The translations under genes were made by a program, and so were the position numbers. A stretch of DNA of 41,018 nucleotides from Thermococcus sp. (lineage in GTDB: Archaea; Methanobacteriota_B; Thermococci; Thermococcales; Thermococcaceae). This document shows, in pieces, positions 1 to 41,018 of this stretch. Numbering within the stretch: the first letter of the stretch is position 1; each line of letters starts with the position of its first letter. The DNA lies in assembly GCA_015520705.1 (NCBI GenBank), contig WAPO01000102.1:1-41018 (forward strand). The letters run 5' to 3'. Under the pieces are notes generated by a model. That model searched no databases. It saw only the letters and a program-made list of their open reading frames with translations, and was not told the DNA's origin.

Positions 1-804
1 AAAACAACGACAATAAGGATGCTCACGGGAATCCTCAGCCCTACAGAAGGCGAAGTTAGGATACTCGGATATGACATTCGGAAGGAGAGGGAGAAAATAA
101 AAGCACGGGAGCATATGGGCATCGTTCCGGAGATGGCCAACCCCTACGTGGATTTAACGGCAATGCAGAACCTCAAGCTAATGGGCGAGCTCTACGGGAT
201 GAAGAAAAGGGATATAGAAGAGATGGGCAGTGAGCTCCTTAAACTCTTTGAGCTCTACGACAAGAAGGACAAAAAGGTGAGAACGTTCTCGAAGGGCATG
301 CGACAGCGCTTGATTTTAGCTATGGCACTCATAGCTGATCCGGAGCTTTTGTTTCTCGATGAACCCACGAGCGGTCTCGATGTAATAAGTGCCCGCATGA
401 TAAAGGAAATAATCCGGGAAAAGAACAGAGAGGGCAAGACTGTTTTTCTGACGACGCATAACATGAGCGAGGCAAATGAACTGTGCGAGAGAATAGCGAT
501 AATTCGAAAGGGAAAGCTGATAGCGATTGACACTCCGGAGAAGCTTAAAAAGCTCAGTAGAGGGCATGTATCCATAGAGGTTAGCTTTGAGCCCATGAGG
601 TTCGAAGAAAATGCCATAAAAACAGCTTTTAAAGTAAAGAGAATAGGGGATAAAATCAGGTTATACACAACGAATCCGGACGCAACGGTAAAGGAGATTG
701 TGAGATATGCAGAGAGCAGAAATTTGAAGATAGTTAGTTTAAGAACCCTCGCGCCCTCTCTTGAGGATGTCTTTATGGAGCTGGTGGGTGGTAGGAATGA
801 TTGA
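1..804 (+). CDS. ABC transporter ATP-binding protein (5' end missing)
   Basis: The ATPase subunit of an ABC exporter, driving the permease encoded next. The window opens inside the gene: the frame is open from base 1 and its first residues, KTTTIRMLTG, are the end of a Walker A motif, so roughly 40 N-terminal residues are missing. Counting from base 1, the ABC signature FSKGMRQR is near residue 96, followed by Walker B LLFLDEPTSGLD and the H-loop TTHNMSEA. The last ~90 residues are the accessory C-terminal region common in two-gene exporters of the DrrA/NatA type. Its stop overlaps the permease start, so the two are translationally coupled. The substrate cannot be told from sequence. Confidence 0.95.
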   Translation, partial: KTTTIRMLTGILSPTEGEVRILGYDIRKEREKIKAREHMGIVPEMANPYVDLTAMQNLKLMGELYGMKKRDIEEMGSELLKLFELYDKKDKKVRTFSKGMRQRLILAMALIADPELLFLDEPTSGLDVISARMIKEIIREKNREGKTVFLTTHNMSEANELCERIAIIRKGKLIAIDTPEKLKKLSRGHVSIEVSFEPMRFEENAIKTAFKVKRIGDKIRLYTTNPDATVKEIVRYAESRNLKIVSLRTLAPSLEDVFMELVGGRND

Positions 805-1537
805 GCAGCTCAAAAGGTCGTTTGCGATTGCCAAAAAGGACATGCTTATCTTCTACCTCAAAGGACCTGTTGTGATAATGGGACTTATATTTCCCTTCTT
901 CCTCTTCCTCGCATTCCTGATAGGCAGAAACCTTTCGGGTGATCAGCTTTTCATAGGCTTAACTGCAATGACCGCTTTCTTCACATCAACCGCTGTTGGT
1001 CCCACAATAATCCCGTGGGAGTGTAGGGGAAGGACTTTCGAGCGATTAATAGCATCCCCAGTTTCGCTCACCACAGTCCTCTTAGGAGATCTCCAAGCTT
1101 CCTTCTTTTTTGGTCTGGTTATTTCACTCGTCATATCAGTGCCGGTGATGTTCTATCTCTCAATTCACATTAACGTGCTAATCTTCTTGGGGGCGACGCT
1201 CCTCGCCATCGCGTGCTTCTCTGCCATGACAGTGCTCATGTCCTCCTATCCACCAACGGATATTCCGGCGGATGTTATGATGCTCTCCTCCCTCCTCAAG
1301 TTCTCTCTCCTCTTTGTGAGCGGAATCTTCGTGCCCCTTAGCAGGCTTCCTGCCTACGGGAGGGCGATTTCCTTCATCTCCCCGCTCACATACTACGTCG
1401 ATGCATTGAGAAATTCACTGGGAGAAGGTTACCTCTCCTTATGGCTTGATTTGCTTATGCTCGCCCTTTTTGGCATAGCCTTCTTCCTGAGCGGAAGCGC
1501 AATCCACAGAAAAGTGCTGGAGAGGAGATTTACTTAA
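797..1537 (+). CDS. ABC-2 type transporter permease
   Basis: The membrane partner of the preceding ATPase, 246 residues, with about six hydrophobic segments and the layout of the ABC-2 family (drug, polysaccharide or Na+ exporters). I chose ATG 797 because GGTGGGTGGTAGG lies directly before it, and because translation from there begins MIEQLKRSFAIAKKDM, a typical cytoplasmic lead-in to the first helix. The segment WECRGRTFERLIASPVS after the second helix resembles the conserved cytoplasmic loop of ABC-2 permeases (RexGTLErLlasP). The gene overlaps the ATPase stop by 8 bases. Family assignment is firm; the cargo is unknown. Confidence 0.92.
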   Translation: MIEQLKRSFAIAKKDMLIFYLKGPVVIMGLIFPFFLFLAFLIGRNLSGDQLFIGLTAMTAFFTSTAVGPTIIPWECRGRTFERLIASPVSLTTVLLGDLQASFFFGLVISLVISVPVMFYLSIHINVLIFLGATLLAIACFSAMTVLMSSYPPTDIPADVMMLSSLLKFSLLFVSGIFVPLSRLPAYGRAISFISPLTYYVDALRNSLGEGYLSLWLDLLMLALFGIAFFLSGSAIHRKVLERRFT

Positions 1538-1540
1538 TCA

Positions 1541-1552
1541 CTTTTTTCTTTC
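1541..1552 (+). terminator. T-rich terminator after the ABC exporter genes
   Basis: A pyrimidine run CTTTTTTCTTTC starts four bases after the permease stop. T-rich tracts without a hairpin are the usual intrinsic terminators in Thermococcales. Inferred from position and composition only. Confidence 0.45.
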
Positions 1553-1573
1553 AGTTCTCTGATTCAACTTTAT

Positions 1574-1607
1574 ATGAAAAATTATTTTTCATGAAAATAT
1601 TTTTAAG
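1574..1607 (+). promoter_or_regulatory. Promoter region of the TauE/SafE gene with a palindrome
   Basis: The arms ATGAAAAA (1574-1581) and TTTTTCAT (1585-1592) form a perfect 8-base inverted repeat around TTA. It lies just upstream of a TATA-like ATATTTTTAAG (1598-1607). The predicted transcript start is near 1630, with the chosen ATG at 1656. A palindrome directly upstream of a TATA box could be an activator or repressor site, but the A/T-rich arms make chance possible. Confidence 0.4.
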
Positions 1608-1655
1608 CATCCATTCTCTCATTCGGGTGGTCAAATAAAATTGGGGGTGTCTAAG

Positions 1656-2390
1656 ATGCAGTATCTAATAGTAGCCTTTGTAGCGTTCATGTTCAGTGTG
1701 TTCTTCTCAATAGGAGGGGTGGGGAGTGCAATAGCGATAGTTCCTGCGATGACATGGCTTGGCATCCCCCTAATGGTGGCGAAACCTTCAGGGCTCTTCA
1801 TTAATACACTCTCGATGTTATCCGCAACACTCAAAAACATCAAACACGGCAAGCTTGATCACCGCTTTGGCCTTCCTATACTGGTGATGGCCACGCTCTT
1901 TGCACCGATTGGAGCTTATATCGGGAAGTTTGTGCCTAGAGAGTGGGTTCTGGGGATTTTTATTGTCTTTTTGCTGTATTCCGGCACGATGATGATATTC
2001 TTTAGGCCGATGCCGAAGAGTGATGATGGCAATCACATCATAGAAGGGTCACTTATTGGAGCTCTCGCAGGCTTCCTCGGAGGTTTGCTTGGTGTTGGCG
2101 GTGGAGGGATAATAAGCCCTACGCTGATAATACTGGGTCATGAACCGAAAAAAGTGGCAGTAACTACAGCCCTAGTGGTCTTCTTTTCATCCTTAAGCGG
2201 CTTTCTAACCTATTGGGGCATGGGGACACCTGATTGGAAACTTCTGGGTGTTGTCTCCCTCTCGGCAGTTGCCGGGGGCTGGATAGGAACTCACCTGATG
2301 CACTTCAAAATGAGCTCTGAGCAGGTAAAGAAGGCTATAGGGCTTATCCTTTACCTCATAGCACTAAAGATCATTCTGGAAGTTCTCTGA
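1656..2390 (+). CDS. Sulfite exporter TauE/SafE family permease
   Basis: A polytopic membrane protein of 244 residues in the TauE/SafE family (COG0730), which exports small anions such as sulfite, sulfoacetate or other organosulfur acids. About eight hydrophobic segments can be seen in two similar halves. The glycine-rich stretch GALAGFLGGLLGVGGGGIISP, which opens the second half, is diagnostic, and SIGGVGSAIAIVPAMTWLG in the first half is its counterpart. ATG 1656 follows GGGGGTGTCTAAG; a TTG at 1641 is possible but lacks a better ribosome site. It converges with the radical SAM gene. The substrate is not determinable, although a sulfur anion would suit this sulfur-reducing organism. Confidence 0.9.
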   Translation: MQYLIVAFVAFMFSVFFSIGGVGSAIAIVPAMTWLGIPLMVAKPSGLFINTLSMLSATLKNIKHGKLDHRFGLPILVMATLFAPIGAYIGKFVPREWVLGIFIVFLLYSGTMMIFFRPMPKSDDGNHIIEGSLIGALAGFLGGLLGVGGGGIISPTLIILGHEPKKVAVTTALVVFFSSLSGFLTYWGMGTPDWKLLGVVSLSAVAGGWIGTHLMHFKMSSEQVKKAIGLILYLIALKIILEVL

Positions 2391-2395
2391 TATTT

Positions 2396-2411
2396 TAAAA
2401 AGAAAAGATAG
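2396..2411 (-). terminator. T-rich terminator of the radical SAM/SPASM gene
   Basis: On the minus strand, about 25 bases past the stop at 2435, the sequence reads CTTTTCTTTTTAAAAT, a T-rich tract between two convergent genes. Position and composition are the only evidence. Confidence 0.4.
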
Positions 2412-2434
2412 AACTGGATGAATCAGGCATGCAG

Positions 2435-4021
2435 TCATTCATTCGCCTTTACCCACTCAGTTTCAAGGAGCTTCTCTGCCGAAACCTCCACAGCCCTGTA
2501 GTAGCTTGGAACGTATAAGACAGGCATCCTCATAATGATGCTCTCATCAACCCAGCTCACTTCGGTTACCCCTTTGGGTTTGCCATGCAGGAGTATGTCC
2601 CTCCAAACCCTCCTATTAATTATGCAGCCGGGGTCATCACCGAGAAGGTCGAGCGTGTAGTGATATGCTCTCGCACGGCAACCCCCGCAGATGTTTCTGT
2701 AGGGGCAGCTCCTGCACTGGCCGGTAAAGTTGTCCCTGTCGCGGAGGAGGTTGAATATTCTGCTTGTCTCCCATATGTCTTTGAAGCTCTTTGTTCTCAC
2801 ATTGCCAACCGGCAGCGGCAGGAAGACGCACGGCGTAACAGTTCCGTCGGGCTCTATGCCGGCGTAGATTCTCCCGGCGCCGCAACCACCTATGAATTCC
2901 GCCAGTGTCTTAACGGCGTTATTCTCGCCTATATAAAAGTGAGCAGGGGTTACATTTCTACCTTGGCTTTCGAGGAGTGTTACCCTTGCATACTGGGGAG
3001 CAGTTGTGAGAATCTCAATTTTCCTCTTTTTCATCTGCCGGTAGACCTCTTTCATGAACTCCTCACGCTCATCAGGCGTCAGGTCAATCTTTACCATATC
3101 CTCAGCACGACCGGTGGGAATGAGGTTGAAAAAGATAACACGCCTGACACCGATGTTCTCCGCCAAATCGAGTATGTCATCTATCTCCTGATATGTGTCC
3201 TTATCCATGACAACAGCCATACCGTGGCTTATCCCTGCATCAACGGCATTTTCAAGCGCTTTTACTGCATGCTCCCATGCCCCGGGAATACCCCTGAACT
3301 CATCATGCTTTTCCGGCTTTGCTGAATCAACAGAGACCTCAACATACTTCAAGCCCAGATCGATAGCCTTCTGGAGTTTCTCTTTATCGGCAAACGTCCA
3401 GCCGTTGGTTGCAACGGAGGTGTGTATCCCCCTTGATGCAAGCTCCTTCACGATGCGGTAGAAATCAGGATGAATCGTTGGCTCCCCACCGCTGATAGCA
3501 ACCGCCGCAACCCCCGCTTTATCAAGCTGATCCACGAGGTTCAGCTTCTCCTCAAGTGAGAGCTCTGTGGATAAAGGTCTGTCAGCTCTCTGGTAGCAGT
3601 GCTTGCATCTGAAGTTACACATGTTTGTGAAGTTCCAGACGATGAGGAAGGGACCGGCAAGCCTCTGCGGAACGGTAACCCCGTATTTTGCTATGCCCTC
3701 AAGGACAACCCAGATGCCGCGTCTTATATGGGGATCTCTAAGGAGAGCCTCTTTTACAGCCTCCTCATCACCTCTGGCAACTTTTATACCAAGTTTCAGA
3801 AGGAGCTTTATGATATCGGCCTGAAATCTTATCATAAGCGGGCATTCGAGAGATTCGCCTGCATAGATGCTGAGTGCCCAGTAAAGAGCTGGGAGCTCTC
3901 TGCCATCTATCTCGTACTTCTTTAGGGAAGGTTTTATAAGTGCTCTCGAAACAGGATTGCCGAGTATAATTCTAAATGCCCTCAGGGCGGTTGTGAGGTT
4001 ATCTTTTTTCTCTCCGCCCAT
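2435..4021 (-). CDS. Radical SAM/SPASM domain protein
   Basis: A 528-residue radical SAM enzyme. After a ~120-residue helical N-terminal region, the cluster motif C-x3-C-x2-C is present (NMCNFRCKHC, Cys135, Cys139, Cys142), followed by the SAM-binding AISGGEPTIHPDFY. The C-terminal ~120 residues are a SPASM region binding extra Fe-S clusters (GGCGAGRIY, then TPCVFLP, then QCRSCPYRNICGGCRA and a last DDPGC). SPASM proteins typically modify peptides or take part in cofactor maturation such as heme or tungsten cofactors; no precursor-peptide gene is visible nearby. The ATG at 4021 has an excellent ribosome site, GGAGGTGAT. The exact substrate is unknown. Confidence 0.93.
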   Translation of the reverse strand: MGGEKKDNLTTALRAFRIILGNPVSRALIKPSLKKYEIDGRELPALYWALSIYAGESLECPLMIRFQADIIKLLLKLGIKVARGDEEAVKEALLRDPHIRRGIWVVLEGIAKYGVTVPQRLAGPFLIVWNFTNMCNFRCKHCYQRADRPLSTELSLEEKLNLVDQLDKAGVAAVAISGGEPTIHPDFYRIVKELASRGIHTSVATNGWTFADKEKLQKAIDLGLKYVEVSVDSAKPEKHDEFRGIPGAWEHAVKALENAVDAGISHGMAVVMDKDTYQEIDDILDLAENIGVRRVIFFNLIPTGRAEDMVKIDLTPDEREEFMKEVYRQMKKRKIEILTTAPQYARVTLLESQGRNVTPAHFYIGENNAVKTLAEFIGGCGAGRIYAGIEPDGTVTPCVFLPLPVGNVRTKSFKDIWETSRIFNLLRDRDNFTGQCRSCPYRNICGGCRARAYHYTLDLLGDDPGCIINRRVWRDILLHGKPKGVTEVSWVDESIIMRMPVLYVPSYYRAVEVSAEKLLETEWVKANE

Positions 4022-4057
4022 TCTATCACCTCCATGATATATGAAAAACTTCCTCCG

Positions 4058-4118
4058 TATAAACTTTTCGATACGTCGATTATAACTGATATATCTGATA
4101 TAACCGGAAAATTTAAAT
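4058..4118. promoter_or_regulatory. Divergent promoters with tandem CTGATATA repeats
   Basis: Minus-strand TATA AGTTTATAC (complement of 4058-4066) serves the radical SAM gene. Plus-strand TATA AATTTAAAT (4110-4118) serves the small membrane protein. Between them is a direct repeat, CTGATATA at 4086-4093 and again at 4095-4102, well placed to affect both promoters. Whether a regulator binds there is inference. Confidence 0.5.
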
Positions 4119-4152
4119 AGTTTGATGTGAAGTCCATATTGAGGTGATTGTG

Positions 4153-4473
4153 ATGGCGGAAGAAATTGGAAAAACAGGGTTTTGGACTTCCATTATAGGA
4201 GCGTTGCTGATACTGATAGATGGAATTTTAGTTTTGGCAAACAAGGCCTTCTATGGATGGCACTATGGCAGCATCAGCACCGTTGGATGGGTGGAGATAA
4301 TTTTGAGCCTTACAATCATGGGGACGGCATACTACTACAAGAAGAGCCCAACAACGGTGGGGTGGACTATTATAATCCTTTCCCTGATTACCATGCCATT
4401 TGACGGAGGTTTTTGGACCGTAGGAGCATGGATAGCCCTTATTGGAGGGGCACTAATCGCATACAGGAAATGA
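4153..4473 (+). CDS. Small four-helix membrane protein, function unknown
   Basis: A 106-residue protein with four hydrophobic segments separated by short loops (around residues 10-30, 40-57, 66-82 and 86-102). It ends RK. I do not recognise a named family with confidence. ATG 4153 follows GAGGTGATTGTG, whose GGTGAT core is the local ribosome-site type; GTG codons at 4144 and 4150 are less well spaced. It has its own promoter, diverges from the radical SAM gene and is followed by a T-rich tract, so it is probably transcribed alone. Confidence 0.7.
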   Translation: MAEEIGKTGFWTSIIGALLILIDGILVLANKAFYGWHYGSISTVGWVEIILSLTIMGTAYYYKKSPTTVGWTIIILSLITMPFDGGFWTVGAWIALIGGALIAYRK

Positions 4474-4479
4474 TTTCTG

Positions 4480-4501
4480 TTTTTTCTCTTTCCCTCTTTT
4501 T
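4480..4501 (+). terminator. Pyrimidine-rich terminator
   Basis: A run of almost pure T and C (with TTTTTT near 4480 and CTTTTT at the end) begins a few bases after the stop of the small membrane protein and before the promoter of the next gene. It is a typical archaeal T-tract terminator by composition. Confidence 0.5.
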
Positions 4502-4556
4502 CCTATTCATCAAAATTTTTATATTTGTTTGACGTATCTGTTTTATTGGAGGGATA

Positions 4557-5024
4557 ATGATGAAAGAAAAAGAAAGACACAAATTTGTCGGGATTGTCAC
4601 TAGAATAATGGGCAGGTGGGGATACACCCATACGGATGGCAAGGTCTATGCATATCTTCTCCTCAGCAATGGCCCCATGACTATTAATGAGCTCACGCAG
4701 ATTACAGGCTTAAGCCGCTCTTCTATCTCAACTTCTTTGAGCCGGCTTGAAAGGGATTACCTTGTAACGGTCAGGAAAGAGGGTAAGACAAAACTTTTCT
4801 ATCCAATCCCAGCTTTTCTTGAGAAGTTCCTTAAGCAGCCAAAAGAGATCTTGGAGAAAGAGGTAAAGCCCCTGCAGAATATAATCTCTCTCATGATGAA
4901 CCAAGTTCAATCTCAGGAACAGAAAACAAGGCTGCAGGAAATCCTCTATGATTTGAATGCCCTTGAATGCGTGCTCTCTGAAATAATTAAGATGGAAGAG
5001 GAATCAGAGTGCGTTAAAAAGTGA
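4557..5024 (+). CDS. MarR/GbsR-like winged-helix transcription regulator
   Basis: A 155-residue DNA-binding regulator. The winged helix spans about residues 22-75: MTINELTQITGLSRSSISTS gives the helix-turn-helix with its recognition helix, and VRKEGKTKLFYP forms the wing. The remaining half is a long helix with a C-terminal EEESECVKK, probably the dimerisation region; this arrangement matches the GbsR branch of the MarR superfamily. A TATA-like TTTTATATT (4518-4526) sits about 25 bases before the GGAGGG ribosome site. Starts at 4557 and 4560 are both possible. Its target is unknown; the converging NifX-family gene and the preceding small membrane gene are candidates by proximity only. Confidence 0.85.
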   Translation: MMKEKERHKFVGIVTRIMGRWGYTHTDGKVYAYLLLSNGPMTINELTQITGLSRSSISTSLSRLERDYLVTVRKEGKTKLFYPIPAFLEKFLKQPKEILEKEVKPLQNIISLMMNQVQSQEQKTRLQEILYDLNALECVLSEIIKMEEESECVKK

Positions 5025-5408
5025 TCAGCTGCATCCGTGCTCCCGCTTTTCCCTTTCTATCTTCTCCTTCCAGTAAGGATCAACCTCAAGCACCTGATGG
5101 ATGAAAGCCTCAACGACATCCCTGATTTTCCCGTAAGCACCTGTAACAACCTCAATGCCGAGCTGATTGAAGAAGCCCACCGCCCTCTGTCCCATGCCGT
5201 AGGCCAGGACAACTTCTCCTCCGTGCTCTTTTATAAAGTTTGGCAAATCTCCGGGGCCATGCTCATCAAAGGGCACCTCAACAATCTCTGCTCCTTTAAT
5301 CCTGTCTCCTTCTATGTCCACAAAGACGAAATACTTAGCCCTTCCGAAGTGGCCGCTGACTCTGCTTTCCAGACCTGTGTTATCTTCCGCCGGTATGGCT
5401 ATCCTCAT
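5025..5408 (-). CDS. NifX/NifB-C-terminal-like (dinitrogenase iron-molybdenum cofactor) family protein
   Basis: A 127-residue protein of the Nitro_FeMo-Co domain family. Visible hallmarks are MRIAIPAEDNTGLESRVSGHFG at the start, YFVFVDIEG, and the central VVLAYGMGQRAVGFFNQLGIEVVTGA. In diazotrophs this fold carries Fe-S/Mo cofactor precursors. Thermococcales do not fix nitrogen, so a role in Fe-S or another metal cluster is more likely. A C-terminal HGCS carries one Cys, and an earlier H-x-HG... (DEHGPGD) is also present. ATG 5408 follows GGTGGTTGAA. The stop abuts that of the convergent regulator with no gap. Confidence 0.9.
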   Translation of the reverse strand: MRIAIPAEDNTGLESRVSGHFGRAKYFVFVDIEGDRIKGAEIVEVPFDEHGPGDLPNFIKEHGGEVVLAYGMGQRAVGFFNQLGIEVVTGAYGKIRDVVEAFIHQVLEVDPYWKEKIEREKREHGCS

Positions 5409-5474
5409 TTCAACCACCGAAAATAGATGAAGTTATGTGCATATAAAGTTTGTGCATATGCAAAAAATGAAAGG

Positions 5475-6086
5475 CTAATAGAGAATAACTTCTCCCCGGG
5501 ATTCTCCACTAACCTCCAGAACCTCAGGCAGATTGGAGAACGCAATTATCTGATAAATCGCAGCTATCAGTAGCAGGATTGCACCGACAACAACTATCAG
5601 GGTTAAAGCTCCCCACCAGAGCCATTTGGCTGTTTCATGGAATTCCCTCACGCCGGTTATTTCATACATTGCTTCCCATGCCTGTTTCTGGAAATAGGCC
5701 GTCAGGACCGCGATGCCTATTATAATCAGCGCCATTAGGAACACAACGCCGAAAACTGCAAAGCCCGCTGCGGCTTCAATGTGGGTCATTTCATACCCCA
5801 TGTGTCCAGAAGGCATGAGCAGCAGTCCCATGAGAGCCATGATAACTGCAATTATAATGCCGGCGAAGGCCACTATGACCCCGTAGAGGTAGTATCTGAA
5901 GGGCCTATCGTCACCCACTTTGTCCCCGATGCCCTTCAGCGCCAGCAGAATCAGAATGAATGCAACCAGCGAGAGGGCACTCCCAAACATGCCCACATAC
6001 GGCACCACGCCGAAAAATCCAGACACTATAGCCAGTATCGAGCCTATCAAACCCAAATTCCTTTCACTCCTAATATCTACTTCCAT
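5475..6086 (-). CDS. DUF996 family membrane protein
   Basis: A 203-residue membrane protein with about five hydrophobic segments, of the DUF996 family found in archaea. NLGLIGSILAIVSGFFGVVPYVGMFGSALSLVAFILILLALK at the N terminus is characteristic. ATG 6086 follows GGTGGTATTG and lies about 30 bases after a TATA box (TTTTTAAATG on the minus strand, 6116-6125). The frame stays open further upstream, but through the promoter, so longer starts are rejected. It lies downstream of mbxN with its own promoter, so is probably not part of the mbx operon. Function unknown. Confidence 0.8.
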   Translation of the reverse strand: MEVDIRSERNLGLIGSILAIVSGFFGVVPYVGMFGSALSLVAFILILLALKGIGDKVGDDRPFRYYLYGVIVAFAGIIIAVIMALMGLLLMPSGHMGYEMTHIEAAAGFAVFGVVFLMALIIIGIAVLTAYFQKQAWEAMYEITGVREFHETAKWLWWGALTLIVVVGAILLLIAAIYQIIAFSNLPEVLEVSGESRGEVILY

Positions 6087-6181
6087 CAATACCACCAGTA
6101 AATGTAACAATAAAACATTTAAAAAGTTTTGGAAACATAAAGTCCGGGAATAAGAAGAATGAAAGGAGCGGCTTTTGGCTT

Positions 6182-6802
6182 TCACTTCTCTGCAGTCTTT
6201 GCAGGTTTGGGCCTAGCGGCTGCAGGCGGCCTTATGCCGTAGCCGAGTATCTTGAACTTGAACACCTCTCCGTCTCTGAGGTGATACGTTACCTCTTTCG
6301 TTTCCCTGTCGAACTCAATTTTTTCCACAGGGAATCTGTAGTCCGGGAACTTCTCGTTCAGCTCCCTGATTCTGTCGGGATGTATTGGAACCCAATCGTA
6401 GAGCTGAATTTCCTCCTCTTTCCATTCCGTCGTGAGCATGTAGTTTGAGACAAATCCCAGCGCTCCTGTCGGGCACACATCGACGCAGAACTGGCAGAAT
6501 GTGCATCTTCCATAGTCAATCTTTGGATGGGGTCTCTTCTCGACCTTCCCGTCAACCTCAATCCATGTCATTTCTATTGCTCTCGCCGGGCATATCTGGC
6601 CGCAGAAGTTGCATCCGACGCACTTCTTCCAGTCAAGGGAGTGGAAGCCGCGGTATTTCTCGGCTATCTGAGTCTTTTCATAGGGTATCTTGATTGTTAC
6701 AGGCTTTTTGAAGAGGTATTTTAAGCCAAGCCATGGCTTGATGTATGAGGGCTTTTTCCTGATTCTGCTCTCGGGTGCGACTTTAAACTCAATCTCCTCC
6801 AT
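6182..6802 (-). CDS. mbxN: MBS complex subunit MbxN, NuoI-like ferredoxin subunit
   Basis: The two-cluster ferredoxin subunit that passes electrons from reduced ferredoxin towards MbxJ. Its 206 residues contain two C-x2-C-x2-C-x3-CP motifs: CVGCNFCGQICP (Cys61, 64, 67, 71) and CTFCQFCVDVCP (Cys100, 103, 106, 110), the pattern of two [4Fe-4S] clusters in NuoI/MbhN. A ~50-residue basic N-terminal extension should help membrane or subunit docking. ATG 6802 is preceded by AGGTGATGAAG. It overlaps the mbxL stop and is the last gene of the operon. The C-terminal tail after the ferredoxin domain is Lys/Pro/Ala-rich. Confidence 0.96.
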   Translation of the reverse strand: MEEIEFKVAPESRIRKKPSYIKPWLGLKYLFKKPVTIKIPYEKTQIAEKYRGFHSLDWKKCVGCNFCGQICPARAIEMTWIEVDGKVEKRPHPKIDYGRCTFCQFCVDVCPTGALGFVSNYMLTTEWKEEEIQLYDWVPIHPDRIRELNEKFPDYRFPVEKIEFDRETKEVTYHLRDGEVFKFKILGYGIRPPAAARPKPAKTAEK

Positions 6803-6807
6803 CTTCA

Positions 6808-7983
6808 TCACCTGTCAATATCGGGCGGGCAGTTGTCGAGACTCATCAATATCACGGGCACGTCTGCTATCCTCGCCCCAACGAGGAGCTGTTCAAGAAC
6901 CCTGATGCCGTGTGCAATGCTCGGCCCTCTTATCTGAACTCTGTAGGGCTTGTTCTTTCCGTCGCTGACGACATAGGCACCGAAGTCCCCCTTTGTCGAT
7001 TCAACATGAGCAAATGCATCTCCCGCAGGGACTTTAAAGCGCGGCAGGTTCTTCAGCCTCGGATCCTCAACCTTGTAGGGCCCGCCGGGCGGCCCCATCT
7101 CAACGAGCTGCTCAAGGATGTATAAATCCTGCTCAAGCTCATATCTCCTGACCAGTGCCCTTGCCAGCGCATCCCCGTCCTTAAGGACAGGAACCTCAAA
7201 GTCGAGCTCCGGGTATAGGAGATAGGGGTCGGCCCTTCTCACATCATAGGGGACTCCTGTTGCCCTTATGTTCGGCCCGGTAACGCCTTCAGCGAGGGCA
7301 AACTTCTTATCCATGACGCCTATTCCCTCCATTCTCCTGAATGTTATGTAGTTCTCGAAGACGAGGTGGTCAAAGTCTGGCAGCTTGCCTTTGATGTATT
7401 CGACGGTGTCCTTCAGCTGGCGGAGCCACCTGTCGTTCGGTATGTCCCTCCTGACGCCGCCGGGAATTGTGTATATGTGGTAGACCCTCGCACCCGTGAG
7501 CTGTTCAAAGAGAGCCATCAGCCTCTCACGGTAGGCTGCGGCCCACTGGCCGGCGGTATAGACACCGAGCTTGAAGCTCAGACCCATTATCCAGAACAGA
7601 TATGCCGAAACCCTCGCCATCTCAAGAACCGTCGTCCTTATCCACTGCGCCCTCTCGGGGATTTCCCATCCCAGTATCTCCTCCGTGGCCATTGAGTATA
7701 TCGCTTCAGGGACATCGGGCTCAGGAACGCAGATTCTCAGGAGCAGGGCAATGTTCGTGTGCCATGGCCTGTATTCGGCAAGCTTTTCAAATCCCCTGTG
7801 GAGGAAGCCGGGGTTTGCTATGGCCTTGACTACCCTGTGGCCGTCCATTTTGAGTATTATGCTGAAGTTCTCCGTTGCCATGTGCTGCGGCCCGAAGAAC
7901 AGCTCATAGGTATCCTTGTCAAGGGGCAGGAGGTCCATACCGTTCTCTCTCGCTTCCCTAACCAGTTCGCTTTGTGAAACCAT
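6808..7983 (-). CDS. mbxL: MBS complex subunit MbxL, NuoD/hydrogenase large subunit-like
   Basis: The large electron-transfer subunit (391 residues), homologous to NuoD and to the NiFe-hydrogenase large subunit MbhL. In a hydrogenase four cysteines hold NiFe (RxCxxC and DxCxxC). Here the first motif reads RICVPE (Cys85, Glu88) and the last DNCPPD (Cys385, Asp388), so one Cys of each pair is an acidic residue. A NiFe centre is therefore unlikely, as known for the sulfane sulfur reductase MBS. The C terminus ends DIDR with no cleavable tail. ATG 7983 lies four bases after GAGGTGAT; ATG 7986 is too close to it. Gene order mbxK-L-N is standard. Confidence 0.96.
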   Translation of the reverse strand: MVSQSELVREARENGMDLLPLDKDTYELFFGPQHMATENFSIILKMDGHRVVKAIANPGFLHRGFEKLAEYRPWHTNIALLLRICVPEPDVPEAIYSMATEEILGWEIPERAQWIRTTVLEMARVSAYLFWIMGLSFKLGVYTAGQWAAAYRERLMALFEQLTGARVYHIYTIPGGVRRDIPNDRWLRQLKDTVEYIKGKLPDFDHLVFENYITFRRMEGIGVMDKKFALAEGVTGPNIRATGVPYDVRRADPYLLYPELDFEVPVLKDGDALARALVRRYELEQDLYILEQLVEMGPPGGPYKVEDPRLKNLPRFKVPAGDAFAHVESTKGDFGAYVVSDGKNKPYRVQIRGPSIAHGIRVLEQLLVGARIADVPVILMSLDNCPPDIDR

Positions 7984-7993
7984 CATTATCACC

Positions 7994-8509
7994 TCAAATC
8001 ACGTAGTTGTCTTTGTTCTCATCAAACCTGTCCAGAATCTTGTATTTTCTCTTTACATAGCCCAGCATGTCGAAGTCCTTCCTGTGCGGAAACAGCCCCT
8101 GCTCCTTATCGTCCAGAATCCACGGCATTTCCATCTTTTCATTGCCCTCGAAATAGACGCCGAAGAAGTCGTGGGCATCCCTCTCGTAGGTCTCTGCAGC
8201 GGGGTAGATATCTCTGACCGTTGGCATTCTGGCTTTATCCAGCTCCCTTGGAATCCTCGTTCTTACCATGGCATGCGTCCTGTGGGTTATGCTCCACATC
8301 TGATAGACCAGTTCGTATTCTCCATCCTTGAGCCAGTCGACAACCGTTATCTGAAGCATCAGCTCAAAGCTGTTCTCTTTAAGGGTCATCAGGAAGTCCT
8401 TTATCCTCTCCGCAGGGACTGTGAACTCAACCCTTCTCTCCCTTCTTACCTTTCCCTCTGCGTAGGGTGCCTCTTTGAGTATCTTCTCAACTATGGCCTG
8501 CTCCCTCAT
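7994..8509 (-). CDS. mbxK: MBS complex subunit MbxK, NuoC-like
   Basis: A peripheral subunit of 171 residues, homologous to NuoC (30-kDa subunit of complex I). The family signature is visible as MPTVRDIYPAAETYERDAHDFFGVYFEGN, in which the ERExxDxxGxxFxG consensus is kept. It acts as scaffold between MbxL and MbxJ/N and carries no cluster. ATG 8509 follows GGAGGAGTGAGC; an upstream in-frame ATG falls inside mbxJ and would give a low-complexity extension, so I rejected it. It starts two bases after the mbxJ stop. Confidence 0.94.
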   Translation of the reverse strand: MREQAIVEKILKEAPYAEGKVRRERRVEFTVPAERIKDFLMTLKENSFELMLQITVVDWLKDGEYELVYQMWSITHRTHAMVRTRIPRELDKARMPTVRDIYPAAETYERDAHDFFGVYFEGNEKMEMPWILDDKEQGLFPHRKDFDMLGYVKRKYKILDRFDENKDNYVI

Positions 8510-8511
8510 GC

Positions 8512-9084
8512 TCACTCCTCCTTTTTCCTGTCCATCAGCCATGGAATCCACCTCCTCGCTTCCTTCTCACGCCAGCCCTCGCCGAAGAGCTCGTCCTGAT
8601 TCTTCCTGTAGTATTCGTAGTTCTCTTTATAGCGCTTCCAGCCGTCGGCGGTTCCCTTCTCAATCATCTCCATGATTTTGTTTATCCCGTCCATCACCGC
8701 CTCAGGCCTCGGCATGCATCCGGCTATTATGACATCAACGGGAATATACTTGTCTAGGTGCTTGATGGCGTTGTATGCATCCCAGTAAACTCCACCGTTT
8801 AACGGGCATGAGCCGTGGGCCATCACATACTTTGGATCAGGCTGAAGTTCATAGGTTATGATGATTCTCTTCAGCGTCTTCGGGGTTACATAGCCGGTTA
8901 TGAGGAAGAGATCCGCCATCCTCGGTGCCGGGTTCGGCATCATACCGAATCTTTCAAGGTCGTATCTGGATGTCATGAGCGGCGGCATCTCTATACCGCC
9001 GCATCCCGTACAGAATGCAACAATCCAAAGGCTTTTCCTTCTCGCGAATTCAAACAGCGGTTCAAATAATCGCCAGTCTACCAT
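8512..9084 (-). CDS. mbxJ: MBS complex subunit MbxJ, NuoB/hydrogenase small subunit-like
   Basis: The 190-residue small subunit that holds the [4Fe-4S] cluster closest to the active site, equivalent to NuoB cluster N2 and the proximal cluster of hydrogenases. The four expected cysteines are present: CTGC (Cys25, Cys28), HGSCPLNGG (Cys93) and GCMPRPE (Cys123). In MBS this cluster, next to the altered site in MbxL, is the proposed place of polysulfide reduction. ATG 9084 follows GAGGTGATGAAA. Its 5' end overlaps the mbxM stop. Confidence 0.96.
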   Translation of the reverse strand: MVDWRLFEPLFEFARRKSLWIVAFCTGCGGIEMPPLMTSRYDLERFGMMPNPAPRMADLFLITGYVTPKTLKRIIITYELQPDPKYVMAHGSCPLNGGVYWDAYNAIKHLDKYIPVDVIIAGCMPRPEAVMDGINKIMEMIEKGTADGWKRYKENYEYYRKNQDELFGEGWREKEARRWIPWLMDRKKEE

Positions 9085-9094
9085 TTTCATCACC

Positions 9095-10030
9095 TCACAG
9101 AGCTGCAAGTATGGCTCCGGCTGCAGCTATTATGGTTGGCCACTTCCAGTAGAATCTTGCCGCTTGGTCTATTGTGAATCTCGGGAATATTGCACCGATG
9201 AATATTGCGACCATAAGCACAGCGGTCTGTTTGATCAGGAGCACAACGAGGGTCGCCAGTGTATTGATGATGGGGCTTGCGAACGCCGTGATAACAGCCC
9301 CCCCGAGGAATATATTGCTGAAGAACAGCGTTTCAGCGAACAGAGCAATTGCATGCTGTATCTGTAGTATTCCCATGTGCTTTCCTCCGAATTCAACCAT
9401 AGGACCGAGGGAGATTTCACCGGGGGCTATCATTATGTCGAAGGGTTCTTTGCCGAACATGGCCTGTAGGACAAGGTCGTAGGCCACCGCCGCCAGAAGC
9501 AGGGGAAGGGAGGTTATGCTCCATCCCATGCTCTGCTGGGCCATGACTATCTGATACGTGCTGAATGTGCCATAGAACTCACCCAATGCAACTATTGCAA
9601 AGCCAAGAGGCACCTGTATGGCTAGCAGTGTGAGCAGTGCCCTCTGGGCACCCAGACCTGCCCATGGATTTCCCGAGCTCATTGCGGCAAACATAATGCC
9701 GAGCATTGGAATTTCGAGGAGGAATGTGATGAGTATCAGGTCTCCGTATGCCCTTAGGATGCTCACTCCGCCGAGGGGAATGAACATCAGTGCCAGTATC
9801 GTTGCTCCCAGCGCATATATAATTCCAAAGTCATAGATCAGTCCGTGCGTTATGCTGCTCTTCTTTGAAAGAAGCTTTATGGTATCGAGGATGGGCTGGT
9901 AGATGGGCGGCCCGACCCTCCTGTGTATTCTTGCCGTCACTATTCTGATTATCCCCATGAACATGAATCCCACAAAGGTTGCATAGAGCAGGATTAACAA
10001 AGCCTTCAGTGCTGTCTCAATCACCATCAT
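9095..10030 (-). CDS. mbxM: MBS complex subunit MbxM, NuoH-like membrane subunit
   Basis: The 311-residue membrane anchor that ties the electron-transfer arm to the ion-pumping arm, homologous to NuoH/MbhM. The RRVGPPIYQPILDTIKLLSKKS segment after the first helix is the most conserved NuoH feature, and FDIMIAPGEISLGPMVEFGGKHMG is the conserved cytoplasmic loop carrying the E-x-E type acidic residues. About eight hydrophobic segments follow. ATG 10030 (or 10027) follows GGGGTGTGAAGA. It starts just after the mbxH' stop. Confidence 0.95.
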   Translation of the reverse strand: MMVIETALKALLILLYATFVGFMFMGIIRIVTARIHRRVGPPIYQPILDTIKLLSKKSSITHGLIYDFGIIYALGATILALMFIPLGGVSILRAYGDLILITFLLEIPMLGIMFAAMSSGNPWAGLGAQRALLTLLAIQVPLGFAIVALGEFYGTFSTYQIVMAQQSMGWSITSLPLLLAAVAYDLVLQAMFGKEPFDIMIAPGEISLGPMVEFGGKHMGILQIQHAIALFAETLFFSNIFLGGAVITAFASPIINTLATLVVLLIKQTAVLMVAIFIGAIFPRFTIDQAARFYWKWPTIIAAAGAILAAL

Positions 10031-10033
10031 TCT

Positions 10034-11896
10034 TCACACCCCCCAGAGTGCAAGTATTATCAGGATTGCTGCAAGATACCAAGCGTATGCCTGCACGTTT
10101 CCGTTGTATATGTAGTGCCTCAGCGTCTCTGCGAGGTCTTCGACCCAGCTACCTATGTCCTGATAGAGCCTGTCAAAGCTCATCCTGAGCCAGAACGCAA
10201 GCGTCTCCTTAAGCGGAAGGAAGAAGTTTCTCCTTATGGTGAGGTTGTAGTCCATTGTGACAGGGTTTCCTGCCTGATATGTATCTGTAACCGGAACCCT
10301 CCTGACCTTTGCGCCGAGGAAGTATATCACCGCCGCTATGAGGATTCCCACGACGAGCCATATCGTAATAAACAGGCCGTTGTATCTTCCAAAGCCAAGG
10401 TTGAGCTCCCATATTGTCCCCTGAATAATTTCCTTGCCGAATATCTTGTTGAGCTCGCCGGCAACAATGCCCGGAGCTATACCGAAGACGACGTTGAGGA
10501 GGGCAAGGATGCCCATGGCTATCGCCAGCGGGAGTGGAGCGTCCTTTGTGTCATCAAGCTCAGTTGGCCTCTGGCCGAACCAGACAGCGTATGTAAAGCG
10601 GATGAGGTACACGAAGCCTATGGCACTTCCGAAGAACAGCATGCCGCCGAGTATGGGCATGTTCTGATGTATAACAGCCTCGAAGATCAGCCATTTGCTT
10701 GCAAATCCAACAAGCGGCGGGATTCCTGCCAGGCTGAGTATTGCTACGAAGGCCATGGCAAACGTTACGGGCATCTTCTCGGCAAGACCTCCCATGTCCT
10801 TGAACTGTGTTTTTCCTGTGCGGTGGATTATGGTTGCCACTATGAGGAAAAAGAGCCCTTTAAAGAGCGCATGGCTTATCGCGTGATATATGGCCGCTTC
10901 AATGCTCAGAGCTGTTCCAACACCGATGCCGACCAGAATATATCCAATCTGGCTTATGCTGGAGTAAGCGAAGAGCTTCCTTATGTCCTCCTGCAGAGCA
11001 GCCAGAAGGCCGCCAACGATTATCGTGATGCCCCCGAGGAAAGCTATCACATATCCGAACTTCGGTGCGGCTCCAATATTTCCGAACTCATACATGAGCC
11101 TTGTTCCGAGAAGGATGTATATGACCAGCATACCGTAAACCCCTGCCTTGCTCAGAACCCCGCTGAACATCGCTGTATAGCTCTGGTTGGTCTCGCTGTA
11201 GGCATCGGGTGCCCACACGTGGAGCGGGAAGGTTCCTGCCTTGACGCCAAACGCTGTGAGGAAGAGACCGAAGATAAGCAGCAGCTCGTTTCTGCTGAAG
11301 AGTGTATCTGAACCCATTACGCTCCTCATAGCATCCTGATAGAAGACTCTCTGAACCGATGTGAAGTCAAATGCCCCGACCTTTGCGTAGATTATGCCTA
11401 TTGCTATCAGCATGGCATACGCCCCGAGGACGCTCAGCAGGAAGTATTTGAGGGATGCCTTTCTGTTGTATTTGAGCACCATCATGAATGAGGCAAATGT
11501 CATAATTTCCCAGAATATGAAGAAGCTTATCAGGTCGTCGGCCAGGAAAACCCCGTAAACTCCTGTGAGGCTCATCAGGGCAAAGAGCCATTCATAGCTG
11601 TCCTTTGCTGTTGAAACCATTCCAAGCACTGCCGCAAAGCCCACAACTCCAGCAATCATTGCAAATACCCAGCTTAGGTGGTAGAGTATGAATTCGAATT
11701 TGAAGCCTGATAGCACTATTGAATACTGTATGCTCGGCTGTGAAGCAAGAGTCTGATACGCCTGAATTAGGTATGCCAGCGGCACAGCAGCACCGATAAT
11801 GGCCACCCCTTCCCTTATGCCCTTCACATCAAAAATCCACGCCAGCACTCCAGCCAGCAGGGGAGCAAAGATTATTATCATGAGCTCGTTGATCAT
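10034..11896 (-). CDS. mbxH': MBS complex subunit MbxH', second antiporter-like NuoL/MrpD-type subunit
   Basis: A 620-residue proton/sodium antiporter-like membrane subunit of the NuoL/M/N and MrpA/D family, with about 14-16 hydrophobic segments. The proton-pathway landmarks are visible: a Glu in FFIFWEIMTFASF (TM5), Lys residues in later helices, and PLHVWAPDAYSETNQSYTAMFSGVLSKAGVYG and YSSISQIGYILVG. The C-terminal ~130 residues extend beyond the core, resembling the lateral-helix region of NuoL. Having two such subunits, H and H', is a feature of MBS compared with MBH. ATG 11896 overlaps the mbxH stop (ATGA) and follows GGGGGTGAG. Confidence 0.95.
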   Translation of the reverse strand: MINELMIIIFAPLLAGVLAWIFDVKGIREGVAIIGAAVPLAYLIQAYQTLASQPSIQYSIVLSGFKFEFILYHLSWVFAMIAGVVGFAAVLGMVSTAKDSYEWLFALMSLTGVYGVFLADDLISFFIFWEIMTFASFMMVLKYNRKASLKYFLLSVLGAYAMLIAIGIIYAKVGAFDFTSVQRVFYQDAMRSVMGSDTLFSRNELLLIFGLFLTAFGVKAGTFPLHVWAPDAYSETNQSYTAMFSGVLSKAGVYGMLVIYILLGTRLMYEFGNIGAAPKFGYVIAFLGGITIIVGGLLAALQEDIRKLFAYSSISQIGYILVGIGVGTALSIEAAIYHAISHALFKGLFFLIVATIIHRTGKTQFKDMGGLAEKMPVTFAMAFVAILSLAGIPPLVGFASKWLIFEAVIHQNMPILGGMLFFGSAIGFVYLIRFTYAVWFGQRPTELDDTKDAPLPLAIAMGILALLNVVFGIAPGIVAGELNKIFGKEIIQGTIWELNLGFGRYNGLFITIWLVVGILIAAVIYFLGAKVRRVPVTDTYQAGNPVTMDYNLTIRRNFFLPLKETLAFWLRMSFDRLYQDIGSWVEDLAETLRHYIYNGNVQAYAWYLAAILIILALWGV

Positions 11897-13386
11897 GGAC
11901 TCACCCCCGGTAAGAGAGGAACGTTTTTAATATACTGGGATACGTTGTAGAGGTCTGCTGCGGCTTTTTGGGCGATGTTCCATGCCGCATTTGGGAAGAC
12001 TCCTATTACAATTATCAGGGCAACCAGCAGGAGCATTATAACCCCCAGGGTAAAGTTCTCTTTGACTTTTTCCCCGTTAGCGCTTTCGAACCACATCGTG
12101 TGTATCAGCCTTATGTAATAGACCGCCTCCACAAGGCTTGCACCGAGAATCAGTGCAATCACCCCTGTTTTCCCGACTTTTAGAGCGGCCAGGATAAGCT
12201 GTATCTTGCTCCAGAAGACGTTGAACATTGGGATGCCTATGATGCTTATTGCCCCAACTGTTATCGCAAATGCTGTCAATGGCATTTTCTTTCCCAGACC
12301 TTTGAAGTCCTCAATGCTTGTTCCCCCAAGTTCAAGCGCAACGTATCCAACAGCTAAGAACATAAGGGCCTTGACTATCGCATGATTCACCATGTGAAAC
12401 ACACCTGCACTCGCACCAGCCTGCGTTCCGAGGGAGAAACCGACTGCCATGAAGCCCACCTGAGCTATGCTGGAATATGCAAACATCCTCTTGACATTGG
12501 TCTGCCTCAAAGCTGAAAGCTCCCCAATGACCACGGTAATTGTTCCAAGTATTAGAACCAGCCTCAGTATCCCTGTGAAAGCCTGGGTGTCCCTGAGGAG
12601 GTAGATTATTCTGACCATCGCATAAAGCCCCGCCTTAACAACGAAGGCTGAGAACATTGCCGTAACCGGATGGGGTGCCGCCTGATATGCATCGGGTGCC
12701 CATGCATTGAGCGGGAAGAGTTCGGCCTCAACGGCAAGGCCAAAAACTAGCAGTGCCAGTGCTGCCTGAGCGACGGTGGGATTTATGTTTCCGGCAAGCT
12801 GGGCAATCTGTGCCATGTTCAGGGTTCCTAGGGAGCCGTAAATCAGGGCTATGCCAACCAGGAAGAAGCTTGAGCCTATGCCACCGAGGACTATATACTT
12901 CATTGCTCCCTCGCTGGCTTCACCTGTTTTGTTGTAGGCGGTTAAGGCGTAGGCGCTTATTGCTGTGATTTCCATGAAGACGAAGAGGTTGAATATATCC
13001 CCCGTTGAAATCATGCCGGTTGCTCCGAGCATGAGAAGGAGAAAGAGCATTGCATACTTGTCCTTTGGCTCAACTCCTATGGACTTCATGCTGAACACTG
13101 CCATGAAAAAGCCCGCAACTGCAATTATCAGCACGAAAAGAGCTGCAAAATGGCCTATGTATAGGTTGATGCCAACCGGCGGCTTAAAGCCTCCTGCCAT
13201 GATAATTATCGGTTTTCCACCTGTATAGACCTCTTCAAAGACCCACGCTGCTATGCCTGTCTGAACTGCGGTTATGATCACGAGGAAGGGCATCACTGCC
13301 TTTCTGCTGATTGTCTTAATCACCGGGACAAAGAACGCGCTTATGAGGGGCAGGGCTATCAGGAGTGAAGCAAATTGAAGGTTCAT
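11893..13386 (-). CDS. mbxH: MBS complex subunit MbxH, MrpD/NuoN-like antiporter subunit
   Basis: A 497-residue Na+/H+ antiporter subunit of the MrpD/NuoM/N type with about 14 hydrophobic segments. Conserved landmarks are FNLFVFMEITAISAYALTAY (the TM5 Glu), PLNAWAPDAYQAAPHPVTAMFSAFVVKAGLYAMVR (TM7-8 loop and Lys), and YSSIAQVGFMAVG. It forms the ion-translocating core of the Mrp-like module with MbxA-G. It ends with an ATGA overlap into mbxH' and overlaps the mbxG stop at its start; GAGGTTGAGAGG precedes the ATG. Confidence 0.95.
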   Translation of the reverse strand: MNLQFASLLIALPLISAFFVPVIKTISRKAVMPFLVIITAVQTGIAAWVFEEVYTGGKPIIIMAGGFKPPVGINLYIGHFAALFVLIIAVAGFFMAVFSMKSIGVEPKDKYAMLFLLLMLGATGMISTGDIFNLFVFMEITAISAYALTAYNKTGEASEGAMKYIVLGGIGSSFFLVGIALIYGSLGTLNMAQIAQLAGNINPTVAQAALALLVFGLAVEAELFPLNAWAPDAYQAAPHPVTAMFSAFVVKAGLYAMVRIIYLLRDTQAFTGILRLVLILGTITVVIGELSALRQTNVKRMFAYSSIAQVGFMAVGFSLGTQAGASAGVFHMVNHAIVKALMFLAVGYVALELGGTSIEDFKGLGKKMPLTAFAITVGAISIIGIPMFNVFWSKIQLILAALKVGKTGVIALILGASLVEAVYYIRLIHTMWFESANGEKVKENFTLGVIMLLLVALIIVIGVFPNAAWNIAQKAAADLYNVSQYIKNVPLLPGVSP

Positions 13387-13730
13387 CCTCTCAACCTCCT
13401 AAGCTCCTCTATGTTGAGGGTCTTGTATGTTTCATACAGGTTTATGGCGACGGTTAATGCGAGGGCAGTCGTGGCAACACCTATAACTATGGCAGTAAGA
13501 ACCAGAGCCTGCGGAATCGGATCAACCGCATTGTTGGGTCCCACGCCCTCGCTGAGAATCGGGGCGCTCCTGCCTGCGATGTAGCCTATGCTTATGAGCA
13601 GCAGATTAACCCCCGTTTCCATGATGCTGAGCCCTACAAGGATTTTCAGAAGGTTCTTCTTAACGAGCACTGCATATAATCCTATTAATATTAACGATAC
13701 TGCGCCGAAGTAATAGACGCCTATACTCAT
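13383..13730 (-). CDS. mbxG: MBS complex subunit MbxG, MrpC/NuoK-like
   Basis: A 115-residue three-helix membrane protein of the MrpC/NuoK family. LLKILVGLSIMETGVNLLLI carries the conserved Glu of helix 2, and PQALVLTAIVIGVATTALAL is the third helix. ATG 13730 follows GGGAGGAGA. The open frame continues further upstream only as a shadow of mbxF, in a low-complexity Arg-rich stretch, so the longer version is rejected. It is coupled to mbxF (start inside that gene's end) and to mbxH. Confidence 0.95.
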   Translation of the reverse strand: MSIGVYYFGAVSLILIGLYAVLVKKNLLKILVGLSIMETGVNLLLISIGYIAGRSAPILSEGVGPNNAVDPIPQALVLTAIVIGVATTALALTVAINLYETYKTLNIEELRRLRG

Positions 13731-14434
13731 TCTCCTCCCTCCTTCACCATGCTGTCGACGATTCCGCTGAGCTCTGTTCCGACCTTTATACCGATTATAG
13801 TGTAGATCACCGGAATGAAGCCTGCGCTGAAGAGCCTTCCTATGTTGCTGTGGCCCCATCCCCAGCTCTGCCATATCCAGTCAAAGAGGAAGTAGCTGCC
13901 AATCGCAAGGCCTATGAGGCCCACTGTGACGTAACCCATTCCTGCAAGCCCTTCTGTGATTTCAAAGCCTTTATGCGGAATTTCATAGACCGAGAATGCC
14001 AGATACAGCATCAGAAACGCTGTTGCTATCGTTGCTCCGCCCGGGAAGCCTCCTCCCGGAGTGAGGTGTCCGTGTATGAAGATGTAGCCGCCGAAGAGCA
14101 CTATAAACGGAAAGAGCAACCTGCTGCCTGTCGTCAGAACAACGCTGCCTTCAGTCTTTGCCGTCCTTTTCCTCTTCTTCCTCCACAGCAGCGCCGCAAC
14201 ACCAGTTGAAGCTATGAAAAGCACAGTTACCTCACCGAGCGTATCAAAGCCTCTGTAGTTAACGACGACGGCTGTAACGGCATTAACTGCACCCGTCTGC
14301 GCCTTGACATGGTTGAGGTAGTACTGACCGACGAGCATCTTATCAGCCCCAAAGGGCACATGACTTAAAGCCAAAGCTATCCAGTAGCCGATGAGGAGGA
14401 TTGTAAGTATTGCAAGGGCCCTCTTCATCACCAT
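13727..14434 (-). CDS. mbxF: MBS complex subunit MbxF, fused MrpA C-terminal/MrpB-like (E/F) subunit
   Basis: A 235-residue membrane protein combining the two short subunits that MBH encodes separately as MbhE and MbhF. The first ~85 residues match the MrpA C-terminal (MbhE-like) part, including VNYRGFDTLGEVTVLFIAS. The rest is MrpB/MbhF-like with LLFPFIVLFGGYIFIHGHLTPGGGFPGGATIA. ATG 14434 follows GGTGGGTAAG; ATG 14428, overlapping the mbxD stop as ATGA, is an equally reasonable start. Naming differs between sources for this fused subunit. Confidence 0.92.
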   Translation of the reverse strand: MVMKRALAILTILLIGYWIALALSHVPFGADKMLVGQYYLNHVKAQTGAVNAVTAVVVNYRGFDTLGEVTVLFIASTGVAALLWRKKRKRTAKTEGSVVLTTGSRLLFPFIVLFGGYIFIHGHLTPGGGFPGGATIATAFLMLYLAFSVYEIPHKGFEITEGLAGMGYVTVGLIGLAIGSYFLFDWIWQSWGWGHSNIGRLFSAGFIPVIYTIIGIKVGTELSGIVDSMVKEGGE

Positions 14435-14715
14435 CTTACCCACCACCCGGGCTTCTCCTCTTCCTCTGTTTCATACCTCTGGGTTCTCTTAATGGCGAAG
14501 ATGAAAACCGCAGCGCTCATGGCCGCACCTATGGCCGCCTCTGTCATCGCAACATCCGGGGCCTGCAGGAAGAAGAACAGGATTGAGGCCACCAGACTAA
14601 CCGCGGCCATTCCCACAACCGCCGCCAGCAGGTCTCGCCACTCCACTGCAAAGACCGCCGCGGCGATCATGATGAATACCATGAGATACTCAATGCACTG
14701 AACGCAGCTTGTCAT
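14428..14715 (-). CDS. mbxD: MBS complex subunit MbxD, MbhD/MrpA-middle-like
   Basis: A 95-residue membrane protein with three hydrophobic segments, homologous to MbhD and to part of MrpA (DUF4040 family). The diagnostic stretch is FFFLQAPDVAMTEAAIGAAMSAAVFIFAI, in which the acidic APDVAMTEAAIG motif lies in a membrane helix. The tail is charged (TEEEEKPGWWVRW). Starts and ends in ATGA overlaps with mbxC and mbxF, as expected in this tightly packed operon. Confidence 0.94.
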   Translation of the reverse strand: MTSCVQCIEYLMVFIMIAAAVFAVEWRDLLAAVVGMAAVSLVASILFFFLQAPDVAMTEAAIGAAMSAAVFIFAIKRTQRYETEEEEKPGWWVRW

Positions 14716-15077
14716 TCCTCTCCCCCCTCCTTTTCTTTCAGGGCTTCACGGTATCTGTCAACGACACTGCCCTTCCAGAGAGGGATGCCGCTTTTGTATG
14801 CGCCCCTGATGAGGGCATGGGCGCTTATCGGGTTCGTCAGAAGGATGAAAACTGCAATCACAATACTTTTAGTTATCCAGCCCCAGTAAAGACCCTTTCC
14901 AACTGCCCATATGCCGGTTCCTATGATAACTCCCAGCGAGCCGAGCGTCGCGCTCTTCGTTGCGGTCTGCATTCTGTTGTAGACGTCAGGCATCCTGATC
15001 AGGCCCAGAGCTGACAGGAAGTAGAAGAACACCCCAAAGAGCACCAGAAGCTCTCCAAGAGCCGATACTGCATTCAT
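14712..15077 (-). CDS. mbxC: MBS complex subunit MbxC, MrpG-like
   Basis: A 121-residue protein of the MnhG/MrpG family with three membrane helices. ALGLIRMPDVYNRMQTATKSATLG after the first helix is the classic MrpG signature, and LLTNPISAHALIRGAY the second. It has a ~25-residue charged C-terminal tail. Overlaps mbxB by four bases upstream and mbxD by four bases downstream. Confidence 0.95.
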   Translation of the reverse strand: MNAVSALGELLVLFGVFFYFLSALGLIRMPDVYNRMQTATKSATLGSLGVIIGTGIWAVGKGLYWGWITKSIVIAVFILLTNPISAHALIRGAYKSGIPLWKGSVVDRYREALKEKEGGEE

Positions 15078-15328
15078 ATTCCTCCCTCCAGATATCTTGC
15101 AAATGCTATCACTCCAAGGAATGCCAGCACAGCATAAACCAGAGCCACATCGAGGAATATCATTCTCCTGTAATACAGCGCGAAGAGCACCATGAGTCCC
15201 GTTGTTATTGTCGTCATGATATCAACAGCCACCAGCCTGTCGACGGTTGTTGGTCCCCTGAAGACTCTGTAGAAGCTCATAAGGGTTGCTATTGCAATTA
15301 ACGCGAGATATATGTTGATGCCTATCAT
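15074..15328 (-). CDS. mbxB: MBS complex subunit MbxB, MrpF-like
   Basis: An 84-residue three-helix protein of the MnhF/MrpF family. FYRVFRGPTTVDRLVAVDIMTT is the conserved loop after helix 1 (RGPTxxDRxxAxD), and VALVYAVLAFLGVIAFARYLE the last helix. It overlaps mbxA and mbxC by four bases each. Confidence 0.95.
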   Translation of the reverse strand: MIGINIYLALIAIATLMSFYRVFRGPTTVDRLVAVDIMTTITTGLMVLFALYYRRMIFLDVALVYAVLAFLGVIAFARYLEGGI

Positions 15329-15831
15329 CCGAAGATCACCTTCAGGAATTTTTCAAAAGGCCTCGTTATGTTCTCCGAGGCGCCCTCAACGGTGGAGTCC
15401 TTAACGTCAATCCAGTGGATGAAATATCTATCTCCCATGACATCAAGGGTAATTGTCCCGGGTGTTAGTGTAATTGAATTTGCAAGGCTGAGCTTTCCAA
15501 CATCGCTTTTGAGAACAGTCTTACATTCCACGATTCCCGGGTTTATTGGTCTCTTTGGATGGAGAACCCTGTAGGCAACATCGAGGTTTGCCATAATCAT
15601 TGCCCACAGGAAGTAGGGTATGTATGCTGCTGCGTATGCTATTCTCTTGGGGTGCAGATTCCTAAGTCCGTTGGTCGTGAACAGCTCGTAGCTGAATGCT
15701 GCGACTATTAGAGACATCACAAATCCAATTTCCAGTTCCTGAACATCAAGGCTGCTCGTCAGAAACAGCCAGATAATAAAGAGTACGATAACCGTATAGA
15801 GATACCTGCTTATCTTGCCCGCTTCTCCCAT
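15325..15831 (-). CDS. mbxA: MBS complex subunit MbxA, MrpE-like
   Basis: The first gene of the operon, 168 residues, MnhE/MrpE family. Two or three hydrophobic segments are followed by the conserved soluble part: SLANSITLTPGTITLDVMGDRYFIHWIDV, the best-preserved MrpE motif (SITLTPGT). ATG 15831 gives an untranslated leader of about 50 bases if the TATA box at 15905-15912 is used. The leader has no strong GGTGAT site directly before the ATG (GGGTTGATAA is the closest). Confidence 0.94.
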   Translation of the reverse strand: MGEAGKISRYLYTVIVLFIIWLFLTSSLDVQELEIGFVMSLIVAAFSYELFTTNGLRNLHPKRIAYAAAYIPYFLWAMIMANLDVAYRVLHPKRPINPGIVECKTVLKSDVGKLSLANSITLTPGTITLDVMGDRYFIHWIDVKDSTVEGASENITRPFEKFLKVIFG

Positions 15832-15890
15832 TTATCAACCCTCCAGCGTTTAAAGTCAGTTCTTTTCAGGCTGAGCGAAGCTAATCTTTG

Positions 15891-15899
15891 GTTGTAAAC
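15891..15899 (+). promoter_or_regulatory. Second, partial SurR-like site
   Basis: GTTGTAAAC matches the core GTTn3AAC. The third element five bases on is CTT where GTT is expected. It lies between the mbx TATA box and the predicted transcript start, where a bound protein would block polymerase; this agrees with SurR acting as a repressor of mbx when reduced. Confidence 0.5.
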
Positions 15900-15904
15900 A
15901 AATG

Positions 15905-15912
15905 CTTATAAA
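15905..15912 (-). promoter_or_regulatory. TATA box of the mbx operon
   Basis: TTTATAAG on the minus strand, within an otherwise AT-rich region upstream of mbxA. Transcription would start near 15883. This is the only clear TATA between mbxA and the SurR box, and the nearly gap-free gene spacing downstream suggests it drives all thirteen genes. Confidence 0.65.
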
Positions 15913-15933
15913 CTTTATTAACTTAGAACAAAG

Positions 15934-15950
15934 GTTTAAAACTTTTGGTT
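15934..15950 (+). promoter_or_regulatory. SurR-binding site, full GTTn3AACn5GTT match
   Basis: GTTTAAAACTTTTGGTT matches the extended consensus of SurR, the redox-switched regulator of hydrogen versus sulfur metabolism in Thermococcales, at every fixed position. It sits about 25-40 bases upstream of the mbx TATA box. The consensus and the control of mbx by SurR are known for Pyrococcus; binding here is inferred. Confidence 0.75.
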
Positions 15951-15956
15951 AAAGAA

Positions 15957-16034
15957 TAGGGGCCATTTATGTCCTTCGATGCTAGGAAGAGTCCCCTACA
16001 GTCCAGAAACGAATGCTCCTCCGGTAGGGAGAAT
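15957..16034 (+). ncRNA. Possible small structured RNA (low confidence)
   Basis: A moderately GC-rich patch inside an AT-rich intergenic region. TAGGGG (15957-15962) pairs with CCCCTA (15993-15998) around an inner TCCT/AGGA stem (15972-15975, 15984-15987), and the 3' side of the outer stem runs into ACA (15998-16000), as in H/ACA guide RNAs. A second hairpin CTCC/GGAG follows (16017-16020, 16028-16031). GGTTTAAAAC (15933-15942) could serve as its TATA box. The alternative is a 22-codon reading frame from ATG 15969. No coding family or covariance evidence is available. Confidence 0.22.
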
Positions 16035-16053
16035 TAATAAAGAGAGGGATATC

Positions 16054-16554
16054 TCAGTAAATTGAAATCCTTTTGACCCCCTCAAGCTTTGAGAGCTCAT
16101 TTATAAGCTCCCCCGGAATTGGCCTCTCAGTTATTATCGTCAGCGTGGCCTCGGGGTAAAGCTCCGGATCCTCCGCCACAACCTGCACTATGTTTATCCC
16201 CCTGTCTGCTATTTTTGTGGCAATTTTAGCCAGAATCCCTATAGCTCTGGGCTCCGGCTCAATCTCGATGACGCCATATCCCACATGCCTTCCAACGAAC
16301 TTCATGTGCACTGTGGGTTCAAGGTTGCTGTATATCTCCTTCAATTCGGGCACCTTGAGTATCATCGCAACAGTCTCCTTGACAACCCTCCTGTCAACAT
16401 CGAGGGCTTTGGCTATCTTTGTGTAGGGAACTTCTATATTGCCCGCTTTGATCTTCATATCATCCGAAACCCTGAGGCCATACTTGAGCAGTGTTTTCGC
16501 TATCTGCTTCCTTACAGGATATTCATCAAAGTAATGCTCAATTTCCCCCCACAT
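16054..16554 (-). CDS. ACT-domain regulator of amino acid metabolism (COG2150-like)
   Basis: A 166-residue protein with a helical, HTH-like N-terminal half (KQIAKTLLKYGLRVS, then VPYTKIAKALDVDRRVVKETV) and a C-terminal ACT domain from about residue 90 (GVIEIEPEPRAIGILAKIATKIADRGINIVQVVAEDPE, then EATLTIITERPIPGELI). ACT domains bind amino acids, so a ligand-responsive DNA-binding regulator is likely. ATG 16554 follows GGGTGATACT. Upstream is the inverted repeat TAGTC (16575-16579) / GACTA (16588-16592), a possible autoregulatory site. Diverges from the radical SAM gene. Confidence 0.85.
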   Translation of the reverse strand: MWGEIEHYFDEYPVRKQIAKTLLKYGLRVSDDMKIKAGNIEVPYTKIAKALDVDRRVVKETVAMILKVPELKEIYSNLEPTVHMKFVGRHVGYGVIEIEPEPRAIGILAKIATKIADRGINIVQVVAEDPELYPEATLTIITERPIPGELINELSKLEGVKRISIY

Positions 16555-16708
16555 AGTATCACCCGGTACCATATTAGTCCAGCATTAGACTATTGCATTC
16601 ACCAATATTAAAATGTTTCCATGTAACCATGAAGCCAAAAGGTTATGCATGAGTTTTATTTTATAAATTTTGCCGAAGTCTTTTAAAAGCCCATGCGAAG
16701 CAACGACC

Positions 16709-17968
16709 ATGGCTGAAGTGATTCTCCCCCACACAGAGTTTCATGACTTGGGTGAAAGCATCAGACTCGTATGGCGCAGAACACTCTATGCAGATTTTGA
16801 GAAAAAAGAGCTGATAAGGGCAGTGAAGCGGAAGTATCACGTATCACCAGAGATAACCGCCAGAGACGGCAGGTTGATCATTAACACGGACTTCAGGGAT
16901 GTGGAAAAATATCTGGCAATTTTCATCCAGAACAACCTCGGCACCCTCTTGAGGAACCTCCACACCAAAAGGAAGGTCATTTACATCCACGGGGGAATGG
17001 ATATCCCGCTCCTCGGCTACAATGCGTTCGGCCTCATTGACAGGGGGACAAACCTCATCCAGATAAGAGGCACCAGCGGCTGCAATTTGAGTTGCATCTT
17101 CTGCTCCGTGGATGAGGGCCCCTACTCCAGAACGAGGATGCTCGATTTTGTCGTTGATGTGGATTATCTGATGAAGTGGTTTGACGAAGTTGCTCAAATC
17201 AAGGGGAAAGGGCTGGAGGCGCATCTCGACGGACAGGGGGAGCCCCTTCTGTATCCATTCATCGTGGAGCTTGTTCAGGCTCTGAGGGATCACCCCAACG
17301 TCTCGGTCATCTCCATGCAGAGCAACGGTGTTCTTCTGGACGATGAGCTTGTTGAAGAGCTCGCAGAGGCCGGCCTCGACAGGGTAAATCTCTCACTACA
17401 TTCCCTCGATCCGGAGAAGGCGAAAATGCTGATGGGCATGAAGAGCTACGACCTTCAGCATGTCCTTGATATGGCGGAGGCCCTTGTAAATGCGGGAATT
17501 GATGTCCTCCTCGCTCCGGTTATAATTTTCGGGGTCAACGACGATGAGGCTGAAGCCTTCATAGAGTTTGCACGGAGGATAGGGGCCGGGAGGAGATGGC
17601 CTGCCCTCGGCTTTCAGAACTACATCCCCTACAAGTTCGGAAGGAAGCCGACAACAGCAAAGCTCGTGCCCTTCAAGGATTTCTACGCATGGCTTCGCTC
17701 GCTGGAGGTGAAAACAGGAATGAAGCCCCTCGTCCTGAAGCCGAGGCACTTTGGTATGGAGAGAAGAGAGTTCCTCCCGCTCGCCTTCCGTCCGGGAGAG
17801 ATTGTCAAGGCCGAGATAGTGCTCCCGGGAAGGATAAAGGGCGAGATGCTGGCAAAGGCAAGAAACCGGCTTATAGAGGTCATAAACACCAATGCACGGG
17901 TCGGGGATAAAATCAGGGTGAAAATAGTCAGGACCAGGCATGGGATTTACATCGGAACGGAGGTTTGA
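16709..17968 (+). CDS. Radical SAM protein, COG2100 type
   Basis: A 419-residue radical SAM enzyme. The N-terminal ~115 residues are a separate domain. The cluster motif is GCNLSCIFC (Cys125, Cys129, Cys132), followed by HLDGQGEPLLYPF in the SAM-binding position and VSVISMQSNGVLL. The last ~60 residues (IVKAEIVLPGRIKGEMLAKARN...GDKIRVKIVRTRHGIYIG) look like a TRAM-type RNA-binding beta-barrel, which suggests an RNA substrate. ATG 16709 lies about 45 bases after a TATA-like TTTTATAAATTTT; a TTG at 16670 falls before the probable transcript start. Substrate unknown. Confidence 0.85.
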   Translation: MAEVILPHTEFHDLGESIRLVWRRTLYADFEKKELIRAVKRKYHVSPEITARDGRLIINTDFRDVEKYLAIFIQNNLGTLLRNLHTKRKVIYIHGGMDIPLLGYNAFGLIDRGTNLIQIRGTSGCNLSCIFCSVDEGPYSRTRMLDFVVDVDYLMKWFDEVAQIKGKGLEAHLDGQGEPLLYPFIVELVQALRDHPNVSVISMQSNGVLLDDELVEELAEAGLDRVNLSLHSLDPEKAKMLMGMKSYDLQHVLDMAEALVNAGIDVLLAPVIIFGVNDDEAEAFIEFARRIGAGRRWPALGFQNYIPYKFGRKPTTAKLVPFKDFYAWLRSLEVKTGMKPLVLKPRHFGMERREFLPLAFRPGEIVKAEIVLPGRIKGEMLAKARNRLIEVINTNARVGDKIRVKIVRTRHGIYIGTEV

Positions 17969-18016
17969 GCCGATACTCTTTTAAAGTAATTTTCGAATTT
18001 ATTACCGGTGGGATAA

Positions 18017-18694
18017 ATGAAACGTGCCATATTAATTCTTGGTGTTGTGGTTTTGTTTATCATTTCTGTCATAGGAATCGCAGTGGCCAGCGAGTCATAT
18101 GTTCTTTCAGATGTCTCTGGGGCATCTCAACGCAACGGAATTACAATCGTTGACAGGGACTACGGCTGGAAGAGCGCTCCGGAAAATCCGAAGGCAGTCT
18201 ACATAGCTGTGTGGGCGCCAGATCCATACAGGGGTTACATTGAGAGGGCTCTTATTGGAGTGGTGAAGGCCAATGGCCTCACCCCCGTAGCTGTGGAGAA
18301 TATTCCTAGATACGACCTCAGGGGGCGGGTGGTTCTTTTCTATTCCCCACTCATAGGAAAAGAAGACTACATGCTTACCGAGGAGCGCTCTATCTCTGGA
18401 ATACTCTACTACTCCTACGCGGGCGACGCTAAATCCGCGGTTGAGACCATCAACAACGGTCTAACTTTCTCGGAGACTGAAATATCCAGGTCTGCAGATA
18501 AATTCTGTGGAGCCAGCACGGAAAGGCTAACCAAGATGAAAATAGCCAACCAGAGCTGTGCCACCGCCTACTGGTTCGATCTCAAGGCCAAGGTCGGGAA
18601 GCTCAGCAACGACAACCCCTATGAGATGATTGCCAACGAGATAGCCTCACAGCTCGACCAGTTCCTCAAGAGCGATGAGTCAGATAAACCTTGA
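18017..18694 (+). CDS. Secreted or membrane-anchored protein, function unknown
   Basis: 225 residues beginning with a clear signal peptide or anchor (MKRAILILGVVVLFIISVIGIAVASES; cleavage plausible after AVA or SES). The rest is soluble, with two cysteines about 17 residues apart (FCGAST and QSCATAYW) that could form a disulfide outside the cell. I recognise no family. It has its own TATA-like CTTTTAAAGT just after the stop of the radical SAM gene, and GGTGGG before the ATG. Its end overlaps the convergent wecB by 15 bases. Confidence 0.75.
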   Translation: MKRAILILGVVVLFIISVIGIAVASESYVLSDVSGASQRNGITIVDRDYGWKSAPENPKAVYIAVWAPDPYRGYIERALIGVVKANGLTPVAVENIPRYDLRGRVVLFYSPLIGKEDYMLTEERSISGILYYSYAGDAKSAVETINNGLTFSETEISRSADKFCGASTERLTKMKIANQSCATAYWFDLKAKVGKLSNDNPYEMIANEIASQLDQFLKSDESDKP

Positions 18695-19813
18695 GCTCCT
18701 CACTTTCAGTTCTCCCTTCTTCCAGAGTTCGAGAAGGATTTCAGCTATCCTTTTCCCTGCTTTCCCGTCCCCGAAGGGATTGGGAGCACCTGCCATTTTC
18801 CTGTAAAATTCTTCATCATTGAGCAGTCTCTCAACGTAATGCAGAGCCCTCTCCTTTTCAAGACCCACCAGAACGTTTCCCCCCGCCTCTATCGTCTCCG
18901 GTCTCTCTGTGTTGTAGCGGAGCGTCAGACAGGGCACGTTAAGGATTATGCTCTCCTCTTGTATCCCTCCAGAGTCCGTCATGATGAGCTTTGCGTTCCT
19001 CTCAAGCTTCAGGAAGTCCAGATAACCGAGGGGCTTCATCACGGTGAGGTTCTCGATTGATTTGACTCTCTCCCAGAGTCCAAACTCCTCAAGCCTTCTC
19101 CTCGTTCTCGGATGCATCGGATAAACGGCCGTGATCGGAAGGTCTTCAAGTATCTCCACGAGCCTCTCAAGGTTCTCCTTCCTGTCAGTGTTCTCCGCCC
19201 TGTGGGCGGTTATCAAAACATACCCCTTGGGTCTGAGCCCCAGTCTGTCAAGCACATCGCTTTTCCTTTCGGCAACTTCGGCGTTCTGAAGAACTGCATC
19301 AACGATTGTGTTGCCCACAACGTAGACTCCCGAGGTTATCCCCTCCCTCTCAAGGTTCCTCCTCGCTTCCTCAGTTGGAGCAAAGAGAATCTCACTCGCG
19401 TGATCCGCCAGAATCCGGTTTATTTCCTCTGGCATGGTTCTGTCAAAGCTTCTCAGTCCGGCCTCAACATGTGCAACGGGTATCTTCAGCTTCACGCTTG
19501 CAAGTGCCCCGGCGAGAACAGTGTTTGTATCCCCCTGAACAAGGGTAACATCGGGTTTTTCCTCCATCAGAACCTTTTCTATTTTTATCATCGCCGTTCC
19601 TGTCTGCTCTGCCTGCGTCCCGGAGCCGACTTCGAGATGGTAATCTATGCCGTCGAGCTCAAGTTCCTCAAGAAAGACCCTGCTCATCTCATAGTCGTAG
19701 TGCTGGCCCGTATGGACTAAGAGCGGCTTAACGTCGAGCTCCTCGAAAGCCCTGATTACGGGGGCGAGCTTTATGATTTCAGGCCTCGTCCCAAAGACAA
19801 AAGCGGGCTTCAA
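18680..19813 (-). CDS. wecB: UDP-N-acetylglucosamine 2-epimerase (non-hydrolysing)
   Basis: Interconverts UDP-GlcNAc and UDP-ManNAc, first step to UDP-ManNAc acid (ManNAcA), a sugar used in surface glycans and archaeal N-glycans. 377 residues of GT-B fold: FGTRPEIIKLAPVI at the N terminus, HTGQHYDYEMS, AGLRSFDRTMPEEINR, the catalytic-region AHRAENTDRKENL, and TDSGGIQEES for UDP binding. The start is a TTG overlapping the wecC stop (TTGA, 19810-19813) with GGAGGGGGGAG before it, so it is translated with wecC. Confidence 0.95.
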   Translation of the reverse strand: MKPAFVFGTRPEIIKLAPVIRAFEELDVKPLLVHTGQHYDYEMSRVFLEELELDGIDYHLEVGSGTQAEQTGTAMIKIEKVLMEEKPDVTLVQGDTNTVLAGALASVKLKIPVAHVEAGLRSFDRTMPEEINRILADHASEILFAPTEEARRNLEREGITSGVYVVGNTIVDAVLQNAEVAERKSDVLDRLGLRPKGYVLITAHRAENTDRKENLERLVEILEDLPITAVYPMHPRTRRRLEEFGLWERVKSIENLTVMKPLGYLDFLKLERNAKLIMTDSGGIQEESIILNVPCLTLRYNTERPETIEAGGNVLVGLEKERALHYVERLLNDEEFYRKMAGAPNPFGDGKAGKRIAEILLELWKKGELKVRSSRFI

Positions 19814-21096
19814 TACTCCCCCCTCCCTATGCCCCTGAACACGAAGCCCTTGGGCGGTTCATCAATGAGGTGCCTTCCATCAACGAGAACCTTGTTCCTC
19901 ATGAGCTTCCCAAGCTCCTCCCAGCTGAGTCCCCTGAACTCCGTGTGATCAGTCGCTATAACAGCCGCATCGGCGTCCTTCAGGGCCTCCTCAAGGCTTC
20001 TGTGGCTCCCTTCCACGTAGGGGTCGTAGGAGCGCACCTCGGCAACATCGTCCCTAATCGCCTCAATGAATGCATAGGCAGGGGAGTTCCGAGTATCATC
20101 CGAATTCCCCTTGTATGCAAGTCCAAGAACCACGATGACAGCTTCCTCAGGCGGGAGGTTTATTGCCTTCAGCGCATCAAAAAGCAGGTCTTTGGCCATC
20201 AGGGGCATGTCTTCGTTGATCTCTCTGGCCTTCTGAATGAGTCCAAAGTCCTCCCTTGCTGAGCTCAACAGCAGATAGGGGTCCTTAGGCAAGCAGTGGC
20301 CGCCGACCCCGATTCCGGGCGTGTGGATTCTGACCCTCGGATGGGTGTTTGCAAGCTCAATTGCCCTGAAGACGTCAATCCCATACTGATGGGCCAGAAA
20401 GGCGAATTCGTTTGCAAGGGCGATGTTCACATCCCTGAAGGTGTTCTCCATCAGCTTCACCATTTCACTCGTTGTTGAGTTGGTTCTGAAAATCTGTCCT
20501 TTGACAAATGAGCGGTAGAGAACCTCGGCAAGTTCTGCGCTTTCCTCTGTGATTCCCCCTAAAATCCTCGAGTTGTAAACAAGCTCCTTGAATATCCTCC
20601 CCGGCATGACCCTTTCAGGGGCGTGGACCATGTAGAAATCCCTTCCGGCTTTGAAACCCCTGAGTTTTTCAATCAGCTCGGCCATCCTACTGGTTGTCAT
20701 TGGGGGGACAGTGCTCTCTATGATCACGAGGGAGCCCTTTTTCATAGCTCCTGCGACAGTTCTGACGGCATCTTCAAGATACTCCAGATTGGGGGTCTTG
20801 TCCTGTCTAAGGGGGGTCTGAACGCAGATTATGTAGATGTCCTTATCCTTGATGTCTCCGGGATTGGATGTGGCCCTCAGCTTTCCACTTTCCACAGCAT
20901 TCTTCAGGAGATAATCAATTTCAGGCTCAACAATATGAGAGTTCCCTCTGTTTATTTTTGCAACGACATCCTTCCTTATTTCATAACCCACTACATTAAA
21001 ACCTGCATCGGCAAACATTATGGCCGTGGGAAGTCCTATATACCCCAGTCCGATTACAGCAATCTCTGCTTCCCTCTTTTCTATCCTTTCCCTCAT
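19810..21096 (-). CDS. wecC: UDP-N-acetyl-D-mannosamine dehydrogenase
   Basis: Oxidises UDP-ManNAc to UDP-ManNAcA with NAD+, the step after WecB. 428 residues: N-terminal NAD fold with VIGLGYIGLPTAIMFADAGFNVVGYE, a middle domain with the catalytic cysteine in GVGGHCLPKDPYLL, and the C-terminal UDP-binding domain VVLGLAYKGNSDDTRNSPA. UDP-glucose dehydrogenase-family members share these motifs; pairing with wecB favours the ManNAc enzyme. ATG 21096 follows AGGTGAGGCAC; an upstream GTG at 21105 overlaps that site and is rejected. Confidence 0.94.
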   Translation of the reverse strand: MRERIEKREAEIAVIGLGYIGLPTAIMFADAGFNVVGYEIRKDVVAKINRGNSHIVEPEIDYLLKNAVESGKLRATSNPGDIKDKDIYIICVQTPLRQDKTPNLEYLEDAVRTVAGAMKKGSLVIIESTVPPMTTSRMAELIEKLRGFKAGRDFYMVHAPERVMPGRIFKELVYNSRILGGITEESAELAEVLYRSFVKGQIFRTNSTTSEMVKLMENTFRDVNIALANEFAFLAHQYGIDVFRAIELANTHPRVRIHTPGIGVGGHCLPKDPYLLLSSAREDFGLIQKAREINEDMPLMAKDLLFDALKAINLPPEEAVIVVLGLAYKGNSDDTRNSPAYAFIEAIRDDVAEVRSYDPYVEGSHRSLEEALKDADAAVIATDHTEFRGLSWEELGKLMRNKVLVDGRHLIDEPPKGFVFRGIGRGEY

Positions 21097-21122
21097 GTGC
21101 CTCACCTAACAAGTAGAGCGTA

Positions 21123-21152
21123 AAACCCAAATTTAAGGGTTTCCGGGAAACC
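21123..21152 (-). promoter_or_regulatory. wecCB promoter with two adjacent palindromes
   Basis: AAACCC (21123-21128) and GGGTTT (21137-21142) flank AAATTTAA, which is TATA-like. Overlapping it is GGTTTCC-G-GGAAACC (21138-21152), a perfect palindrome with 7-base arms. Two interlocking symmetric sites over a TATA element suggest an operator for the sugar-nucleotide genes. The symmetry is read directly from sequence; the regulatory role is inferred. Confidence 0.5.
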
Positions 21153-21391
21153 ATTTCAGAACGCAGATTGTAACATTTTCCAGCTGTTTTTTCTAACACC
21201 TTGGGAGTGCGGGCTGAAAAGGTGCAGGCCAGCATAAAAAGCACTATAAACAGGTAAATCATCAATTGAAAGCATTATAAACGTTTGAACATTAAATGCA
21301 ATAGAGGTAAAAGGTGAAAAATAAAGCTCCACAATCGTTTTAAGGAAAGCCTTTTATTGCTCAAAAGTGTTCAGTATACCGGTGTGTAAGA
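21153..21391 (+). promoter_or_regulatory. Intergenic region upstream of the DUF354 gene
   Basis: No gene was found. It holds a near-repeat, AAGCACTATAAAC (21239-21251) and AAGCATTATAAAC (21270-21282), both TATA-like and 31 bases apart, so the DUF354 transcript may have a leader of 80 bases or more. CACCTT (21197-21202) and AAGGTG (21219-21224) form a 6-base inverted repeat around a GC-rich loop, of unknown meaning. GGTGTGTAAGA before ATG 21392 is the ribosome site. Confidence 0.35.
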
Positions 21392-22519
21392 ATGAAGATA
21401 TGGATAGATATTACGAATTCACCCCATGCTCACTTCTTCAAGGGTCTAATCAGGGAGCTTGAAAAGGGAGGTCATGAAGTTTTAATCACAGCGAGAGAGT
21501 TTGACGGTCTCACAGAGATAATGGACATGTTAGGAATGGATTATTACACAATCGGCAGACATGGAGGTGCCACACTGGAAGGCAAGCTCTTAGCCAGCAC
21601 TGAGAGACAGCATAAGCTCGCCCGGCTGATAATTGAGGAAAAACCTGATCTTGCGGTGTATAAACACTCCGCTGAAGCTCCGAGAGTGGCGTTTGGCCTT
21701 CAGATACCTTCGATAGGCTTTGTTGATAATGAAACCGCAACCGGGCAGAACAAGCTCATCCTGCCATATACCAGTCTCCTCATATACCCAAAGGCCATTG
21801 ATGCCTATGAACTCCTCAGAAGCGGGGCTGACGTAAACGGCATGAGGCCAATCAACGGATTCGCGGAGCTGGCACATCTCTACGGATTCATCCCGGATAG
21901 AAGAGTCCTGAGGGAGCTGGGACTCAAAAAACACGGCTACATCGTCATGAGAACCGAGCCTATCAAAGCCAACTACTTCAACGCAGACTCGGAAAAAAGC
22001 GTTCTGGAGGACATAATTCCCCTCCTGCCTGATATTCCTATAATCCTCTTCCCGAGGACGGAAGGACAGAGAAAGAGGTTCGAGCACTTTGACAATGTGA
22101 TCATGCCTGAGCATGCCGTGGACAGCTTAAGCCTCCTTTACTACGCAAAGCTCATGATAGGTGCGGGGGGAACCATGAACAGAGAAGCTATAGCCCTCGG
22201 AACGCCGACAATCTCCACATATCCCGGAAAGCTTCTGGCGGTTACGAAGTGGCTCGTTGAAATTGGGGTGGAGTTCCATTCAAACGACCCCAGGGAGGTT
22301 GCTGAACACGCCTTTGAGCTGATGGAGAGAAACGGCCTCTACAGAAACCACATCCGGACGGTGATTTCGGGCATGGAGAACCCCGTCGATGTCATGCTGA
22401 AGGAAATAGAAACCTACGACGAAATAGGAGCCTTTGAAGTCGAGAAATCAACCAATGCCGGCAATCTCTGGAGTTATGTAGGCCTCAATGATGGCGGCGA
22501 TAAGAAGAAGAAGCACTGA
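21392..22519 (+). CDS. DUF354 (COG1817) glycosyltransferase-like protein
   Basis: A 375-residue GT-B-fold protein of the DUF354 family, related to WecB-type epimerases and UDP-sugar transferases. Signatures are MKIWIDITNSPHAHFFKGLIRELEKGGHEVLITAREFDG at the start, YKHSAEAPRVAFGLQIPSIGFVDNETA in the middle and IGAGGTMNREAIALGTPTISTYPGKLLAVTKWL near the end, where the UDP-sugar site should lie. No membrane segments. Its position divergent from wecCB suggests a role in making the same surface glycan. The last 24 codons run antisense to the end of the SpoIIM-like gene, an unusually long convergent overlap. Confidence 0.88.
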   Translation: MKIWIDITNSPHAHFFKGLIRELEKGGHEVLITAREFDGLTEIMDMLGMDYYTIGRHGGATLEGKLLASTERQHKLARLIIEEKPDLAVYKHSAEAPRVAFGLQIPSIGFVDNETATGQNKLILPYTSLLIYPKAIDAYELLRSGADVNGMRPINGFAELAHLYGFIPDRRVLRELGLKKHGYIVMRTEPIKANYFNADSEKSVLEDIIPLLPDIPIILFPRTEGQRKRFEHFDNVIMPEHAVDSLSLLYYAKLMIGAGGTMNREAIALGTPTISTYPGKLLAVTKWLVEIGVEFHSNDPREVAEHAFELMERNGLYRNHIRTVISGMENPVDVMLKEIETYDEIGAFEVEKSTNAGNLWSYVGLNDGGDKKKKH

Positions 22520-23005
22520 GAGAGCAAAGAACCTGAGAGCCGTTGAGGCTCCTTTTTTGAATCTTTCTCCGGTTCCCCCTTCTCCTGCTGTTATCTCCTT
22601 ATACCAGAGAATCCCTCCAACACCTGCCGTTATAATAGCAGGGATTTCAACGATACCGTGGGGGAGGAGGGCAAGCAGAATTCTCTCTGCAGGAGCCTTC
22701 CCCGTGAAGTATGCAACTCCCGCCACAACACCGACTATAAATCCATTGAATGAAATGAAGAAGATCGGGCCGATGCCGAAGAATATACCTGAAATTGTTA
22801 TCAGGAGGGCCACCGTGACGTTGTTCAGAAAAATCCTCTGGAAGTTTCTGAAGGGCTCCGGGGAGGGAATGCCGAACTCTGAGGCAATTCTATGGACAAT
22901 TCTCATCGCACCTTCCGGGGCTGCAAATGAGAGGAGGAGTCCTATAAATATCGAGAGGAGGAAAACAACTCCAAGTACGGCAAAAATCCGCTTTGGAGAG
23001 GGCAT
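22448..23005 (-). CDS. SpoIIM/DUF95-like membrane protein
   Basis: 185 residues with about five hydrophobic segments, of the stage II sporulation protein M-like family. FRNFQRIFLNNVTVALLITISGIFFGIGPIFFISFNGFIVGVVAG and LLPHGIVEIPAIITAGVGG are the characteristic parts (N-N-x-x-V and PHGxxE). In Bacillus SpoIIM works in engulfment; the archaeal function is unknown. ATG 23005 lies four bases after the upstream stop and follows GGGTGATGGG; ATG 23032 lies inside the previous gene without a ribosome site. Probably co-transcribed with the lipoate-ligase domain gene. Confidence 0.88.
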   Translation of the reverse strand: MPSPKRIFAVLGVVFLLSIFIGLLLSFAAPEGAMRIVHRIASEFGIPSPEPFRNFQRIFLNNVTVALLITISGIFFGIGPIFFISFNGFIVGVVAGVAYFTGKAPAERILLALLPHGIVEIPAIITAGVGGILWYKEITAGEGGTGERFKKGASTALRFFALSVLLLLIAAIIEAYITPEIAGIG

Positions 23006-23009
23006 CCCA

Positions 23010-23300
23010 TCACCCTTCTTCGCGGAGGGCATTTTTTAGGGCTATCTTAAAGTCCTCTACGTTGACGTAGGGCATCTCAACATCCATGCGAAGGGCAAAG
23101 AAGTCCTCTACCAGATGCTCAAGCTCTTCAAGAGTGTGGTTCTTCAGGCTGTTTTCAAGCTCCTCAATTGTGCTCTCTGGGTGAATAAAGAAATCTCCCG
23201 TGATTTTTATGTCCCTTACAACCCCCTCCTCTTCATCAATCTCGACCCTTATAAGGCCCTTTTTAGCCTTGTGCTCACCCATGTGGTGCTTCATAACCAT
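23010..23300 (-). CDS. Lipoate-protein ligase C-terminal domain protein (stand-alone)
   Basis: A 96-residue protein equal to only the C-terminal accessory domain of lipoate-protein ligase A: GLIRVEIDEEEGVVRDIKITGDFFIHPESTIEELENSLKNHT is the diagnostic stretch. In archaea the ligase is often split, with the catalytic domain encoded elsewhere, and both parts are needed to activate lipoate. ATG 23300 follows AGGTGGGG; a GTG at 23306 is within that site. The catalytic partner gene is not in this window. Confidence 0.87.
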   Translation of the reverse strand: MVMKHHMGEHKAKKGLIRVEIDEEEGVVRDIKITGDFFIHPESTIEELENSLKNHTLEELEHLVEDFFALRMDVEMPYVNVEDFKIALKNALREEG

Positions 23301-23323
23301 CCCCACCTATGTTAAAGCGGAGA

Positions 23324-23334
23324 ACTTTTTAAAG
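23324..23334. promoter_or_regulatory. Near-symmetric TATA element between lplA-C and argS
   Basis: CTTTTTAAAGG lies in the 63-base gap between the two divergent ATGs, about 30 bases from each, and reads as a TATA box on both strands. Taken as TATA for either gene it would put transcript starts at or inside the ribosome sites, so the exact use is uncertain. Confidence 0.4.
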
Positions 23335-23339
23335 GTTAA

Positions 23340-25268
<1,929 letters not shown>

Positions 25269-25270
25269 AA

Positions 25271-26344
25271 TTATTTTCCTCCTATAACTTTCTCAACAAC
25301 AGGATCCACTATTGCATAGCTTCTATCTTCTTTTTTTATCCATCCCATTTTCTCAAGGTTTTTGAGGAGTGTGCTGAGCCTTGCGTTGGTTACTGGACCA
25401 CTCTTAGCTTCTAGGTACTCACGGATTGCACTCCACTTCCTCAATCCCATAGCTATGGCGTGAAGTATTAAGGCGTATCTTGGGCTCCTCTTTTCAAGTT
25501 CCGAAAGTTCCTCTTGGATCATGGAGTGGGCTTTCCTCATTGTCAGTTTAAGGGCATCATCAAAATTTCTTTTTTTCCAGTAATGAAAACCAAACTCCAC
25601 CAGCCACCCGGGAATTCCGTCAAGCTCTGAAACAGCTCTCTCTATCTCTTCTTTTTTAGGGGTTAGGCTCACTTCCTTGAAACCCGCTTGCAGGAACTCC
25701 GTAGAAAGCTTCTTAGAAAACGGTTTAATTTCAACTTCCTCGTATATTCTACCGTATAAAGGGCTCGAATAATCGTCCATTCCCAGAAAATCATGGAGAA
25801 GTCCCACCTCCGAACCTGTGAAAACAAAGCTCAGATTTGAAAGAGAGTCATAGGCATAAGCGATTGCCGCCAGAAGCTCCCTGCCTCCTTTGGAACCATA
25901 AAAACGTAGATACTGAGCCTCATCGAAGGCGATCACTATCCTTCTATTGAATCTATCCCCCAGCAGGTTCAGGGATTCCAGCACTTCTGTAAAATTGCTC
26001 TCCCTCGGTTTAATTCGAATCCCTCCGATATTCACGCTTTCAAGTGAAAATCCCCGGAGAAATCCCATCTTACCTCTCCCTACAATTATATTCCTGAGTT
26101 CATTTACAAGAACAGTCTGGCTGACGCTACCCCCTGAAGAGTAGAGTTTTCGTACATCGACATAAACCCCTATTCCCTCAAATTCATTGAGAGCCACTCT
26201 GAGAATGGAACTCTTCCCAATCCTTCTTATACCTATCAGCAGGGTCAGTGGATATTCCCTCATTCCCTCAAGAATGGCTTCTATTTCTTTATCCCTATCA
26301 AAGATTTCTTTCCTGTTTTCCTTGGGCCGCGGATCAAACAGCAT
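25271..26344 (-). CDS. Archaeal ATPase, COG1672 type, with C-terminal winged helix
   Basis: A 357-residue STAND/AAA-like ATPase of the lineage-expanded archaeal type. Walker A is GIRRIGKSS (Lys44, Ser45), Walker B RRIVIAFDEAQYL, and a sensor-type VFTGSEVGLL follows. FGFHYWKKRNFDDAL and the C-terminal AIREYLEAKSGPVTNARLSTLLKNLEKMGWIKKE form the winged-helix region usual in this family. Such ATPases are often variable genes of unknown role, sometimes with toxin-antitoxin or mobile-element links. The ATG at 26344 lies directly against a palindromic operator, which suggests autoregulation. Confidence 0.88.
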   Translation of the reverse strand: MLFDPRPKENRKEIFDRDKEIEAILEGMREYPLTLLIGIRRIGKSSILRVALNEFEGIGVYVDVRKLYSSGGSVSQTVLVNELRNIIVGRGKMGFLRGFSLESVNIGGIRIKPRESNFTEVLESLNLLGDRFNRRIVIAFDEAQYLRFYGSKGGRELLAAIAYAYDSLSNLSFVFTGSEVGLLHDFLGMDDYSSPLYGRIYEEVEIKPFSKKLSTEFLQAGFKEVSLTPKKEEIERAVSELDGIPGWLVEFGFHYWKKRNFDDALKLTMRKAHSMIQEELSELEKRSPRYALILHAIAMGLRKWSAIREYLEAKSGPVTNARLSTLLKNLEKMGWIKKEDRSYAIVDPVVEKVIGGK

Positions 26345-26384
26345 TAGTATCGCCCCCGATACTAAGTATCGGTACCGGTACTTA
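26345..26384 (-). promoter_or_regulatory. Multi-palindrome operator of the COG1672 ATPase gene
   Basis: TAGTATCG (26345-26352) and CGATACTA (26357-26364) form a perfect 8-base inverted repeat around CCCC. Overlapping it, 26363-26384 is a 22-base palindrome centred on CGGTACCG with one mismatched pair. The unit GTATCG/CGATAC recurs three times (26347, 26357, 26366). It begins one base before the start codon, so binding would block initiation of transcription or translation. Confidence 0.65.
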
Positions 26385-26521
26385 AGTGTTTCTGAGCATC
26401 TGATCCTGCCCTTTCAATGTTGGACATTATATTATTGTTCGTTTCTTTTCATGTATCCTCAAGAGAACACTTTCACCCCAACCCTAAAATACCCCCTCCC
26501 TCTAATTTATTCGGTGGTTCC

Positions 26522-27403
26522 ATGCGCGGAGTTATAGTGCCTCTGGTTACTCCGTTCAACGGGGATTATTCTGTAGATTTCCCGGCCCTTGAGGAGCATC
26601 TGGAGTACCTCCAGAAGGCTGGCGTTCACGGAATCTTCATAAACGCCACGACCGGCGAGTTTACAAGCCTGAGCATGGAAGAACGCAGGGTTCTGGCAGA
26701 GAAGGGAAGGGAGCTCGTTGATTCAGCTTTCTACCTTGTAGGAACGGCATCAACAAACACATTTGAAGTTATCAAGCTAACAAGGCATGCGCAGGACATC
26801 GGTGCTGATTACGCGGTTATCACGCCTCCTTACTACTGCCCGCTTAGTGACGATGCCCTCTTCATGCACTACTCCATGATCGCGGAGAAGACGGACATCC
26901 CGATAATCCTCTACAACATCCCCAGCTGTGCAAATCCAATGAGCATTTCGCTTATAAAGAGGCTCGCCCTTGAGTATCAGAACATCGCGGGCATAAAGGA
27001 GACGATAGACAGCATAAACCACATCAGAGACGTGATTCTGGAAGTTAAAGGGGAAAGGAGGGATTTTAAGGTCTTCACAGGCCTCGACCAGCACTTCCTG
27101 AATACGCTTGTGCTTGGAGGCGATGGCGGGATAATGGCGTGTGCGAATTTCGCCCCGGAGATACACCTCGCACTCTTCAAGGCCTTTGAGGAGAAGGACT
27201 TTGATAAAGCCGTGGTATATGCCCGGAAGCTGGCGGAGCTTTCAAGGGTTTATGATATCGCATCCTCCTTTGGCTCTGCGATAAAGCTTGCAATGAGCAT
27301 CAGAGGCTTCTCGATAAAACCGGTTCTGAGGCCGCCGTATTTAATCGATGGAGAAGAAGTCAGAAGGGAAATAGAGAACCTGCTGAAAGGAGTCCTTCAG
27401 TGA
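26522..27403 (+). CDS. DapA/NAL/KDG-aldolase family lyase
   Basis: A 293-residue class I aldolase of the dihydrodipicolinate synthase/N-acetylneuraminate lyase family. The Schiff-base Lys is Lys159 in IAGIKETID, the catalytic Tyr is Tyr131 in ILYNIP, and the pyruvate-binding motif is [15 protein letters not shown] (G-T/A-T-G-E). The family covers several 2-keto acid lyases; a 2-keto-3-deoxy sugar acid aldolase is more likely than lysine synthesis, since no diaminopimelate genes are nearby. ATG 26522 follows CGGTGGTTCC. TATA-like CCTAAAATA (26483-26491). Overlaps the convergent aRF1 gene by seven bases. Confidence 0.88.
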
Positions 27404-28644
27404 ATCTTGTATCTCAAAAAGGCACCGAGCCCGCCGAATGCCCTGTAGAACTGCTGCCCATCCTCCGTATCCAGCGAGATGATTTCCACGTTGGCCCCGC
27501 TCTCCTCTGCCATTTTTATGAACTCCTCGGCGACATCCCACTTCTCGAATGTCAGGTTCTGGCTGCCGCACTTGGGGCAGAGCTTGAGCCTCTTTTTATA
27601 CACATGGAAATCCTGCTCGTTCATTGTCTTCAGCTCCTCCCAGCCGCAGTTGTTGCACTTCACGCGAACCCTCACCCTGTCGTAGCCCTCGCTCAGGAGG
27701 AGGGTGTCAACGGCTCCAAGCTCAAGGGCTTTTCTGACCTCCTTCTCACCGTAGGTTATCATCCCTGTATCCTTAACAAGATGCCTGAAGAAGTCCTGAA
27801 TCAGCTTCCTCTCCTTTATCGCCTCGTGCTCCTTCAGTATATCGCTGGCCTTGTCAACGAGCTCCTTAAGCCCGTACTCGCCGCTGTAGCTTATGTCGAG
27901 AACCCCGATGATCTTCTTCCTCAGTTCATGGTGGAGGTAGTCCCCCTCAACGAACTCCTCCTTTGTGGGGCCCGGCCCGCCGATTATAATCCCCTTAAGC
28001 TCTCCAGCTTCAAGAAGGGGCAGAAAGGCCTTGTTGGCATGCTCCCCGATTCTCTTCATAAATTCATGTGTTTCCTGCTCCCTGATGCGCTCGTAACGCC
28101 TAGCCGACTGACCTCCAGCCCGGGTCTTTCCAGGAACGTTTGATGTCAGTTCCTCAATTACCTCTATCCTCTTCCCTCTCAGGATTCCAATGCTGGCTTC
28201 GTTCTTTTCCACGGTTATTAAGCCGTAGGCTTCCTTAACGCGGAGCATCTCCTCCAGGGGCTCTGTGATAAACGTCTGGTCACATCGATAGAGCCTCACC
28301 CTGAGCGGCTCTGGAGGAATTATGGCCGTCAGCTGAATGTCGCTGACGCCCTCCTGCTCGCTAACGTTGCCGACGAAGAGGGCCAGCCCCGTTGGTGGGG
28401 TCTGCCTGTAGAGCTTCAAATGCTGCATGGCCCTTTCAAGCGCCCCGAGGACGTTCTTCCGGGTGCTCTTTGATTTGATGTTCTGAGCGGTTCCGTATTC
28501 CTCCCTGAGCTGCTGCATGACCTTGTTGATATCGTAACCCGACGGAATATAGAGGGAAACGAGCTCCGTGGCCCGCCCTCTGATCTTCTTAAGCTCCTCA
28601 ACCTTCTTTTTAAGCTCATACATTTCAGCTGATTTGTGAGACAT
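27397..28644 (-). CDS. prf1: Peptide chain release factor aRF1
   Basis: Recognises all three stop codons and releases the finished protein. 415 residues in eRF1/aRF1 layout: the N domain with the stop-codon motif NIKS (residues 55-58), the middle domain with the catalytic GGQ (177-179, in [15 protein letters not shown]), and the C domain with a four-cysteine zinc minidomain (CNNC and CPKC). ATG 28644 follows GGAGAGGTGATGCTC, so the upstream GTG and ATG within the ribosome site are rejected. Confidence 0.97.
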
Positions 28645-28681
28645 GAGCATCACCTCTCCTGTTCAACTCACTGTAAAAAGG

Positions 28682-28703
28682 AAATCCGGGGGATTTAAAA
28701 AGA
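28682..28703 (-). promoter_or_regulatory. prf1 promoter with inverted repeat
   Basis: Minus-strand TATA CTTTTTAAA lies at about 28694-28702, giving a start near 28673. Overlapping it and extending downstream is AAATCC-GGG-GGATTT (28682-28696), a perfect inverted repeat with 6-base arms, placed where a repressor would act. The role is inferred. Confidence 0.45.
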
Positions 28704-28723
28704 TTTAGATGTCCAAAAATCCC

Positions 28724-28960
28724 CTATATCCACGAGAGCAAGACCAGAATGAAAACCCCCACAATTCCTCCCACCGCGACTATGAGGATGTTGATCAGAT
28801 TGAACTCGACACTTGAAATCCCCATGTGGTTAAGAAGCCACAGAAGTATCAGCCCCACTATGGCATTCGCCGCGAGGAACTTCACGACCTTCCAGACAAA
28901 CTTCATGATCAGGTATCCAACTAACGCCGCCAGCAGCAGGAAGATTAAGATATTAATCAT
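28724..28960 (-). CDS. BofA-like (pro-sigma-K processing inhibitor family) membrane protein
   Basis: A 78-residue protein of three hydrophobic segments (about residues 3-17, 22-43 and 54-77). VVKFLAANAIVGLILLWLLNHMGI, with its Asn in the middle segment, and the C-terminal glycine-rich helix match the BofA family. In Bacillus BofA holds the site-2 protease SpoIVFB inactive; the archaeal role is unknown. ATG 28960 lies five bases after GGAGGTG. It follows the HEAT-repeat gene by 12 bases, so they are probably co-transcribed. Confidence 0.85.
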   Translation of the reverse strand: MINILIFLLLAALVGYLIMKFVWKVVKFLAANAIVGLILLWLLNHMGISSVEFNLINILIVAVGGIVGVFILVLLSWI

Positions 28961-28972
28961 GCACACACCTCC

Positions 28973-29533
28973 TTATCTCAGCTTCTCAAGGGCTTCCTTT
29001 GCTATCTCACCCAGAGGAACCCATTTCTTTCCCTCAAAAGGCAGAATCACCTTGTCCTCAACACCGCTGAGCTCTTCTATATACGGGACCGCATCCCTGA
29101 CCCCGAGCTCCCCGAGGAGCATCATTGCAAAGGCCCTGCTGTTCTTGTCGCCGCCATGAAGCTCCTCCATGAGGATTTGAACAACCTCATCCCTGAGCTC
29201 CTCCATGTCCTCAGGAAACATGCGCACGAGCCTGTATGACAGAACCATGGCGTTCTCCTTTACATAGGGATTTCTGTCCTTTGTGAGCTGAATGCTTCTG
29301 GACATTATCCTTTTCACATGAGGTTTAACTATGAGGGCATTACTTTCTGCCACGTTATTTAGAAGAAGAAGGGCATCTCCTCTTATACCCGCCATCTTAT
29401 CATCCAGCAACTCAATAAGACCTTCCAGGGCTTTTTTATCCTTTACAACCTGAGCTACTGCCTCTTCAAATCTCTCAGCCTCTATGAGCTTTTTAATCTT
29501 ATCTCTCTTTGAGCCGAACGAAAACAGCCCCAT
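28973..29533 (-). CDS. HEAT-repeat protein
   Basis: 186 residues of alpha-helical repeats: GLIELLDDKMAGIRGDALLLLNNVAE, HVKRIMSRSIQLTKDRNPYVKENAMVLSYRLVRM and EVVQILMEELHGGDKNSRAFAMMLLGELGVRDAVPYI are three or four successive HEAT-like units (D-x-x-x-R-x-x-A pattern). Such proteins are scaffolds; no catalytic motif is visible. ATG 29533 follows AGGTGGTATC. Paired with the BofA-like gene. Confidence 0.85.
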   Translation of the reverse strand: MGLFSFGSKRDKIKKLIEAERFEEAVAQVVKDKKALEGLIELLDDKMAGIRGDALLLLNNVAESNALIVKPHVKRIMSRSIQLTKDRNPYVKENAMVLSYRLVRMFPEDMEELRDEVVQILMEELHGGDKNSRAFAMMLLGELGVRDAVPYIEELSGVEDKVILPFEGKKWVPLGEIAKEALEKLR

Positions 29534-29643
29534 GATACCACCTTATTAAAACTCGTCTCCAGAGTATAAAGTCCTTTCGATTTCGTTAAGATTATAAAGA
29601 ACAAATGACTTCAAGGATAATAAACAAAAATGAGGGAGGTAAA

Positions 29644-30660
29644 GTGAGGAAACACTATGAAGTATATTTGAGGATTTTAATTGTTACATATATTACGTTT
29701 TTCTCTATATATTCTCTATTTAGGCATTGGTCATATTTAAGTACAGGTTATGATCTTGGAATTTTTATGCAGTCTCTTTGGAGCACCATCCACAATCAAG
29801 GATTTTTCTTTAATACCGGCGAATGGCAGGACATTGGGACTTACTCACATTTTGGCGTTCATAATCAACCCATTCTGTTTTTGCTTCTCCCGATTTACAA
29901 AATTCTTCCATATGCAGAAACATTGCTTATACTTCAAACAATTGCACTTGGCTTTGGGGCAGCAACATTGTTTAAATTTGCAAAACACGTCCTCAATGAT
30001 GATAGACGGGCTTTTTATCTGTCATTAATGTATCTTTTTAATCCGTTAATCCAAGGAATCAACATATTTGATTTTCATCCAGTTAGTCTTGCTGTTCCAT
30101 TCATATTCTTAATCCCCTACTATTTTGAAAAAAGAGAATACATTAAAACGACGATTTTCTCTTTAGTTGTTCTTTCGGTAAAAGAAGATTCTGGATTAAT
30201 TTTGACAAGCATAGGGTTAATGTTCTTGCTTATGAAACACAGAATTAAAGAATTGAGTAACCCAAGAAAATGGAGAAAGATCATTATAAAAAACAAAATC
30301 CCAACTCTGCTAATTCTCTTAGGCATTTTCTGGATAATCCTGAGTTTGTTTGTTATAATACCCCATTATAATGGAGGAAAATATCCTTATTTTGATGATA
30401 AAAGACTCGATAGATATGGGGGCGAAGTTTATTGGGATAATGCTATCGCCTACTTCCTTATAACAATGCTAAGTATTAGCTTTCTGCCGCTCTGGGACAT
30501 TCAGTTATTTTCTGCTTCAGCACTTTTATGGTTAGAGGTACTTCTTTCCAATAAACCAGAAATGGTGAGCCTCGGACACCAGTACCCCTATATGTTAATT
30601 CCGATGCTCTTGATACTATCTGTGTATAATTTGAAAAAATCCAGAGCGCAGAGATTGTAG
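29644..30660 (+). pseudogene. DUF2079 membrane protein, N-terminal part (split by frameshift)
   Basis: The first two-thirds of a DUF2079 (COG3463) polytopic membrane protein, 338 residues ending in an early stop. It matches the two intact paralogues downstream: YDLGIFMQSLWSTIHNQG, YSHFGVHNQPILFLLLPIYKILPYAETLLILQT, GINIFDFHPVSLAVPFIFLIPYYFE and VLSVKEDSGL. GTG 29644 follows GGGAGGT and aligns with the paralogues' N termini; ATG 29605 lies before the expected transcript start (TATA ATTATAAAG, 29591-29599). The missing C-terminal part lies in another frame from 30630, with a single A6 run as the likely break. Strongly AT-rich. Confidence 0.82.
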
Positions 30661-30698
30661 TTCTGGAGTTAAATAATATTAGACACATTTCACTTTCG

Positions 30699-31193
30699 AT
30701 GAAAAAGCTCGTGGGGATTTCTCTCATATCCATGTTCCTATTTTCTCCGGCATTTCATGTAATTGAAGCTCCAAGATACATTGCTGGAATGCCCATTCAA
30801 AAACTGGTACCGTTATATGTAAAGGGGAAGCCATACTTTGATGCTCTGGATGAAGTGACAAAGACATTGACCCAAACAGACTGTATCATCGTTACACAGA
30901 ACATGTTATTCCCTCATCTAGCCAATAGAAAAAACACTTATTACATTGTTACACCATTTAAATCTGTTTATGTTCCAAATAATTCGATTATTGTTGTAGA
31001 AGCTGTTCTACCCGACTATAAGTTTACTATTAGCTCCTTTGAAAATTACACAGAGGGTCATGAGGTGGATTTTAAACTGGTTAACACAACAACTTTAATA
31101 TTGCAATGTTCTGAAGAATATCTTGGAAATATCAGTGCTTGCATATTTAGGAAGTTAGAGAATATAATACAAAAATGCCATAAAGAAAAATAG
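30699..31193 (+). pseudogene. DUF2079 membrane protein, C-terminal part (split by frameshift)
   Basis: 164 residues from ATG 30699, but the frame is open back to 30630, just upstream of the A6 run 30634-30639. It carries the family's C-terminal motif, here TQNMLFPHLANRKNTYYIV (TQNDIFPxLANxxxTY in the paralogues). Reading one extra A in the A6 run would join the two parts in frame with a length similar to the intact copies. There is no promoter or ribosome site of note before 30699, so separate expression looks unlikely. Confidence 0.78.
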
Positions 31194-31337
31194 TGTTTGG
31201 AATATTAACAGCATTAGAACTAATATTGACTTTATTTTATTTGGAGAGTTAACACAACTTAGTGCCTTTCTTATTTTTCCTAAAAAGTCCGAAATACTTA
31301 AATTTTCCGGAGATACGAGTTTGTCTGGAGGAGCGAT

Positions 31338-32831
31338 ATGAGACTGAAAAAGACCAACGTGTTGTTATGGGGAATGATATCTGGATATATCCTGCTACTG
31401 TCAGCTATCTCTATCAATAGATATCAGACGTTTCGAACCAATGCCTTTGATCTAGGAATTTTCGTTCAGAGCTTTTGGTCAACTATAAATGGGAAAGGGT
31501 TATTATATAACACCGTTGAAAATATGGGGGTGTGCGTTAATACCCACCTAGCAGTTCATGCTTCTCCAATTTTACTGTTTTTAGTTCCGATTTATCGAGT
31601 TCTACCTTATCCTGAAACTCTTCTTATTGTACAAACCATCACAATTGGTTTTTCTGCATATCCTTTATATCTCTTGGGAAAAAAAGTTTTCAAAAATGAA
31701 AGATATTCTCTTGCGATTGTATCTTTATATCTGACTAATGCTCTCCTCCACGGGATTAACGGTTATGACTTCCATGAGGCTTCTTTTGCAATGCCGTTTA
31801 TTTTCCTTACCGCATACTATTTTGAGACGGGGGATTATAAGAGGGCTCTTGCATCTGGAGTTTTAGTTTTATTAGCAAAAGAAGATGCTGGAATAGCTTT
31901 ACTTTCTCTCTCATCATTTTACCTACTTAAAGATAAAAAGATTACAGTTTTAAATACCTACAAATATCTATTGAAAAAAATTTATTCTAGAGAATTCTCC
32001 CTATTTGAGAAATCTGCGATTCTATTGGGACTCGAGGGAATATTATGGACAATTTTAACAATGACAATATTACTCCTATTTTTTCCGGGAAGTCGGAGAC
32101 TTCATGAGGCCTATTATCATGATTTTCCATGCATCCAGTACATACCCATGAAAATCCTATATTTTGTAGTTGCAAACTTGACACTAGGTTTTTTGACATT
32201 CCTACGTCCAAAATACACATTTTTACTAACAACACTACCATGGATAGAGATACTCACATCCTGCCAGAAGAATCTCTTTAGAATAGGTTTTCAGTATCCA
32301 TATATGCTCTTACCCTTATCAATGATATCAATAGTTTACTCTTTAGCCGAGCTGGATAAAACAAAGGTCAAACAGTTTTTAGGGATAGGATTATCAGTTG
32401 GAATAATTATGTCCCTTCTTACAACTCCAGTTCTCCCAATTCATAATGAGGTAAAATCAGATCTTCTTGTTCCTCCATTTTACTATCAGCCAGTGACTCA
32501 TCATGATAGGGTTTTAATGAAAGTCACTCAAATCTTAGGAAGAACAGATTTATCAATTCTAACACAAAATGATATATTCCCCCAGCTGGCAAATCGTCCT
32601 AATACTTATGTAATCTGGTGGTCTTGTTGCAATCAGAGCATCCCTAAGACAGATATCATTCTTTTTGATGAAACCCTCTTATATTCAGCATATAATATGT
32701 TAGTAAAGGATTATCTTGTCAACTACACTAAGGTTTATGACTATGATGGGATAGAAGTATGGATTAGGAATGATACACTTAATACTCCTCAAGTTAGACA
32801 GGTGATATCTCAGCTGGAGGGAATAAAATGA
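31338..32831 (+). CDS. DUF2079 membrane protein (intact, AT-rich copy)
   Basis: A 497-residue polytopic membrane protein of the DUF2079 family. About nine hydrophobic segments are followed by a soluble C-terminal domain outside the membrane. The acidic residue after helix 1 (Asp38 in FDLGIFVQSFWS) lies where GT-C glycosyltransferases carry their catalytic Asp; that relationship is inferred. Other conserved parts are GINGYDFHEASFAMPFIF, LAKEDAG and TQNDIFPQLANRPNTY. TATA-like ACTTAAATTT (31296-31305) and GGAGGAG before the ATG give it its own promoter. Overlaps the next gene by four bases (ATGA). Much more AT-rich than the neighbouring genes. Confidence 0.87.
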   Translation: MRLKKTNVLLWGMISGYILLLSAISINRYQTFRTNAFDLGIFVQSFWSTINGKGLLYNTVENMGVCVNTHLAVHASPILLFLVPIYRVLPYPETLLIVQTITIGFSAYPLYLLGKKVFKNERYSLAIVSLYLTNALLHGINGYDFHEASFAMPFIFLTAYYFETGDYKRALASGVLVLLAKEDAGIALLSLSSFYLLKDKKITVLNTYKYLLKKIYSREFSLFEKSAILLGLEGILWTILTMTILLLFFPGSRRLHEAYYHDFPCIQYIPMKILYFVVANLTLGFLTFLRPKYTFLLTTLPWIEILTSCQKNLFRIGFQYPYMLLPLSMISIVYSLAELDKTKVKQFLGIGLSVGIIMSLLTTPVLPIHNEVKSDLLVPPFYYQPVTHHDRVLMKVTQILGRTDLSILTQNDIFPQLANRPNTYVIWWSCCNQSIPKTDIILFDETLLYSAYNMLVKDYLVNYTKVYDYDGIEVWIRNDTLNTPQVRQVISQLEGIK

Positions 32832-35050
32832 GGAATAAATTTCCTAAACAGATTATGTTTCTCCTAATTTTGATGATCTATTTCCTGACGCGTCTTCTCC
32901 GTATTGGCCTTATGGGGGAATACTTCGACTATGACGAGGGCACGTATCTGATGATGGCACGCCTGATAAACCACGGCTACCTTCCATATAGGGATATCTT
33001 CGCAGTCCATCCTCCCCTCTACTACTACCTTCTGGCCCTCTGGCTGAGGATTTTTGGAGACAGCTACATCATAGGGAGGTTGCTCTCTGTTCTCCTCGGC
33101 CTCATCTCCATAACTCTGGCCTACCTGACCGGAAGAGAGCTGAAAGACCGGAAGCTTGGACTGGCTTTTGCCCTCCTGCTGACTCTCGACCCTCTAATGA
33201 TACGCATGAACTCGCTGGTTCTCCATGAAACCCTCATAGAACTCTTCACCCTCCTGTCCCTCTACTACTTTGTGAGATATTTCAGAAGAAAAAATCTCAA
33301 ATACGCCTATCTAGCTCTATTCTGGGCCGGCCTTGGGAGCACGGCAAAGTTCACAATAATCCCATTCCTCCTCGCGCTTTACATCGTCATCATTCTCTCC
33401 CTCGACGACAGAAGCTGGAGTCATTTTGAAGGCATGGTAAGGTCAATCCTCACATCGAGGCAGGTTTTTGTAGTTCTTGCAGCATACACTGTTGCCGCGA
33501 TTGCAGTCATATCAATCATCACCGCGTATCCGGAGCGTATAGTCAGGCTTCTGGTAATCGTCCCGGGAATACATCCCGTCAACTTAGTGGGGCACAAATA
33601 CACAGCCGCAGTATTTCTCCTGCTCTGGGGAATTCTGACGGTGTATATCCTGAACCTCAGCTATGTTCATAAGCTGGCTGAAACGGTGCGCATCCTCCTC
33701 AGAAACTGGAAGATTGAGGTAAAGCTGGGGCTTGCAGTTCTGGCCGCCAAAGCCTTGGTGGAAGTGCCGCTGGGACTTCTTGTTTCAAAGAGCTATATCT
33801 CCCAGACATATCTCTCACAGGGCGGCAGATATCTTCCTTTTCTGGGCTTCTTCTCCCTGATGAATAAAATCCTCAAAAACCTCGGCGGGAATTCTCCAGA
33901 GTTTTTAGTGTATCTGGTTCCCCTCATGGTGCTCCTTGCATGGGTAATTCTGGCCGTTAGCAGGGGACACAGGCTTGAGGTGGAGAAGCCGCTGGCCGGA
34001 CTTCTGGTGATGAATATCTTTACCTTCCTCTTCCTGATACCGATACTGCCGGGTGAGCGCTTTATCTATCCCCTGTTCCTCGTCGCCTATCTGACCGCCC
34101 TGCACTCCCTCCTTTCCCTTCCACTACCAAGGAGGAAGGTGCTCGCCGCCCTCACAATAAGTCTGCTGGTCTTTTCGGCCATAGATTATGGAATGCTAAC
34201 AAATTATCCTGAAGGAAAATTAAAGCTCGCGTGGGGAGAGCACACGAACGAAATGAGGCACGACCTTAAAGGCTATCTGAAAGAACACAGCCTGCTGGCA
34301 GGCCTCTGCATGTCAGTCAATCCCATGAATGCATACTATCTGAACCTGAGAATTGATCCGCACCTTCTGGATACCTTTGGGCTGGCCTACCTGAAGAAGG
34401 AGAACCCAGGATTTATCATAGAACGCATAAAGGAGGAGAACACACGCTATGTGATACTCAGCACATGGATGTATGCAATAATGCAGAAGGATAAGAGGCT
34501 GAAAGCGATCTACGGCGCCCTGCAGAACTACACCCTCATAAACGGCACGCTTGAATTTGCTGAATCTTACTCAACAGGGGAGGTGCTTGAATTCTTCACG
34601 ATTGACAACGCCGGCAGAAACGTCAGCATCTCAACCCACTACGGGCGGCTGTATCTCTGGCTGAACGGAAGGAAAGCCGTAAAACTCTATCTGAAAAGAG
34701 GCAACACAACGTTTAACTGGAAAACGGTGCTGACGCGCAGGGATGGATCGGATGAATACCTCATGGAAAGCTGGAGTAAGGAGGGCAGAGAGGTTAATGC
34801 CAGCGTGGAGGTTGAAAAGACATCCATAAGGATAAGACCACCTGAGAATATCACAGCGGTGCTGGAATTCAAGGGGGTCGCTGTTAAGGAGGACGGAGAG
34901 CCGCTGAAGGTCGGGGAAGCTGTTACATCAGCATATCTGTATATAGGAGACATAAAACTCACGCTTTCTGCAGACCGCATCCAGATGAAGAACGGGAAGA
35001 TAGCTGCAGAAGGGCATGAAATCGTGCTGGGATACGGTGATGGTGGATGA
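32828..35050 (+). CDS. GT39-like (GT-C fold) membrane glycosyltransferase
   Basis: A 740-residue integral membrane glycosyltransferase. The catalytic acidic motif follows helix 1 (EYFDYDEGTY, Asp34, Asp36, Glu37), then DIFAVHPPLYYYLLALWLRIFG (His61-Pro-Pro), both typical of the PMT/ArnT-like dolichyl-phosphate-sugar users. About 12 hydrophobic segments run to residue ~455; the last ~280 residues are soluble, beta-rich and should face outside. The donor is probably a dolichyl-phosphate sugar; the acceptor is unknown. It overlaps the DUF2079 genes on both sides by four bases. Base composition shifts from AT-rich to normal at about 32885. Confidence 0.87.
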   Translation: MRNKFPKQIMFLLILMIYFLTRLLRIGLMGEYFDYDEGTYLMMARLINHGYLPYRDIFAVHPPLYYYLLALWLRIFGDSYIIGRLLSVLLGLISITLAYLTGRELKDRKLGLAFALLLTLDPLMIRMNSLVLHETLIELFTLLSLYYFVRYFRRKNLKYAYLALFWAGLGSTAKFTIIPFLLALYIVIILSLDDRSWSHFEGMVRSILTSRQVFVVLAAYTVAAIAVISIITAYPERIVRLLVIVPGIHPVNLVGHKYTAAVFLLLWGILTVYILNLSYVHKLAETVRILLRNWKIEVKLGLAVLAAKALVEVPLGLLVSKSYISQTYLSQGGRYLPFLGFFSLMNKILKNLGGNSPEFLVYLVPLMVLLAWVILAVSRGHRLEVEKPLAGLLVMNIFTFLFLIPILPGERFIYPLFLVAYLTALHSLLSLPLPRRKVLAALTISLLVFSAIDYGMLTNYPEGKLKLAWGEHTNEMRHDLKGYLKEHSLLAGLCMSVNPMNAYYLNLRIDPHLLDTFGLAYLKKENPGFIIERIKEENTRYVILSTWMYAIMQKDKRLKAIYGALQNYTLINGTLEFAESYSTGEVLEFFTIDNAGRNVSISTHYGRLYLWLNGRKAVKLYLKRGNTTFNWKTVLTRRDGSDEYLMESWSKEGREVNASVEVEKTSIRIRPPENITAVLEFKGVAVKEDGEPLKVGEAVTSAYLYIGDIKLTLSADRIQMKNGKIAAEGHEIVLGYGDGG

Positions 35051-36558
35051 GATTCTCCCAGAGCAGGGCCAATTATCTTGTTTTCGGCATGATAGCGGTA
35101 TATATCATAGTTTTCTACTCACTCCAGCTCAATATCTACTACACTTTCCGAAGCCTTGGCACAGACTTGGGGATATTCATGCAAGCCCTCTGGAATACAA
35201 TCCACGGAAACGGGATATTCTACAACAATATAGAATGGCAGCTTCACCATGGAGTAAGAACTCACTTCGGAGTCCATAACTCCCCCGTGCTCTTTCTCCT
35301 TCTTCCGGCGTACTACCTCGCACCCAAGGCCCAGACCCTCTTTTTTCTCCAGACCACGGCAATAGGTCTTTCGGCATATCCACTTTATATGCTGGCAAGA
35401 AGGGTTCTGAAGAATCAAAAGGTGGCCGTGCTCCTTGTGGCTTTATATCTCTTCAATCCCGCACTGCACGGGATAAACCTCTATGACTTTCATGCAGTCC
35501 CCTTTGCCATGCCGTTCATCTTTATGACGGCCTATTTTATAGAAGAAAAGAACTGGAAGGCCGCATTCATCTCCTCCGTTCTCATACTGTCGGTCAAAGA
35601 GGATGCTGGACTGGCAGTCTTAAGTCTGGCCATGTTTTACCTTCTGAAGGATGCCAATCTCTTATCCCCGGATACATACAGAGCACTGTTGAGTCCATCT
35701 CCACAGCAGAAGACTCTTCTCCTTCTGGGACTTACCGCCATCCTCTGGATTCTGCTGAGCATTAAAGTTGTAATCCCTCACTTCGCTCCGGCGGGTTATG
35801 AATACACGGGGCTTTACAGGAATGCATGTCCAAACTATCTCTTCAGAAAACTCCTCTTCTTTTTGCTCGTGAATATAAGTATGGGCATGCTGGCGCTCCT
35901 CAAACCCAAGCACTTTCTTTTACTGACCGCCCTGCCGTGGATGGAGTTGTTAGCTTCGTGCAGGTGGGAGATGTTTGTTATCGGAACCCATTATCCCTAT
36001 ATGATTCTCCCGCTTTCATTCATCGCCATAATTTACACGCTTCGAGAGATACAGCCAGAAGCGTTTCTCAAGATAACAGGGATCGCAATAACGCTCGGGA
36101 TTGTGAGCTCTCTGCTCCTCACTCCAGCACTACCTGCTCTCTCTCTTCAGCCGGGACTTCCCGTGGTGTTCTGGGGCCATGAGGAAATAACATCCCATCA
36201 CAGAATGCTACTCAGGATAACGGAGAAGCTGGAGAAATCAAACTATAATATACTGACCCAGAATGACATCTTCCCCCATCTGGCCAATAATAAAGGCACG
36301 TATTTTATAGGGATAGATCTCTACAGAAATCTTCACAATCCAGAATACCTAACGGAAACGCTCTCCATAGACATAATCCTGCTTGATTCGAAGCTGGATA
36401 GATACTACACAAGTGTCAGACCTCAACTACTGGAAATGTTCCATGAGTCAGGCTACGTTAAAATCGCTGAAATCGATGGTATTCAAATATTTGCAAGAAA
36501 AGGCCTTAAAAAGGATAAAAACCTGCAGGCACTGTTAAACGTCTCACGGCGGAGCTAA
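35047..36558 (+). CDS. DUF2079 membrane protein (intact, normal composition)
   Basis: The third paralogue, 503 residues. It starts with an ATGA overlap into the GT39-like gene. Asp40 in GTDLGIFMQALWNTIHGNGIFYNN, GINLYDFHAVPFAMPFIFMTAYF, LSVKEDAGLAVLSL and TQNDIFPHLANNKGTYFIG correspond to the same parts of the other copies. About nine membrane segments and an external C-terminal domain. Its base composition is that of the rest of the window (31 of 60 G+C in 35461-35520), unlike the second paralogue (15 of 60 in 31681-31740). Biochemical function unproven. Ends in a four-base overlap with the convergent pilin-like gene. Confidence 0.87.
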   Translation: MRFSQSRANYLVFGMIAVYIIVFYSLQLNIYYTFRSLGTDLGIFMQALWNTIHGNGIFYNNIEWQLHHGVRTHFGVHNSPVLFLLLPAYYLAPKAQTLFFLQTTAIGLSAYPLYMLARRVLKNQKVAVLLVALYLFNPALHGINLYDFHAVPFAMPFIFMTAYFIEEKNWKAAFISSVLILSVKEDAGLAVLSLAMFYLLKDANLLSPDTYRALLSPSPQQKTLLLLGLTAILWILLSIKVVIPHFAPAGYEYTGLYRNACPNYLFRKLLFFLLVNISMGMLALLKPKHFLLLTALPWMELLASCRWEMFVIGTHYPYMILPLSFIAIIYTLREIQPEAFLKITGIAITLGIVSSLLLTPALPALSLQPGLPVVFWGHEEITSHHRMLLRITEKLEKSNYNILTQNDIFPHLANNKGTYFIGIDLYRNLHNPEYLTETLSIDIILLDSKLDRYYTSVRPQLLEMFHESGYVKIAEIDGIQIFARKGLKKDKNLQALLNVSRRS

Positions 36559-36734
36559 CCCTCCAGTCCGCTCAGCTCACTGCTTATTTTGCTTTCTTCA
36601 GTGCTTATGGTTTTACCAGCTTTTCTCGCATACCCCTTTACACCTATAAGCTGAACGATTATGAGCGCGCCTATAATCAGCGCTAGTGCAAATATAAAGA
36701 GATACTCCAAAGAGGCCTGTGCACGTTTATTCAT
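36555..36734 (-). CDS. Class III signal-peptide pilin-like protein (59 residues)
   Basis: Very small protein starting MNKRAQASLEYLFIFALALIIG. The positively charged N terminus followed by Q-A-S-L-E-Y and a hydrophobic helix is the class III signal peptide (pfam04021 type), cleaved before the Gln by a dedicated EppA-type prepilin peptidase. The mature part is a helix plus a ~30-residue polar tail (TISTEESKISSELSGLEG). It shares the tail pattern SKIS-ELS-L with the neighbour at 36784 and is a tandem paralogue. Ribosome site: GGTGGGGTTAGT lies upstream of the ATG. Confidence 0.85.
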   Translation of the reverse strand: MNKRAQASLEYLFIFALALIIGALIIVQLIGVKGYARKAGKTISTEESKISSELSGLEG

Positions 36735-36783
36735 ACTAACCCCACCAGAAGTCCAAAATAAGAAAGATGTGATAGAAGTTAAA

Positions 36784-36957
36784 TCATCCGCTTAAGAGAC
36801 TGCTGAGCTCTTGGCTGATTTTACTCTCGGCTGCGCTTGCTGTCTGTTCTGCACTGCTCCCTTTGCCTTTGAGCTGCCTCACGACGATTAAAACAATAAC
36901 AAGTGCGGCAGCAATCATAAACAGATATTCTATTGCACCCTGGGCTTTCCTCTTCAT
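36784..36957 (-). CDS. Class III signal-peptide pilin-like protein (57 residues)
   Basis: Starts MKRKAQGAIEYLFMIAAALVIVLIVV: basic N terminus, Q-G-A-I-E-Y class III cleavage motif and a hydrophobic helix, then a short polar tail (SAAESKISQELSSLLSG). It is the first gene of a probable two-gene operon with the paralogue 49 bases downstream. GGGGGTGGTATT precedes the ATG. Such minimal pilin-like proteins may be pilus subunits, minor pilins or adhesin parts. Homology to the neighbour is clear; role is inference. Confidence 0.86.
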   Translation of the reverse strand: MKRKAQGAIEYLFMIAAALVIVLIVVRQLKGKGSSAEQTASAAESKISQELSSLLSG

Positions 36958-36981
36958 AATACCACCCCCAAAGCATTACTC

Positions 36982-37015
36982 TTAGCTATTTAGGCTAAAA
37001 AAGCTTATATATCTT
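36982..37015 (-). promoter_or_regulatory. Promoter and inverted repeat upstream of the pilin-like genes
   Basis: GATATATAAG on the minus strand (about 37004-37013) is a strong TATA box, giving a start near 36980. TTAGC (36982-36986) and GCTAA (36994-36998) form an inverted repeat between TATA and start, a repressor-type position. The divergent HTH gene begins 115 bases from the pilin ATG and is a natural candidate to bind here; that is inference. Confidence 0.5.
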
Positions 37016-37072
37016 TCTCCCTAAATTTGAGTGATTTATCCTCAATAATGTGGTACTTCCAAAGGTGGTATT

Positions 37073-37633
37073 ATGAAATTGGTCTCTATCCAATGCGAAT
37101 CCTCAAGTGTTGAAGATTGTATAAAAGAAATCGTGAAGAAATCGCATATTTTGCTATCCTCCACCCCGGGTTTAATAAAATCTTCGAAAATTTCCTTGAA
37201 CTTTGGGGCTTTTATGAATCTGCGAATACTTCTGTTGATAGATGAAAGCATTCCCGGAGAAAAGGGAATTATTGTATCATATGCATCAGGAAGGCACAAG
37301 GATGAGGCCCTGAACAAAGTGCTTGAGAAAATCAACAGCCGGCTGGAAAAAAGATATCAGGTGGTGAACTTTGAAACAGGCACATATACAATGCCAGTTA
37401 CGAGGAGAACATATGCGGTGGGAGTCGTTGTATACAATATAAAAACCCAGAATGGCGAGCTCAGCACACTCACACTTAAAGGGAGGAGGGAGCTAATAGC
37501 CAGAGCCCTTGAGATGTTTAACTACAATCCAAAGGTTCTCAACATCTCGGAACTTGCCCGGATGTTCGGTGTTTCCAGGGATTCTATATACTACGACATC
37601 GAACAGATTCTCAAAGGCAGGAAAAAACTTTAG
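37073..37633 (+). CDS. Helix-turn-helix protein, likely regulator of the pilin-like genes
   Basis: 186 residues. The N-terminal ~140 form an alpha/beta region I do not recognise (MKLVSIQCESSSVEDCIKEIVKKSH, then RILLLIDESIPGEKGIIVSYASGRHKDEALNKVLEKINSRL, and VGVVVYNIKTQNGELSTLTLKGRRELI). The C-terminal 40 are a clear HTH: LNISELARMFGVSRDSIYYDIEQILKGRKK. ATG 37073 follows AAAGGTGGTATT. Divergent from the pilin genes and convergent with the protease, overlapping it by four bases. Function inferred from location; a direct role in pilus control is plausible but unproven. Confidence 0.8.
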   Translation: MKLVSIQCESSSVEDCIKEIVKKSHILLSSTPGLIKSSKISLNFGAFMNLRILLLIDESIPGEKGIIVSYASGRHKDEALNKVLEKINSRLEKRYQVVNFETGTYTMPVTRRTYAVGVVVYNIKTQNGELSTLTLKGRRELIARALEMFNYNPKVLNISELARMFGVSRDSIYYDIEQILKGRKKL

Positions 37634-38871
37634 CCGGCTTTTATCGGCACGGGTGTGGCGGACAGTATGAAGATCATGACTGCAATCACAGCGAACAGCA
37701 GCCTCTTCTTTGAAATCGGGGTCACCTCATCAAGTGCCCCTGGATTTCCAGCCATGCTCATCAGGAGGATTAAGAGACCCCATATAACCCACGTCACCCA
37801 CAGATAGCTCAGTGCTATCATAGCAAATCCAAGGGCAATTGTAAGATAATGATGAAGCTTTCCATTCATAAACGCTCTCGCTATGTGCCCACCATCAAGC
37901 TGGGCCGCTGGAATGAGGTTCAGAAATGTAACGAGAATCCCTATCCACCCCGCTATAGCCACTGGATGGAGGAAGAGAACTGCATTGTTCGGCACATACA
38001 TAATGTATCTCTCCAGGATTATAAAAAACAGGTTCTCTCCGAAGTATATTCCTCCCGTGGTTGGTGATATCAGAGAAGCGGGAACCTGAATCGAAAGCTT
38101 CAGACCTATTATGGTAACAGGAATCGCGACAAGGAAACCGGCGAGCGGGCCGCTGACACCGAGGTCTATTGCCGCGTCTCTGGTCGGAATCGGAGATTTC
38201 ACCCTTATGACAGCTCCGAGGGTTCCCAGGATGTTGGGGAAGGGGATGAAGTAGGGGAACGTGGACTTCACACCGTGATACGTTGCCGCTATCTTGTGCC
38301 CCATTTCATGAGTTCCGAGGATAGCGAGAATGCTCACTGAGAATGCAAGGGCATTCAGGTACGGATTGCGGATTCCGGGAATGCCATATTCATTCAGGGT
38401 CGCTATATAGCCCAGTGAGAGCATATAGCCCGCGAGCAGTGTTGTGAACACAGTGGCTACGAAGAGCAGAATTCCGATCCATGGGTTTTCCTCCCGTGGA
38501 TGCTGTGCCGGAAAGACATAGAGAAAGATTTTACCTTCCCGCCTCTTCAGAGCAGCCCAGTAGCCGAGCTTCTCCAGTTCTTTCAGAACCGTTTCAAAGT
38601 TCCTTTCCCGGATTTCCTGAACTTCAAAAACAGCAACATCTCCCTCCCTTTTCTGAAAGTTCAGGGAGTAAAACTCATTAAGCTTACTGCTAAGCTCAAA
38701 GTTTTCCTTCTGCTGGGTCTCCTGGACCTCAAAACCAGCAGGTTTAACTTCAAAGCCCACGAGAACCATGTCGCCTCCACAGTTAGGGCATGACTTCTCA
38801 AGCAATGCTTCTGTCGAATCCCTAACCTCCCTGTGCCCGCACTTGATGCACTCGTAAATTCCCCTGCTCAT
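37630..38871 (-). CDS. Site-2 protease (M50) with N-terminal zinc ribbon
   Basis: A 413-residue intramembrane metalloprotease. Cys8, Cys11, Cys28, Cys31 form a zinc ribbon (CIKC and CPNC) at the start. About ten residues of each catalytic motif are clear: GTHEMGHKIAATYHG (HExxH zinc site) and NLIPAAQLDGGHIARAF (NxxPxxxLDGGH). Six or more hydrophobic segments. It would cut substrates within the membrane. TATA-like CTTTATAAG (38906-38914, minus strand) lies upstream, next to the stop of the phosphomevalonate dehydratase small-subunit gene. Substrate unknown. Confidence 0.94.
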   Translation of the reverse strand: MSRGIYECIKCGHREVRDSTEALLEKSCPNCGGDMVLVGFEVKPAGFEVQETQQKENFELSSKLNEFYSLNFQKREGDVAVFEVQEIRERNFETVLKELEKLGYWAALKRREGKIFLYVFPAQHPREENPWIGILLFVATVFTTLLAGYMLSLGYIATLNEYGIPGIRNPYLNALAFSVSILAILGTHEMGHKIAATYHGVKSTFPYFIPFPNILGTLGAVIRVKSPIPTRDAAIDLGVSGPLAGFLVAIPVTIIGLKLSIQVPASLISPTTGGIYFGENLFFIILERYIMYVPNNAVLFLHPVAIAGWIGILVTFLNLIPAAQLDGGHIARAFMNGKLHHYLTIALGFAMIALSYLWVTWVIWGLLILLMSMAGNPGALDEVTPISKKRLLFAVIAVMIFILSATPVPIKAG

Positions 38872-38915
38872 TTTTCACACACTCTGTAAACAGTTGAAGG
38901 GCTGACTTATAAAGT

Positions 38916-39308
38916 CTATTCCACAATGATGACCTCACCCTCGTCGGCACGCACCCTGACCCTCTGGCCGTTTTTGAGCTTGCTTATGTCGATTTTATCC
39001 ACCATGGGTATCCCGGCAATAATAGCCCCTGTGGCAACTATGGTTTCAGCTTCACCGACGATTATGGCTTTGGGGGCAACCCCATTCTTCTTCAGCTGAT
39101 ATATCACGTAGGAACCGACTGTAGAACCTTTTCCCCTTGGAAACACGAGTATCCTGTCCTTGATGCTCTCTCCTCTGATGTCGCTCTCTGCATCTATAAC
39201 GATCCCTGTCTCTGGATCAACTCCTCCAAGGAAGGAGAGAGGCTTTCTTGAAAGGAGCACCCTTCCTTCGGCGTTTCCTCCGACAATCCTTCTTCCCTTG
39301 AGCTTCAT
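38916..39308 (-). CDS. Phosphomevalonate dehydratase small subunit (aconitase X swivel, DUF126)
   Basis: The 130-residue swivelling domain of aconitase X. FPRGKGSTVGSYVIYQLKKNGVAPKAII is the family signature (conserved Ser and Gly-Lys-Gly), with AGIPMVDKIDISKLKNGQRVRV following. In archaea the pair encoded here dehydrates mevalonate 5-phosphate to anhydromevalonate phosphate in the archaeal mevalonate pathway towards isoprenoid lipids. Starts one base after the large-subunit stop. Confidence 0.93.
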   Translation of the reverse strand: MKLKGRRIVGGNAEGRVLLSRKPLSFLGGVDPETGIVIDAESDIRGESIKDRILVFPRGKGSTVGSYVIYQLKKNGVAPKAIIVGEAETIVATGAIIAGIPMVDKIDISKLKNGQRVRVRADEGEVIIVE

Positions 39309-39309
39309 G

Positions 39310-40470
39310 CTACGGCGCCTCCATTATAAGCTTTTCAGCTTCATCAAGCCTGACCTCAAATCCGAAGGAGGAGAAGTAAAAGGCGGATTTTCCACTGTTG
39401 GTTGCTATGCCCTCAAACCAGTCCCCAATAGGGGACACAACGAGACAGCTGTCCGGCAGTATTCTGCCGTTGTAGCGCTCGATTACCTCGGTATAGCCTA
39501 GCGAATCAGCCAGAGCCTTAACCGCCCTGCTTGCTGTAATGTAAAGAGGTGTTCTCAGAGGCCTTCCACGCATTTTGAGGAGCTCCGCCACCTCCTTAAC
39601 TTCAGGGAGTGAAGCATGAGGACAGCCCAGGAGTATAAGGTCGATCTCGTCCCATCCAGAACTGAACTTCTCCCGGACTTCCATGAGATGCTCTCTCTCA
39701 ACGGTTATCTTCTCTACCTTATCCACAAGGGCATGCCTGTATTCCGGGGTTTCCCCCTCAACATGGTAGAGGGCAACCGAACCTGTGGCTGCCATCGCTG
39801 CCCCCATTTCTTTGAGATACTCAATCTTTTCGGGTTTGATGCCCGTGATATACGGCACATCGCTTCCGAGAACAGTGCCGAGGTGATAGCCGAGCAGACT
39901 GTAGTCAAGGAAGCTTTTCACATCGGCCAGAACCTCAACCCTAACCGTCGCCTTTCTGTTTTCGTCAAGATGGAGTCCGTAGTTGGGAGTTTTGCCGACG
40001 ATAGCTGCAGCCAAACTCGATGGGCCGCCCTCCCTGTTGGTTCTCGCCCCGATTATCGAGTTGGCAAAGCTTACTGCAGAGCTCTCGCTCCATGCCAGAT
40101 GATCCCCGAATTTCGGAAGGTTTGCACCGTAGTAGGGCGTGCATGTGGAAGTTGCCTCTATCCCCATTCTCCTGTAAATTTCCAGAACTTCCCTCTGCTT
40201 CTCCATGAACTCGTCATCCCCAATTCCCGCTGGATTAAGGGTTGTATAAACAGTAACCTTTGCCCCCGCTTCGGCCAGATCCCTTAAAAATTCCAGACCT
40301 GCCTTTCCAAGGTTTTTGTATGAAACCCCTGCAATCTGGGCGCTTTTAATAGGGATAAGCCTGTTAGCTCCGTAGATTTCGCCCAGCGCCACGAGTATCT
40401 CCATGGCCTTCTGGAGGGGATAGCCGTACTCACCGGCTAGAATGAGTTCCTCTTCTTTGGTCAGATACAT
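39310..40470 (-). CDS. Phosphomevalonate dehydratase large subunit (aconitase X catalytic, DUF521)
   Basis: 386 residues, Fe-S hydro-lyase of the aconitase X family. Candidate cluster cysteines are in STCTPYYGANLP, LLGCPHASLPE and LPDSCLVVSPIG, which match the family pattern; NREGGPSSLAAAIVGKTPNYGLHL is the best-conserved active-site segment. It works with the DUF126 subunit. ATG 40470 follows GGTGGTGAA, about 30 bases after a TATA-like CTTTAAAAA (40501-40509, minus strand). No other mevalonate gene is in the window. Confidence 0.94.
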   Translation of the reverse strand: MYLTKEEELILAGEYGYPLQKAMEILVALGEIYGANRLIPIKSAQIAGVSYKNLGKAGLEFLRDLAEAGAKVTVYTTLNPAGIGDDEFMEKQREVLEIYRRMGIEATSTCTPYYGANLPKFGDHLAWSESSAVSFANSIIGARTNREGGPSSLAAAIVGKTPNYGLHLDENRKATVRVEVLADVKSFLDYSLLGYHLGTVLGSDVPYITGIKPEKIEYLKEMGAAMAATGSVALYHVEGETPEYRHALVDKVEKITVEREHLMEVREKFSSGWDEIDLILLGCPHASLPEVKEVAELLKMRGRPLRTPLYITASRAVKALADSLGYTEVIERYNGRILPDSCLVVSPIGDWFEGIATNSGKSAFYFSSFGFEVRLDEAEKLIMEAP

Positions 40471-40500
40471 TTCACCACCATTGGAGATGGCGTCTCCGTG

Positions 40501-40685
40501 TTTTTAAAGGTTTCAGCCCTTCGGCGGTCTAATACATATGTCAGGACAGAAAGGTTTATAGTAACAAGATGATTAACAATGAGTGACTTAGTAGGGTGAC
40601 AGGAATGAGTATTAGGAACACATATTGTTTTACTTTTTATTACTTTGCAAGAGTGGCCTCATATTGATGCATAGGAGGATTAGTT
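40501..40685 (+). promoter_or_regulatory. Divergent promoter region and leader of the right-hand gene
   Basis: Minus TATA for the dehydratase at 40501-40509. On the plus strand GGTTTATAG (40553-40561) gives a start near 40584, so the leader to ATG 40686 would be about 100 bases. In that leader is a 20-codon frame (ATG 40605, TGA 40665-40667) preceded by GGGTGACAGGA, which could be translated; no other feature was found. Confidence 0.4.
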
Positions 40686-41018
40686 ATGAAAAGGGTTTTA
40701 GCGGCTATCGGGGCCCTTATTGTGCTGGGGGCAGTGCTGGGGATGGCGTACGCGCTGGCGGAGCCCCCCTCCAAGACTCAAGTGGTTCATTCGATAGGTG
40801 CCCTCCATAGGTACAGCTTCAGAAGAACCGTAACGTTCAACCAGTATCACGTGTACGTGGCTGACAGGAACGGCACTCGGAGGGTTGAGAGGGCTTTCGC
40901 CTACGCTGGAGAGGTTGTGACAACTGGCCAGGTTGACCTGAATAAAGGCATCGTTACAGAGGACGAGCAGTTCTACGCAAACGGCAGCGTGATCATGACC
41001 GGGCACGTTGTGATTAAT
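40686..41018 (+). CDS. Secreted protein of unknown function (3' end outside window)
   Basis: The frame from ATG 40686 stays open to the window end, 111 codons seen. It begins with a signal peptide, MKRVLAAIGALIVLGAVLGMAYALA, with likely cleavage after the Ala run, and continues as a soluble, polar region (YSFRRTVTFNQYHVYVADRNGTRRVER) with beta-strand character. GGAGGATTAGTT precedes the ATG. I recognise no family from this part. Confidence 0.75.
   Translation, partial: MKRVLAAIGALIVLGAVLGMAYALAEPPSKTQVVHSIGALHRYSFRRTVTFNQYHVYVADRNGTRRVERAFAYAGEVVTTGQVDLNKGIVTEDEQFYANGSVIMTGHVVIN

Follow-up and report, generated by a model that had tools for sequence, protein, structure and literature searches.

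The three overlapping membrane genes at positions 31,338 to 36,558 of the window, the window being one whole 41-kb contig (41,018 nucleotides) of a 2.27-Mb Thermococcales draft genome, form an operon that is read here as a putative glycosylation cassette dedicated to the tiny type IV pilins encoded beside it, with a probability of roughly 0.6. The cassette is probably exchanged horizontally and probably carries out O-linked glycosylation reserved for these pilins. The GT-C fold of DUF2079, the linkage of the locus, the exchange of partners and the pattern of sequons and Ser/Thr in the pilins were all computed here; the O-linkage, the donor, the way in which GT39 and DUF2079 divide the work, and AglB as the alternative enzyme are inferences.

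The Operon and Its Neighbours

The operon lies on the forward strand and consists of D2 (31338..32831), a DUF2079 protein of 497 amino acids predicted to be GT-C; GT39 (32828..35050), a PMT_2 protein of 740 amino acids and the core of the cassette; and D3 (35047..36558), a DUF2079 protein of 503 amino acids with a predicted GT-C fold. D2 and D3 match PF09852 at 163 and 197 bits, and the curated cut-off of this family is 28.2 bits. Successive genes overlap by exactly 4 bases, just as the earlier note had described for three membrane genes, and the motifs that it had seen in the DUF2079 copies are indeed common to both, with DLGIF at residue 38 of D2 and residue 40 of D3, and YDFH and TQNDIFPxLAN in each. 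It had missed a third copy, D1, which lies upstream on the same strand as two pieces in different frames. The N-terminal piece (29605..30660) matches PF09852 at 172 bits over profile positions 1–310; the C-terminal piece (30699..31193) contains TQNMLFPHLAN, scores 13.7 bits, which is below the cut-off, and was recognised by alignment to intact homologues of 517–527 amino acids, with which both pieces are collinear. The frame break may be a true lesion or an error of the draft assembly, and if D1 is intact in the organism, the operon would contain three DUF2079 genes.

The GC3 of D1 and D2 is 0.31–0.35 (0.31 for D2), against 0.60 for GT39, 0.55 for D3 and 0.55–0.71 for the S2P, AcnL, HEAT and aRF1 genes, and the low values of D1 and D2 suggest recent import. 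Among the ORFs seen from 28973 to 37633 there is no gene for a donor synthase or a flippase. Genes for a UDP-GlcNAc 2-epimerase, a UDP-sugar dehydrogenase and a DUF354 protein are located at 18680-22519 of the window, about 9–13 kb from the cassette, and these possibly supply nucleotide sugars for surface glycans.

Two tiny pilins with class III signal peptides and without any sequon are encoded on the reverse strand: PILb (36555..36734, 59 amino acids, PF04021 at 3e-6) and PILa (36784..36957, 57 amino acids, PF04021 at 1.4e-8). They had been thought to start inside the region of the last stop codon of the operon; in fact they are convergent with it and it is the stops that overlap, so that an operon with downstream pilins in the same direction is rejected. 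They are followed by c3 (37073..37633, forward strand), a conserved protein with a C-terminal HTH (weak HTH matches), which serves as the marker of the locus and was detected in 85 of the 94 Thermococcales genomes. Each of the 146 pilins found is encoded on the other strand from c3 and at most 732 bases from it, and wherever pilins were found, c3 diverges from them. It is strongly conserved, its N-terminal domain is without assignment, and a sequence comparison with the PDB gave a single weak TetR match (0.02) and no clear known relative; judged by its sequence, c3 is a candidate regulator of the pilins.

GT39 as the Constant Part of a Variable Slot

The GT39 protein matches both PMT_2 and PMT above the cut-offs (75.9 versus 26.1 bits and 35.8 versus 22.7 bits, respectively), and D36-E37 and H61-P62-P63 are invariant in 16 of 16 sequences; the D-E pair in the first outer loop is taken to be the PMT motif. 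An AF2 model built from four sequences was discarded (pLDDT 45). Residues 573–736 form a C-terminal beta-rich region of moderate model confidence (block means about 58–88), possibly a carbohydrate-binding-like domain.

In Thermococcales, GT39 was detected in 44 of 94 genomes (47 matches at E ≤ 1e-30). As many as 45 of these matches lie within 7 kb of c3, and the other two are one in a genome without a c3 match and one fragment on another contig; no full-length copy unlinked to the c3 locus was found. In all 43 GT39 genomes that have c3, the pilins adjoin c3, and this conserved neighbourhood, together with the loss of pilin sequons described below, supports the earlier suggestion that pilins are a possible glycan target.

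The site of the operon is a fixed but variable slot beside the tiny pilin pair and the HTH gene: in the loci viewed, the space between the aRF1/HEAT block and the pilins is either empty or occupied by a cassette. The partners of GT39 were counted by hand in the 29 GT39-bearing loci viewed: DUF2079 is present in 12 (together with c56 in two of these), c56 but not DUF2079 in 13, another PMT_2-like protein in two, and no partner in two. The c56 proteins are a DUF6541-like family; when four members were scanned, one reached the DUF6541 cut-off, another scored slightly below it, and the remaining two had no match. The partner of GT39 is interchangeable and may be DUF2079, a DUF6541-like protein or a PMT_2-like protein. 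Of the DUF2079-GT39-DUF2079 module proposed earlier, the three-gene operon is real but its constant part is GT39, and DUF2079 as the core gene is rejected, since it is swapped among loci. DUF2079 occurs near c3 in 13 genomes, and GT39 is there in all 13.

Extra genes in keeping with glycan synthesis occur in some cassettes: L065 has GT2, GT4 and a flippase, L073 has GT2 with a methyltransferase, L039 has UbiA with a radical SAM protein, and L088 has a radical SAM protein. The UbiA-family and radical SAM genes lie inside the GT39 cassettes of these relatives (L039, 5536-7998; L088, 5742-6797), and could point to an unusual donor, e.g., pentofuranose. The GC3 of cassette genes is often below that of their flanks. 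In genus g3, of which two loci were viewed (L115 and L116), the c56-GT39-pilin-c3 block is intact between other neighbours.

Among the 50 DUF2079 matches in Thermococcales, 35 are away from the c3 locus, and a motif scan of the fetched loci revealed no convincing pilins beside DUF2079 genes elsewhere. A fourth DUF2079 gene is found in the same genome as the window (contig C87, L053, 168-3059), 3 bases downstream of a gene for a PMT_2-like protein (508 amino acids, 29.2 bits; PMT_2 cut-off 26.1 bits), so that the DUF2079/PMT_2 pairing recurs outside the pilin locus. A contig labelled as a WOR-3 bacterium MAG (L123) carries a D2-like DUF2079 gene and GT39 with the same 4-base overlap, and is possibly a misbinned Thermococcus contig. 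Outside Thermococcales, DUF2079 was absent from all 10 further genomes surveyed; DUF2079-like proteins, mostly of 670 amino acids, were observed in Streptococcus infantis and its relatives (L134, L138-L142), and those aligned keep the invariant Asp and His.

Fold and Conserved Residues of DUF2079

The AlphaFold (AF2) model of D3, made from an input alignment of 25 archaeal and bacterial sequences, has a pLDDT of 92.4 and a pTM of 0.92. When it was compared with the PDB by Foldseek, 19 matches were obtained at E ≤ 0.001, all of them GT-C proteins (STT3/OST, PglB, ArnT and DPY19). In VIA-align, Z was 19.9 for OST STT3 (428 residues, 5.1 Å), 18.7 for Pmt4 and 18.3 for ArnT, and it was in the range of 16–20 across STT3, Pmt4, ArnT, PglB and AglB; Pmt1-Pmt2 and the GT-C mannosyltransferases ALG9 and ALG12 are further fold matches, and each of the best 50 matches listed is a GT-C enzyme or a relative of one. 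The comparison of DUF2079 with GT-C folds, which had been proposed as a check, thus comes out in favour, in that the D3 model matches solved GT-C enzymes, and the membrane domain of DUF2079 is plainly predicted to have the GT-C fold. A sequence search of the PDB with DUF2079 gave no match at E ≤ 10. DUF2079 may already belong to the GT-C clan of Pfam, so that the fold by itself is possibly no novelty.

The Asp after helix 1, whose position had been likened to that of GT-C transferases, is D40, located in the first loop of the D3 model between helix 7-32 and the start of helix 39-52. It is invariant in 20 of 20 sequences from Thermococcales and, like H77, H149, E185 and D186, in 25 of 25 sequences from archaea and bacteria. 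In a profile comparison, D40/H77/H149 of DUF2079 pair with D36/H61/H137 of GT39 (a single, local comparison over 119 columns; probability 71, E 3.8e-5). DUF2079 would most likely act as another GT-C transferase besides GT39, occupying a slot also filled by other GT-C-like families, although the sequon link tracks GT39 and so does not in itself prove a role for DUF2079.

Sequons and Ser/Thr in the Pilins

AglB-dependent N-glycosylation requires the sequon N-x-S/T. Sequons were scanned in the tails of small pilins (50–99 amino acids), with expectations taken from shuffles, in 118 pilins of 65 genomes; the other 20 of the 85 genomes, all without GT39, have long pilins only (16) or no complete small pilin (4). 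In genomes without GT39, 40 small pilins contain 98 sequons versus 35.6 expected; in genomes with GT39, 78 small pilins contain 42 versus 44.3 expected, that is, the level of chance. No genome without GT39 is free of sequons (0/22), versus 23 of 43 with GT39, and among the genomes that combine DUF2079 with GT39 the fraction is 10 of 13. The effect is present in both pilins.

The state of GT39 changes at least 13 times on a tree that was built from four flanking proteins of the same locus, which were possibly exchanged along with it. Among 11 supported independent pairs, a low number of sequons goes with GT39 in a mean of 9.2 and the reverse in 0 (sign test, median p 0.004), the threshold of a mean below 1.5 sequons having been set after the data were seen; other codings gave 6.9 to 0 for PILa without sequons (p 0.016) and 4.7 to 0 for no sequon at all (p 0.06). 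A phylogenetic regression, which needs no threshold, assigns to GT39 a change of −1.94 sequons per pilin (p 1.6e-19). By the same kind of regression, the Ser/Thr share of the pilin tail rises by 0.06 with GT39 (p 1.6e-4) and Asn outside sequons shows no change (p 0.33). Decoy motifs are flat, with p values of 0.22 for N-x-other, 0.84 for D/Q-x-S/T and 0.55 for the reversed form. The shuffles and decoy motifs reject composition as the origin of the pattern. A general loss of sequons is rejected as well, for the archaellins of the best 30 loci show no difference by GT39 status (153 seen versus 110.8 expected with GT39, 132 versus 90.3 without). Loss of AglB is an unlikely cause, since STT3-like proteins occur in 94 of 94 genomes; all of them score below the curated cut-off of the family, which leaves it uncertain that they are AglB.

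Two observations count against the reading. Genus g3 retains sequons in all seven of its GT39 genomes, at 1 to 2.5 per pilin. The long pilins of the 16 genomes without GT39 show no enrichment (27 sequons versus 36.0 expected), which means that N-glycosylation is not a general default. In some GT39-free genomes (L084, L089, L090, L093, L104, L105, L117 and L118), the tiny pilins have been replaced in situ by pilins of 124–164 amino acids, and all 16 genomes that have long pilins at the locus lack GT39.

Proposed Mechanism and Alternatives

In the proposed mechanism, the pilins would enter the membrane with their class III signal peptide, and outside the membrane GT39 would transfer a sugar from a polyprenyl-phosphate donor to Ser/Thr of the short exposed tail. 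DUF2079, with D40, H77, H149 and K184-E185-D186, may extend the sugar added by GT39 or provide a different linkage. Small pilins at loci without the cassette carry N-x-S/T sequons, which AglB presumably uses; at loci with the cassette, its activity would make N-glycan sites unnecessary, and the sequons would no longer be selected. The O-linkage is favoured because Ser/Thr rises and the core enzyme belongs to the PMT family.

The cassette might instead glycosylate another target (an S-layer protein, a lipid or an exopolysaccharide), adjacency to pilins being a chromosomal habit and the sequons being lost because pilin glycans are not needed. That most DUF2079 genes are not beside pilins, and that genus g3 keeps its sequons, would agree with this; but no unlinked full-length GT39 exists among the matches, the g3 block stays whole in other surroundings, the sequon change is specific to the pilins of the locus, and their Ser/Thr share rises, which leaves this account unlikely. 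Haplotype hitchhiking, in which pilin alleles and cassette state are transferred horizontally as one block and the distribution of sequons stems from a small number of allele types and not from selection, draws on the GC3 of cassette genes, often below that of the flanks, and on the fact that the tree comes from linked genes. It is quite improbable given the 13 state changes, the 11 independent pairs with none against, the excess of sequons over the shuffled expectation in GT39-free pilins only, and the effect in both pilins. A cassette that builds or extends a lipid-linked oligosaccharide used by AglB, and so alters N-glycans, would suit the ALG9 and ALG12 fold matches and the STT3-like proteins found throughout, and is nonetheless very doubtful, as N-sites are lost from the pilins exactly where the cassette is present and GT39 is PMT-like. 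Finally, that GT39 glycosylates the pilins with DUF2079 as a degenerate GT-C partner, stabilising or presenting the substrate without transferase activity, would explain why the partner is exchangeable or absent (GT39 alone in 2 of 29 loci) and why the sequon link follows GT39, but is highly improbable in view of the Asp, His and K-E-D residues, which are invariant from archaea to bacteria.

Comparison with Known Systems

TfpW and TfpO, the pilin-linked glycosyltransferases of Pseudomonas aeruginosa, are among the closest parallels of the proposed pilin-dedicated cassette. A reference cited in the portion available of PMC11841053 has a title that describes TfpW as GT-C; according to that portion, the transferase likewise accompanies and decorates a particular pilin group and varies by strain. 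The two systems also share the closeness of the transferase gene to the pilin gene, but the cassette is archaeal, usually has at least two GT-C-like proteins instead of one, and would serve tiny pilins with class III signal peptides whose N-sequons are replaced. A transferase gene of the TfpW/TfpO type presumably runs in the same direction as its pilin gene, whereas the operon of the window and its pilins are convergent.

The cassette enzyme shares the PMT_2 and PMT families and the D-E and HPP motifs with the GT39 protein O-mannosyltransferases Pmt4 and Pmt1-Pmt2, both of which rank high among the fold matches of DUF2079; it differs in having DUF2079 or DUF6541-like proteins as partners. Subunits of surface filaments, namely archaeal pilins and archaellins, are also the targets of AglB-dependent N-glycosylation, and the fold of DUF2079 is matched best by STT3; unlike the substrates of AglB, PILa and PILb have no N-x-S/T. 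Three-component extracytoplasmic systems, as outlined in the part available of PMC11127046, comprise a donor synthase, a flippase and a GT-C protein. The GT-C last step is shared, and GT2/GT4/flippase (L065) and UbiA (L039) resemble the other components, but the operon of the window is without donor synthase or flippase and its target is apparently a pilin and not a polysaccharide.

In the archaeal pilus census, as far as the text available of PMC4858521 goes, stand-alone pilins of about 70 amino acids are probable major pilins, and a term search of that text found no word starting with "glycos", "mannosyl" or "transferase". No paper naming DUF2079 was found in the literature searched, a single paper matched PF09852, and the titles on pilin glycosylation in Thermococcales or Thermococcus included nothing describing this locus.

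Significance

The chances are about even that the cassette represents the first protein O-glycosylation system to be identified in archaea, made of a horizontally exchanged GT39 and a GT-C partner (DUF2079 or DUF6541-like) at one pilin locus, and that in evolution it takes over from AglB N-glycosylation on these subunits, in which case the sugar chemistry of the pilins could be read from their sequons. The locus sets candidate enzymes beside candidate targets, and it predicts which species would have O- or N-decorated pili. For DUF2079, the model would provide a first function-level reading of the family. The possibility that pilus glycans set the receptor specificity of viruses is raised in the portion available of PMC7347861, and if this is so, a rapidly exchanged cassette would be a plausible arena of host–virus conflict.
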